Part shown: in pieces, positions 1-47,977 of the stretch
How positions within the stretch are numbered: position 1 is the first letter of the stretch
How the letters are laid out: every line of letters begins with the position of its first letter
Assembly (NCBI GenBank): GCA_944320775.1
Contig: CALUIV010000024.1
Span: 1-47,977, forward strand
Length of the DNA stretch: 47,977 nucleotides
Origin: an uncultured Paraprevotella sp.
Lineage (GTDB): Bacteria; Bacteroidota; Bacteroidia; Bacteroidales; Bacteroidaceae
Direction: 5' to 3'
Position numbers and translations under genes: made by a program
Notes under the pieces: generated by a model
Database searches by the model: none
What the model was told of the DNA's origin: nothing
What the model saw: only the letters and a program-made list of their open reading frames with translations

Positions 1-53
1 GCTATATGGCCACTTTATAAGAAAGTTCGGCTATATAGCGATCTTCTGTTATA

Positions 54-86
54 AAGAGGGTATTTTGACACACCCTCTTGTTTTTT
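54..86 (+). terminator. Rho-independent terminator of a gene left of the window
   Basis: AAGAGGGT (54-61) pairs with ACCCTCTT (72-79) around a 10-base loop and is followed by G and six T. The orientation fits the end of a plus-strand transcript that begins outside the window. Bases 1-53 hold no gene, only an AT-rich stretch with the palindrome GCTATATAGC at 30-39. Confidence 0.65.
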
Positions 87-120
87 GGAAGAATTTTACA
101 AAAAGGGATTGAACGGAAAC

Positions 121-177
121 AAAAAATAAGAGGGAACTGTATCATCCTCTATATCTTGATCTGACACAATTCCCTCT
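121..177 (-). terminator. Terminator of the glycogen operon
   Basis: An imperfect 16-base stem (129-144 with 162-177, two mismatches) lies just beyond the stop of the last operon gene. Read on the minus strand, the stem is followed by a T-rich tract (TTATTTTTT, 129-121). It is the natural end of the three-gene minus-strand operon. Confidence 0.6.
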
Positions 178-204
178 CACTCTGATTTAACAGAATAAAT
201 CAAG

Positions 205-1575
205 TTATTTCTTTTTGGCAGTCGTACGTTTTGTCTTTGTTGCCGGTTTTGTACCTTCTTCCTCCACCGGTTGAGCAGCCTCTAGTTTCTTAAGGCGAGC
301 ATTTAAGCGTACAATTTCCTTATTCTTTATTTCGATTTCCTCACCTTGATTCTTGATTGTCGTCAATAAAGCATTAAGTTCTTCATTTTCGATCTCAGAA
401 GGATAAAGATTATTGACACGGTTCATAAAATCAGCCAAAATATTCATATAGTTGGTAAATGCATCGTACGGAGAATCATAAATACCACGATACATACCAC
501 CACTATTCGGTTTTGTGGTCATAAACCGGAAATTGTTGCTGGCCTGCAGATAATCCCAATCCTGCTTGATTCGACGATCATTGCAAATACGTACACGATC
601 AGCCACACTATATAATTTGTCAAAAGCCTCACGTTGCATAACATTTCCCAAACAGAAAGAAGTATCACGTTCTTCATCCGTCCAAGACATTGGATAAGGC
701 ACATCAATAGCATCAACCGACGGATGCGAAGCAATGACCTCAGAAGGTGTTGAGAAGGAGATACCACGTTGTCTTGCACATTCGGGCAATGCCTTCAAGA
801 ATTCAAGAATATTGGATGAAAGTGGCTGGAAAATACCAATAGCACACAACTCCATAAAGATATTAATAACTTCCTCATTTTCCGGCATGGAAGCGATCCA
901 ATCCATATACTTGTCAGCAAACAATGGATACTCATTCCAACTGGAATTATTGAAACGCAGACAAATATCATCAGAAAGTTTGAAATCGCGAAGCAATAGT
1001 TTCAAATTAGGATCCTGATTACAATGATACACATAATGCGGACTCTTCCAACCTAAAATGTGTTTTGCTCCTTCTGTAAGCATTCCTTTGAAACCCATAG
1101 ATGATACAACACCACCTATATCATCAGAATATATCAAGGAAGAGTTACGGAATACCTGAGGAGTCTGTCCAAACAATTCCTTTATTTTACGGGAAAGACG
1201 AAGTGTTTCTTCCTTAAAACATTCCTCGTTGACTAAAGAAGACAAACCATGAGAATAAGGCTCGGCTAAAAACTCAACACACCCTGTTTCATTCAATTCC
1301 TGAAGCAATTCAATAACATTCGGAGCATGATTCTCCAACTGCTCAATAGCAACTCCAGACAAAGAAATAGCTACTTTGAAAAATCCGGCGTTATTACGAG
1401 CCATTTCGATAAGCGTCTGCAAAGCAGGAACATAAGAACGCTCTGCAGTCTCAGTAATACCCCGCTCATTTTCATAATCATCATAATAATAATGATCAGC
1501 ACCTATTTCGAAAAAGCGATAACGCTTCAAATGAATATTCTGGTGAATCTCAAAATAAAGACAAACGGTTTTCAT
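205..1575 (-). CDS. GH57 alpha-amylase-like protein, acid motif altered
   Basis: Cytoplasmic family GH57 protein of 456 residues with no signal peptide, last gene of an alpha-glucan operon. An N-terminal HQ motif is at residues 11-12, a GCVEFLAEPYSHG segment at 98-110, and the nucleophile-type motif GMLTEGA at 164-170, so Glu168 is the candidate nucleophile. Where active GH57 alpha-amylases carry FMDYETFGEHQ, this protein has FMELCAIGIFQ (240-250): the catalytic Asp is Glu and the following Glu is Cys. GH57 alpha-amylase-like homologues with incomplete catalytic machinery have been described from Bacteroidetes, so it may be a non-classical or binding protein rather than an ordinary amylase. 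The last 60 residues form a charged coiled coil with a lysine-rich tail. It follows the glycosyltransferase by 16 bases, which implies co-transcription. Confidence 0.85.
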   Translation of the reverse strand: MKTVCLYFEIHQNIHLKRYRFFEIGADHYYYDDYENERGITETAERSYVPALQTLIEMARNNAGFFKVAISLSGVAIEQLENHAPNVIELLQELNETGCVEFLAEPYSHGLSSLVNEECFKEETLRLSRKIKELFGQTPQVFRNSSLIYSDDIGGVVSSMGFKGMLTEGAKHILGWKSPHYVYHCNQDPNLKLLLRDFKLSDDICLRFNNSSWNEYPLFADKYMDWIASMPENEEVINIFMELCAIGIFQPLSSNILEFLKALPECARQRGISFSTPSEVIASHPSVDAIDVPYPMSWTDEERDTSFCLGNVMQREAFDKLYSVADRVRICNDRRIKQDWDYLQASNNFRFMTTKPNSGGMYRGIYDSPYDAFTNYMNILADFMNRVNNLYPSEIENEELNALLTTIKNQGEEIEIKNKEIVRLNARLKKLEAAQPVEEEGTKPATKTKRTTAKKK

Positions 1576-1591
1576 ATTTTAGATCTTTTAA

Positions 1592-2872
1592 TTATTTACA
1601 TTTTTGAATCGTCTCATCATATAGTTTCCGGATACGCTGACCAACTTTTTCCCAAGTGATTCCATCCACTTCTTTCTTTCCTTCTACTTGAAGATAATCG
1701 TGCAGTGCCTGATTAGTACACAAAGAATACATGGCATCGGCCATAGCGTCAATATCCCAATAATCCGTCTTGATACACTTATCCAAAATTTCAGCACAAC
1801 CAGACTGTTTACTGATAATCGACGGTACACCACTTTGCATTGCTTCGAGCGGAGAAATACCAAATGGTTCTGAAACAGAAGGCATGACATAAACATCACT
1901 ATCACGGAAACATTCAAACACCTGCTTGCCTTTCATAAAACCTGGGAAGTGACAACGGTCTGCAATTCCATAAGCAGCCGCCATTTCAATCATAGCATTC
2001 ATCATATCCCCACTTCCGGCAAAACAGAAACGGACATTATGCGTACGGTCCAATACACGTTTGGCAGCTTCTATAAAGTATTCCGGTCCTTTCTGCATCG
2101 TTATACGTCCCAAATAAGTAATCACTTTCTCCTTACGTTCGGAACTAGGCTTGCGCTGATCTACGATCGCCTGCAACTCTGGTGCCAAAGGATAAACGGC
2201 ATTGTGCATGGCAAAACACTTCGCAGGATCTTGATGATAATGATTAATCACTGTCTGACGAGTCAATTCACTGACACACATAATGCAATCAGCATGATCC
2301 ATACCATTTTTTTCAATACCATATACCGTTGGATTTACATTACCACGACTACGGTCGAAATCAGTAGCATGCACATGAATAACCAAAGGCTTCCCACTCA
2401 CCTGCTTAGCATGGATACCGGCCGGATAGGTTAACCAATCGTGAGCATGAATAATATCGTAAGACTGCTGACGGGCTACGACACCGGCTACAATGGAATA
2501 ATTATTAATTTCTTCATGTAAATTATCGGGATAACGTCCGGAAAACTCCATGCAACCCAAATCATTTACGTACATATAATTAAAATCGGCATAAATATGA
2601 TCGCGCAAATCATAATACAACTGCGGATCCATATAACTGCCTACTCGACTTTTCACGTAATCCCAATCGACATCACGCCATACAATAGGCACGCTGTTCA
2701 TTCCGATTATTTTCAGGAAACTCTGATCCTCGTCACCCCATGGCTTGGGAATACAGAAAGTAATTTCCATATCTTGCTGTGCAGAAAGACCTTTGGTCAA
2801 ACCGTAACTGGCTGTTCCTAAACCTCCCAGGATATGAGGAGGAAACTCCCATCCAAACATTAATACTTTCAT
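1592..2872 (-). CDS. Glycogen synthase-type glycosyltransferase
   Basis: Cytoplasmic GT-B fold glycosyltransferase of 426 residues, likely adding glucose from a nucleotide sugar to an alpha-glucan. The N-terminus has the glycogen/sucrose-synthase-type start FGWEFPPHILGGLGTASYG, in which the GGLG loop would contact the donor phosphate. The C-terminal domain carries the E-x7-E retaining motif in EPFGISPLEAM followed by a GVPSI segment. It is shorter than the GlgA type (about 470-500 residues) and resembles GT4/GT5 enzymes found beside GDE and GH57 genes in Bacteroides. It lies 18 bases after the debranching enzyme and 16 before the GH57 gene. Donor and acceptor are inferred from context and not proven by sequence. 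Confidence 0.85.
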   Translation of the reverse strand: MKVLMFGWEFPPHILGGLGTASYGLTKGLSAQQDMEITFCIPKPWGDEDQSFLKIIGMNSVPIVWRDVDWDYVKSRVGSYMDPQLYYDLRDHIYADFNYMYVNDLGCMEFSGRYPDNLHEEINNYSIVAGVVARQQSYDIIHAHDWLTYPAGIHAKQVSGKPLVIHVHATDFDRSRGNVNPTVYGIEKNGMDHADCIMCVSELTRQTVINHYHQDPAKCFAMHNAVYPLAPELQAIVDQRKPSSERKEKVITYLGRITMQKGPEYFIEAAKRVLDRTHNVRFCFAGSGDMMNAMIEMAAAYGIADRCHFPGFMKGKQVFECFRDSDVYVMPSVSEPFGISPLEAMQSGVPSIISKQSGCAEILDKCIKTDYWDIDAMADAMYSLCTNQALHDYLQVEGKKEVDGITWEKVGQRIRKLYDETIQKCK

Positions 2873-2890
2873 AAATGTTCCTCCCTATAT

Positions 2891-4840
2891 TTATTCCAGA
2901 TTATACTTTTCCAACAATTTGACAACCCGCATAATCTCAGCCACATTCATGGCAAAGGAAATGGCTCCGCGACCATGGAACGGCGGATTACCGTCGAATA
3001 ACTCAGGTATGGTACCGATACAATGGTAGAACAACTCTTCTTCGTATCCAACCAGCTGACGTTCTACGAAACTAACACGACTGTATTTATAGATACGCAG
3101 GCATGCTTCCATATAAAAACCAGCCAACCAAGGCCATGCTGTACCCTGATGATAAGCATAATCACGCTGAATCTGAGGACCTACATACATCGGGTTATAT
3201 CCGTTACTTTTCGGACTCAGCGAACGAAGTCCTTTAGGAGTCAACAACTCCTTTGTACAGATATCAAAAACAGACTTCTGTTGTTTCGGATCTAATGGAG
3301 AATAGTCAAAAGCAACAGTGAAGATCATATTCGGACGAACACTCCAATCAACACGTCCCAATTCTTCATCAACATAATCCATCAGGTAACCATGCTCATT
3401 ATAGAACATTTCGCGGAATGAGACTGCAACTTTGGCTGCCAAATCTTCATAAACTTTTGCGCGCTCTGGATCATTTGTTTCTGAACATACAAAAGCACAA
3501 TATTTTAAGGCATTATACCACAAGGCATTGAATTCAACAATATATCCGGTTCTCGGTACAATAGGTTTACCATTAACCGTAGAATTCATCCAAGTAATTG
3601 CCTTATCCTTACCATTGGAACAAACAAGTCCGTTTTCTTTGACTACAAGATTAGGATGACCATCAGCAAGCAAATATTCCATAATATTACGCAACAGCTG
3701 ACCGTATTTCTCCTTACATTTTTCCATGGAAACAATATTACCATACTGTTGGATACACCATACAGCCCATAGCAATACATCTGGATGCTCCATTTCGTAG
3801 ATACGTACACTCAAAGGACGACCTGCGATAAAATCTTCAATTCCCTTACGGGCCGTTTCCATGAACATCTCAAAATGATCAACCTCACCGTTAACCAAAG
3901 TAAGTCCCGGTAAAGAAATAAACATATCGCGCGCACGACATTTAAACCATGGATAACCGGCCAAGATGTAATTTTCGCCTTCACGATAATTAAAAAATTG
4001 ATGAGCAGAATTAACCAAGCAATGATAGAAATTGTCGCGAGGAGTACGTACTTTGATTTCAAAATCAACAATTTCTTTCAACTGTGAAGTCTTAATTTCA
4101 TTCAAGCCTGCAGAGAAAACAACGCTTTCTCCTTTTTTAATAGGAAATTCAAAATATCCGGGAACATACAAATCCTCATTCGAAGCATAACCACGCTCCT
4201 GTTCCTTGGGATATTCCACTCCACGATACCAGTCTGGCTGATAAATGAACTCATTTTTCTTATCCAACTGCATGTAAAGATCCGGATACCCTTCATACAT
4301 ACAAGTTTTTATTCCATTACTTACCAACTGATAATCGCGAGAAGCACGCGTGTTTTCATGAGTATATTCACGTACGCTTCGGAATGCCAAGAAAGGACGT
4401 AAGCGTAATGTCGTTTCTGAATGCGCTTCCATCAAAGTGTAACGGATAATAATCCGGTTCTCATAATGCTGAAATACCTTTTCCTTTTTCAACACGACAC
4501 CTCCAACCCGATAAATCGTAGTCGGAACTTGTTGGCATTCGAACTCACGGATATACTTATGTCCACGTGGACTAAAGTTATCTCCCTGATATTTATGCAA
4601 GCCTAAATTAAATTCAGCACCATGCTGAATTACTGTCTCATCCAATGACGAAAGTAAAACGTGATTTTCATCATCCAGTTCTGGTACTGGCACAACCAAA
4701 AGGCCATGATATTTTCTTGTATTGCAATCGACAATTGTAGAACAAGAATAAGCTCCAGAACGGTTTGATCGCAAAATCTCTTTTGGAAGAGATTCCTCTA
4801 GATTCGTCATCAGAGTTTTGTCAAATCGTAAATAACTCAT
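2891..4840 (-). CDS. Glycogen debranching enzyme (amylo-alpha-1,6-glucosidase)
   Basis: Cytoplasmic debranching enzyme of about 649 residues that would hydrolyse alpha-1,6 branch points. The N-terminal GDE_N domain contains RSNRSGAYSCSTIVDCNTRK and the HGLLVVP segment. The C-terminal (alpha/alpha)6 barrel has YPWFKCRARDMFISLPG near residue 300, with the RD pair characteristic of the family, and GTAWPWLAGFYMEA near residue 585. I chose the ATG at 4840 because homologues begin close to a SYLRFD-type sequence; an in-frame ATG at 4873 would add eleven unremarkable residues. It is the first gene of the operon, with a -7 box at 4902-4909. Bacteria pair this enzyme with glycogen synthase for storage glycogen turnover, which fits its neighbours. 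Confidence 0.9.
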   Translation of the reverse strand: MSYLRFDKTLMTNLEESLPKEILRSNRSGAYSCSTIVDCNTRKYHGLLVVPVPELDDENHVLLSSLDETVIQHGAEFNLGLHKYQGDNFSPRGHKYIREFECQQVPTTIYRVGGVVLKKEKVFQHYENRIIIRYTLMEAHSETTLRLRPFLAFRSVREYTHENTRASRDYQLVSNGIKTCMYEGYPDLYMQLDKKNEFIYQPDWYRGVEYPKEQERGYASNEDLYVPGYFEFPIKKGESVVFSAGLNEIKTSQLKEIVDFEIKVRTPRDNFYHCLVNSAHQFFNYREGENYILAGYPWFKCRARDMFISLPGLTLVNGEVDHFEMFMETARKGIEDFIAGRPLSVRIYEMEHPDVLLWAVWCIQQYGNIVSMEKCKEKYGQLLRNIMEYLLADGHPNLVVKENGLVCSNGKDKAITWMNSTVNGKPIVPRTGYIVEFNALWYNALKYCAFVCSETNDPERAKVYEDLAAKVAVSFREMFYNEHGYLMDYVDEELGRVDWSVRPNMIFTVAFDYSPLDPKQQKSVFDICTKELLTPKGLRSLSPKSNGYNPMYVGPQIQRDYAYHQGTAWPWLAGFYMEACLRIYKYSRVSFVERQLVGYEEELFYHCIGTIPELFDGNPPFHGRGAISFAMNVAEIMRVVKLLEKYNLE

Positions 4841-4901
4841 AGTCGATATATTAAGGTTTTTAATAACACCCAATTAAATTCTGCGTGCTTTTAGCACAGT
4901 T

Positions 4902-4909
4902 CAAAAATA
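4902..4909 (-). promoter_or_regulatory. -7 box of the glycogen operon
   Basis: Read on the minus strand this is TATTTTTG, matching the Bacteroidetes consensus TAnnTTTG. No clear TTTG lies 20 bases upstream. A start near 4898 would give a leader of about 57 bases containing a short hairpin (GTGCT, loop, AGCAC; about 4884-4896). Confidence 0.5.
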
Positions 4910-5000
4910 ATAATTTTCAGGTTAAATTAAAAGTTATTCAGTATTTTTATTCCCAGAAATCTCATTTTTCTGTTTTTACAATGCTTTTATCTTAAAAAAC

Positions 5001-5032
5001 TTTGTTGTAAAACATATAATATTGTATTTTTG
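5001..5032 (+). promoter_or_regulatory. Promoter of the Crp/Fnr gene
   Basis: TTTG (5001-5004), a 20-base spacer and TATTTTTG (5025-5032) match the Bacteroidetes primary-sigma consensus exactly. The predicted start near 5037 leaves a leader of about 27 bases. It is about 90 bases from the divergent operon promoter, so one regulator could act on both. Confidence 0.75.
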
Positions 5033-5063
5033 TGTCCAATAACATAATTGTAGAAGAATCAGA

Positions 5064-5765
5064 ATGACGAAAAAAGATTTAAGCGAAAACGAAGTCTTAG
5101 AGAAACTGAGCGATTTATGGGAACCGCTGAATGAAGAACAGAGATCAGTGCTCAAAGACAACATTACGCTTCACACCTATAAAAAGAATGAATCCATCTA
5201 TTGTGAAGGAGAATTACCCGACCAACTGATGTGTCTACTCTCAGGCAAAGTAAAAATATTCAAAAATGGTGCCGGAGGCCGAAATCAAATCATCAGAGTC
5301 ATTAAACCGGTTGAATATTTCGGTTACAGAGCTTCGTTCGCCGGACAAAGTTTTGTTACTGCAGCTGCTGCATTTGAATATTCAATTGTTGGAATGATTC
5401 CCATGAGTATTATAACAAGACTAGTTTCAGAAAACAATAAGCTGGCATGGTTTTTTATTCGCCAATTATCCATAGATTTAGGTATCGCAGATGAACGTAC
5501 AGTCAATTTAACCCAAAAACATATTCGCGGACGTTTGGCTGAATCTCTATTGTTCCTAAAAGACAGTTATGGTGTTGAAGAAGATGGATGCACCCTAAGC
5601 ATATATCTCTCACGTGAAGATCTGGCAAACTTATCTAATATGACTACATCAAATGCTATTAGAACATTATCAAATTTTGCATCCGAAAAAATAATAGCAA
5701 TTGACGGAAGAAAAATCAAATTCATTAATGAAACTGAATTAGAAAAAATCTCCAGAATCGGATAA
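5064..5765 (+). CDS. Crp/Fnr-family transcriptional regulator
   Basis: Cytoplasmic regulator of 233 residues. The N-terminal cyclic-nucleotide-binding-type beta roll covers roughly residues 25-145 (CEGELPDQLMCLLSGKVKIF is diagnostic). The C-terminal Crp-type winged helix contains LSREDLANLSNMTTSNAIRT near residue 180. There is no FNR-type N-terminal cysteine cluster, so oxygen sensing through an iron-sulfur cluster is unlikely. Typical cAMP-contact residues are not evident, so the effector is unknown. The gene is transcribed away from the glycogen operon with promoters about 90 bases apart, making that operon a reasonable target; this is inference from position. It ends at a bidirectional terminator. 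Confidence 0.88.
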   Translation: MTKKDLSENEVLEKLSDLWEPLNEEQRSVLKDNITLHTYKKNESIYCEGELPDQLMCLLSGKVKIFKNGAGGRNQIIRVIKPVEYFGYRASFAGQSFVTAAAAFEYSIVGMIPMSIITRLVSENNKLAWFFIRQLSIDLGIADERTVNLTQKHIRGRLAESLLFLKDSYGVEEDGCTLSIYLSREDLANLSNMTTSNAIRTLSNFASEKIIAIDGRKIKFINETELEKISRIG

Positions 5766-5802
5766 TATAAAAAATTAGACAAGAAATTATCAATTATATA
5801 AA

Positions 5803-5856
5803 CAATAAAAACACGCGTTTTAGCATTCTAATAAACTAAAACGCGTGTTTTTATTG
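5803..5856. terminator. Bidirectional terminator between crp-like and lipid kinase genes
   Basis: A perfect 21-base-pair stem (5803-5823 with 5836-5856) around a 12-base loop has A-rich and T-rich outer arms, so it can terminate converging transcripts from both sides. The core is ACACGCGTTTTAG. Confidence 0.85.
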
Positions 5857-5880
5857 TGATCAATGATATAAATTATAATG

Positions 5881-6813
5881 CTATGGAATAATAAAATTAA
5901 GCCATTCCTGTTTGACCTCAATATCCATAGGTGTAGTTGCATCTTTCCACACAGTACCATCAAGACTAACTGTAGCATTACCATGATCTAAAAACTGAAC
6001 ACGACGTGTACGGTAAGCCTTCACACTTTTATGATTCAAGAAACGCCCCCATAATAAAAGCCATAATCCTTCAAACATACGGGAAAGTTCTGGACTGGAA
6101 ACAACAGAAACATCCAACATCCCATTATACGGAACACAACTAGGCGTCTGACCATAACCCGTAGCATTACCTATGCACACAGTCATAACCTGTTTGTCAA
6201 TTTCATCCTGATTTAATTTAAAATGCATCTTTGTCTCCATTCGATGAAAAAAGAGCAAAAAGACAGAAGAAAAAAACGACAAACTTCGCATCCCCCAAAA
6301 ACGATACGTACGATGCTTGATGCTCATAATATTAGCGACCAAACCCACGTTAACACAATTCAAAAAGAAACGTTGCTGTGTCTCCTGGCCCTGCAATTGC
6401 ACTTTACAAACTCCAACATCTACTTTACGTGTACGTCCAGCTAAAAGAACGTCTACAGACTTTTTATAATCATCTTCGTCCAATCCCCAAAACTTGGCAA
6501 AATCATTAGCCCATCCATAAGGAATAACTCCTAAGGAAACCTCCTTACGCACCTGTTCTCCTACAGAAAGAATACCATTCAAAGCCCTGTTCAAAGCGGC
6601 ATCTCCTCCAACAACCACAATCGTACGATAACCATTTGCAGCCAACATGGCTGCAAGACGCTCAACAGACTCCTTATCTTCACTTTGAACAAAGTCATAA
6701 GAAACGCGCTTTTCCCTAAGATATTTTTGAATGGCTACCCAATGTTTTTGAGACTTTCTCACTCCTTCTTTCGGACAATAGACTATGCCCCATCTTGTTG
6801 CTTCTACCGACAT
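5881..6813 (-). CDS. Diacylglycerol/lipid kinase family protein (YegS-like)
   Basis: A 310-residue member of the diacylglycerol kinase catalytic family (DagK/YegS/BmrU), which phosphorylates lipid or sphingoid-type acceptors at the inner membrane face. The nucleotide-binding region reads VVVGGDAALNRALNGIL near residues 71-87. The family norm is GGDGT-x-NE-x-x-NG, so the second Gly and the Thr are both Ala here, a deviation worth noting. A second conserved segment, VIPYGWANDFAKFWG, follows near residue 110. Bacteroidetes make sphingolipids and ceramide phospholipids, so a sphingoid substrate is possible but cannot be read from sequence. It follows miaA by 74 bases and has its own -7 box. Confidence 0.85.
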   Translation of the reverse strand: MSVEATRWGIVYCPKEGVRKSQKHWVAIQKYLREKRVSYDFVQSEDKESVERLAAMLAANGYRTIVVVGGDAALNRALNGILSVGEQVRKEVSLGVIPYGWANDFAKFWGLDEDDYKKSVDVLLAGRTRKVDVGVCKVQLQGQETQQRFFLNCVNVGLVANIMSIKHRTYRFWGMRSLSFFSSVFLLFFHRMETKMHFKLNQDEIDKQVMTVCIGNATGYGQTPSCVPYNGMLDVSVVSSPELSRMFEGLWLLLWGRFLNHKSVKAYRTRRVQFLDHGNATVSLDGTVWKDATTPMDIEVKQEWLNFIIP

Positions 6814-6832
6814 AAATACTATTTTATTGCTA

Positions 6833-6840
6833 CAAAATTA
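6833..6840 (-). promoter_or_regulatory. -7 box before the lipid kinase gene
   Basis: Minus-strand TAATTTTG fits TAnnTTTG and lies 20 bases before the ATG. No matching -33 TTTG is seen. Confidence 0.45.
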
Positions 6841-6887
6841 CACAAATCCAACTAATTTGTGCATTCATAAAGCTCTTTTTAGACTTT

Positions 6888-7808
6888 TTATGAGTGCAAC
6901 ATATCTAATATTTCTGCAACTCTAGTTTCCACTGGTACAGAAACTTGCTGCCAATGAATCTTAACACCACGTTTCTCCATTCCGCGAAACCACGTCATTT
7001 GGCGTTTTGCAAATTGATGTATGGCGATCTCTAACTGCCGGAACATCTCTTCGTAGGTTAATTCTCCCAAAATATGTTGAGTCAGATATTTATATTCCAA
7101 ACCGTAATATATCAGATTTTCTGGTGGAATACCCTCAGAAAGTAAGGAACGAATTTCATCCAACATTCCTTCATCTAAACGTTGTTTCAAACGGGCGGAA
7201 ATCTTCTGTCTACGCAAATCCCGGTCTATTTCCGTGCCAATAACCAAAGCCTTGATCTCAGGAAAATCTCTACCTTCACAGGCATGTTCCCGATAGTATT
7301 CCTCTATCTCTATAGCACGAACTGCACGTTTCACTGTATCAACATCGGTCGTATTGTGTAATTTTTTATATGTTGATAAGATGGCCGTCAGTTCTTCCAA
7401 GGATTTCTGCTCTAAACGACTACGTAACTCGGGATTCTCCGGCACTGGCATCAAACGATATCCTCTGAGAACTGATTCCAAATATAACCCTGTCCCACCA
7501 CAGAGAATAGGGAATCGTCCTTTTGAACAAACAAGATGATAAGCATCTAAAAAATCTCTCTGATATTCAAAAACATTATATTTCGTTCCCGGTTCTACAA
7601 TATCAATCAAATGATAAGGTATACATTTACCATTAATTATATAATCATTCAGGTCCTTTCCCGTTCCCAAATCCATCCGTCGGTAAACTTGGCGACTATC
7701 CGCACTTATAATCTCTCCATCCATAGCATCAGCAAGCGCAACCGCCAAAGTTGTTTTACCGGATGCTGTAGGACCAAGCACGGTCACCATATCATACGCA
7801 AAAGCCAT
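6888..7808 (-). CDS. miaA: tRNA dimethylallyltransferase MiaA
   Basis: Transfers a dimethylallyl group to N6 of A37 in tRNAs that read codons starting with U, the first step of ms2i6A synthesis. It is 306 residues, normal for the family. The P-loop LGPTASGKTTLA is at about residues 11-22, followed by the conserved SADSRQVYRRMDLGTGK and the insertion-domain segment KRAVRAIEIEEYY. A KRQMTWFRGM motif near the C-terminus is also typical. It begins 6 bases after the upstream membrane-protein gene, suggesting translational coupling. This is one of three tRNA-modification genes in the window. Confidence 0.96.
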   Translation of the reverse strand: MAFAYDMVTVLGPTASGKTTLAVALADAMDGEIISADSRQVYRRMDLGTGKDLNDYIINGKCIPYHLIDIVEPGTKYNVFEYQRDFLDAYHLVCSKGRFPILCGGTGLYLESVLRGYRLMPVPENPELRSRLEQKSLEELTAILSTYKKLHNTTDVDTVKRAVRAIEIEEYYREHACEGRDFPEIKALVIGTEIDRDLRRQKISARLKQRLDEGMLDEIRSLLSEGIPPENLIYYGLEYKYLTQHILGELTYEEMFRQLEIAIHQFAKRQMTWFRGMEKRGVKIHWQQVSVPVETRVAEILDMLHS

Positions 7809-7814
7809 AAACCT

Positions 7815-8993
7815 TTAAATTAATGAATAAAGCAAATAGAGCCAATGAGCCACCACTCCAGCTATCAAACCGCTTATCAAATGGATAACCATAGCTTTTG
7901 AAGTAAGCTGACGATAACCTATTGCATCAAAAATGGCAGAATAAGTAGAAAGGAAACCGCTCCAACTAATACCAATTGCCGTAAAAACAGCAACGACATT
8001 TCCGTCTAGAAATCCTTGAGTGATAAACAAAGGAACCTGACCTAAAGCAGCACCAACAGTTCCCAATGAAGTAATTGGAAAAGCAATCAGTTCAGGATGC
8101 TTAAACCCGAAAAGCCAATCAAAAATAAAATTTATCTTTCCGGCCAAAGCAGGCAGAATAGCTATACCCTGATATGGTGAACCGTCATATAGGCCATCTG
8201 GTCCCGGACCAAAAGTCAACAAAAACACAGCAGTAGAAATAATAACAACACCGGGTATTATGGCAAGTCCGAGATCAACTCCTGTTTTTCCGCCATCCAA
8301 CAATGCATTCAAAAAACGAATAAAAGTACTCTCTTTAGCCTGCAACATTTCATTACGACGCTCTTCCAAAGTACGCTTTTCTTCTGCGGAAACTGTTACA
8401 ACAGGTACCATCTCATCGAATGAAGGATCCATAGATAATAATATCTTCTGAAAAATTCGAGTGGAAATAATACATCCAATAATTGCAGCAAGTACACCCA
8501 ACAAAGGCTCGACAGCATACCCCTTTCCTAACATAAAGACGACAACAATCAACCCCATACCGAAAGCAGTACCGTAATTTATAAACGATATAAGCTGATA
8601 CTTCTTAAAATATTTGCAAAAATTAGGATCCTTTGCCAATGTCAATACCGCCGGGTTATCTGAAAGAAACGGCATAATAGCACCCAAAATGGATACACCA
8701 GGCAAATGAAATATTGGTCGCATCAGTCGTCCAAAACTAAATTCAAATATCCGAACCACACCAAACTCAATAAACAAACGGCTCAAAGCACCAGATAGAA
8801 CAACAACTCCCATCAGATAAAAAACAGTCTGAAGGAGCAAATCATGAGCCGTATTCATTATCGTATTCAGCATATTGGATAATCCCATGATATTACCAAT
8901 ATAAGAAAATACGGCAAAGAATACAATAATAAAAACAAAACCTTCAATCGTCTTACGCTGTAACAAAGCGTAACGCAATTTCTTTATATCCAT
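7815..8993 (-). CDS. Nucleoside-recognition (Gate) domain membrane protein
   Basis: Polytopic inner-membrane protein of 392 residues with about nine hydrophobic segments. The segment GVSILGAIMPFLSDNPAVLTLAKD near residues 98-121 and the repeated gate-like hairpins resemble the nucleoside-recognition/Gate family, which includes spore maturation A/B-like and YjiH-like proteins. Transport substrates of most members are unknown, so I assign none. A soluble loop of about 30 charged residues (EEKRTLEERRNEMLQAKE) sits mid-protein. The gene precedes miaA by 6 bases and has a full promoter whose -33 element lies inside the terminator hairpin of the preceding gap gene. Confidence 0.75.
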   Translation of the reverse strand: MDIKKLRYALLQRKTIEGFVFIIVFFAVFSYIGNIMGLSNMLNTIMNTAHDLLLQTVFYLMGVVVLSGALSRLFIEFGVVRIFEFSFGRLMRPIFHLPGVSILGAIMPFLSDNPAVLTLAKDPNFCKYFKKYQLISFINYGTAFGMGLIVVVFMLGKGYAVEPLLGVLAAIIGCIISTRIFQKILLSMDPSFDEMVPVVTVSAEEKRTLEERRNEMLQAKESTFIRFLNALLDGGKTGVDLGLAIIPGVVIISTAVFLLTFGPGPDGLYDGSPYQGIAILPALAGKINFIFDWLFGFKHPELIAFPITSLGTVGAALGQVPLFITQGFLDGNVVAVFTAIGISWSGFLSTYSAIFDAIGYRQLTSKAMVIHLISGLIAGVVAHWLYLLYSLI

Positions 8994-9015
8994 CGACTAC
9001 TTTTATTAAACGATG

Positions 9016-9047
9016 CAAAATTAGATAAAAAAAGCCACCCAGTCAAA
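9016..9047 (-). promoter_or_regulatory. Promoter of the Gate-domain gene, overlapping the gap terminator
   Basis: On the minus strand TTTG (9047-9044), a 20-base spacer and TAATTTTG (9023-9016) fit the consensus exactly. Predicted start near 9011, about 18 bases before the ATG. The -33 element is in the loop of the gap terminator. Confidence 0.7.
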
Positions 9048-9062
9048 AACTGAGTGGCTTTA
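9024..9062 (-). terminator. Terminator after gap
   Basis: On the minus strand AAAGCCACTCAGT pairs with ACTGGGTGGCTTT around TTTTG, followed by a run of T. One G-T wobble interrupts an otherwise perfect stem. Confidence 0.85.
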
Positions 9063-9082
9063 TTATAGGTTACAGTAAAAAA

Positions 9083-10105
<1,023 letters not shown>

Positions 10106-10167
10106 TTAAAAATTAAAGGTTAGAATATAAGTTATTTCTCTCAATCTTATGTAAAGCTGACCGCCTG

Positions 10168-10257
10168 TCAGCCACAGTTACAAGTATGAGCCGCTCCACA
10201 AGACATCAGCAGAACAGCTGACAGAACTATTATACTAATGTAACTTGTAAGTCTCAT
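10168..10257 (-). CDS. 29-residue Cys/His-rich lipoprotein upstream of gap
   Basis: A short reading frame (ATG at 10257, TGA ending at 10168) that I do not recognise as a named family. It begins with MRLTSYI, continues with a hydrophobic stretch and ends with the lipobox-like VLLMSCG; cleavage before Cys20 would leave the ten-residue lipidated peptide CGAAHTCNCG, with Cys, His, Cys, Cys in a possible metal-binding spacing. AAGGAAA precedes the ATG and TAAATTTG (10285-10278) is a consensus -7 box, leaving a leader of about 17 bases. It lies between guaA and gap, both on the minus strand, and should be co-transcribed with gap. The same bases hold inverted repeats (TTACAAGT/ACTTGTAA and CTGTCAG/CTGACAG) in a crossing arrangement, so an RNA role is the alternative. 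Confidence 0.6.
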   Translation of the reverse strand: MRLTSYISIIVLSAVLLMSCGAAHTCNCG

Positions 10258-10277
10258 TTTCCTTGTTTTTATCACTG

Positions 10278-10285
10278 CAAATTTA
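10278..10285 (-). promoter_or_regulatory. -7 box for the small lipoprotein and gap
   Basis: Minus-strand TAAATTTG matches TAnnTTTG perfectly. No good -33 element is seen. It is the only convincing promoter between guaA and gap. Confidence 0.6.
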
Positions 10286-10343
10286 ATAATTTCTTTTGTA
10301 ATTCCACCTATATATAATAGAAAAATATCCTAAAATTTTTATT

Positions 10344-10367
10344 GATGGGAATCTTTTTTATTCCCAT
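10344..10367 (-). terminator. Possible terminator overlapping the guaA stop codon
   Basis: ATGGGAAT (10345-10352) pairs with ATTCCCAT (10360-10367) around a 7-base loop; the guaA stop codon lies in the loop and 3' arm. The T-rich tract that follows on the minus strand is interrupted, so termination may be weak and some read-through into the gap leader is possible. Confidence 0.4.
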
Positions 10368-11881
10368 TCAATTGTTGAAGGTGGTTTTGAGGAGATATCG
10401 TAACATACTCGGTTCACTCCTCTTACTTTATTAATAATGTCATTACTTACTTTTGCCATAAATTCATAAGGCAGATGAGCCCAGTCGGCCGTCATTGCAT
10501 CCGTACTTGTCACCGCACGCAAGGCTACAGCTCGCTCATAAGTACGCTCGTCACCCATGACACCGACGCTTTTTATTGGCAACAAAATGACACCAGCCTG
10601 CCATACCTGATCATACAAGCCCCAATCACGCAAACCTTGAATGAAAATATCATCAGCATCCTGAAGAATCCGCACTTTTTCTGGAGTAATATCACCCAAA
10701 ATACGAACGGCAAGACCCGGACCCGGGAATGGGTGACGTGTAATCAAATGCTCTGGCATACCCAACTGACGTCCTACACGACGCACTTCGTCCTTGAAAA
10801 GCCACTGCAAAGGTTCGCACAACTTCAGATTCATCTCTTCTGGCAGTCCGCCTACGTTATGATGACTTTTGATCGTCTTACCGGTAATATTCAAACTTTC
10901 AATACGATCCGGATAAATTGTTCCTTGCGCCAACCATTTGGCATCTGTAATTTTATGTGCTTCAGCATCAAATACTTCAATAAAATCACGGCCAATAATC
11001 TTACGTTTTTGTTCAGGATCGGTAACACCTTCCAAATCCTTGAAGAACTTTTCACTGGCATCAACACCGATTACGTTCAGTCCAAGACATTCATAATCAT
11101 GCATTACATTCTTGAACTCATTCTTGCGCAACATACCATGATCCACAAAAATACAGGTCAAGTTCTTGCCAATTGCCTTATTCAACAATACGGCCGCAAC
11201 AGAAGAATCCACACCGCCGCTCAAACCAAGAATTACCCGGTCATTGCCCAACTGTGCCTTCAATTCTGCAACAGTAGTATCAACAAATGAAGCTGCACTC
11301 CAATCCTGTTTACCGCCACAAATATCAACGACAAAATTCTTCAATAAAAGAGTTCCTTGCACTGAATGGAAAACTTCCGGATGGAACTGAACTCCCCATA
11401 ACTGCTCTCCTTCTGCCTGGTATGCGGCATTAACCACCTTATCAGTAGAAGCTATCACCTTAAAATGTTCTGGAAGGGCTGTAATGGTATCACCATGACT
11501 CATCCAAACCTGAGAATGCTCATCAAATCCCTTAAACAAAGGATTCTCATGATCAAAGCTCATCAGATTTGCACGTCCATATTCACGACTTGCAGCCGGC
11601 TCAACCTTTCCACCCAATGCATAACTCATATACTGAGCTCCATAGCAAATACCCAAAATCGGATATTTTCCACGAATCTCATTCAGGTTGATTTTAAAAG
11701 CACTTTCATCATAAACACTAAAAGGCGAACCGCTCAAAATAACACCAATGACAGACGGATCATCTTTCGGAAATTTGTTATACGGAAGGATTTCACAAAA
11801 CATATCCAACTCACGAACGCGACGTCCGATAAGCTGTGTTGTCTGTGAACCAAAATCCAGAATAATAATTTTCTGTTGCAT
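10358..11881 (-). CDS. guaA: GMP synthase (glutamine-hydrolysing)
   Basis: Converts XMP to GMP using glutamine and ATP; the last step of de novo GMP synthesis, cytoplasmic. It is 507 residues. The class I glutamine amidotransferase domain covers residues 1-190, with nucleophile Cys in [10 protein letters not shown] and the His/Glu pair in GVQFHPEV. The ATP pyrophosphatase domain has the PP-loop [13 protein letters not shown] near residue 220, and the C-terminal dimerisation domain ends with KPPSTIEWE, as expected. It has its own promoter and looks like a single-gene transcript. The 3' end overlaps a hairpin. Confidence 0.98.
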
Positions 11882-11907
11882 AAAAAAAAAGTTTGCTTAT
11901 TTATCTG

Positions 11908-11915
11908 CAAAAATA
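11908..11915 (-). promoter_or_regulatory. -7 box of guaA
   Basis: Minus-strand TATTTTTG fits TAnnTTTG and lies 26 bases before the guaA ATG. No TTTG at the expected -33 distance. Confidence 0.5.
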
Positions 11916-11930
11916 CAATAAAAAATCAGT

Positions 11931-12659
11931 TTAACCATATATATTCTTCAAGAAATCATCAGCCAAAGCCAATGTTTCTTGTTTTCCGACGTCCATAATT
12001 TGCAAACCAGGCATCGGATCGCCACAAATATCCTCTCGATCACATATAGAAAGATAAAAATCAATGATCGAAAAACGATCCCCCCATTGTTCAAAATAAG
12101 GAAAAAGCTGTGGAGAACATGTATGCACACCAGCAAATGCATACTTCTTGCATTTCTCGACTTCTAAATCAGGATACGGAGATTTCACTTCTCCCGTTTG
12201 CAGATTTGTCCAGCCGACTAAATGATTCCGGTCATCAAAAAGCAAATAGCGCTGTGTTTTCCGCTCGCTGACCAATAGCGTTGCAGCATGTTGCTTTCCC
12301 CGTGTATAAAAGGCAGATAAATCTACATTATTCAATATATCTACATTATGCACCAAAAAGGGTTCATCAAAAAAACAAGATGCTTTTTTAATTCCTCCTC
12401 CTGTTTCCAGTAACATATCTGTTTCATCGCTAAAATGAACTTGAACACCATATTGTCGCATAGCCTGTACATGTTCCTTTATCTGACGGGCAAAATGATG
12501 TACATTAATGACCACTTCAGTCACGCCAGCCTGTAACAGACGTTTCATTAAAATATCCAGTAGCGGGCTTCCTCCAACCGGTACAAGAGCCTTGGGCATA
12601 GTATCAGTCAGCGGTTTAAGCCGTGTGCCTAATCCCGCAGCAAAAATCATTGCTTTCAT
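11931..12659 (-). CDS. MurU-like sugar-1-phosphate nucleotidyltransferase
   Basis: A 242-residue NTP-transferase family protein. The N-terminal pyrophosphorylase signature FAAGLGTRLKPLTDTMPKAL occupies residues 7-26, and LETGGGIKKA near residue 85 is the base-contact segment. Length and sequence resemble MurU, which makes UDP-MurNAc from MurNAc-1-phosphate in the Pseudomonas cell-wall recycling shunt. That assignment is supported by the adjoining AmgK-like kinase, the usual partner of MurU. A general sugar-phosphate nucleotidyltransferase is the alternative. It lies 47 bases after the kinase gene without an evident promoter, so it is probably the last gene of that operon. Confidence 0.8.
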   Translation of the reverse strand: MKAMIFAAGLGTRLKPLTDTMPKALVPVGGSPLLDILMKRLLQAGVTEVVINVHHFARQIKEHVQAMRQYGVQVHFSDETDMLLETGGGIKKASCFFDEPFLVHNVDILNNVDLSAFYTRGKQHAATLLVSERKTQRYLLFDDRNHLVGWTNLQTGEVKSPYPDLEVEKCKKYAFAGVHTCSPQLFPYFEQWGDRFSIIDFYLSICDREDICGDPMPGLQIMDVGKQETLALADDFLKNIYG

Positions 12660-12706
12660 TTCCTATTTTATTTCTGTTTTAGCCTAATCTTTAAGTCTGA
12701 AACTTC

Positions 12707-14242
12707 CTAAAGTCGCGCTTCAAAATGCTGAGTTATATTCTGTTCCCGATGACAAAGATAAATCTCTATTCCAAACTTTTTATGCAAATGTTCTGCCAAA
12801 TGCTGTGCAGAATAAACACTTCGGTGCTGACCGCCCGTGCATCCAAAGCTGAACATTAAATCGGTAAATCCCCGCTGCAGATATCGAGAAACATGCGCAT
12901 CAGCCAAAGCATAGACCGACTCCAAAAACTTCAATATTTCTCCATCATCCTCAAGAAAACGGATCACCGGTTCATCAAGCCCCGTCAACTGTTTATAAGG
13001 TTCATAGCGACCTGGATTATGAGTACTCCGGCAGTCAAATACGTAGCCACCACCATTTCCAGAACTATCTTCAGGTATACCTTTACGAAAAGAAAAGCTA
13101 AAGATACGCACCACCAAAGGCCCTTTCCCATCATATTTTGAAAATGTCGCAGGACCGTCAGCCTGATGTGTCTTGTAAATATTCACCTCAGTTGTCTTAT
13201 ATCCATCGGTACGAACCATAGGTACCTCCTTTGGAAACTGAAATTTCGGCAAACAAACTAATTCAGTCAACACCTGATGTAAATAAGGATACGGACAGGC
13301 TCCTTCTGCCAATAAACTCTTCAAGTTTTGTATCGCTGGAGGTATACTGGTCAAAAAATGCTTTTTCTGCTCAAAATATCCACGGAATCCATAAGCGCCC
13401 AATACTTGAAGGATCCGAAACAAAACAAACATTTTCAATCGTTTACGGAATTTTAATTCATCTACTTCCGTATATTGTTTCAGTGCATTGATATATACCG
13501 TCACCAATTCTTCACGCAACGCATCTGAATAATGGGCTGACGCTTGCCATAAAAAACTGGCAACATCATATTCTACAGGTCCTTTCCGTCCTCCCTGGAA
13601 ATCTATAAAATAAGGATTACCGTCTTTATCCAGCATCACATTGCGTGCCTGAAAATCCCGATAAAGAAAGGCTTCGCTGTGTTCTGCTGTCAGCTCTTTT
13701 GCCATTAACTGAAAACTAGCCTCCAGTTTCAATTCATGAAAATCTACTCCCGAAGCTTTCAAAAAACAATACTTAAAATAATTCAGATCGAAAAGAACAT
13801 TCGTAACATCCATTTCCTGTTGAGGATAACAACGAGAAAAATCCAGTCCTCGAGCTCCACGAATCTGAACTTCAGGTAACTCGGCAATTGTACGGCGCAA
13901 CAAAGTTTTTTCTTCTTCTGTATATCGACCACCAGCTTCCCGACCATGAGCCAAAGCATCAAAAAGAGAACAATTACCCAAATCGGTCTGCAAATAACGT
14001 AATCCCTCTTCATCAACAGCAAGAATACGCGGGACGGGCAATTTTCTTAAATTAAAATGCTCCGCTAAATAAATAAAAGAACGGTTCTCATCCAAAGATG
14101 TCCCAACAACTCCAATCACCGACGAATTGTCTGCCGCATAAAAACGATAATACTGGCGGTTGCTTCCGGCTCCAGGCAAACGCTCGATTCGCGCAGGCTC
14201 CGCATGCGCCCACTCCCGATAACATTCAATCAGTTTCTCCAT
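12707..14242 (-). CDS. AmgK-like amino-sugar kinase fused to a RapZ C-terminal domain
   Basis: A 511-residue two-domain cytoplasmic protein. Residues 1 to about 330 form an aminoglycoside-phosphotransferase fold resembling the anomeric MurNAc/GlcNAc kinase AmgK: GAGSNRQYYRF near residue 25, catalytic loop YRDFQARNVMLD near 194-205, and metal-binding FIDFQGGRKGPVEYDVAS just after. Residues of about 345-511 match the C-terminal domain of RapZ (YvcJ/YhbJ): FSFRKGIP, YVFDCRSTHNPG, LTGLDEPV, FGCTGGQHRSVY and a final CHRE. In E. coli that domain binds glucosamine-6-phosphate; the N-terminal ATPase half of RapZ is absent here. The start is 3 bases after the ABC permease stop, and the MurU-like gene follows. 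I infer a kinase whose activity or partner binding responds to amino-sugar phosphates. Confidence 0.88.
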   Translation of the reverse strand: MEKLIECYREWAHAEPARIERLPGAGSNRQYYRFYAADNSSVIGVVGTSLDENRSFIYLAEHFNLRKLPVPRILAVDEEGLRYLQTDLGNCSLFDALAHGREAGGRYTEEEKTLLRRTIAELPEVQIRGARGLDFSRCYPQQEMDVTNVLFDLNYFKYCFLKASGVDFHELKLEASFQLMAKELTAEHSEAFLYRDFQARNVMLDKDGNPYFIDFQGGRKGPVEYDVASFLWQASAHYSDALREELVTVYINALKQYTEVDELKFRKRLKMFVLFRILQVLGAYGFRGYFEQKKHFLTSIPPAIQNLKSLLAEGACPYPYLHQVLTELVCLPKFQFPKEVPMVRTDGYKTTEVNIYKTHQADGPATFSKYDGKGPLVVRIFSFSFRKGIPEDSSGNGGGYVFDCRSTHNPGRYEPYKQLTGLDEPVIRFLEDDGEILKFLESVYALADAHVSRYLQRGFTDLMFSFGCTGGQHRSVYSAQHLAEHLHKKFGIEIYLCHREQNITQHFEARL

Positions 14243-14245
14243 AAC

Positions 14246-15448
14246 TTAAAGTTCTTTCCGATACCAAATATTCATCACTTTACGTCTGATTGCACCAATA
14301 TTGATCAGGCAAACCAAAACAAACAATCCTGCTCCGGACAAATAGGCCGGCAACATGGAAGCCACCTGCATTTGTGGGAAGATATCCAAGACCAAATCTA
14401 AATAATATGAACGAATACCAGCCAGCAAAACTAATACAATCAACAACACCAAAGCATTCATTCCGATTGCCAACAACTGATAAGGCAGGGCAACCCGTTG
14501 TGGACTATAACCGATTAACAGCAGATTTTCCAACTTCGTCGTATTTTTCTGAACCAGCAAATAAATACTTAAAATCAGAATATAGAACGACAAGGCACTG
14601 ATTAACAGACCGACAACCAAAACCAGACCTGTAATCAGTTTCAGGAAATAAGTCGTTTTTCCAGCATCCAGCTTATCCTGATCCGTCTCATAATTTTTCT
14701 GACTCAAATAGGCAGCTATCGACTCATCTGCCGGATTGTTCACCTCAACGATAAGCCGTGTCGGTGCAATATCTGCATCAGGAGCAAAAGTCTTATTACT
14801 CCAAGTCATAAAATCCTGAGGAACCAGAATCGTATTCAAACGATTACTAAAACCGATAACCCGCCCCTGAAAAACTTCCTGACGTCCATTCCCTCTGATG
14901 CGGACAGCAATATCAATCATACCGATCAATCCTTCAGAAATCTGGGGCAACGACCGGCTTTGAGCAAAACCAAAATTATATAATGCCAGATAGTTCCTTG
15001 GTAAAACTATAGGAATCACCCGACTATCCGGATCAAAATCCCAAGCAGTAGATTCGACATCAACAAACTCATCCGGTACGGACTCGAAAAACATTTCTGT
15101 TGAAAAAGAAAGCGTACCTTTAACCCCCATACTCGCATCAACCCGATATTGACTTGATGTAAAGGAGCCAACCGTATGAACAAAACGCTGTCGTTTTAAG
15201 TCTGCTATTTCATCTTCGGAAAACTTCGTGTTACCACCGGTAAATGCCCCTACCAAACCTATTTTCTTAGAAACTACCAGATAATCCTTTTTTATAAAAC
15301 TGTCCCCTTGGGTAAAAACAGGAATAATATCCTGATAAAACTGAATACTCAGCAAAACAATCAACATACCCAACAGATTGGCAAAGAAAAAACCTACAAA
15401 CTGCCATTTGCTAATATGCTGACGTAATAACTTCCACACCAAATTCAT
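14246..15448 (-). CDS. FtsX/MacB-type ABC transporter permease
   Basis: Inner-membrane permease of 400 residues with the four-helix type VII ABC layout: one helix near residues 15-40, a periplasmic domain of about 220 residues, then three helices near 265-297, 320-345 and 362-385. It resembles FtsX/LolC/MacB permeases, which move lipoproteins or transmit force rather than import small solutes. Its ATG overlaps the end of the ATPase gene by 4 bases (15445-15448), indicating translational coupling. There is no fused ATPase or SalX-type repeat. The substrate is unknown; proximity to cell-wall recycling genes is suggestive only. Confidence 0.85.
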   Translation of the reverse strand: MNLVWKLLRQHISKWQFVGFFFANLLGMLIVLLSIQFYQDIIPVFTQGDSFIKKDYLVVSKKIGLVGAFTGGNTKFSEDEIADLKRQRFVHTVGSFTSSQYRVDASMGVKGTLSFSTEMFFESVPDEFVDVESTAWDFDPDSRVIPIVLPRNYLALYNFGFAQSRSLPQISEGLIGMIDIAVRIRGNGRQEVFQGRVIGFSNRLNTILVPQDFMTWSNKTFAPDADIAPTRLIVEVNNPADESIAAYLSQKNYETDQDKLDAGKTTYFLKLITGLVLVVGLLISALSFYILILSIYLLVQKNTTKLENLLLIGYSPQRVALPYQLLAIGMNALVLLIVLVLLAGIRSYYLDLVLDIFPQMQVASMLPAYLSGAGLFVLVCLINIGAIRRKVMNIWYRKEL

Positions 15449-16089
15449 AGACGGAATATTTTTGAATAATTCAAATCAATATGTTTACCGATACTCGTCA
15501 CGATCACCCCTGCACCTTGTCGCCCTGCCTCTTCAAGCATCAGTTCTCCCATAATGCGACTATTATCATCATCCAAATGACTAATCGGCTCATCGGCAAG
15601 CAAAAAATCAAAAGGTTGAACTAAAGCACGCATCAACGCTACCCGTTGCTGCTGTCCGAAACTCATTCTCCGAATTTTCTGATCAATTTTATCGGCTATC
15701 CCCAAACGTTCAAACCAAGCTAAAATCTCTTTCTTCTTTTTCCAGCCTGTCAGATCATTCTTAATGGCCACATTTTCATATGCCGTCAATTCCGGAAACA
15801 AACGGAGTTCCTGAAACAACAGACTCAGATGTTTCTTGCGGATTTCCACCCAATCATGTACCTTCAATTGTGCTATATTCTGTCCGTCAAAACAGATTAT
15901 CCCTTGATAATCCCGCCGATAACCGGCCAAATAACTACATAAAGAAGATTTTCCTGTACCCGAATTCGCTTCTATAAGATAAATATCCCCTTTTTCGAAA
16001 GAAATATCACGATGCCACACATCGCTTCTGACTTCATTAAGTGAAGCAAAAACCTCAGGCAAGGTATTTTTCAAATCAATCCTATCCAT
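15445..16089 (-). CDS. ABC transporter ATPase with atypical H-loop
   Basis: A 214-residue LolD/FtsE-size ATPase, partner of the overlapping permease. The Walker A segment reads ANSGTGKS (41-48), lacking the first Gly of GxxGxGKS. The Q-loop Gln is at 93, the signature is MSFGQQQR (142-149) in place of LSGGQ, and Walker B DFLLADEP (161-168) keeps the catalytic Glu. Where LolD-type proteins have THD with the switch histidine, this one reads VIVTSIGKH, so the H-loop residue appears to be Ser, with a His only four residues later. Hydrolysis may be slow or regulated; this is inference. A terminator hairpin separates it from the upstream DUF4836 gene. Confidence 0.88.
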   Translation of the reverse strand: MDRIDLKNTLPEVFASLNEVRSDVWHRDISFEKGDIYLIEANSGTGKSSLCSYLAGYRRDYQGIICFDGQNIAQLKVHDWVEIRKKHLSLLFQELRLFPELTAYENVAIKNDLTGWKKKKEILAWFERLGIADKIDQKIRRMSFGQQQRVALMRALVQPFDFLLADEPISHLDDDNSRIMGELMLEEAGRQGAGVIVTSIGKHIDLNYSKIFRL

Positions 16090-16107
16090 TTTGTCGCTTA
16101 TTCTTTA

Positions 16108-16132
16108 TAAAAAAGGCAGGCAACAGCCTGCC
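16108..16132 (-). terminator. Terminator after the DUF4836 gene
   Basis: On the minus strand GGCAGGC, loop TGTT, GCCTGCC, then six T. A strong canonical terminator, so the ABC-kinase-MurU genes downstream rely on read-through or an unseen promoter. Confidence 0.85.
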
Positions 16133-16160
16133 TGATGTATCAAAACATAATTAAAAGATA

Positions 16161-17621
16161 CTAATTTCCCATAATTTGTCGCACCGGAGATTTACCCTTT
16201 TCAAAGATAAGAGTCAAATCCAAATTATTCACATTTTCCATACGCAATGTAATAACATCTAAACCGGCCAACCCTTTTTCCGGTATGGACGGATCAAACA
16301 ATGTTCCAAACGACTCCATCCACGTCTTGTCTGCCTGCAATGCTTTTTGCACATCCAACCACAAATAAATCAGACTTCCTTCAATCTCATCCTCAAAAGG
16401 TTTTAAACGATTGGAGTTCCACTTCGTCTGATCAACCTGTACTTGTCCCGGCACTCCTGTGGCAACAAACATATGCTCATCATCCAACATACCAAACTTA
16501 GATTCAAAAGAAGTTGTCTTTACAGAAAAAATACTATCGTTCCATTTCATACGCATATCCGGATTACTGCGCTCCACCCATGCAGAAGCGTCTTTCAGTA
16601 TCTGATTGTCACGGACCTCACAAGCAAGAACAAACGACTGAAAATCTGTCCCCAAAGGGAAACAGGAACAATCACCATCTATATTTTTAATTAAAGACTC
16701 TAAGTCAAAAACCTGATTAGCCATCATCAGGAACAGCAAAAACGTATTATTTTTACGTAACTCTTTAATCAACTCATCACCATCTGCATGTATTCCGCAC
16801 CAAGCATATACATCCTCAGGAATGACCGTCAGCAAATCACCGTCAATATGACCAAACATAGACAACATTTGCTTTAACTGTTTCTCAAATTTCTTGTCTG
16901 CACTTTCAACTTCCGCATGAAAACGCAATTTGTTTTCATCCGTATTTAACGTTGCGGTCAAAAGGAAATCATCCGTTGCCGCATCAAAAGACAAACCGGC
17001 AGCATGAAATAAAGAATAAAAGGATGGAACCAATTCCATTTTACCGATCAAAGCTACCAATCCTTCCTGCTCCTTCAACCGTTTAAACATCGGATCATTC
17101 ACAGCCCGCTCTACCTTTGGCTGATCAAAATAAGAAAGCATGAGCTGACGGAGTTCAGATTGAGCTGCAGCGAGCGAAGGTCCCATGATCAGACATGCCT
17201 CGCTGTTATAACCGACCAAATAAGAATCAGACAAGTTTGCCCACTCGTAACCTCGGTAACTTTCGGGTAAAGAACAGCGTCCGACCTCTTGCATCCGATT
17301 CAAAAAGGCATGTAATTTTCCCGCATCATCGACAGAAAACAAAAGCCCCGGAATCCCCTCCTTGGAAACAAAAATATAGGCTTTCTCAGTAAAATCCAGC
17401 CCCACATCCTGCAACCTGAATTCCTCGCCAAAAATCGTATCCAAAACTGCAGGCTCTACTCCAGATTCTTCAACAATCTCAGGTAAATCAACATAAGCAA
17501 CAGCAACGGCCGATGCTGGAATTACATTCACATAGGATTTGTGATTGGCCCGAAGGGCAACTGCCACGACAATAATCACGATAGCCACTACTGAAATGGC
17601 GACAACAAGTCCTTTTTTCAT
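16161..17621 (-). CDS. DUF4836-like membrane-anchored protein
   Basis: A 486-residue protein with a single N-terminal hydrophobic anchor (VVAISVVAIVIIVVAVAL, residues 6-23) and a large probable periplasmic domain. The sequence after the anchor, NVIPASAVAVAYVDLPEIVEESG, resembles the start of DUF4836 proteins common in Bacteroidales, which have no established function. No catalytic motif is visible. A Cys-containing motif DGDCSCFPLG lies near residue 315. It begins 9 bases after rsmE and is followed by a strong terminator, so rsmE and this gene form a unit. A lipoprotein alternative is unlikely since no Cys follows the anchor. Confidence 0.7.
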   Translation of the reverse strand: MKKGLVVAISVVAIVIIVVAVALRANHKSYVNVIPASAVAVAYVDLPEIVEESGVEPAVLDTIFGEEFRLQDVGLDFTEKAYIFVSKEGIPGLLFSVDDAGKLHAFLNRMQEVGRCSLPESYRGYEWANLSDSYLVGYNSEACLIMGPSLAAAQSELRQLMLSYFDQPKVERAVNDPMFKRLKEQEGLVALIGKMELVPSFYSLFHAAGLSFDAATDDFLLTATLNTDENKLRFHAEVESADKKFEKQLKQMLSMFGHIDGDLLTVIPEDVYAWCGIHADGDELIKELRKNNTFLLFLMMANQVFDLESLIKNIDGDCSCFPLGTDFQSFVLACEVRDNQILKDASAWVERSNPDMRMKWNDSIFSVKTTSFESKFGMLDDEHMFVATGVPGQVQVDQTKWNSNRLKPFEDEIEGSLIYLWLDVQKALQADKTWMESFGTLFDPSIPEKGLAGLDVITLRMENVNNLDLTLIFEKGKSPVRQIMGN

Positions 17622-17630
17622 AAAATTACC

Positions 17631-18392
17631 TTATATTGTATGTTTTAAATTCATCAAATGTACCGCAACCAAAGCTGCTGTTTCCGTACGTAACCGACTT
17701 TTTCCGAGACTAACCGAGCGGAATCCATGACTTAAAGCCAAACGTACCTCCTCTACACTAAAATCACCCTCAGGTCCTACAAGTACCAAAGCATCCTGAT
17801 CGGCATCCAACACGTCCAAAAGAAATTCTTTTCCACCATCGATAGTCTTGTCATCTGCAGATTTATCCTCCGACACAATATCACACTCATCATAACAATG
17901 TGCTATAAATTTCTGTCCCGAAAAATTCTGACAAACAAAATGTCCGAAATCTGTCATATCATTTAGAATTGGTTTCACAGCCTTATGACTTTGCTTCATG
18001 GCCGACACCAGAATCTTTTCAATACGATCATTCTTAATCACGCGCCGCTCGGAAAACTTACAGTTTAAAAATGTCAGTTCATCAAACCCTATCTCTTCCG
18101 CTTTCTCAGCAAACCATTCAGTCCGATCATTATTTTTGGTCGGTGCCATTGCAATATGCAAATGTCCCCTCCATGTTTTTTCCATTAAGGACTTTTCCAG
18201 GATCCGATAACAACATTTCTTATTGGTCACAGCTGTTATTTCAGCACGATAAAATGCGCCAAATCCATCAGTCAGACAAATTTCATCGCCTTCCTGCATG
18301 CGCAACACCCGAACACAATGAGCAGCCTCATCTGCTGGAAGTTCAGTCATTTCACCGGCATCCGGCACAAAAAAATAACGAATCTCTTTCAT
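17631..18392 (-). CDS. rsmE: 16S rRNA m3U1498 methyltransferase RsmE
   Basis: SPOUT-class methyltransferase that methylates N3 of U1498 in 16S rRNA. About 253 residues from the ATG at 18392; an upstream TTG at 18404 adds only four residues. The N-terminal PUA-like domain begins RYFFVPD and includes AAHCVRVLRM. The knot region has LVGPEGDFSVEEV and LGKSRLRTETAAL, close to the family motif LG-x-x-ILRTETA. An APTKNNDRTEWFAEKAEEIG segment near residue 90 is also typical. It leads a two-gene unit with the DUF4836 gene. Confidence 0.93.
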   Translation of the reverse strand: MKEIRYFFVPDAGEMTELPADEAAHCVRVLRMQEGDEICLTDGFGAFYRAEITAVTNKKCCYRILEKSLMEKTWRGHLHIAMAPTKNNDRTEWFAEKAEEIGFDELTFLNCKFSERRVIKNDRIEKILVSAMKQSHKAVKPILNDMTDFGHFVCQNFSGQKFIAHCYDECDIVSEDKSADDKTIDGGKEFLLDVLDADQDALVLVGPEGDFSVEEVRLALSHGFRSVSLGKSRLRTETAALVAVHLMNLKHTI

Positions 18393-18663
18393 TTTCTTTT
18401 TCAACCCTTTACAGACATCTAATCAGCACATTCAGAAAACAGCAAACTAAAACTCCGGATCATTCAACGCCAAAGTACAGCATATTTCACGTATCATGCC
18501 AAACCAACGGCACTCAAACGGCAAAATCTGCCCCTGAATCGGCTGAATCAGAATCTTTAAGAAAAGACACCATATTCAGTGCAAAATTAAGAAACTTTTT
18601 CGATTATACGATGCACATCATGCAGAAACTACATTTTTCATTAAAATAAAACTAAGGAAAGGG
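18393..18663 (-). other. Gap upstream of rsmE: long leader region
   Basis: About 270 bases without a recognisable gene. A minus-strand -7 box (TAATTTTG, 18589-18582) would give rsmE a leader of roughly 185 bases. A weaker TACTTTG sequence lies nearer the gene. I see no tRNA or clear riboswitch; a 16-codon minus-strand reading frame beginning MIREICCT is present but unsupported. Confidence 0.4.
18582..18589 (-). promoter_or_regulatory. -7 box upstream of rsmE
   Basis: Minus-strand TAATTTTG fits TAnnTTTG; no -33 TTTG at the expected distance. Distance to the chosen rsmE start is about 190 bases. Confidence 0.35.
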
Positions 18664-18735
18664 ATAAAAAAAAGAAGGTTGTCATCTCGACAACCAATCT
18701 TTAATTAACCTTAAATCTAATACCATGAAAAACAC
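18664..18735 (-). ncRNA. Small RNA with own promoter and terminator
   Basis: Downstream of the rlmI-like gene, on the same strand, a consensus -7 box (TACCTTTG, 18747-18740) is followed by about 72 bases ending in a textbook terminator: GGTTGTC, loop GAGAT, GACAACC (18695-18677), then TTCTTTTTTTT. The body starts near GTGTTTTTCATGG and includes ATTAGATTTAAGG. A short RNA bounded by a TAnnTTTG promoter and a terminator is how the Bacteroidales-1 RNA motif is described, so that family is the first candidate, but I cannot confirm the match. It could also be the 3' end and terminator of the rlmI-like transcript. Confidence 0.5.
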
Positions 18736-18739
18736 GATG

Positions 18740-18747
18740 CAAAGGTA
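18740..18747 (-). promoter_or_regulatory. -7 box of the candidate small RNA
   Basis: Minus-strand TACCTTTG fits TAnnTTTG. No clear TTTG 20 bases upstream. Confidence 0.5.
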
Positions 18748-18820
18748 TTATTTTTTTTTGATATTAGATCATATATCCAATTATTTTTCTTCTGATTAAC
18801 TTTATTTAAGTGTATTCTCA

Positions 18821-20002
18821 TTATTCTACATATAAAACCAAACCTTTCAGATACTCTCCTTCGGGATGATAAATATTTATAGGATGATCGGCCGGCTGGT
18901 GCAACTGATGCAAAATACGTACCCGACGGCCACTTTGGGCTGCCGCAGTGAATACGGCCATACGGAAATTGTCCTTAGTTACGACTTGCGAACAACTGAA
19001 CGTAAACAGGATACCACCCGGCTTTATTTTTTCAAATGCTTTGGCATTCAAACGGGTATATCCCTTCAAAGCCTGTCTTAGTGAATCCTTATGCTTGGCA
19101 AAAGCTGGCGGATCGAGAATGATCAAATCATATTGATCGCCCATCGCGTCCAGATATTTGAATGCATCTTCCGCAAACGCCTGATGTCGGGTATCTCCAG
19201 GAAAATTCAACGCCATATTCTGATTTACCAAATCTACAGCTTTAGCCGAACTGTCTACTGAATGTACCAACCGGGCTCCACCACGCATACCATAAACACT
19301 GAAACCTCCCGTGTAACAAAACATATTCAACAACGAACGATCCTTGGCATAATGTTCTAACAGCAGACGATTTTCACGCTGGTCGACAAAAAAACCGGTT
19401 TTCTGTCCTTTCAACCAGTCAATATGGAATTTCAAACCATTTTCAACCGCTATATTCTCCGGACTCCCTCCGCGGATAAATCCGTTTTCAGGCCCTAGAT
19501 TAGCCTTGAAGGGCAACGTCGTCTCACTTTTATAATAAATATTCTCTACAGTTCCCTCGGTAACCTTTAGTATGGCATCGGCCACATCATTCCGATTCAC
19601 GTGCATACCGACACTATGTGCCTGCATTACAGCCGTTTTACCATAAACATCAACAATCAATCCCGGCAATCCGTCGCCTTCACCGTGAACCAGACGATAA
19701 GTATTATTTATCGGGTTTCTGGCAACTCCAATTGCACAACGCAATTCATAGGCCACACGCAACCGTTCTTCCCAAAACGAGGTATCTATATCCCGTTTTT
19801 CGAAACTCAGCACGCGCACGGCAATTGATCCGATCTGCCAATGGCCTACAGCTATAAATTCACCCTCGGAAGTCAATACATCCACAATTTCACCTTCTTC
19901 CGGATCACCTTCAATATGATGTATAGCACCGGAAAACACCCATGGATGAAAACGCTTCAGGCTTTCTTCTTTTCCTTTTCTTAAAAAAAGTTTTTTATAC
20001 AT
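18821..20002 (-). CDS. rlmI: RlmI-like 23S rRNA cytosine methyltransferase
   Basis: Class I SAM-dependent rRNA methyltransferase of 393 residues, the RlmI/RlmO type that methylates C5 of cytosine in 23S rRNA. The N-terminal PUA domain contains RFHPWVFSGAIHHIEG; the SAM-binding motif is LNMFCYTGGFSVYG near residue 230; the catalytic region has LILDPPAFAK followed by FTFSCSQVV near residue 350. VDQRENR is a further family motif. It begins 38 bases after the exonuclease gene and is probably the third gene of the DUF5063 operon. Exact target base is by family analogy. Confidence 0.9.
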   Translation of the reverse strand: MYKKLFLRKGKEESLKRFHPWVFSGAIHHIEGDPEEGEIVDVLTSEGEFIAVGHWQIGSIAVRVLSFEKRDIDTSFWEERLRVAYELRCAIGVARNPINNTYRLVHGEGDGLPGLIVDVYGKTAVMQAHSVGMHVNRNDVADAILKVTEGTVENIYYKSETTLPFKANLGPENGFIRGGSPENIAVENGLKFHIDWLKGQKTGFFVDQRENRLLLEHYAKDRSLLNMFCYTGGFSVYGMRGGARLVHSVDSSAKAVDLVNQNMALNFPGDTRHQAFAEDAFKYLDAMGDQYDLIILDPPAFAKHKDSLRQALKGYTRLNAKAFEKIKPGGILFTFSCSQVVTKDNFRMAVFTAAAQSGRRVRILHQLHQPADHPINIYHPEGEYLKGLVLYVE

Positions 20003-20040
20003 ATATATAATCTAATTGCATTTACCAAAATGAATTGTCT

Positions 20041-20670
20041 CTAAACTTTCTCACTTTCGGGCATAATCTCCAGACGATAAGCGTTATTCTCTCTTAACGC
20101 CAACAGTTCCTGGTAAATCCGGACACATGCCCAAGCATCAGTTGCCGCATAAAGTTGCTGACTTTCAGTTAACACATCTGCTTCCCAATTAGTCAGCTGC
20201 TGCCCTTTGGATATCTTCTGACCGAAAATATTAGCATATAATTTCTGCAAGCTCTGATCCTCTATACCAAATTCTTTCACAAAATCCTGCAGTTCAACAA
20301 TTCGTTGCGGGTTCAGACTTCCTCGTCTGCGCAACGAAGAAAAGTCATCTTTCAATGACAATCCGACCTTCACCGTATGCTCATCCTGAAAAAGACGTGC
20401 AATAGACGGTGTCACTCCCATCCGGTTCAACCGAAACAAAAAACAAGTATCCGTAGTGGAAACCTGCAGCAAGGCTACTTTATTAACCCTTCCTTTTTGG
20501 AAGGAAGGCCGGGTTTCCGTATCCACACCCAACACCCGTTGAGTCAACAAATACTCTACCGCCTTATCTGCTTCTTTCTCTGTCTGAAGAATAAAAATCC
20601 GCCCCTCAAACAAAACTCGAGGCAACGCGGCTATTTTTTTCTTATCATATTTATTATATAGTGTTTTCAT
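20041..20670 (-). CDS. RNase D-like 3'-5' exonuclease domain protein
   Basis: About 209 residues from the ATG at 20670, chosen because it lies 13 bases after the DUF5063 stop and because an extension to 20781 would overlap that gene with unconserved sequence. A single DEDD exonuclease domain is present: ExoI-type LGVDTETRP with the Asp/Glu pair, VKVGLSLKDDFSSL with the second-motif Asp, and YAATDAWACVRIYQEL with the final Asp and Tyr of the DEDDy type. There is no HRDC domain, so it is not full-length RNase D. Likely acts on structured RNA 3' ends; substrate unknown. Confidence 0.88.
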   Translation of the reverse strand: MKTLYNKYDKKKIAALPRVLFEGRIFILQTEKEADKAVEYLLTQRVLGVDTETRPSFQKGRVNKVALLQVSTTDTCFLFRLNRMGVTPSIARLFQDEHTVKVGLSLKDDFSSLRRRGSLNPQRIVELQDFVKEFGIEDQSLQKLYANIFGQKISKGQQLTNWEADVLTESQQLYAATDAWACVRIYQELLALRENNAYRLEIMPESEKV

Positions 20671-20683
20671 TAGTATCCAGAGT

Positions 20684-21256
20684 TCAATACAATAAATCTT
20701 GCTCTTGGTCAGTATCATACGAATCCACGCATCCAAAGCCGCCCGGAGCATATTTGACACGGTGCATTGCCTGCAATACATCGGTTAAAGTCTGCCCCCA
20801 ATACAGTTCAAAGCCATTCATAAGACTGACCAGAGCAGCATACATTCCTTCTTCTCCGCCGACCTTATAAGCACCTACAAAATTTCTCACAGCCTGATAA
20901 ACATCAGCCAAACCTTCAGAAATCGTCTTCACCTGAGGCTCGTCACTGAAACGGACCTCATGATTACAAAAATCCATGTAAGCATCATCCTCTTCCATAA
21001 TGACTGCCACGTATGTCCGAATCAGTTCATAATCCTGCTCCGTCACAAACTGCTCTGGCGTACATTCATCGTCTGGCTCCACAGCTTCCTGCACCGAAGC
21101 CTTAAGATATAGCAAAGGCATCAGTTTCAGCATCGTGTTGATAAAATCAGCCTTATTCCGATCAGCCGATTGCTCCAGAAACGCACAAAATTCAACACCG
21201 ACAGTCACCAGTTCCATGGTATTCTTCGCATAGATGACAGACTTAACACTTTCCAT
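20684..21256 (-). CDS. DUF5063 domain protein
   Basis: A 190-residue acidic, soluble protein resembling DUF5063 proteins of Bacteroidetes; function unknown. No signal peptide or membrane segment. It has an EDDAYMDFCNHE segment near residue 90 and a C-terminal GFGCVDSYDTDQEQDLLY tail. It heads an operon with the exonuclease (13 bases) and the RlmI-like methyltransferase (38 bases), which suggests a link to RNA metabolism by position only. A -7 box is at 21300-21307. Confidence 0.7.
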   Translation of the reverse strand: MESVKSVIYAKNTMELVTVGVEFCAFLEQSADRNKADFINTMLKLMPLLYLKASVQEAVEPDDECTPEQFVTEQDYELIRTYVAVIMEEDDAYMDFCNHEVRFSDEPQVKTISEGLADVYQAVRNFVGAYKVGGEEGMYAALVSLMNGFELYWGQTLTDVLQAMHRVKYAPGGFGCVDSYDTDQEQDLLY

Positions 21257-21299
21257 AATTTACTTGATAACGGTTTCTTGATTTAAAGAAATTCAAATG

Positions 21300-21307
21300 C
21301 AAAGTTA
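21300..21307 (-). promoter_or_regulatory. -7 box of the DUF5063 operon
   Basis: Minus-strand TAACTTTG fits TAnnTTTG, 43 bases before the ATG. It is divergent from the ftsK -7 box 44 bases away. Confidence 0.5.
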
Positions 21308-21350
21308 GTAATTTTGAGGTAAAAGATATTATTGTTTGGTGATTTTAGAT

Positions 21351-21358
21351 TAAATTTG
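21351..21358 (+). promoter_or_regulatory. -7 box of ftsK
   Basis: TAAATTTG fits TAnnTTTG. It lies downstream of the farthest possible ATG (21332), which supports the ATG at 21386 as the true ftsK start. Confidence 0.55.
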
Positions 21359-21385
21359 CGAATGAATCTCAGAGAAAGTGAATCT

Positions 21386-23914
21386 ATGACAAAAGACAAA
21401 TACGAAATACAAACCACAAAATTGGGAAACAAGACTACCCCAAAAACAGGCAAAAGTACAGGAAAAGCAGGAAACAAAAAAAATGTTCAGAAAACAAACG
21501 ATGAAAAAATCAGCAACCGGGAAACCATACGCTTTATTGTCGGGATTCTCCTTCTGATCACTTCGCTCTACATGTTTCTTTCTTTTGTTTCTTTTCTTTT
21601 CACCGGAGCCGACGACCAGGCCTTGATCGAAAACGGTATTCGCGAAGGAATCTCGAATTATGCAGGCTCGCTAGGTGCCAACATTGCTTATTATTGGATG
21701 AACACCTGCTTCGGGCTGGCAGCCTTTTTCATACCGACGTTTTTGCTCGTCCTGGCTCTGAAGCTGACCCGCGCTTATAAAATCCGGATTTGGAAATGGT
21801 TTTTCCACTGCACGATTCTGCTCATCTGGTTTTCCGTCAGTCTGTCCTTCTTCTTGGACGAACCGCTGCAAAACATTTATTTTTGGAATTTCTTTAATAT
21901 GGGCGGGCAGCACGGACAGTTCATCAACCAATGGCTATGCAAACAGATTGGTTGGTGGGGTACTTTAATGTCTCTTATTTTCATTGCGTTAGCCTATCTG
22001 ATCTACGTCAGCAAGGCCACAATTGAAATCATCCGTAAATTACTGAACCCGGTAGATTACATCAAATCCAAAATGCCTGTACGCGAAAAATCCGACATGA
22101 CTCCCAAACCCGAAACGCCGGATACAATCAATGGCGTAGAATTGCCGGATGAAGATCTGCATACAGCAACAACCGTTTATCCAGAGCCGGCTGAATCCAA
22201 AACTACAACGATTGAATTTGAACTTCATCACGAGAATGAGACTAAAGCTCCGGAGTCTGTTGAAGACGATTTTGAGCCTGAAGATGAACCGGAAACGACA
22301 CCGGAAGAAAAAAATAATATTCAGACACCGAAATTAAACATGACCATCGAAGTGCCTTCCGAAGAAGAACTGGCCAGCAACAATGGTAAAGGAGCATTGG
22401 AGCCTTTTGATCCGAAACTGGATCTGGAAAACTATAAATATCCTGTCCTGCAGTTGTTGGAAAAATATGAGGACACCGGCTCTTCCATTGATATGGAGGA
22501 ACAAAACAAGAACAAGGAGCAGATTATCGAAGTGCTGCAAAACTTCGGCGTCGACATTTCTTCCATAAAAGCGACCGTAGGCCCTACCATTACGCTCTAC
22601 GAGATTACCCCGGCCAAAGGCGTACGTATTTCGAAAATCCGTAATCTGGAGGACGATATCGCCTTGAGCCTGAGTGCCCTCGGCATCCGTATCATTGCCC
22701 CGATACCGGGCAAGGGCACCATCGGTATTGAAGTGCCGAACACCAAGCCGCAGATGGTGTCGATGGAAAGCATTCTCAACAGCAAGAAATTCCGTGAGAC
22801 GGAGTATGAACTCCCCATTGCCTTGGGCAAGACCATCACCAACGAAGTCTTCATGGTCGATCTGGCCAAAATGCCGCACCTGCTCGTAGCCGGTGCCACC
22901 GGTCAGGGTAAATCCGTAGGTTTGAACGCCATCATCACCTCATTGCTCTTCAAGAAGCATCCGGCCGAGCTGAAATTCGTCATGGTCGATCCGAAGAAAG
23001 TGGAGTTCAGTATCTATGCCCCTATTGAGAACCACTTTCTGGCCAAAGTAGCCGAAGAAGAGGGCGAACCGATTATCACGGACGTCAATAAGGTGGTGCA
23101 GACGCTGAAGAGTCTTTGTGCCGAGATGGACAACCGCTACGACCTGCTCAAAAAAGCCAAGGCCAGAAACCTGAAAGAATATAATACCAAATTCAAGAAC
23201 CGCCAGCTCAATCCGCAAAACGGCCACCGTTTCATGCCTTACATCGTGGTTGTCATCGACGAGTTCGGCGACCTGATCATGACGGCCGGCAAGGAAATTG
23301 AATTGCCGATTGCCCGCATCGCCCAGCTGGCCCGTGCGGTGGGTATCCATATGATTATCGCGACCCAGCGTCCGACAACCAACATCATCACCGGTACCAT
23401 CAAGGCCAATTTCCCGGCCCGTATGGCTTTCAAGGTCAGCTCCATGATCGACTCACGCACGATTTTGGACCGTCCGGGTGCCAATCAGCTGATCGGACGA
23501 GGTGATATGCTTTTCCTCAGCGGAAGCGAACCGGTGCGCGTACAGTGTGCTTTTGTCGATACGCCCGAAGTCGAGCGCATTGCCAACTATATCGCCCGCC
23601 AGCAGAGTTATGCCGGCCCGTTCGAACTTCCGAAAGTCGAAATGGAAGGTGGCGACGACGGAGGTGTTGGTGCTGTTGATATGGCTCATCTCGACCCGCT
23701 TTTTGAAGAAGCAGCCCAACTGATCGTAGCCACCCAGCAAGGCTCCACTTCCATGATCCAGCGCAAATTCTCTATCGGCTACAACCGTGCCGGACGCCTT
23801 ATGGATCAATTGGAAAAAGCAGGGTTCGTCGGTCCGGCTCAAGGCAGCAAACCGCGCGAAGTGCTTTGCGTAGACCCGACCGATCTGGAAATGCGACTGA
23901 ACAATCTGAGATAA
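21386..23914 (+). CDS. ftsK: DNA translocase FtsK/SpoIIIE
   Basis: Septal DNA pump that clears and aligns chromosome termini during division. From the ATG at 21386 it is 842 residues, fixed by the -7 box at 21351. After a basic N-terminus there are four membrane helices between about residues 50 and 220, then an acidic Pro/Glu-rich linker of some 130 residues, then the motor. Walker A is GATGQGKSVGLNA, Walker B IVVVIDEFGDLIM, and the RecA-type core includes ATQRPTTNIITGTIKANFPAR. The C-terminal gamma winged helix (FSIGYNRAGRLMDQLEKAG) would read orienting sequences and contact XerD. Base composition rises sharply near 22.5 kb, around the start of the motor. Confidence 0.97.
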   Translation: MTKDKYEIQTTKLGNKTTPKTGKSTGKAGNKKNVQKTNDEKISNRETIRFIVGILLLITSLYMFLSFVSFLFTGADDQALIENGIREGISNYAGSLGANIAYYWMNTCFGLAAFFIPTFLLVLALKLTRAYKIRIWKWFFHCTILLIWFSVSLSFFLDEPLQNIYFWNFFNMGGQHGQFINQWLCKQIGWWGTLMSLIFIALAYLIYVSKATIEIIRKLLNPVDYIKSKMPVREKSDMTPKPETPDTINGVELPDEDLHTATTVYPEPAESKTTTIEFELHHENETKAPESVEDDFEPEDEPETTPEEKNNIQTPKLNMTIEVPSEEELASNNGKGALEPFDPKLDLENYKYPVLQLLEKYEDTGSSIDMEEQNKNKEQIIEVLQNFGVDISSIKATVGPTITLYEITPAKGVRISKIRNLEDDIALSLSALGIRIIAPIPGKGTIGIEVPNTKPQMVSMESILNSKKFRETEYELPIALGKTITNEVFMVDLAKMPHLLVAGATGQGKSVGLNAIITSLLFKKHPAELKFVMVDPKKVEFSIYAPIENHFLAKVAEEEGEPIITDVNKVVQTLKSLCAEMDNRYDLLKKAKARNLKEYNTKFKNRQLNPQNGHRFMPYIVVVIDEFGDLIMTAGKEIELPIARIAQLARAVGIHMIIATQRPTTNIITGTIKANFPARMAFKVSSMIDSRTILDRPGANQLIGRGDMLFLSGSEPVRVQCAFVDTPEVERIANYIARQQSYAGPFELPKVEMEGGDDGGVGAVDMAHLDPLFEEAAQLIVATQQGSTSMIQRKFSIGYNRAGRLMDQLEKAGFVGPAQGSKPREVLCVDPTDLEMRLNNLR

Positions 23915-24033
23915 CTGCTCCCCGTTCAGGACGGTAAATCTGAGAATTATCCTTATCCTGATGCGAGCAGTCTGACAAACAGATCTCATACACAGATAGA
24001 AATAAACGAATCATCAAATCTAAAAACTGAATC

Positions 24034-24678
24034 ATGCAAAATATGAAAAAACTGTTTTTCATACTGGCTCTGCTCCTGACAACCGGTAGCATGCAGGCGC
24101 AAAAACAAAAGGAAGCACGCCGGGTACTCGATGCAACAGCCAGCGCCTTCGAAAAAGGCGGAGGCATCCAGGCCAACTTTAAAGCCGAAAGTTTTATCGA
24201 CGGTAACCTTCAGGGCAGCACCAACGGCGAAATGCGCGTCGATGGCGAAAAATTCTGTCTGAGTACAGATGAAACCATCACCTGGTTCGACGGCAAAACA
24301 CAATGGAGTTATGTAAAACCCAACGATGAGGTCAACATCAGCACCCCGACCCCCGAGGAACTGCAGACAATGAATCCTTACGCTTTCCTGCGTATCTATA
24401 AAAAAGGATTCAACTATACCGTATCGAACGGCAGCTTACGCGGAAAAACAACCTACGAAGTTATTCTTACGGCCGAAAACAAAAACCAACCTATTCAGGA
24501 AATCCGACTCGACGTCGAGCAGAAGACCTATACCCCACTCTGTATCCGCATCCGTGACAATCAGACGTGGACGCGCATCGTCATCGACAATTTCAAGAAC
24601 CGGCAAAAATTTGGCAAAGACGCTTTCACTTTTGATTCAAAAGCATACCCGAATGCCGAAGTCATTGATTTGCGGTGA
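24034..24678 (+). CDS. LolA-like outer-membrane lipoprotein carrier
   Basis: A 214-residue secreted protein; the signal peptide KKLFFILALLLTTGSMQAQ is followed by a LolA-type half-barrel. A second ATG at 24043 gives a more usual signal-peptide start. Recognisable segments are VLDATASAFEKGGGIQANFK, GEMRVDGEKFCLSTDETITW, FDGKTQW and LDVEQKTYTPLCIRIRD. LolA ferries lipoproteins across the periplasm to the outer membrane. The ftsK-lolA gene order is common in bacteria, supporting the assignment. It starts 119 bases after ftsK with no strong terminator between. Confidence 0.85.
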   Translation: MQNMKKLFFILALLLTTGSMQAQKQKEARRVLDATASAFEKGGGIQANFKAESFIDGNLQGSTNGEMRVDGEKFCLSTDETITWFDGKTQWSYVKPNDEVNISTPTPEELQTMNPYAFLRIYKKGFNYTVSNGSLRGKTTYEVILTAENKNQPIQEIRLDVEQKTYTPLCIRIRDNQTWTRIVIDNFKNRQKFGKDAFTFDSKAYPNAEVIDLR

Positions 24679-24682
24679 GGGG

Positions 24683-24717
24683 TTGAAGGTTGAGAGATGA
24701 GAGATGAGCGTTGAGGG
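24683..24717 (+). repeat. Five phased heptanucleotide repeats, WTGARNG
   Basis: Immediately after the lolA-like stop: TTGAAGG, TTGAGAG, ATGAGAG, ATGAGCG, TTGAGGG, each exactly seven bases and in register. A closely related array lies at 26665-26706. Confidence 0.8.
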
Positions 24718-24875
24718 ATAAGCGAGCCGCTATCAACGAATTGAAGAGCAACAGACAAAAGTGACGCTTAAGCATCAATAGGAAAAGGCCAAAAAACAAA
24801 CCTGTGAACAGAATAATCTGTAGCAACAAAATAAAAATAATCAAAAAACAAATTCAAATAAAAACATTATCAACT

Positions 24876-25814
24876 ATGGAACATATCCGTTGTCTGATCA
24901 TTGGTTCCGGCCCAGCCGGATATACTGCCGCAATTTATGCCGGCCGTGCCAATATCAATCCTGTTTTGTACGAAGGCATCCAACCCGGAGGCCAGTTGAC
25001 CACTACGACCGAAGTCGAAAATTTCCCGGGTTATCCGGAAGGTGTCACCGGTCCTGAACTGATGGAAGATCTGCGCAAGCAAGCCGAACGCTTCGGTGCC
25101 GACATCCGCAGTGCCATCGCCATTGAGACCGACCTGAGCGCCCGTCCTTACAAAGTAAAATTCGACAATGGCGATGAAATCGAGACCGAAACCCTGATTA
25201 TCGCCACTGGTGCTACTGCCAAATATCTGGGTCTCGACGACGAAAAGAAATATGCCGGCATGGGCGTCAGCGCTTGCGCCACTTGCGACGGTTTCTTCTA
25301 CCGCAAGAAAACCGTAGCCGTTGTAGGCGGCGGCGACACAGCCTGCGAAGAAGCCACTTATCTGTCCGGCCTGGCCAACAAGGTTTATCTCATCGTGCGC
25401 AAACCTTTCCTGCGTGCTTCAAAAATCATGCAGGAGCGCGTACTGAACAATCCAAAAATCGAAGTGCTGTTCGAGCACAACACGGTTGGTCTGTTCGGTG
25501 AAAACGGTGTAGAAGGTGCCCACGTGGTAAAACGTATGGGCGAAGCCGACGAAGAGCGCTACGACATCGCCATCGACGGATTCTTCCTCGCTATCGGCCA
25601 CAAACCAAACTCCGACATCTTCAAACCATGGGTTAAAACCGACGAAGTGGGCTATATCATTACCGAAGGAGCCACTCCAAGAACCGGCGTACCGGGCGTA
25701 TTTGCCGCAGGCGATGTAGCCGACCCACACTATCGTCAGGCCATCACTGCCGCCGGAAGCGGTTGTAAGGCAGCCATCGAAGCCGAGCGCTATTTGGCCG
25801 AAAACAGTCTTTAA
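24876..25814 (+). CDS. trxB: Thioredoxin reductase
   Basis: NADPH-dependent flavoenzyme of 312 residues that reduces thioredoxin. The ATG at 24876 is chosen since MEHIRCLIIGSGPAGYTAAI gives the normal FAD-binding start; 24 upstream in-frame residues are AT-rich leader. The redox-active CATC in ACATCDGFFY is near residue 136-139, the NADPH motif VVGGGDTACEEA follows, and the C-terminal FAD motif GVFAAGDVADPHYRQ is intact. No promoter is evident in the 197 bases upstream, which hold the heptanucleotide array, so expression may depend on read-through from lolA. Confidence 0.97.
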   Translation: MEHIRCLIIGSGPAGYTAAIYAGRANINPVLYEGIQPGGQLTTTTEVENFPGYPEGVTGPELMEDLRKQAERFGADIRSAIAIETDLSARPYKVKFDNGDEIETETLIIATGATAKYLGLDDEKKYAGMGVSACATCDGFFYRKKTVAVVGGGDTACEEATYLSGLANKVYLIVRKPFLRASKIMQERVLNNPKIEVLFEHNTVGLFGENGVEGAHVVKRMGEADEERYDIAIDGFFLAIGHKPNSDIFKPWVKTDEVGYIITEGATPRTGVPGVFAAGDVADPHYRQAITAAGSGCKAAIEAERYLAENSL

Positions 25815-25857
25815 TATGCACAAAGTTGCTCTTTTTCAAAAGAAAAACGCCTAAATA

Positions 25858-25889
25858 TTTGGTAGAAAGAAGAAAAACGAGTACTTTTG
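25858..25889 (+). promoter_or_regulatory. Promoter of rplU-rpmA
   Basis: TTTG (25858-25861), 20 bases, TACTTTTG (25882-25889): an exact Bacteroidetes promoter. Predicted start near 25894, giving a leader of about 83 bases. Confidence 0.8.
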
Positions 25890-25893
25890 CAGC

Positions 25894-25976
25894 CGATTTA
25901 GTCCGTGGAGGCTCAGTCAAGTGATGCCATGAAGGTGTCCGCCTTGCGGAAAAACCCGTTTAATTAATAATAAAAA
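25894..25976 (+). promoter_or_regulatory. Structured 5' leader of rplU, possible r-protein autoregulatory element
   Basis: Two stem-loops are visible: GGCTCA (25910-25915) with TGATGCC (25922-25928, one bulge), and TCCGC (25938-25942) with GCGGA (25946-25950) around CTT, flanked by GGT and ACC that could extend the second stem. Ribosomal protein operons are often autoregulated through such leaders; I do not recognise this as a named family. Confidence 0.4.
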
Positions 25977-26294
25977 ATGTACGCAATCGTAGAAATTAAC
26001 GGTCAGCAGTTCAAGGCAGAAGAAGGCAAGAAACTGTTTGTTTACCACATTCAGAATGCTGAAGCTAATCAGACTGTTGAATTTGAGAAAGTGTTGTTGG
26101 TTGACAACAACGGTAACATCACTGTAGGCGCTCCTACCGTAGAAGGTGCTAAGGTAGTATGCGAAGTTGTATCTCCGCTGGTAAAGGGCGACAAAGTGTT
26201 GGTATTCCACAAGAAGAGAAGAAAAGGTTTCCGTAAACTGAATGGTCACCGCCAGCAGTTCACAGAGTTAACTATCAAACAAGTTATTGCTTAA
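25977..26294 (+). CDS. rplU: 50S ribosomal protein L21
   Basis: L21, 105 residues, a 23S-binding protein of the large subunit. It begins [19 protein letters not shown] and has the conserved [20 protein letters not shown] basic segment that contacts rRNA. First gene of the rplU-rpmA pair, 20 bases before rpmA, with a perfect upstream promoter. Codon use is typical of a very highly expressed gene. Confidence 0.98.
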
Positions 26295-26314
26295 TCATTT
26301 AAACGTAGAAGAAA

Positions 26315-26578
26315 ATGGCACATAAGAAAGGTGTAGGTAGTTCTAAGAACGGCCGTGAGTCAGCATCACAGAGATTAGGCGTTAAGATTTTTGGTGGTCA
26401 GTCTTGTATCGCTGGTAACGTCATTGTTCGTCAGCGCGGTACAGTTCACTACCCCGGTAAGAACGTAGGTATGGGTAGCGATCACACTCTTTACGCATTG
26501 GTAGACGGCGTAGTAAATTTCAAGAAAGGTCGTCTGAACAGAAGCACAGTTTCTGTTGAACCAAAAGCTGAGGCTTAA
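26315..26578 (+). CDS. rpmA: 50S ribosomal protein L27
   Basis: L27, 87 residues, located at the peptidyl-transferase centre. The start [20 protein letters not shown] is the classic L27 N-terminus without the cleavable extension seen in Firmicutes. [10 protein letters not shown] and [15 protein letters not shown] are conserved. Co-transcribed with rplU and ended by a strong terminator. The obg gene that often follows in other bacteria is not present here. Confidence 0.98.
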
Positions 26579-26603
26579 TAACGAGTTTATTCAAGCAAAC
26601 ATA

Positions 26604-26640
26604 AAAAAAGGATGTTTCCCAAAGGAGACATCCTTTTTTT
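26604..26640 (+). terminator. Terminator of rplU-rpmA
   Basis: A stem of about 16-17 pairs (AAAGGATGTTTCC with GGAGACATCCTTT, one G-T wobble) around a CAAA loop, with an A-tract before and T-tract after. Confidence 0.9.
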
Positions 26641-26653
26641 GTTCCTATTTTTG

Positions 26654-26706
26654 TTGAGAGCGGGATGAGGGTTGAGGGATTTGGGTTGAGAGATGAGGGT
26701 TGAGGG
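26654..26706 (+). repeat. Six phased heptanucleotide repeats between rpmA and manC
   Basis: One offset TTGAGAG (26654-26660) is followed by six in-register units from 26665: ATGAGGG, TTGAGGG, ATTTGGG, TTGAGAG, ATGAGGG, TTGAGGG. The array ends two bases before the manC stop codon. Same unit as the array at 24683. Confidence 0.85.
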
Positions 26707-26708
26707 AC

Positions 26709-28049
26709 TCACCACGTCCACTCAAACCGCTCAATATCCTCCTCCACGAGCATATCGCCAAACTGCACTTCGATGATACTCAATTCCTTCAACGCCTTGA
26801 TGGCATGCTTGTGTTCTTTTTTAATCACCACCGTATCGCCACGGCTGACTTTTCGGACTTCTCCATCGACAGCCAGCAATCCCTCACCCTCGGTGAGTGT
26901 CCACACTTCGTCGCGATGATGATGAAGCTGATAGCTGATGCATTTGCCTTCGTGAATCTTCAGTTGTTTCGTCAGCGTGCGGAAGCCATCGGCCGACTCC
27001 GTCATGTTAATCACCCGGTATTCGCCCCAACGCCGTTCCTCGAACATCGGACGACACTCCAGGATATCCGCAAACTCCTTGATGCGTTCGCTCTTAGATT
27101 TCTCTGTCACCAGGATACCGTCGCACGAAGCGGCAACAATCAGATCGCGCGTACCGATACACATAATCGGCTGCTCCAGCTCGTTAATCACATGCGTATT
27201 CTCGGAGCTTCCTTCGAGTATCACATTGCCGATCGCATGCCCGTGCAGCTCATCCGTCAATGTAAGCCACGTACCCAAATCCTTCCATTCGCCCGGGAAA
27301 GGCACTACGGCCATTGACTTTTCCTGCTCAACCACTTCACAATCAAAACTGTTTTCCGGAAAATCTTTGAAGCGCGCCCGAATCTCCTCGTAGCTGCCGT
27401 TGCCCACATAACGGTTCACGATAGCCATCAGATAACCCAAACGGAAAGCAAAGACACCGCCATTCCAATAAGCCCCGTCGGCAATCAGACGTTCGGCCGT
27501 CGGGACATCCGGTTTTTCGACAAAGCGGCTCACCATAGTTACCGCCTCGCCCGAATGTCCATATTCGGGCACGACGTAACCATACTTAGCCGACGGATAA
27601 GTCGGACGAATACCCATCAGGGCCAAATCAGCCTGTCCGGCCTGAACGACATCGGCCATCTGTTCCACCGTATCGAAATAAGCACCCTCCGTATAGAAAT
27701 CGCAGGGAATCACCACGACAACCTCATCGTCGGGACAACGGCATTCGCAACTCAAATAAGCCGAAGCCAATGCCACAGCCGGAAATGTATTTCTCCGCTC
27801 CGGTTCTACAACTACAGCGACATCGTCCTGCAACTGGTTGATGATGATGTCGCGCTGAGGCATGGTCGCAGCAACCGTCACCGAAGCATGGATACGCGAC
27901 TCCTTAAACTGCCGCACCACCCGCTGAATCATAGATTCCTTCGTACCGTCGGGAGCCGACAACAGTTTTAGAAATTGTTTTGAACGCGTATCATTAGAAA
28001 GCGGCCACAAGCGTTTGCCCGATCCGCCGGATAATATGATTATTTGCAT
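26709..28049 (-). CDS. manC: Bifunctional mannose-1-phosphate guanylyltransferase / mannose-6-phosphate isomerase
   Basis: Makes GDP-mannose for capsule, O-antigen or glycoprotein glycans; cytoplasmic, 446 residues. The N-terminal GT-A pyrophosphorylase has LSGGSGKRLWPLSNDTRSKQ at residues 6-25 and FVEKPDVPTAE near 168. The C-terminal type II phosphomannose isomerase cupin starts near residue 330 (RRWGEYRVIN) and contains SYQLHHHRDEVWTLTEG and GDTVVIKKEHKHAIKAL with metal-ligand histidines. Both domains appear complete. It lies 44 bases after the metalloprotease gene with no clear promoter of its own. No other GDP-sugar genes are nearby. Confidence 0.93.
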   Translation of the reverse strand: MQIIILSGGSGKRLWPLSNDTRSKQFLKLLSAPDGTKESMIQRVVRQFKESRIHASVTVAATMPQRDIIINQLQDDVAVVVEPERRNTFPAVALASAYLSCECRCPDDEVVVVIPCDFYTEGAYFDTVEQMADVVQAGQADLALMGIRPTYPSAKYGYVVPEYGHSGEAVTMVSRFVEKPDVPTAERLIADGAYWNGGVFAFRLGYLMAIVNRYVGNGSYEEIRARFKDFPENSFDCEVVEQEKSMAVVPFPGEWKDLGTWLTLTDELHGHAIGNVILEGSSENTHVINELEQPIMCIGTRDLIVAASCDGILVTEKSKSERIKEFADILECRPMFEERRWGEYRVINMTESADGFRTLTKQLKIHEGKCISYQLHHHRDEVWTLTEGEGLLAVDGEVRKVSRGDTVVIKKEHKHAIKALKELSIIEVQFGDMLVEEDIERFEWTW

Positions 28050-28093
28050 GATTTTCCTTTTTTCGTAAATTATAGATTTTTATCCGACCAGAG

Positions 28094-30460
28094 TCACTTC
28101 ACTGTCAGTGCCCGCACAATCAGGTCGTTCAGGCTCGCATAGTGAGCGCGCGTCGGCGCATCGCCACCCGTACGGGCTCCCGTAGCCGTCTGCGTCTTCA
28201 ACTGCTGCAGAGCTGCCAGCACATACGGACGAGTAGTCAAATCGGCTCCCGAGCGCTCCAGCGAAGATATCAGCGTCGCCACATAAGTGCCCTGCATCGC
28301 CCGGCGATAGTCCGTCAGCCGGCCACGTAAGTCGGCCTGAGTGAACACACGCTTCGTCAAATCGGGCAGATACTCACCAATCGGATACTCCGGATTCAAT
28401 CCGCCCATCAACCCCAGCATCTGGCGCAACACGTTCGTGCCCAGCGATACCGTATAATTCTGCTCTTTCGAAGTGAAGCGGTTCATGTAATCCGGCAACA
28501 GCCAGGTCGGTTCGTTCAGGATGTGGCGATCCAGGAAGTCAAGCGCACGCACCTGACGCTCCTTCTCGACCGGTATGTAGCGCGGGCCTTGCTCGTCGAC
28601 CGTCTTGAAGTCGTTATAATAACCACCGATGTTGCGCAACACATGGAAAACGTAACGGTTGAACTGATTGCGCACCTGGCCGTACATATCCTGCAAGTTC
28701 TGATTGTTGATGTCGTCAGCCTCGTAGGTCCACTCCGGCAATGCGGCCAGCATCCGTTTCAGGTTCAGGATGCCATATTCACCGGCCTTCATGGCGTCGT
28801 CGCCCAAATCCTCTGTCTGGCAGCGCGGGTCGTTCACCCGGTTAGTCTCCCCGTCGCCAAACCACAGACGCGGATTGCCCGGCAGGTTCTTCTGAACCAG
28901 CTGTTCGAGCATCTGATGATCCTCATCCTCGTCTTTGGCATCAAGCATCGGTGTATAACCCCACTGGATGGCCCACAAGTCATAGTCGTTGATACGTGGG
29001 AAAATGCCGGCACGCGTCACACGATCCTCCGGCTGAGCCACATAGTTGAAACGCGCATAATCCATAATGCTCGGTGTGTGACCGTAGCGCTCCAGCCAGT
29101 CACGGTTGCGCAGGCTGTCGACCGGCACCGTACTGCTCGCTCCGAAATTGTGGCGCAAACCAAGCGTATGCCCCACCTCGTGCGACGAAACGAAGCGAAT
29201 CAGCTGCCCCATCAGTTCCTCGTCGAACTTCATCTTACGGGCTGCCTCGTCAATACTGCCCGCCTGCACCATATACCAGTCGTGCACGAGGCTCATCACG
29301 TTGTGATACCAGCAGATGTGACTTTCGATGATTTCGCCCGAGCGCGGATCATGTACGTTCGGTCCATAAGCATTCTCGATCGGCGAAGCCAAATAGCGGA
29401 TCACGGAGAAACGGGCATCTTCGAGACTCATCGTCGAATCATTCTCCGGCCATTCCTTGCCGATAATGGCATTCTTGAAACCGGCTTTCTCGAAAGCCTT
29501 CTGCCAGTCGTTCACACCGGCAATCAGATATTTGCGCCACTGCTTCGGCGTGGCCGGATCGATATAATAAACAATAGGCTTCTGCGGCTCCACCAGTTCG
29601 CCCCGGCGCATCTTCTCCACATCCTCCGGACGCGGCTCCAGACGCCAGCGGGTGATGAACGTCTTCGTATGCACACGCTGTTGCTCATCGCTGAAATTAT
29701 TAAAGCGGTCGGCAAAATAACCCACACGCGGGTCAAAATAGCGGCGCATCATCGGTTTCTCGGGCAGCAACACGAACGAAATGTTCAGGCCGAATGTGGC
29801 CCGTCCCGTGGCCGAAGTCGCCGGCAATCCGCCCCCCGAAGCATTCCAGGTCTTCACGAGGCGCACCTCCGTGTTCATCGGAAAACTCTTGATATCCTCG
29901 ATAAACGACAGATTGTTGATCTGTGTTGTCAGGCTGTACGAACGCTTCATGTTTGCCGTCATACCCAGCGACGGGTTATCCTCGTTGAAGAACGAAGTCA
30001 CCTTGATTTTACGCGCTCCGTTCTTGTGTTCCTCAACCTTGAACAAGCCGATAATCGGATTGGCATTGCTGATGGTGATGGCACGATAAATGGCTTCGGT
30101 CGAATCCGCCTTGTTCACGAGCAGATCCGCCCGCAGAAGCAACTGACCGTCCTGTCCCGGTTCCCAATAAACCACCTGTTCGTTGAGCTGCTCGCCACCG
30201 AACTTACCACTGCCCGCCGGAGTTGCCGTGAAGCGGGTCGTCGTCAGGAAACGGCGTCCGATGAGCGAATCCGGTATCTGAAAGAACCAGTCCGTACCCA
30301 CTTTCGTCACATGAAAGAGCCCGTTGCGGTCTACGGCCGGTTTCGGCGCCGGTGCCACAACTTCCTTCTTGTCCTCTTTCTTTTTCTTCTTACGTCTCGC
30401 ATCGGCAGGCGCACAAGCCAGTCCGGCGCAAAGCAATAGCACGAAATATTTATTGTTCAT
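28094..30460 (-). CDS. Secreted zinc metalloprotease (DUF5117/DUF5118/DUF4953 type)
   Basis: A 788-residue exported protein. The signal peptide KYFVLLLCAGLACAPADA is followed by a lysine-rich stretch (RRKKKKKEDKKE). The extended zinc motif HEVGHTLGLRHNFG, HExxHxxGxxH, is near residue 427, and SIMDYARFNY some 40 residues later is a metzincin-like Met-turn. The N-terminal region matches the DUF5117/5118 architecture and the C-terminal domain DUF4953, common in Bacteroidetes. Likely acts in the periplasm or at the cell surface; substrate unknown. Codons are GC-rich. Its promoter is divergent from the lipocalin gene. Confidence 0.88.
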   Translation of the reverse strand: MNNKYFVLLLCAGLACAPADARRKKKKKEDKKEVVAPAPKPAVDRNGLFHVTKVGTDWFFQIPDSLIGRRFLTTTRFTATPAGSGKFGGEQLNEQVVYWEPGQDGQLLLRADLLVNKADSTEAIYRAITISNANPIIGLFKVEEHKNGARKIKVTSFFNEDNPSLGMTANMKRSYSLTTQINNLSFIEDIKSFPMNTEVRLVKTWNASGGGLPATSATGRATFGLNISFVLLPEKPMMRRYFDPRVGYFADRFNNFSDEQQRVHTKTFITRWRLEPRPEDVEKMRRGELVEPQKPIVYYIDPATPKQWRKYLIAGVNDWQKAFEKAGFKNAIIGKEWPENDSTMSLEDARFSVIRYLASPIENAYGPNVHDPRSGEIIESHICWYHNVMSLVHDWYMVQAGSIDEAARKMKFDEELMGQLIRFVSSHEVGHTLGLRHNFGASSTVPVDSLRNRDWLERYGHTPSIMDYARFNYVAQPEDRVTRAGIFPRINDYDLWAIQWGYTPMLDAKDEDEDHQMLEQLVQKNLPGNPRLWFGDGETNRVNDPRCQTEDLGDDAMKAGEYGILNLKRMLAALPEWTYEADDINNQNLQDMYGQVRNQFNRYVFHVLRNIGGYYNDFKTVDEQGPRYIPVEKERQVRALDFLDRHILNEPTWLLPDYMNRFTSKEQNYTVSLGTNVLRQMLGLMGGLNPEYPIGEYLPDLTKRVFTQADLRGRLTDYRRAMQGTYVATLISSLERSGADLTTRPYVLAALQQLKTQTATGARTGGDAPTRAHYASLNDLIVRALTVK

Positions 30461-30501
30461 AACGATATTACTTAATCAGTCCGATAATCTTATTCGAAAA
30501 A

Positions 30502-30509
30502 CAAAAGTA
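30502..30509 (-). promoter_or_regulatory. -7 box of the metalloprotease gene
   Basis: Minus-strand TACTTTTG fits TAnnTTTG, 42 bases before the ATG. The divergent lipocalin promoter begins 22 bases away. Confidence 0.55.
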
Positions 30510-30530
30510 CATATTATTTTTCAGAAAACA

Positions 30531-30562
30531 TTTGGCATCCTGAACATTTATCTTTAATTTTG
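30531..30562 (+). promoter_or_regulatory. Promoter of the lipocalin gene
   Basis: TTTG (30531-30534), 20 bases, TAATTTTG (30555-30562), an exact consensus. The start would be near 30567, giving a leader of about 70 bases and excluding upstream ATG-like starts before 30637. Confidence 0.75.
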
Positions 30563-30636
30563 AGGTGCAGGCCCACACAAAAAAAGAAAGCCTGTCTCAT
30601 GAAAAACATATTTTGGGGTTTTTAAATGCATTGCTT

Positions 30637-31152
30637 ATGAAAAAAGTCATTCTGATCCTTTGTGCTTTTTTAGGACTGGCCGGATGCCGGAGCAGTCAAA
30701 ATGCAAACTTAGACAACAGCACCGTACCGACACTCGACGTCGAACGCTTCATGGGGCGCTGGTATGAAATCGCCCGCTATGAACACCGCTTCGAAAAAGA
30801 CATGACCCACGTGACGGCTACCTACACCCTGCAGGACGACGGTAAAATCGAGGTGCTCAACGAAGGCATGCGCGACGGCGAACGCAAACAGGCCAAGGGA
30901 CGTGCCAAACAACCCGATGCGAACGACCCCGGCAAACTAAAAGTCTCCTTCTTCCTGTTTTTCTACTCCGACTACTACATCATGGACATCGATCCCGACT
31001 ACCGCTATGCCCTCATCGGAAGCAGCACGGACAAATATCTGTGGATTCTGAGCCGCGACAAGCAGCTGCCCCAGGATGTACTGGACAGTCTGCTCGCGCA
31101 ACTCCGCCGCCGGGGCTACGACACCGATCGGCTCGTATTTGTACGGCAATAG
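30637..31152 (+). CDS. blc: Lipocalin family lipoprotein (Blc-like)
   Basis: A 171-residue lipoprotein starting at 30637. The signal peptide KKVILILCAFLGLAGC ends in lipobox LAGC. The lipocalin signature FMGRWYEIARYEHRFEKDM contains the invariant GxW, followed by ATYTLQDDGKIEVLNEG and YYIMDIDPDYRYALIG; WILSRDKQLPQD near the C-terminus has the conserved Arg. Bacterial Blc-type lipocalins bind fatty acids or lysophospholipids at the outer membrane. It is a single-gene transcript divergent from the metalloprotease. Confidence 0.92.
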   Translation: MKKVILILCAFLGLAGCRSSQNANLDNSTVPTLDVERFMGRWYEIARYEHRFEKDMTHVTATYTLQDDGKIEVLNEGMRDGERKQAKGRAKQPDANDPGKLKVSFFLFFYSDYYIMDIDPDYRYALIGSSTDKYLWILSRDKQLPQDVLDSLLAQLRRRGYDTDRLVFVRQ

Positions 31153-31188
31153 GAAAAGATTGCATCCAACTGCTAAAAAACCCACCAG

Positions 31189-31223
31189 CAGCTAAAAAAC
31201 AGCAACTAACAGCTAAAAGCAGC
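31189..31223. repeat. Heptanucleotide-phased repeat, CARCTAA
   Basis: Units of seven in register: CAGCTAA, AAAACAG, CAACTAA, CAGCTAA, AAGCAGC. Three copies match CARCTAA (TTAGYTG on the other strand). The unit differs from the WTGAGNG arrays at 24.7 and 26.7 kb, but the period is the same. Confidence 0.6.
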
Positions 31224-31301
31224 CAACAAAAATAACTTGTCAAAAAACAATCGGGAAATGACACCTCGCCCAATTTACAGATTGCAACTATAACACGTTA
31301 A

Positions 31302-31345
31302 AGGCCGTATCAAACTCTTTATTTAGGAGTAATGATACGACCTTC
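31302..31345. terminator. Long hairpin between converging genes
   Basis: AAGGCCGTATCA pairs with TGATACGACCTT (one mismatch), with an inner ACTC/GAGT pair. It could end the converging lipocalin or phosphatase transcripts, but neither side has a long T-run. Confidence 0.45.
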
Positions 31346-31516
31346 CCAGCTTAAACCTTCTTGATTTAATCTTTCTGATTTATCCTTCTTAGAAACTCAA
31401 AAATTCAAAATGACCAGTTCATTTTTCAAAAAAGAGTTTTTCGATGTCCTTCCCCTACTTATAATTGATTTCCGGGGCTACCGCTCCCGGTTAATTCGTT
31501 TTCAGGGAGAAGCAAA

Positions 31517-32452
31517 TCATTTTGTCCGTGCCACCGTGTGAAGCACATTGCCATCCTTATCGATAAAAAACATTTTCAGGTTCTTCTTATCGGCACTGAT
31601 CACGCTGAATCCCTCCTTCGGGCTGCAGTATACAGTACCGTCGACAGGTTGCACGGTGCGTGCCAGTGAGCCGGCAGAATTGACCACATAATCCATCTTC
31701 GTGCCCGGTTTACGGATATGCTGGAAGTTGTGAATGTGTCCGCAGGCATAGATATCGACGTCGTACTTACGAAGAATACTGTCTACACGCTTCTGCATGT
31801 CCAGACGCTCACTTTCCTCTTTCGGCGTATAGGCATAAATCGGATGATGTCCGACCACAATCACCCAGTCTTCCTGAGCACTTTTCAGCGTTTTGTCGAG
31901 CCAGTCGAGCTGCGGTTCGATCGGCTGCTTTCCGGCGTCGCCATACTTCTGCGGTTCGTTGCGATACTTGTCAATCAGCGGCGTCGTGTCGATAAACACG
32001 AAGCGCACCGTCGTGCCGTCCTCGTCGAAAACCTTCGTGTAATAGCGTGCAGGCATCTCCCAGCGCCGGCTCACCTTTGAATAATCGATCACCGACTGCG
32101 TATTGCCACGATACTCATGATTACCGAGCACCGGCAACCAGCTGATCATCAGCTCCGGATGGTCGTAAATCAATTCATAATTAGTCATCCACAACGGATC
32201 CTCTGTCGATACCACCCCGTCGAAATGATGCACATCGCCGGCCGCAATCACTGCCTCAGGACCCAGCTCTTCGGCCATCTCACCCATCATCCGGGCTATC
32301 GGTTTCTGCTCATAATAACCGTTTCGGCCCAAATCATTTCCCATGAAGAAAGTCACATCTGCCTTCAGGCTGTCCCAACGGCCCTCCTGAGCCATCAACG
32401 GGTTCAACACCAAAGCCAACAAAAAACTACATGCTACAAATATTTTTCTCAT
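31517..32452 (-). CDS. Exported metallophosphoesterase (purple acid phosphatase-like)
   Basis: A 311-residue secreted phosphatase with signal peptide VACSFLLALVLNPLMAQ. Metal-binding motifs of calcineurin-like phosphoesterases are in order: FFMGNDLGRNGYY (first motif, altered from GDxG), AAGDVHHFDGV, LGNHEYRG, VVGHHPIYAY and ACGHIHNFQHI. The closest type is the tartrate-resistant purple acid phosphatase group. It likely releases phosphate from organic esters in the periplasm or outside. It lies downstream of the TonB-dependent receptor on the same strand, 175 bases away, which suggests joint use. Confidence 0.88.
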   Translation of the reverse strand: MRKIFVACSFLLALVLNPLMAQEGRWDSLKADVTFFMGNDLGRNGYYEQKPIARMMGEMAEELGPEAVIAAGDVHHFDGVVSTEDPLWMTNYELIYDHPELMISWLPVLGNHEYRGNTQSVIDYSKVSRRWEMPARYYTKVFDEDGTTVRFVFIDTTPLIDKYRNEPQKYGDAGKQPIEPQLDWLDKTLKSAQEDWVIVVGHHPIYAYTPKEESERLDMQKRVDSILRKYDVDIYACGHIHNFQHIRKPGTKMDYVVNSAGSLARTVQPVDGTVYCSPKEGFSVISADKKNLKMFFIDKDGNVLHTVARTK

Positions 32453-32627
32453 ACGTTTTAATTTTATTATTTTCTGATTATACTTTTTCTCTCACTGAAA
32501 AAGCCTGTTCTTCTGCCATCGGCGAGCATCGATTCATGCAGGAAAGTCCTCTACGATGAACAACATCCGTTTTTCTCGCTCGTAGAGCGACGATTCCTGA
32601 ACATAAATCTCCCCGATTCTTTATGGA

Positions 32628-35414
32628 TTAGAAATTGATTTTCACTCCGGCATTCACGCGCGCACCATAGTACTCAACCTGCATCGTACGGTCGGCCGTG
32701 CCGCAATAATAGCGCAAAGGCTGGTTCAGCAGATTGGTCGCCTCGGCATAGAACGTTGTCTTGCATTTTTTGCGATCCAAAGTGTAGCTGGCATTCAAGT
32801 CCAGATAACCCACCTTGTCGTAGTAGCGGTCCAGTTCGGCAATTTCGCCCATTTCGTCGATAAACTCAGAAGTGTAGTTGTATGACAGACGTACATTCAA
32901 ACCTTTATGATCATAATAGAGCGAAGCGTTGGCACTGTGTTTGGGCGATCCGGGCAGCGGCAGGTTCTTCTCCTCTTCGCGACCTTTGAAATTAAAGTCG
33001 TTCACGGCCGTGTGCGTATAGGTATAGTTACCATAGAATCCGATACATTTCAAGGCCGGAGCAATAAATCCGAAATCACGCTGCAACGCAAACTCAGCAC
33101 CCAGCAAATCAGCATTTCCGGCATTTTTTGCCTGTTTGAACTTATCGTAGGTCACTCCCTGATAAGTGTAATCCTTGAACGTCTGGTCGACAATGAAATC
33201 ATTCACATTCTTATAGAAGACGCCTGCACTCACCAGTCCGATGGACTTGAAATAGTATTCGGCACTCAAATCCACGTTATGCGACGTTGTCGGATTCAAG
33301 TCAGGATTACCCAGTTCGATTTCATTGTCCTCCGTATTGATAAACATATTCGGCACCAGGTTCACATACTTCGGACGAGCCAGCGTCTGTGTATAAGAAG
33401 CGCGCACCTTCAGGTTGTTCGTCGGCTCATATTTCAGCAGGATGCTTGGCAGCCAGTTGACATAGCTCTTGCCGGACTCCGGTGTCAGCTCCAGGCTCTC
33501 GGCGTCGTCGCTGAACTTATATCCCTGATAAGCCACCTTCGTATGCTCCATACGGACACCGGCCATCAACATCACCTGTTTGCCCAACTGCTGGTCGAAG
33601 CGCAGATAAGCCGCGCTCACCTGCTCACTGGCATCATAGTTGCCGGCCTCTTCCTCCAGATTCTCCTCGCTTTCGAACTGATCCGTGTTGTCGAGATCCA
33701 AGCTTCCCAAATAGGTGTTGCTCACAAACTCACCGGCCTTATATTGCTCACCGGCCATAAACCCCTCGCGCGTCTGGTTGACGATGTTGTCCTGCACTCT
33801 GGCCAGAAAAGCATCCTCATACGCATCGGTCGGTTTATATTCGAAATAGGAAACCGTGTTCTTTTTGTCCTTATGGGTATACTTCGCGCCGAATTTCAGC
33901 TTATTCTGGAAATCGCCGGCCAGCAAAGGCAGGTCAAAGTCCAGGCGGGCCTTGATGTCGTTCTCAAAGATTTCCTGATTACTCTGCTCGATTTTGTCGA
34001 GTTCCGTATCCGCCAGTGCCGGCAAGGTGTTGGTTATATACGGTTTGCGCATATCGTCTGTATTGATGTCGAACGTCAGGTCCTTCGCCTCCATCGTGAT
34101 GTAACGCTCGTTCGGACGGTCCTCGGAAGCTCGGGCATAAGATGCCATCCATTCAGCACCGAGCCGGCCGAACTGATGTTCGCCACCCAGGCTGAAATCC
34201 ATCGTCTGCTGCAGCTCCAGGCGGGCGTTCTTGTTGCCCGGCACACCACCTTTGGTCTGCATCTCGGCCTTCATGTTCCCTGCGCCATCCATCATGTCCT
34301 TGTACGACAGGCGGTAACGGTTCTCCCAGTCGTGACGCCGGTTGTAAAGGCTCTTGAAATAAATCTTGTGATTGGCATTGAAGTCATAATCCAAAGCCAT
34401 TGAATAGCTCTGGCGCTGACGCGTCACGTAGTATTGGCGGATCTGTGCTTCGCTCAAGACGATGTTGCCCTCGTCGTCCTCCTCATATTCAAATTCCGTA
34501 TTGTCCGATCCCATCGGGTTATACTGATAGGAAGCAGCCACCATAAATCCTAATTTATCGTTCAGGAAACGGTCGCCGTAGGTAGCCCCGAGGTTCCAGT
34601 TCGGCTTGCCGCTCACGAAACTGCCTCCGGTGCCGAACGTAAAGTTGGTCACCCGTTTCGACGGCGTATTTTTCGTCACCAGGTTAATGGCACCGCCAAT
34701 CGCATCACCATCCATATCCGGCATCACCACCTTGCTGACCTCGATGGTCTGAATCATGTCGGCAGGAATCAGGTCGAGCTGCACATTGCGGGCATCGCCC
34801 TCGGCCGAGGGCAGACGGTTGCCGTTTACGGTCACGCTGCTGAAGTCGGGCGACGTGCCGCGCACTTGTCCGAAACGTGCTTCGCCCTGGTCATACTGCA
34901 CACTCAGGCCGTTGATGCGCTTCAAGGCATCACCGATATTCGAATCCGGAAATTTTCCTACCTGGTCGGCCGAAACCACATTCGTCAGATTCAGATTGTT
35001 CTTCTGCATGTTCAGCGCACGCTGCTGATCCGAAAAAGCTCCCATGACGGTCACTTCTTTCAGTGCCTTTCCTTCCTGAAGCATCACGTTGCAGACCAGC
35101 GTTTTTTGGTTGGACACATTAATTTTAATTGTTTTGGGCTGAAATCCCACATAGCGTACGGTCATTTTATGTTCGCCGGGCGTGGCGTTGGCAATCACAT
35201 AATAACCGTTGACATCACTCACCGTTGTTGTCCCGTCATCCATCACGATGTAGGCTCCTGGCAAAGCATGTTTATCGGCGTCCAGAATCCGACCTCGTAC
35301 AATCCCTTTGTTCTCGACGACCACAGGTTCATTGAACTGATCTGCATGAATGTCCGTCAGAGGACCTCCTACTAAAATTGCACTGAAGAGCAGTGCTTTT
35401 GAAAATTGATTCAT
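32628..35414 (-). CDS. TonB-dependent outer-membrane receptor without a SusD partner
   Basis: A 928-residue outer-membrane beta-barrel. After a signal peptide there is a carboxypeptidase-regulatory-like domain (GIVRGRILDADKHALPGAYI, residues about 37-115), then the plug with FPDSNIGDALKRINGL and GDAIGGAINLVTKN (about residues 150-250), then the barrel ending YYGARVNAGVKINF with the expected terminal Phe. The plug resembles the TonB-dependent receptor type best known from Xanthomonas and Caulobacter rather than SusC, and no SusD gene is adjacent. The next gene downstream is a phosphatase, so uptake of phosphorylated organic compounds is plausible but unproven. Confidence 0.92.
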   Translation of the reverse strand: MNQFSKALLFSAILVGGPLTDIHADQFNEPVVVENKGIVRGRILDADKHALPGAYIVMDDGTTTVSDVNGYYVIANATPGEHKMTVRYVGFQPKTIKINVSNQKTLVCNVMLQEGKALKEVTVMGAFSDQQRALNMQKNNLNLTNVVSADQVGKFPDSNIGDALKRINGLSVQYDQGEARFGQVRGTSPDFSSVTVNGNRLPSAEGDARNVQLDLIPADMIQTIEVSKVVMPDMDGDAIGGAINLVTKNTPSKRVTNFTFGTGGSFVSGKPNWNLGATYGDRFLNDKLGFMVAASYQYNPMGSDNTEFEYEEDDEGNIVLSEAQIRQYYVTRQRQSYSMALDYDFNANHKIYFKSLYNRRHDWENRYRLSYKDMMDGAGNMKAEMQTKGGVPGNKNARLELQQTMDFSLGGEHQFGRLGAEWMASYARASEDRPNERYITMEAKDLTFDINTDDMRKPYITNTLPALADTELDKIEQSNQEIFENDIKARLDFDLPLLAGDFQNKLKFGAKYTHKDKKNTVSYFEYKPTDAYEDAFLARVQDNIVNQTREGFMAGEQYKAGEFVSNTYLGSLDLDNTDQFESEENLEEEAGNYDASEQVSAAYLRFDQQLGKQVMLMAGVRMEHTKVAYQGYKFSDDAESLELTPESGKSYVNWLPSILLKYEPTNNLKVRASYTQTLARPKYVNLVPNMFINTEDNEIELGNPDLNPTTSHNVDLSAEYYFKSIGLVSAGVFYKNVNDFIVDQTFKDYTYQGVTYDKFKQAKNAGNADLLGAEFALQRDFGFIAPALKCIGFYGNYTYTHTAVNDFNFKGREEEKNLPLPGSPKHSANASLYYDHKGLNVRLSYNYTSEFIDEMGEIAELDRYYDKVGYLDLNASYTLDRKKCKTTFYAEATNLLNQPLRYYCGTADRTMQVEYYGARVNAGVKINF

Positions 35415-35451
35415 AACTGTTTTTATCCTATTGATTGTCCTTAAACTGCGG

Positions 35452-35459
35452 CAAAAGTA
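35452..35459 (-). promoter_or_regulatory. -7 box of the TonB-dependent receptor
   Basis: Minus-strand TACTTTTG fits TAnnTTTG; a TTTG lies 16 bases upstream (35479-35476), slightly closer than usual. Confidence 0.55.
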
Positions 35460-35649
35460 GGAGGCGAATATTTCACAAATATTTCATAATCATGAAATCT
35501 ATATATCAGCACCCGACAAATAAAAAATTGTTTCCTTAATTGAAAAAATGATAAAAATAATGTAACAAGCCTGTAATAAAAGATCCCTTTTGCCATCTCA
35601 AGATAGCAAAATGGATTATCAAACCCGTATTTTTGCAGTGTACAAATAC

Positions 35650-35793
35650 TTAACTTATCCTTATCCAAACACCCTCGTCCCGATTCTTGGCTGCCACGAT
35701 TTCGCGCTTCAGGCGATAGAGCCACAGGCGCGAGTCATAGACATACCCCTGCCACACCTGGGTGCTGACGAGGATGTCTCCCTGCGTATCGGT
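35650..35793 (-). pseudogene. Possible remnant of a coding region
   Basis: An open stretch of 47 codons between two in-frame stops, without a start codon, reads like real protein on the minus strand: it includes DILVSTQVWQGYVYDSRLW and LYRLKREIVAAKNRDEG. Its GC-rich third positions stand out from the AT-rich flanks. I do not recognise the family. A plus-strand frame (35590-35847) covers the same bases and is the alternative. Confidence 0.3.
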
Positions 35794-35874
35794 CTATATT
35801 CCACTTTTCAAGCTAAAAACCATATCTTCACCGCATTTTTTCCATAATAACTACTCATTCTGATTCTTTTTTCT

Positions 35875-35882
35875 TAACTTTG
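35875..35882 (+). promoter_or_regulatory. -7 box of the mutarotase gene
   Basis: TAACTTTG fits TAnnTTTG; no TTTG at the normal -33 distance. It would give a leader of about 90 bases. Confidence 0.5.
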
Positions 35883-35977
35883 TAACGAAACTTACTATAC
35901 AGACTTTTTAACCTTAAGTTGCATTCCATCACAAAAATTGCAGCAATGCATGGATTCATTGGGAAAAGAAAAACAAA

Positions 35978-37186
35978 ATGAAAGGAAAAAGGATGAGTAT
36001 CAATATGAAAACATATTTCAGGAACAAAGACTACAGTCAAAGACTGGTTCAAAAAGTACAAAAAGTCACACAAACAATTGCGACACTTTTCGTCGTAACG
36101 TTGCTGGGCAGTTCATGTGCCGAGGAAAAGCAATTGACACCAACAGCCATCCCCGACTATCCCATCACAAAAGGCGTGTCGGCACCGTTTGCCGGATTTA
36201 TCGGCGACTGGCTCATTGTGGCCGGAGGATGCAACTTCCCGGATACACCGGCTGCTGAAGGCGGCAAAAAGGCTTATTATCGGGAAATTTACGCCTACAA
36301 TACAGCTGATCCGGAAGCACAGTGGGTTCGTCAGACAGACCTGCCGTTTGCCGTTGCTTATGGTGCATCGGTCGAAACACCCGACGGATTGGTTTGTATC
36401 GGGGGAATGAACGCAGATTCGCTGATCACCTCCGTCGTCCGGATCGAACAGACGGAAAAGCCGGATTCGTTCGCCCTGAACATGCTGCCTGCACTGCCCA
36501 CGCCGATCGACAACGGTGCGGCAACACGGACGGGAAACCGAATCTACCTGACCGGAGGCAACCAGAAAGACGGAGAACAGAAACTATATGCCCTGAGTCC
36601 GGCCGAAGAATATTGCTGGACGGAACTCAGCGAATACCCCGGACAGAAACGCATACAACCCACCTTGCTCTCCGACGGAGGAAACGGTTTGTATCTCTGT
36701 GGCGGATACACCGTGAAAAACGACACTTGTTTGTTGGCCGAAGAACTGTTACGCTATGACACACACGATCAGATCTGGACAGTCGAAAGCCGATTGCCCG
36801 CCGACCAACATGGAGCACCACGCTGTTTCGTTGGAGGAAGCGGGACGACGTATAAAGAACAGCTGATCCTGACCGGAGGCGTAGATTATCAGATTTTCAA
36901 AAACGCAATCGAAGGACGGGCACCGGCCGACTACATGAAGAAAGCGCCCGAATGGTATCGCTTCAACAGCGACCTGCTCCTCTACGATACAAACACGCAC
37001 GAATGGAAAACCGTCAATGGTCCGAAAGGTATGGCGCGTGCCGGAGGTATCTTGCTCCATAAGGGAAATACGCTTTATATGGTTTGTGGCGAAACCAAAC
37101 CGGGTATCCGCAGCAATCGGATATCAATTTACCCCATGCCGGATGACGGGGAGAAATCTGAGGAAAGATATTATCGACATTCCTGA
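35978..37186 (+). CDS. Kelch-repeat cyclically permuted mutarotase (NanM-like)
   Basis: A 402-residue exported Kelch beta-propeller of the cyclically permuted mutarotase family, related to N-acetylneuraminate epimerase NanM. Diagnostic text includes GDWLIVAGGCNFPDTPAAEG, VCIGGMNAD, IYLTGGNQKDGEQKLYAL and LILTGGVDYQIF; six blades are suggested. The hydrophobic segment and LLGSSCAEE suggest a lipoprotein, with alternative starts at 35993 and 36005 that give a shorter n-region. NanM interconverts sialic acid anomers in the periplasm. No nanA, nanE or sialidase gene is nearby, so it is an orphan here and its sugar is uncertain. Confidence 0.88.
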   Translation: MKGKRMSINMKTYFRNKDYSQRLVQKVQKVTQTIATLFVVTLLGSSCAEEKQLTPTAIPDYPITKGVSAPFAGFIGDWLIVAGGCNFPDTPAAEGGKKAYYREIYAYNTADPEAQWVRQTDLPFAVAYGASVETPDGLVCIGGMNADSLITSVVRIEQTEKPDSFALNMLPALPTPIDNGAATRTGNRIYLTGGNQKDGEQKLYALSPAEEYCWTELSEYPGQKRIQPTLLSDGGNGLYLCGGYTVKNDTCLLAEELLRYDTHDQIWTVESRLPADQHGAPRCFVGGSGTTYKEQLILTGGVDYQIFKNAIEGRAPADYMKKAPEWYRFNSDLLLYDTNTHEWKTVNGPKGMARAGGILLHKGNTLYMVCGETKPGIRSNRISIYPMPDDGEKSEERYYRHS

Positions 37187-37193
37187 TAAGCAC

Positions 37194-37236
37194 AAAAAAA
37201 TCCGTATCAGACGATCGTGCCTGATACGGATTTTTA
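37194..37236. terminator. Bidirectional terminator between mutarotase and AspT-like genes
   Basis: ATCCGTATCAG pairs with CTGATACGGAT around a 10-base loop, with seven A before and five T after, so it serves both converging genes. Confidence 0.88.
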
Positions 37237-37255
37237 TTTGTATCCTCACCGCGCA

Positions 37256-38851
37256 CTAAAGGAACACGGCAATCAACTGAATGAACAGGATAAGGAAGAC
37301 CATGGCGATTGGATAAACCGTGGCGTAAGCTACACCAGGGATGTTGCTGTCGACCATCGAATCGGCCGCAGCCAGACCCGGAGTGCTGGTCATGCCACCC
37401 GTGATGGTGCCCAGCATGTCAAGCATGGATATTTTAAACACAAAGATACCCAATATGGCCGCTACAAGCATCGGCACCAGCGTGATGGCTGCACCGACAC
37501 CAAACAAGACCCAGCCGCTCTCCTGAAACGTAGCGACCAGATTCTGACCGGCCGACGTACCGACCTCGGCCAGGAACAGAAGCAAACCGAACTGACGGAG
37601 CAACTGATTGGAAGGACCGGAAAGATGCCACAGGATGGGGCCCGTTTTTCCCACTGCACTCAGGATAAGCGCCGTGAGCAACACACCGCCGGTCAGTCCC
37701 GGCGAGAAGGAAACACCACCCGGGAAGGTAATGCTCAGTTTACCGACAAGCACACCCAGCACGATGCCTACGGCAATCGGGAAGAAATCGGTGTCGGACA
37801 GCAGTTTCACATTATTACCCAACAAACCGGCCACGCCGTCGATACCCGTGCGCTCGCCTACAACCATCACCTTATCGCCAAACTTCAAAGCCAAATCGGG
37901 CGATGGAGACAAGTCGATGCCGCTACGGCGTACACGCGTCACCGTACAACCGAAGTTCTTTTGCAGATTCAGACTACCCAGTTCTTTGTTGACCATATCT
38001 TTCTTGGTTACCAGGATCGACTCTACATTCTGACGCTCCTCCAATGGCAACTCACCCTCCTCGCGCTCGCCCACCATACGGGCCAGCTCGTTCAAAGCCT
38101 CTTCGCTGCCCACAGCCTGAATATAATCACCTTCCTGAAGGACACAATTCGGCGAAGGCATCAGAATCTGATCACCTTTCTTCACACGCGAAATAACTGC
38201 CCCCGTGACGACACGCACATTGAGCTGCACCAGCGAACGGTTGAAAACACCGGGATTGGTCACGTGGAAAACACACGTGTTCAGCTCCGGATATTTACCT
38301 ACCCGTTCACGCTCCAGACGGCGCGCCTCCTGCTCGAGGTCGACATGCATCAGTTTGGGCAGTAACTTGACAAAAAGAATCACACCGATCACACCAAACG
38401 GATAGGCGATACCGTAGGCAATGGATGCCAGGGGCGAATTGGTGCTGTCGATGGCTACGGCCAAACCAGGCGTACTGGTCAATGCACCGGCAATCAGCCC
38501 CACCACGCTCGGCGTGTCGAGCCCGAAGGCATATTTCAGCGCCACGGCTGTCAGCGAAGCCGAAGTGATAATCAGAATCGTAATGAGAATCAGCGTCTTT
38601 CCTTTCGAACGGAAAGAATCAAAGAATCCGGGTCCTGCCTGAATACCAATGGTATAGATAAAAAGCACCAGACCAAGTGTACCCAGCTCCTTAGGAATAA
38701 CAACACCAAAATGGCCGAACAGCAATGCGACGAAAATCACCGCCGATATGTCCAGCGAAAGCCCTTTCACCTGAATCCGGCCCAACAGGAAACCGAAAGC
38801 CACAATGACAAAAAGGGCGAAGTAAGAAGAGTTAAAAAGATCTGCCCACAT
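37256..38851 (-). CDS. AspT/YidE-family transporter with two RCK_C domains
   Basis: A membrane protein of about 531 residues from the ATG at 38851 (MWADLFNSSYFALF); an upstream ATG at 38884 adds eleven residues. It has two hydrophobic blocks of five to six helices (about residues 10-175 and 360-531) that are internal duplicates: GVVGLIAGALTSTPGLAVAI and GTITGGMTSTPGLAAADS. Between them are two TrkA-C (RCK_C) regulatory domains with ILMPSPNCVLQEGDYIQAVG and DLALKFGDKVMVVG. This is the aspartate:alanine exchanger fold, also seen in YidE/YbjL. Substrate unknown, a small anion or amino acid being likely. RCK_C domains suggest ligand control. Confidence 0.9.
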   Translation of the reverse strand: MWADLFNSSYFALFVIVAFGFLLGRIQVKGLSLDISAVIFVALLFGHFGVVIPKELGTLGLVLFIYTIGIQAGPGFFDSFRSKGKTLILITILIITSASLTAVALKYAFGLDTPSVVGLIAGALTSTPGLAVAIDSTNSPLASIAYGIAYPFGVIGVILFVKLLPKLMHVDLEQEARRLERERVGKYPELNTCVFHVTNPGVFNRSLVQLNVRVVTGAVISRVKKGDQILMPSPNCVLQEGDYIQAVGSEEALNELARMVGEREEGELPLEERQNVESILVTKKDMVNKELGSLNLQKNFGCTVTRVRRSGIDLSPSPDLALKFGDKVMVVGERTGIDGVAGLLGNNVKLLSDTDFFPIAVGIVLGVLVGKLSITFPGGVSFSPGLTGGVLLTALILSAVGKTGPILWHLSGPSNQLLRQFGLLLFLAEVGTSAGQNLVATFQESGWVLFGVGAAITLVPMLVAAILGIFVFKISMLDMLGTITGGMTSTPGLAAADSMVDSNIPGVAYATVYPIAMVFLILFIQLIAVFL

Positions 38852-38881
38852 AAGATTAAAATGTTTTAAATGATTCTGCAA

Positions 38882-38889
38882 CAAAAATA
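38882..38889 (-). promoter_or_regulatory. -7 box of the AspT-like gene
   Basis: Minus-strand TATTTTTG fits TAnnTTTG, 30 bases before the chosen ATG. Its position before 38884 also disfavours the longer start. Confidence 0.5.
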
Positions 38890-39024
38890 ATTAAATCTTA
38901 ATCATAAAAAAAATAAAAACAAAAAATTAGTCCGTCCCTGCAAAAAAATACAACAAACAGAACTATTTATCGGACAAAGTGGTGAGTTTTTGGTTTTTAT
39001 TCGCCTGATTTTACTTTTTTTCGC

Positions 39025-39032
39025 TAACTTTG
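39025..39032 (+). promoter_or_regulatory. -7 box of serS
   Basis: TAACTTTG fits TAnnTTTG, 38 bases before the serS ATG. Confidence 0.5.
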
Positions 39033-39070
39033 CCGATTAAAAGAAACAAACTTTTAATTTTTGACAGGAT

Positions 39071-40360
39071 ATGCTTACATTAAAACAAATCACAGAGCAG
39101 ACCGAGAAAGTCATCAAAGGTCTGGAGAAAAAGCAATTCAAAGGTGCAAAAGAAGCTATTGAGCGCGTAATCGCAACAGATAAAACCCGTCGCGAGGCAC
39201 AGACCCAGCTCGACCAGAATCTGGCCGAAAGCAAAAAGCTGGCCGCACAGATCGGTGCCCTGATGAAAGCGGGCAACAAGGATGAAGCCGAAAATATCAA
39301 GGCAGAAGTAGCCAAACTGAAAGAAGCTGCCAAACAGTTGCAGACCGCAATGGACGAAGCACAACAGAGTCTGATCGAACAACTGTGCACCATCCCGAAC
39401 GTTCCTTATGACCTCGTACCCGAAGGTGTAGGTGCAGAGGACAATCTGGTGGTCAAGACCGGCGGTATGGAAACCGAACTGCCAAAGGACGCACTGCCTC
39501 ATTGGGAGCTGGCCAAGAAATACGATCTGATCGACTTCGATCTGGGTGTGAAGATCACAGGCGCCGGATTCCCGGTATATAAAGGTAAAGGTGCACGCAT
39601 GCAGCGCGCCCTGATCAACTTCTTCCTCGACGAGGCACGCCGCTCGGGCTACACCGAAATCATGCCGCCAACAGTAGTCAATGCGGCATCAGGATACGGC
39701 ACCGGACAGTTGCCCGACAAGGAAGGACAGATGTATCACTGCAACCTCGACGACCTTTATCTGATCCCGACTGCTGAGGTGCCTGTGACGAATATCTACC
39801 GCGACGTGATTCTCGACGAAAAGGATCTGCCCATCAAGAACTGTGCCTACACGCAGTGCTTCCGCCGCGAAGCCGGTTCTTATGGTAAGGACGTACGCGG
39901 ACTGAACCGTCTGCACGAGTTCTCTAAGATTGAGATCGTACGCATCGACAAGCCGGAGCACTCAGAGCAGTCTCATCAGGAAATGCTCGACCACGTGGAA
40001 GGCTTGCTCCAGAAACTCGAACTCCCCTACCGCATCCTGCGTCTCTGCGGTGGCGACATGAGCTTCACGGCTGCCATCTGCTACGACTTCGAGGTATACA
40101 GCGAGGCACAGAAACGCTGGTTGGAGGTTAGCTCCGTATCGAACTTCGACACCTATCAGGCCAACCGTCTGAAATGCCGCTACCGCCGTGCTGAGGACAA
40201 GAAGACCGAACTCTGCCACACCCTGAACGGTTCGGCATTGGCTTTGCCACGTATCCTGGCTGCCATCCTCGAAAACAACCAAACTCCGGAAGGCATCCGT
40301 GTGCCAAAATGTCTGGTGCCTTATTGCGGCTTCGACATGATCGACGACAAGCCTTTTTAA
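39071..40360 (+). CDS. serS: Seryl-tRNA synthetase
   Basis: Class II synthetase of 429 residues charging tRNA-Ser (and tRNA-Sec where present). The N-terminal long antiparallel coiled coil is at about residues 30-100, rich in Lys/Glu/Ala. Motif 2 is YTQCFRREAGSYGKDVRGL near residue 260, with LHEFSKIEIV, and motif 3 is NGSALALPRILAAILENNQT near residue 385. Normal length and complete. The nfnAB gene begins 43 bases downstream, so the two may share a transcript. Confidence 0.98.
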   Translation: MLTLKQITEQTEKVIKGLEKKQFKGAKEAIERVIATDKTRREAQTQLDQNLAESKKLAAQIGALMKAGNKDEAENIKAEVAKLKEAAKQLQTAMDEAQQSLIEQLCTIPNVPYDLVPEGVGAEDNLVVKTGGMETELPKDALPHWELAKKYDLIDFDLGVKITGAGFPVYKGKGARMQRALINFFLDEARRSGYTEIMPPTVVNAASGYGTGQLPDKEGQMYHCNLDDLYLIPTAEVPVTNIYRDVILDEKDLPIKNCAYTQCFRREAGSYGKDVRGLNRLHEFSKIEIVRIDKPEHSEQSHQEMLDHVEGLLQKLELPYRILRLCGGDMSFTAAICYDFEVYSEAQKRWLEVSSVSNFDTYQANRLKCRYRRAEDKKTELCHTLNGSALALPRILAAILENNQTPEGIRVPKCLVPYCGFDMIDDKPF

Positions 40361-40403
40361 AAACTGAGACATAGATTATACTTAACCCTATAAAGCGAAA
40401 AAG

Positions 40404-42767
40404 ATGAATAAAATCGTATCGAAAGAGCAGTTTTCGGAGAAGGTCTTCAAATTTGAAATCGAAGCCCCTCTGATAGCCAAAGCCCGAAAAGCCGGACACT
40501 TCGTAATCGTACGTGTCGGTGAAAAGGGCGAACGCATGCCGCTGACCATCGCCGGAGCAGACACACGCCGGGGCACGATTACCCTGGTTGTTCAGAAAGT
40601 GGGTCTTTCATCTACCCGCCTGTGCCAGCTCGAAGTAGGCGATGAAATCACCGACGTGGTCGGACCGCTTGGAAAAGCCACTCACATCGACAAATTCGGC
40701 ACCGTGGTTTGTGCCGGTGGCGGTGTCGGCGTAGCTCCCATGCTCCCGATTATCCAGGCTTTGAAGGAAGCCGGAAACCGGGTGATTTCGGTATTGGCCG
40801 GCAGAAGCAAGGATCTGATTATCCTGGAGGACGAAGTCCGCAAGAGTTCAGACGAAGTAATCATCATGACCGACGACGGAAGCTACGGACAGAAAGGTCT
40901 CGTCACGGAAGGTATCGAACAGGTGATCCTGCGTGAGAAGGTGGACAAATGCTTTGCCATCGGTCCGGCCATCATGATGAAATTCTGCTGCCTGCTCACG
41001 AAGAAATACGATATACCGACGGACGTGTCGCTCAACACCATCATGGTGGATGGTACGGGCATGTGCGGTGCCTGCCGTATTACGGTGGGCGGCAAGACAA
41101 AGTTTGTCTGCGTGGATGGTCCTGAGTTCGACGGACATCAGGTAAACTTCGACGAGATGCTCAAGCGTATGGGCGCCTTCAAAAAGGAAGAAGCCGAAGA
41201 GATGAACCATCTGGAGGCCGACTTCCAGGCACATATTGATCACGTAGGCCTGCACGTGAACCCTGAATGGGCAGCCGAGGCTGAAAAAATGGACACAACG
41301 ACTCCGCTCAGCGAACTGACCGACCGCAATGCGGCTTGGCGTCAGGAAATCCGCAAGAGCATGAAAGCCAAGGAGCGTACGGCCATCAAGCGCGTGGTGA
41401 TGAACGAGCTCGATCCGGTTTACCGTGCTACAACCCGCACCGAAGAGGTGAACACAGGACTGACCCGCGAACAGGCCATCACGGAAGCACGCCGCTGTCT
41501 GGATTGTGCCAACCCGACTTGTATGCAGGGTTGCCCGGTTAGCATCAACATCCCGTCGTTCATCAAAAATATCGAGCGGGGCGAGTTCCTCAACGCGGCC
41601 CGCGTGCTGAAAAGCACTTCGGCGCTGCCGGCTGTATGCGGACGCGTCTGCCCGCAGGAGAAACAGTGCGAAAGCCAGTGCATCCACCTGAAGATGAACG
41701 AACCGGCCGTAGCCATCGGTTATTTGGAGCGCTTCGCGGCCGACTTCGAACGCGAAAGCGGCAAAATGTCTGTGCCCGAATGTGCCGCGCCGAACGGAAT
41801 CAAGATTGCCGTCATCGGCTCCGGTCCTGCCGGACTCTCATTTGCAGGCGATATGGCCAAACAGGGATATGACGTGACCGTGTTCGAGGCACTGCACGAA
41901 ATCGGCGGTGTATTGAAATATGGTATCCCCGAATTCCGTCTGCCAAACAAAATTGTCGATGTGGAAATCCAGAATCTGGAAAAAATCGGCGTGCATTTCG
42001 TCAAAGACTGCCTGGTGGGCAAGACGATCAGCGTGAAGGAACTGGAGGACGAAGGCTATCGGGGTATCTTCGTGGGCTCGGGAGCCGGACTGCCTAATTT
42101 CATGGGCATACCGGGCGAAAACAGCATCAACATCCTGTCGAGCAACGAATACCTGACCCGTGTAAACCTGATGGACGCCTCAAATCCGGAAACCGACACC
42201 CCGATTCATCTGGCCAAGAACGTGATGGTCGTAGGTGGCGGCAACACGGCCATGGACTCTTGCCGTACGGCCAAACGTTTGGGCGCTGAACGCGTCGTCA
42301 TCGTCTACCGCCGTTCGGAAGCTGAAATGCCGGCACGTATCGAAGAGGTGAAACATGCCAAGGAAGAAGGTATCGAATTCCTGACCCTGCACAACCCGAT
42401 TGAATATCTGGCCGACGAAAACGGAGCCGTAAAGGCCGTTGTTCTTCAGAAAATGCAACTGGGCGAACCGGATGCCAGCGGACGTCGCAGCCCTGAACCG
42501 ATCCCCGGAGCTACCGAAACACTCGACATTGACATGGCCATCGTGGCGGTCGGCGTATCGCCCAACCCGATTGTGCCGACTTCAATCCAAGGACTTGAAC
42601 TGGGCCGCAAGAACACTATCGTCGTGAACGAAGGCATGCAGACGAACATCCCGTGCATCTTCGCCGGAGGCGATATCGTGCGCGGCGGTGCAACGGTAAT
42701 CCTCGCCATGGGCGACGGACGTAAGGCAGCAGCCAGCATGCACGAATATCTGTCGGAAGAGAAATAA
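40404..42767 (+). CDS. Fused NfnA-NfnB: ferredoxin-NADP reductase / glutamate synthase-like subunit
   Basis: A 787-residue fusion of the two subunits of the NADH-dependent ferredoxin:NADP oxidoreductase (NfnAB) type. Residues 1 to about 280 match the PyrK/ferredoxin-NADP reductase half, with FAD/NAD-binding VVCAGGGVGVAPMLPI and a 2Fe-2S site CGACRITVGGKTKFVC near 220. Residues of about 350-787 match the GltD-type half: Cys-rich CLDCANPTCMQGCP and CGRVCPQEKQCESQC for two 4Fe-4S clusters, FAD motif IGSGPAGLSFAGDMA, and NADPH motif VVGGGNTAMDS. Separate nfnA and nfnB genes are the rule in Clostridia and Thermotoga; fusion fixes the stoichiometry. It probably balances NADH, NADPH and ferredoxin in the cytoplasm. 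Codons are GC-rich. Confidence 0.9.
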   Translation: MNKIVSKEQFSEKVFKFEIEAPLIAKARKAGHFVIVRVGEKGERMPLTIAGADTRRGTITLVVQKVGLSSTRLCQLEVGDEITDVVGPLGKATHIDKFGTVVCAGGGVGVAPMLPIIQALKEAGNRVISVLAGRSKDLIILEDEVRKSSDEVIIMTDDGSYGQKGLVTEGIEQVILREKVDKCFAIGPAIMMKFCCLLTKKYDIPTDVSLNTIMVDGTGMCGACRITVGGKTKFVCVDGPEFDGHQVNFDEMLKRMGAFKKEEAEEMNHLEADFQAHIDHVGLHVNPEWAAEAEKMDTTTPLSELTDRNAAWRQEIRKSMKAKERTAIKRVVMNELDPVYRATTRTEEVNTGLTREQAITEARRCLDCANPTCMQGCPVSINIPSFIKNIERGEFLNAARVLKSTSALPAVCGRVCPQEKQCESQCIHLKMNEPAVAIGYLERFAADFERESGKMSVPECAAPNGIKIAVIGSGPAGLSFAGDMAKQGYDVTVFEALHEIGGVLKYGIPEFRLPNKIVDVEIQNLEKIGVHFVKDCLVGKTISVKELEDEGYRGIFVGSGAGLPNFMGIPGENSINILSSNEYLTRVNLMDASNPETDTPIHLAKNVMVVGGGNTAMDSCRTAKRLGAERVVIVYRRSEAEMPARIEEVKHAKEEGIEFLTLHNPIEYLADENGAVKAVVLQKMQLGEPDASGRRSPEPIPGATETLDIDMAIVAVGVSPNPIVPTSIQGLELGRKNTIVVNEGMQTNIPCIFAGGDIVRGGATVILAMGDGRKAAASMHEYLSEEK

Positions 42768-42847
42768 CTTTATAATCATCCGGCAAAATTTCTTTTTGAA
42801 GCCAACAGACAAATAATCCCGCTTCATAAACAATAAGAATCTATATC

Positions 42848-42889
42848 CGAAGGATCTGTACACACTACCCCGTGCTTACAGATCCTTCG
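42848..42889. terminator. 13-base-pair hairpin after nfnAB
   Basis: CGAAGGATCTGTA (42848-42860) and TACAGATCCTTCG (42877-42889) form a perfect stem with a 16-base loop. No T-run follows, so it is either a weak terminator, a 3' stabiliser or a regulatory inverted repeat. Confidence 0.5.
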
Positions 42890-42967
42890 TGCTGAAAATA
42901 ACAGAAAAACAACCCAATAAATGCTGAACGAACAACAGCAGCATCTAAACAACTAAGGAAAAAGATT

Positions 42968-43336
42968 ATGAACGCACTCTACACCATCCTGCTCCTCATC
43001 AGCAGTAACATTTTCATGACTCTGGCCTGGTATGGCCACCTCAAACTTCAGGAAAACGGAACCTCATCAAACTGGCCGCTCATCGGAGTAATCCTTTTCT
43101 CCTGGATCATTGCTTTTGCTGAATACTGCTGCCAGGTACCGGCCAACCGAATCGGCTTTGAAGGCAACGGCGGTCCTTTCTCACTGATGCAACTCAAGGT
43201 GATTCAGGAAGTCATCTCGCTCATCGTATTTACAGTCATCGCCAACTTGATGTTTCAGGGACAAAGTCTGCACTGGAATCATCTGGCCGCCTTCGGTTGT
43301 CTGATTCTGGCCGTCTATTTCATCTTTATGAAGTAA
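42968..43336 (+). CDS. DUF486 (DMT-family) small membrane protein
   Basis: Inner-membrane protein of 122 residues with four helices, matching the DUF486 drug/metabolite transporter-like family (YdcZ-size). Conserved segments are SNIFMTLAWYGHLK and EYCCQVPANRIG. Function unknown. The gene is only 3 bases before ttcA, so the two are co-translated. Promoter not identified; the 200-base gap upstream holds the hairpin at 42848. Confidence 0.8.
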   Translation: MNALYTILLLISSNIFMTLAWYGHLKLQENGTSSNWPLIGVILFSWIIAFAEYCCQVPANRIGFEGNGGPFSLMQLKVIQEVISLIVFTVIANLMFQGQSLHWNHLAAFGCLILAVYFIFMK

Positions 43337-43339
43337 GCT

Positions 43340-44071
43340 ATGAAGCCTACTCCCGAACAAATTCTCGAACAGCGCATCTGGCGCCATTTCAGTAAAGGAA
43401 TCAAACAATACGGCCTGCTTGGAGAAGGCGACCGTATTCTGATCGGTCTGTCCGGCGGGAAGGATTCGCTCGCCCTGCTGGAGTTCATGGCCAAACGTGC
43501 CCGCATCTACAAGCCACATATCGAACTCGAAGCACTCCACGTGCGCATGTCGAATATAGCCTACGAAACCGACACAAGCTATCTCGAAGCATTTGCTGCC
43601 CAGCATGGCGTACAGCTCACCGTTCGGGAAACGGGATTTGATGCCAGCACTGATACACGCAAAAGTCCCTGTTTTCTCTGCTCATGGAACCGGCGTAAAA
43701 TGCTTTTTGAAACCGCCAAGGAACTGCAATGCAACAAAATTGCACTAGGACACCATCAGGACGACATCCTGCACACAACGCTTCTAAACTTCAGTTTTCA
43801 GGGACAGTTCTCGACCATGCCCGCACGGCTCTCAATGCGCAAGTTTGACATGACCATCATCCGCCCCTTCTGCATGGTGCGCGAAAGCGACCTGTCGGCT
43901 TGGGCAGAAGCGCAACAGTACGCCAAACAGAAGAAACTCTGTCCCTATGAACACGATTCGCACCGGACGGACATGCGCCGGATTTTTGACGAAATCGAAC
44001 GACTCAATCCGGAAAGCCGCCATTCGATGTGGAATGCACTCGAGCGGGAAGGTAAACTGATTGAAGAATAA
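43340..44071 (+). CDS. ttcA: tRNA 2-thiocytidine synthetase TtcA-like
   Basis: PP-loop ATPase of 243 residues that thiolates C32 of tRNA or a related position. The ATP-binding SGGKDSLALL starts near residue 37 and the CxxC motif PCFLCSWNRRKMLF near 110 supplies iron-sulfur/sulfur ligands, followed by LGHHQDDILHTTLLN. The C-terminal Cys of the family is present in KKLCPYEHDSHR. The length is short for TtcA (about 310 in E. coli), as in many Bacteroidetes. Coupled to the DUF486 gene by 3 bases. Confidence 0.85.
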   Translation: MKPTPEQILEQRIWRHFSKGIKQYGLLGEGDRILIGLSGGKDSLALLEFMAKRARIYKPHIELEALHVRMSNIAYETDTSYLEAFAAQHGVQLTVRETGFDASTDTRKSPCFLCSWNRRKMLFETAKELQCNKIALGHHQDDILHTTLLNFSFQGQFSTMPARLSMRKFDMTIIRPFCMVRESDLSAWAEAQQYAKQKKLCPYEHDSHRTDMRRIFDEIERLNPESRHSMWNALEREGKLIEE

Positions 44072-44118
44072 GCCTATAAATTGTCGTCGAATGTACTGCA
44101 CAATAAAAAAGAAATCGC

Positions 44119-44126
44119 TATCTTTG
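44119..44126 (+). promoter_or_regulatory. -7 box of the PD40 gene
   Basis: TATCTTTG fits TAnnTTTG, 21 bases before the ATG, with no clear -33 TTTG. Confidence 0.5.
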
Positions 44127-44147
44127 GAAAACTAAAAACCAAAATCC

Positions 44148-45395
44148 ATGAAACTGAAATATATCATGATAGGAGCCTGCCTTGCTCTGACACTCCCAAT
44201 GCAGGCACAAAAGCCCGGAGTCATTTCTCCGAAGGTGGAAACATATATCCAGGAATACAAATTTGACGAGGCAGAGACTCAGCTGGACAAAGACATCAAA
44301 CAGATGCAGCGTAAACGCCAGTCAACCATCGAAGCTGAAGAACTGAAACTCAAAATAGCCCGGATGCGTTCCATGATGCAAGCCACAGAACGAATCGTCG
44401 TGATAGACAGCTTTGTCGTGGACAAAAAAGATTTCCTCAGTGCCATGAAAATCAGTCACGAAAGCGGATCGATCAAATGGTTTAAAGATTTCTTTGGAAA
44501 ACCAGACGAATATGGCTGTACGGTCTATCTGTCCGAACTGGGCAATAAAATCTATTATTCAATGCCGAACAAAGACGGTGATCTGCGTTTATATACGAGC
44601 GACCTGCTCGGTGGAAAATGGAGCCGAGCTACGGCTTTAAAAGGATTGGAAACGGACTCGGTACAAAATTACCCTTTCATGTTGTCGGATGGTGTCACGT
44701 TGTATTACGGAGCACGCAACGAAGAAGGACTGGGCGGCTATGATATCTATGTAACCCGATATGATGCTGACAGTAAGGAATTCTTAAAACCGGAAAATCT
44801 CGGAATGCCTTTCAATTCTCCGGCAAACGATTATATGTATGCCATCGACGAAATCAACAATTTAGGCTGGTTCGTTTCCGACCGTCGTCAACCGGAAAAC
44901 AAAGTCTGCGTTTACGTTTTTCTTCCCAATGCACTGCGGCATGTTTATGATGCCTATGCCTACGATACAGAAACACTGACACGACTGGCACGTCTGATGT
45001 CTATTTCCGATACGTGGGAAAGTCCGGAAGTTCTAAAAGAAGGTAAAGAGCGACTTGAAGCAGCTATGAATGAAAAAGTTACGCTAGAAAAACCAAAAGA
45101 TTTCGATTTCGTTATCAACGACGATCTGACTTATACTCTTGTCGCTGAATTTCAGTCTTTAGAAGCCCAGAAACAGGCCAGCTGGTGGAAAGAAGGTCAG
45201 GCCGATCTGAAGAAAAACCAAGAGACACTCAGTCAGTTACGCGACGCATATGCGCGGGGAAATGCTGACCAGAAAAACAAACTGCGCCAACAAATCCTGA
45301 CGATGGAAACTGCTTGCGAAAAACTGGAAACCACTCTAAAAGAACAGGAAAAGAAAATCCGTCGTATGGAAATCGAATACTTACAGAAAAAATAG
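44148..45395 (+). CDS. Exported protein with PD40/WD40-like segments and coiled-coil tail
   Basis: A 415-residue secreted protein, signal peptide KLKYIMIGACLALTLPMQAQ. Residues 20-80 form a charged helical segment. The middle, about 120-270, has PD40-like blades: CTVYLSELGNKIYYS, NYPFMLSDGVTLYYGAR and GGYDIYVTRYDADSKEF, as seen in TolB-like and peptidoglycan-associated proteins. The last 100 residues are a long coiled coil (QASWWKEGQADLKKNQETL onward). No enzymatic motif. I do not recognise a named family; an envelope scaffold role is possible. It has a promoter and precedes udp by 44 bases. Confidence 0.65.
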   Translation: MKLKYIMIGACLALTLPMQAQKPGVISPKVETYIQEYKFDEAETQLDKDIKQMQRKRQSTIEAEELKLKIARMRSMMQATERIVVIDSFVVDKKDFLSAMKISHESGSIKWFKDFFGKPDEYGCTVYLSELGNKIYYSMPNKDGDLRLYTSDLLGGKWSRATALKGLETDSVQNYPFMLSDGVTLYYGARNEEGLGGYDIYVTRYDADSKEFLKPENLGMPFNSPANDYMYAIDEINNLGWFVSDRRQPENKVCVYVFLPNALRHVYDAYAYDTETLTRLARLMSISDTWESPEVLKEGKERLEAAMNEKVTLEKPKDFDFVINDDLTYTLVAEFQSLEAQKQASWWKEGQADLKKNQETLSQLRDAYARGNADQKNKLRQQILTMETACEKLETTLKEQEKKIRRMEIEYLQKK

Positions 45396-45439
45396 TTTCA
45401 GCAGATTTTCCTGAAAAACAACAATAAAATATTGGGCCT

Positions 45440-46312
45440 ATGAAAAAGTATTTTGCTGAATCAGAGCTTTTGATCAATGCAGATGGCAGTATATTTCACC
45501 TGCATCTCCGTCCTGAACAACTGGCCGACAAAATTATCCTCGTCGGTGATCCGGGGCGCGTAGCAACCGTAGCCGATCATTTTGAGCAAAAAGAATGCGA
45601 TATACAAAGCCGTGAGTTTCACTCCATCACAGGAACTTATCAAGGCAAACGTATCACGGTTATTTCTACGGGTATCGGTTGCGACAACATAGACATCGTA
45701 CTGAACGAAATTGATGCATTGGCCAATATTGACTTCCAAAGCCGCCAGGAAAAGGACACACTGCGCCAACTGGAAATTGTGCGTATCGGCACGTGCGGCG
45801 GATTGCAACCCGACACCCCCGAAGGTACATACATCGCCAGTGTGAAAAGCATCGGATTCGACGGTTTGCTGAATTATTATGAAGGACGCAACCGGGTTTG
45901 CGATTTAGCTTTGGAGCAGGCCTTCGTAACTCATATGCAGTGGAATCTACAAAAGGGAGCTCCATACGTAATTGATGCTGACACGGAGTTAATTGAACGC
46001 ATCGCCGGAAAAGATATGGTGCGCGGCATCACAGTGGCATGTGGCGGATTCTTTGGCCCACAAGGTCGTGAATTGCGCATCCCGCTGGCTGATCCGAATC
46101 AAAACGAAAAAATCGAATCATTCGTTTATAACGGATTACGTATCACAAACTTTGAAATGGAAAGCTCTGCCGTAGCCGGACTCGCCCGCCTTTTGGGTCA
46201 CAAAGCCATGACTTGTTGTCTCGTAATTGCCAACCGAAGAAGCGGTAAGGCCAATACGGGGTATAAAAATACGATCGACGGCCTGATCAGCACCGTGCTC
46301 GACCGCATCTGA
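45440..46312 (+). CDS. udp: Uridine phosphorylase-type nucleoside phosphorylase
   Basis: A 290-residue member of nucleoside phosphorylase family I, which splits uridine (or related nucleosides) with phosphate. Motifs: ILVGDPGRVATVADHF (phosphate loop), STGIGCDNIDIVLNEIDAL, EIVRIGTCGGLQPDTPEGTY and NFEMESSAVAGLARLLGHKA, the last with the Glu-Met-Glu ribose-contact motif. Cytoplasmic; salvage of pyrimidine nucleosides. It is longer than E. coli Udp (about 253 residues), so substrate range is uncertain. It probably reads from the PD40 gene promoter. Confidence 0.9.
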   Translation: MKKYFAESELLINADGSIFHLHLRPEQLADKIILVGDPGRVATVADHFEQKECDIQSREFHSITGTYQGKRITVISTGIGCDNIDIVLNEIDALANIDFQSRQEKDTLRQLEIVRIGTCGGLQPDTPEGTYIASVKSIGFDGLLNYYEGRNRVCDLALEQAFVTHMQWNLQKGAPYVIDADTELIERIAGKDMVRGITVACGGFFGPQGRELRIPLADPNQNEKIESFVYNGLRITNFEMESSAVAGLARLLGHKAMTCCLVIANRRSGKANTGYKNTIDGLISTVLDRI

Positions 46313-46374
46313 TATTTTTTTTTATTGTCTGAAGATAGCTGGCAAAATATCTTTCACCTCTTCATCTTCAAGAG

Positions 46375-46438
46375 AACTCTATAGCTGTTTGAAACTCTAT
46401 AGCCATATAAAGTCCACAACCATCTAAAGCTTTATAGC
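46375..46438 (+). repeat. AACTCTATAGC direct repeats before mnmE
   Basis: AACTCTATAGC occurs at 46375-46385 and 46393-46403 (18-base period), and a related AAGCTTTATAGC at 46427-46438. These lie in the mnmE leader. A similar AT-rich TATAGC-type stretch is at bases 1-50. Confidence 0.6.
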
Positions 46439-46493
46439 GGTCAAAATGAATAATCCGTATGACATTAATCATACGTACAAAAATACGCAAAAT

Positions 46494-47909
46494 ATGACCA
46501 ACACAAACGATACGATCTGTGCCATTGCCACTGCCCCCGGCGGAGCAATCGGTACCATCCGCATATCTGGCCCCGAAGCCATTGCCATCACCGGACGCAT
46601 ATTTACACCAGCCAACGGAAAACCGCTCGCTGAACGTCCGCCCTACACACTTACATTTGGACAAATCCGTTCATCTGAAGGCGCGATTATTGACGAGGTT
46701 TTGGTAAGTCTTTTCCGTGGCCCACATTCTTATACTGGCGAAGATTCAACTGAAATCTCCTGCCACGGCTCTTCCTATATCCTCCAACAAGTCATGCAAC
46801 TCCTGATTCAAAACGGTTGCCGTGCCGCCCTACCGGGTGAATACACCCAACGCGCCTTCCTCAACGGAAAGATGGACCTGAGTCAGGCAGAAGCTGTAGC
46901 CGACCTGATTGCCTCTACATCCGCAGCAACCCACCGTATGGCCATGAATCAGATGCGCGGCGGATTCAGCCGTGAACTGTCAGCTCTGCGCGAACAATTG
47001 CTCCATCTCACTTCACTTATGGAATTGGAACTCGACTTCAGCGACCACGAAGAACTGGAGTTTGCCGATCGTACGGAACTGGAAAAGATAGCCCGTCAAA
47101 TTGAATCAGTCATCAGCCATCTGGTACAAACATTCAGCGTTGGTAATGCCCTGAAAAACGGAGTGCCGGTAGCTATTGTCGGTGAAACAAATGCCGGAAA
47201 ATCGACCCTACTCAACGCTTTACTCAACGAAGAACGAGCCATCGTCAGTGATATCCATGGCACCACACGCGACGTGATCGAAGATACAATGAATCTCGGA
47301 GGCATCACCTTCCGGTTCATCGACACAGCCGGCATCCGAGAAACAACCGATACGATTGAAAGCCTCGGTATCGAACGCAGTTTCCAGAAACTGGATCAGG
47401 CCGACATTGTACTCTGGGTCATCGATGCCACTCAAGCCAACGAACAATACCAACAGTTGGCCGAAAAAATTCTTCCACGCTGTGAAGACAAACACTTGAT
47501 CATTGTACTCAACAAAGCAGATTTATTAGATGCAGCAAACGAGGATGTGCAAAAACGAATGTTATCCGTGCTCGCTAACCAGCCTCAAAAGACTTACGTC
47601 ATCACACTCTCTGCCAAACATAAGGAAGGCATAACAATACTCCAGAAAAAATTAGTGGATTTCGCTGCCCTGCCCGATTTGTCACAAAACGATGTCGTAG
47701 TGAGCAACATTCGCCACTACGAAGCACTGAGCCACGCTCTCGAATCTATCCACCGTGTACAAGATGAAATGAATATGGGATTATCCGGTGATTTTGTAAG
47801 CCAGGATTTACGTGAATGTCTATTCCACCTGGCAGAAATCACTGGTGGAGAAATTACTACGGACGAGGTTTTGGGGAATATATTTAGGAATTTCTGCATC
47901 GGTAAATAA
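46494..47909 (+). CDS. mnmE: tRNA modification GTPase MnmE
   Basis: GTPase that, with MnmG, builds the cmnm5/nm5 group on wobble U34. About 471 residues from the ATG at 46494 (MTNTNDTICAIATAPGG); a start at 46446 adds 16 AT-rich, unconserved residues. The N-terminal tetrahydrofolate-binding domain includes GPHSYTGEDSTEISCHGS. The G domain has G1 GETNAGKSTLLN near residue 229, the DxxG motif DTAG and NKAD. The C-terminus ends CIGK, the catalytic Cys tetrapeptide. Complete, with a terminator after it. Confidence 0.97.
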   Translation: MTNTNDTICAIATAPGGAIGTIRISGPEAIAITGRIFTPANGKPLAERPPYTLTFGQIRSSEGAIIDEVLVSLFRGPHSYTGEDSTEISCHGSSYILQQVMQLLIQNGCRAALPGEYTQRAFLNGKMDLSQAEAVADLIASTSAATHRMAMNQMRGGFSRELSALREQLLHLTSLMELELDFSDHEELEFADRTELEKIARQIESVISHLVQTFSVGNALKNGVPVAIVGETNAGKSTLLNALLNEERAIVSDIHGTTRDVIEDTMNLGGITFRFIDTAGIRETTDTIESLGIERSFQKLDQADIVLWVIDATQANEQYQQLAEKILPRCEDKHLIIVLNKADLLDAANEDVQKRMLSVLANQPQKTYVITLSAKHKEGITILQKKLVDFAALPDLSQNDVVVSNIRHYEALSHALESIHRVQDEMNMGLSGDFVSQDLRECLFHLAEITGGEITTDEVLGNIFRNFCIGK

Positions 47910-47951
47910 AGTACTCTAAACAACTCAAAACATCTTCAAATAACTTGTAAT

Positions 47952-47976
47952 AAGTCCCTCATTTTGAGGGACTTTT
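47952..47976 (+). terminator. Terminator after mnmE
   Basis: AAGTCCCTC, loop ATTTT, GAGGGACTT, then TT at the edge of the window. Confidence 0.85.
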
Positions 47977-47977
47977 A

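What the first reader, a model, noticed from the sequence alone, without database searches (positions are those of the whole stretch)
10168..10285. Unlisted 29-residue Cys/His-rich lipoprotein in the gap leader
Seen: a complete short frame with a consensus -7 box, an AAGGAAA before the ATG, a hydrophobic signal, and a lipobox-like LMSC. The predicted mature peptide CGAAHTCNCG has four potential metal or redox ligands in ten residues and follows a glycolytic promoter. Its bases also hold two inverted repeats whose order (CTGTCAG 10165, TTACAAGT 10178, CTGACAG 10218, ACTTGTAA 10243) would permit a pseudoknot. Inference: either a tiny surface or periplasmic lipopeptide, or a leader that couples gap expression to an RNA structure; conservation would separate the two.
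Basis: partly seen in the sequence, partly recalled or inferred. Interest (0 to 1): 0.72.

Follow-up and report, generated by a model that had tools for sequence, protein, structure and literature searches.

The report
Tiny cysteine lipoprotein beside glycolytic gap
A 29-residue frame in front of the glycolysis gene gap is a real, conserved gene for what looks like a tiny membrane-anchored peptide in bacteria of the order Bacteroidales; its function is unknown but testable.

Summary
Minus-strand frame 10168-10257 encodes MRLTSYISIIVLSAVLLMSCGAAHTCNCG. A profile hit 88 of 301 genomes of the window's family. Of 87 short frames extracted, 87 end Cys-Asn-Cys-Gly-stop and 76 lie 39-287 nt upstream of gap. 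The other 11, all one genus, stand divergent from mscL; 10 of them face the tail of gap, so they cannot be gap leaders. A shorter cousin (commonest mature form CATPCGC) in six other families was upstream of gap in 11 of 11.

Selection acts on the protein: pN/pS 0.21-0.30 in frame, 1.03-1.94 in the other two frames. The finding's inverted repeats are fully paired only in the window (1 of 77). One five-sequence sub-clade shows another leader RNA fold, so a dual role there stays open.

Best reading: a secreted lipopeptide of 7-11 residues, co-expressed with GAPDH and acting in trans, whose invariant chemistry is a lipidated Cys plus a C-terminal Cys-x-Cys. The biochemical role (thiol exchange or metal binding) is inference. 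No Pfam or NCBIfam family was matched above its cut-off.

The parts
10278..10285 (-). promoter -7 element TAAATTTG (TAnnTTTG; consensus recalled, not from a call)
   Evidence: TAnnTTTG within 70 nt upstream of the start in 68 of 76 gap-leader members (63 of these at 28-33 nt); shuffle expectation 4.7 of 76.
10258..10264 (-). AAGGAAA, ribosome-binding-like sequence directly before the ATG
   Evidence: Not a general feature: SD-like words within 16 nt of the start in 24 of 87 members.
10168..10257 (-). 29-codon micro-lipoprotein gene including stop
10201..10257 (-). signal peptide, residues 1-19 (hydrophobic core; lipobox LMS before the Cys)
   Evidence: residue -1 is Ala or Ser in 77 of 77; strict lipobox [LVI][ASTVI][GAS]C in 43 of 77.
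10171..10200 (-). predicted mature lipopeptide CGAAHTCNCG, residues 20-29
   Evidence: Cys20, Cys26, Asn27, Cys28, Gly29 invariant in 77 of 77; 10 further rows of genus g22 have one extra residue.
10094..10167 (-). 74-nt spacer to gap, no terminator-like hairpin found
   Evidence: Its last part matches same-genus genomes with and without the frame.
9083..10093 (-). gap (glyceraldehyde-3-phosphate dehydrogenase), downstream gene and the constant neighbour
   Evidence: Named from its sequence.
10358..11881 (-). guaA (GMP synthase), upstream neighbour here; mscL in 52 of 87 relatives
   Evidence: Named from its sequence.
10165..10171 (.). inverted-repeat arm A3' (partner 10218-10224); not conserved
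   Evidence: 7/7 pairs in 1 of 77, the window itself.
10218..10224 (.). inverted-repeat arm A5'; not conserved
10178..10185 (.). inverted-repeat arm B3' (partner 10243-10250); not conserved
   Evidence: 8/8 pairs in 1 of 77, the window itself.
10243..10250 (.). inverted-repeat arm B5'; not conserved

Best explanation
The frame is a genuine gene for a micro-lipoprotein, here the first gene of a transcript shared with gap. Shown: it is conserved and selected as protein, it stays beside gap, and it has a signal-peptide-like start, an invariant lipobox-type Cys and an invariant C-terminal Cys-x-Cys. Inferred from established lipoprotein biology: Lgt lipidates the Cys and LspA cleaves before it, leaving a lipid-anchored peptide of 7-11 residues (CGAAHTCNCG here) facing the periplasm. 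Inferred and weaker: its working part is the Cys-x-Cys dithiol, acting in trans as a membrane-tethered thiol/disulfide exchanger, with thiol metal binding the next best role. Sitting behind the gap promoter would supply it steadily and in step with glycolytic gene expression. I put the translated, trans-acting lipoprotein gene at about 0.85 and thiol exchange as its role at about 0.35; the score below is for the first part together with some dithiol-based role.
For: Profile hits in 88 of 301 family genomes. Of 87 short frames in 11 genera, 76 lie 39-287 nt upstream of gap on the same strand. Invariant residues use alternative codons: TGC/TGT 46/31, 39/38, 45/32; AAT/AAC 58/19; four Gly codons; three stops. 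pN/pS 0.21 over 119 within-genus pairs; 0.22 and 0.30 in frame against 1.03-1.94 in the other two frames. In 11 genomes of one genus the frame is not upstream of gap: 11 of 11 diverge from mscL, 10 of 11 face the tail of gap, 11 of 11 are followed within 250 nt by a terminator-like hairpin, and the protein is still selected (0.22). Five same-genus genomes without the frame keep the promoter and the stretch before gap. In four genera the frame stands before both closely and distantly related gap genes. Independent cousins in six other families: 11 of 11 followed-up short frames with a lipobox-type Cys and C-terminal CxC are upstream of gap; 5 of them had built the profile, 6 were new.
Against: No expression or mass-spectrometry data were seen. 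Only 43 of 77 fit the strict lipobox. The gene is absent in many genomes: 12 of 18 in the window's own genus, and 213 of 301 in the family had no hit. TAnnTTTG is found before the frame in only 1 of 11 convergent cases, so its promoter there is unknown. One five-sequence sub-clade has a leader RNA fold beyond shuffles with 7 two-sided pair changes. The one probe of a disulfide partner was uninformative: VKOR in 0 of 6 same-genus genomes with the peptide and 3 of 12 without. The dithiol role rests on residue conservation alone.
Confidence: 0.7

Rival explanations
1. Cis-acting leader peptide: translation of the frame, or stalling at its C-terminal CNCG-stop, controls gap downstream; in some clades together with an RNA fold.
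For: Position between promoter and gap in 76 of 87; invariant residues at the very C-terminus; a leader fold in five g21 sequences (E -29.9; 0 of 80 region shuffles as good; 62 pairs, 7 with two-sided change, though one of the five breaks much of the outer helix and two are nearly identical).
Against: The protein persists where it cannot lead gap. No terminator-like hairpin lies between frame and gap in 75 of 76, so classical attenuation is unlikely. Spacers run from 39 to 287 nt. Gap leaders without the frame exist in the same genus. A conserved lipobox Cys and hydrophobic core are not needed for such a leader. In the other sets tested the full leader did not clearly exceed region shuffles (35, 14 and 3 of 80 as good; the last is the three-sequence set with the window).
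Confidence: 0.13
2. Pseudoknot or hairpin switch built from the two inverted repeats of the finding, the frame being accidental.
For: The repeats are perfect in the window and fold mildly better than shuffles.
Against: Fully paired in 1 of 77 for each arm pair, the window itself. Against shuffles that keep every amino acid, the coding part shows no excess structure in five of six sets; g21 was matched by 6 of 100.
Confidence: 0.02
3. Lipid-anchored thiol metal ligand (copper or zinc buffering) rather than a redox exchanger.
For: Cys-x-Cys is invariant, and His, Glu or Asp stands two residues before it in 71 of 77 (37, 32 and 2).
Against: His itself is only 37 of 77 and the CATPCGC cousins have no His. 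No metal-transport gene was seen to be linked, though this was not searched for.
Confidence: 0.2
4. Small hydrophobic membrane toxin or lysis peptide.
For: Size and hydrophobicity resemble such peptides (recalled; not tested).
Against: Placement behind the gap promoter; conservation of Cys and CxC rather than of the hydrophobic part; one short frame per genome, in the mscL/gap region.
Confidence: 0.04
5. Secreted signalling peptide or pheromone derived from a lipoprotein precursor.
For: Some lipoprotein precursors yield pheromones (recalled; not tested).
Against: The signal-peptide part, source of such pheromones, is the least conserved part; no receptor gene is a constant neighbour.
Confidence: 0.04

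Closest known systems
Small bacterial lipoproteins such as entericidins (recalled)
   Same: Signal peptide, lipobox Cys, very short mature part.
   Different: Mature part here is 7-11 residues with a C-terminal CxC, and the gene stays beside gap. No Pfam or NCBIfam match above cut-off in the sequences scanned.
Bacteroidales 'CPAY' small lipoproteins of about 45 aa (name is mine)
   Same: Same order, short signal peptide, Cys about 6 residues after the lipobox Cys.
   Different: Longer tail, usually not beside gap: of 29 new loci fetched, two lay by gap, and one of these (L125) is of the CPAY type, so a common origin is possible.
Leader peptides and regulatory upstream ORFs
   Same: Short frame between promoter and a metabolic gene.
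   Different: Retained out of leader position in one clade, no attenuator-like hairpin in 75 of 76, selected as protein.
Synthetic Cys-x-Cys peptides that mimic protein disulfide isomerase (recalled; nothing read)
   Same: A minimal Cys-Gly-Cys or Cys-Asn-Cys dithiol.
   Different: Here genetically encoded and predicted to be lipid-anchored; activity untested.

Membership tests
Bacterial lipoprotein | Signal peptide with hydrophobic core ending in a lipobox and an invariant Cys | tested here: met
   Cys 77 of 77, Ala/Ser at -1 in 77 of 77, hydrophobic core; strict lipobox only 43 of 77, mostly because of Met or Phe at -3.
Bacterial lipoprotein | Lipid modification and cleavage by Lgt and LspA | not testable with these tools
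   Needs mass spectrometry.
Surface-exposed Bacteroidetes lipoprotein | Export signal K-(D/E)2 or Q-A-(D/E)2 near the Cys (PMC5080379, passages); S-(D/E)3 also tried, recalled | tested here: not met
   0 of 87.
Curated protein family | Match above the curated cut-off in Pfam or NCBIfam | tested here: not met
   4 sequences in each library and 6 more in NCBIfam; only weak matches below cut-off.
Transcription-attenuation leader | Terminator between leader frame and structural gene | tested here: not met
   1 of 76 spacers has a terminator-like hairpin.
Cis-regulatory leader peptide | Frame conserved only where it precedes the regulated gene | tested here: not met
   11 members of genus g15 are not upstream of gap and stay under selection.
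Cis-regulatory leader RNA | Conserved RNA structure with covariation | tested here: inconclusive
   The finding's repeats: not conserved. Coding part: no excess in five of six sets. Full leader: an excess in one sub-clade of five sequences, not clear in three other sets.
CxC thiol-disulfide exchanger | Conserved Cys-x-Cys | tested here: met
   CNC in 87 of 87 family members, CGC in 11 of 11 cousins; both sets were partly selected by profile.
CxC thiol-disulfide exchanger | Redox activity | not testable with these tools
   Needs biochemistry.

The most novel reading that the evidence does not exclude
A Bacteroidales family of exceptionally small lipoproteins: lipid-anchored peptides of 7-11 residues whose sole active part is a C-terminal Cys-x-Cys, made from the glycolytic gap promoter and kept beside gap through gene replacement and inversion, serving as a membrane-tethered thiol/disulfide cofactor that ties envelope redox or metal state to glycolytic capacity.
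Probability: 0.3. Interest if true: 0.82.

Novelty: new variant of a known kind. Interest (0 to 1): 0.62.

Why it matters
A conserved gene family appears to have escaped curation because it is only 24-31 codons long and looks like a 5' leader. It would push the lower size limit of lipoproteins and link a central glycolytic gene to the cell envelope in common gut bacteria. It also shows how a natural inversion can tell a 'leader ORF' from an independent gene.

Tried and rejected
RNA structure. The finding's repeats were checked in 77 relatives. Consensus folds against simple column shuffles gave low z-scores in some sets: g11 ORF -9.5, g21 (gap about 72%) full leader -4.9, g21 ORF -2.1, g22 full -2.2, g30 full -2.5. 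For the coding part these are explained by the amino acids in five of six sets (g21 6 of 100). For the full leader, shuffling within regions removed the g30 signal and left g22 (14 of 80) and the three-sequence set with the window (3 of 80) weak, but the g21 sub-clade stayed strong (0 of 80). I looked at it and do not explain it away.

All four residues as metal ligands: rejected, since the first Cys would be lipidated and the His is not conserved.

Disulfide partner VKOR in the genus: 0 of 6 with the peptide, 3 of 12 without; uninformative.

Wider spread. 198 class-level genomes: no CNCG hit outside the window's own genome at E 1e-4. Of 135 order-level genomes with gap, the leaders of the 40 highest-ranking other than the window's were read; 4 of 40 held a lipobox-plus-CxC frame, and three more frames flagged by the crude filter (L231, L252, L265) were judged chance. 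Order-level hits of the CNCG profile (183 of 393 genomes at E 0.01) were mostly signal peptides of longer frames: of 29 new loci fetched, 2 lay by gap and 14 were translated.

Literature. Ten searches; nothing in their listings describes this peptide. Only passages were read of PMC13376575, PMC7324362 and PMC5080379. Subscription papers and supplementary small-protein catalogues were not searchable, so an earlier listing there is possible.

Rows dropped. Of 90 places listed, three in long frames were left out before extraction (G073 800 aa, G288:C51 489 aa, G241:C48 101 aa). Of 32 places, 12 were followed up; the other 20 lie in frames of 135 aa or more. In one search, 11 of the 12 are counted; the twelfth (G303) has a longer tail and no gap nearby. 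In some searches the position relative to gap was not checked for genomes not already.

Errors on the way. One search translated several minus-strand loci on the wrong strand; corrected. Distances to gap printed are about 4 nt too long; those are used.

Full report
WHAT IS THERE. The frame is on the minus strand. TAAATTTG is at 10278-10285, AAGGAAA at 10258-10264, ATG at 10257, stop at 10170-10168; gap begins 74 nt later at 10093. The product is MRLTSYISIIVLSAVLLMSCGAAHTCNCG. Upstream on the same strand is guaA, 10358-11881 (gap and guaA are named from their sequences). The window is contig C24 of a 2.8-Mb genome. A same-genus genome, G001, has a contig of the same length as the Paraprevotella clara record NZ_JH376605.1 and an identical gap leader, so the genus is very probably Paraprevotella.

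CONSERVATION IN THE FAMILY. A search with the 29 residues found short frames in many genomes. A profile of 26 of them (A1) hit 88 of 301 family genomes at E 1e-4. Three of 90 listed places lie in long frames and were dropped; 87 short frames from 87 genomes in 11 genera remain. All 87 end CNCG-stop. The profile was built from such sequences, which favours that result, but codon usage is independent evidence. In the 77 rows with a ten-residue tail the three Cys codons split 46/31, 39/38 and 45/32 between TGC and TGT, Asn 58/19; Gly uses four codons and the stop all three. Ten rows of genus g22 have one extra residue. Within-genus pairs give pN 0.11 and pS 0.51, ratio 0.21, over 119 pairs. With a slightly wider cut the ratios are 0.30 (upstream members) and 0.22 (the convergent clade), against 1.03-1.94 in the other two frames. 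The gene is common but not universal: 6 of 18 genomes in the window's genus, 37 of 45 in g15 (13 of 14 high-quality genomes), 83 of 121 in g11 (14 of 16 high-quality).

LINK TO GAP. In 76 of 87 the frame is upstream of gap on the same strand, 75 of them within 150 nt and one at 287 nt. The gap genes there have 44-100% identity to the window's over the matched part: 32 at 84% or more, 14 between, 30 below 60%. Genera g11, g15, g20 and g22 contain both the high and the low group. The upstream neighbour is mscL (divergent) in 52 of 87, guaA on the same strand in 3, a divergent guaA-like gene in 11, and not identified in 21. So the pair persists while the gene on either side changes.

THE DECISIVE CASE. 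The 11 members that are not upstream of gap all belong to g15. The frame diverges from mscL in 11 of 11. In 10 of 11 gap lies just downstream on the opposite strand, tail to tail; in G111 no gap was seen within the fetched stretch. A terminator-like hairpin follows the frame in 11 of 11, against 1 of 76 spacers in the usual arrangement. The searched stretch was longer in the first set (250 nt against the spacer), and the hairpins of G111, G190 and G078 are weaker or farther off. gap has its own TAnnTTTG element in 9 of 9 readable cases. The frame is still selected as protein (0.22), so it cannot work only as the leader of gap. A loose end: TAnnTTTG stands before the frame in 68 of 76 usual cases but in 1 of 11 here, so the promoter in this clade is unknown.

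SPECIES WITHOUT IT. Five same-genus genomes lacking the frame (L085, L086, L088, L089, L090) keep the promoter and the stretch just before gap. gap evidently does not need the frame in these species.

WIDER FAMILY. Among the gap leaders of 40 order-level genomes, four held another micro-lipoprotein ending CGC or CGCN. A profile of these plus one (A2) was run over 393 order-level genomes. Twelve of 32 listed places were followed up: 11 are short frames with lipobox-type Cys and CxC end in six families, all 51-188 nt upstream of gap; five of them had built the profile and six were new. The commonest mature form is CATPCGC (6 of 11), seven residues. In 198 class-level genomes the CNCG profile found only the window. 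The shared minimum is a lipidatable Cys and a C-terminal CxC.

RNA. The finding's inverted repeats are fully paired in 1 of 77 sequences for each arm pair, the window. Simple column shuffles suggested structure in several sets. For the coding part, shuffles that keep every amino acid matched the observed energy in five of six sets; g21 was matched by 6 of 100, and the 77-row consensus forms no structure. For the full leader, shuffling within regions left nothing in g30 (35 of 80), little in g22 (14 of 80) and a weak hint in the three-sequence set that includes the window (3 of 80, no two-sided changes). In the five g21 leaders before the 72% gap type, however, it left a strong signal (0 of 80, 62 pairs, 7 with two-sided change). 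That fold pairs the start region with the end of the frame and includes spacer hairpins; one sequence (G243) breaks much of the outer helix and two are nearly identical. It is not the finding's structure, but it speaks for a lineage-specific RNA role beside the protein.

HOW IT MOST LIKELY WORKS. Shown: a conserved coding gene with a signal-peptide-like start, an invariant Cys at the lipobox and an invariant CxC end, kept beside gap. Established knowledge: such a Cys is lipidated by Lgt and becomes the N-terminus after LspA cleavage. Inferred: a lipopeptide facing the periplasm, since the export signal for the surface (PMC5080379, passages) is absent in 87 of 87. With the first Cys lipidated and His in only 37 of 77 rows, the one constant chemistry is a dithiol. 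I commit to a membrane-tethered thiol/disulfide exchanger as the likeliest role (about 0.35), metal binding next (about 0.2). Why gap: a strong promoter tied to glycolysis is the simplest answer; a direct need for GAPDH is possible and untested. The single partner test, VKOR within the genus, was uninformative.

AGAINST WHAT IS KNOWN. No Pfam or NCBIfam family was matched above cut-off, and ten literature searches listed no description. It meets the sequence features of a lipoprotein, though the strict lipobox only in 43 of 77, and fails the features of an attenuation leader.

LIMITS. All evidence is comparative. Named records that hold the frame are L015, L020, L034, L036 and L055, metagenome-assembled by their titles. 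None of the calls could say whether public annotation already lists the gene.

Noticed in passing
window 18665-18735 (-): Rfam match to the Bacteroidetes small RNA family FopS (RF04319, 84.6 bits, gathering 56), the only Rfam match of the window.
   Followed up: no
L153-L227, genera g11, g15, g20, g22: Within single genera the gap gene behind the same micro-lipoprotein frame is either close (84% or more) or distant (below 60%) to the window's, which suggests replacement of gap in place.
   Followed up: partly
L173, L179, L183, L184, L189, L191, L197, L210, L214, L216: In ten g15 genomes gap points the other way, tail to tail with the frame that usually precedes it.
   Followed up: partly
L156, L162, L117, L119, L121 (genus g21): A leader RNA fold spanning the start region, frame and spacer exceeds shuffles and shows two-sided pair changes.
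   Followed up: partly
L125, L126, L130, L131, L137, L139, L142, L148, L151, L152: Small lipoproteins of about 40-60 aa with CPAY or CAAY after the lipobox, in several families; only L125 is beside gap.
   Followed up: no
L011 and L076: Paludibacteraceae gap leaders with longer Cys-rich lipoprotein-like frames; L076 has two in tandem.
   Followed up: no
L272 (G359): Two gap genes in tandem behind a CGC-type micro-lipoprotein.
   Followed up: no
G001, G011, G017: VKOR-domain proteins occur only in same-genus genomes that lack the peptide (3 of 12 versus 0 of 6); too few to interpret.
   Followed up: no
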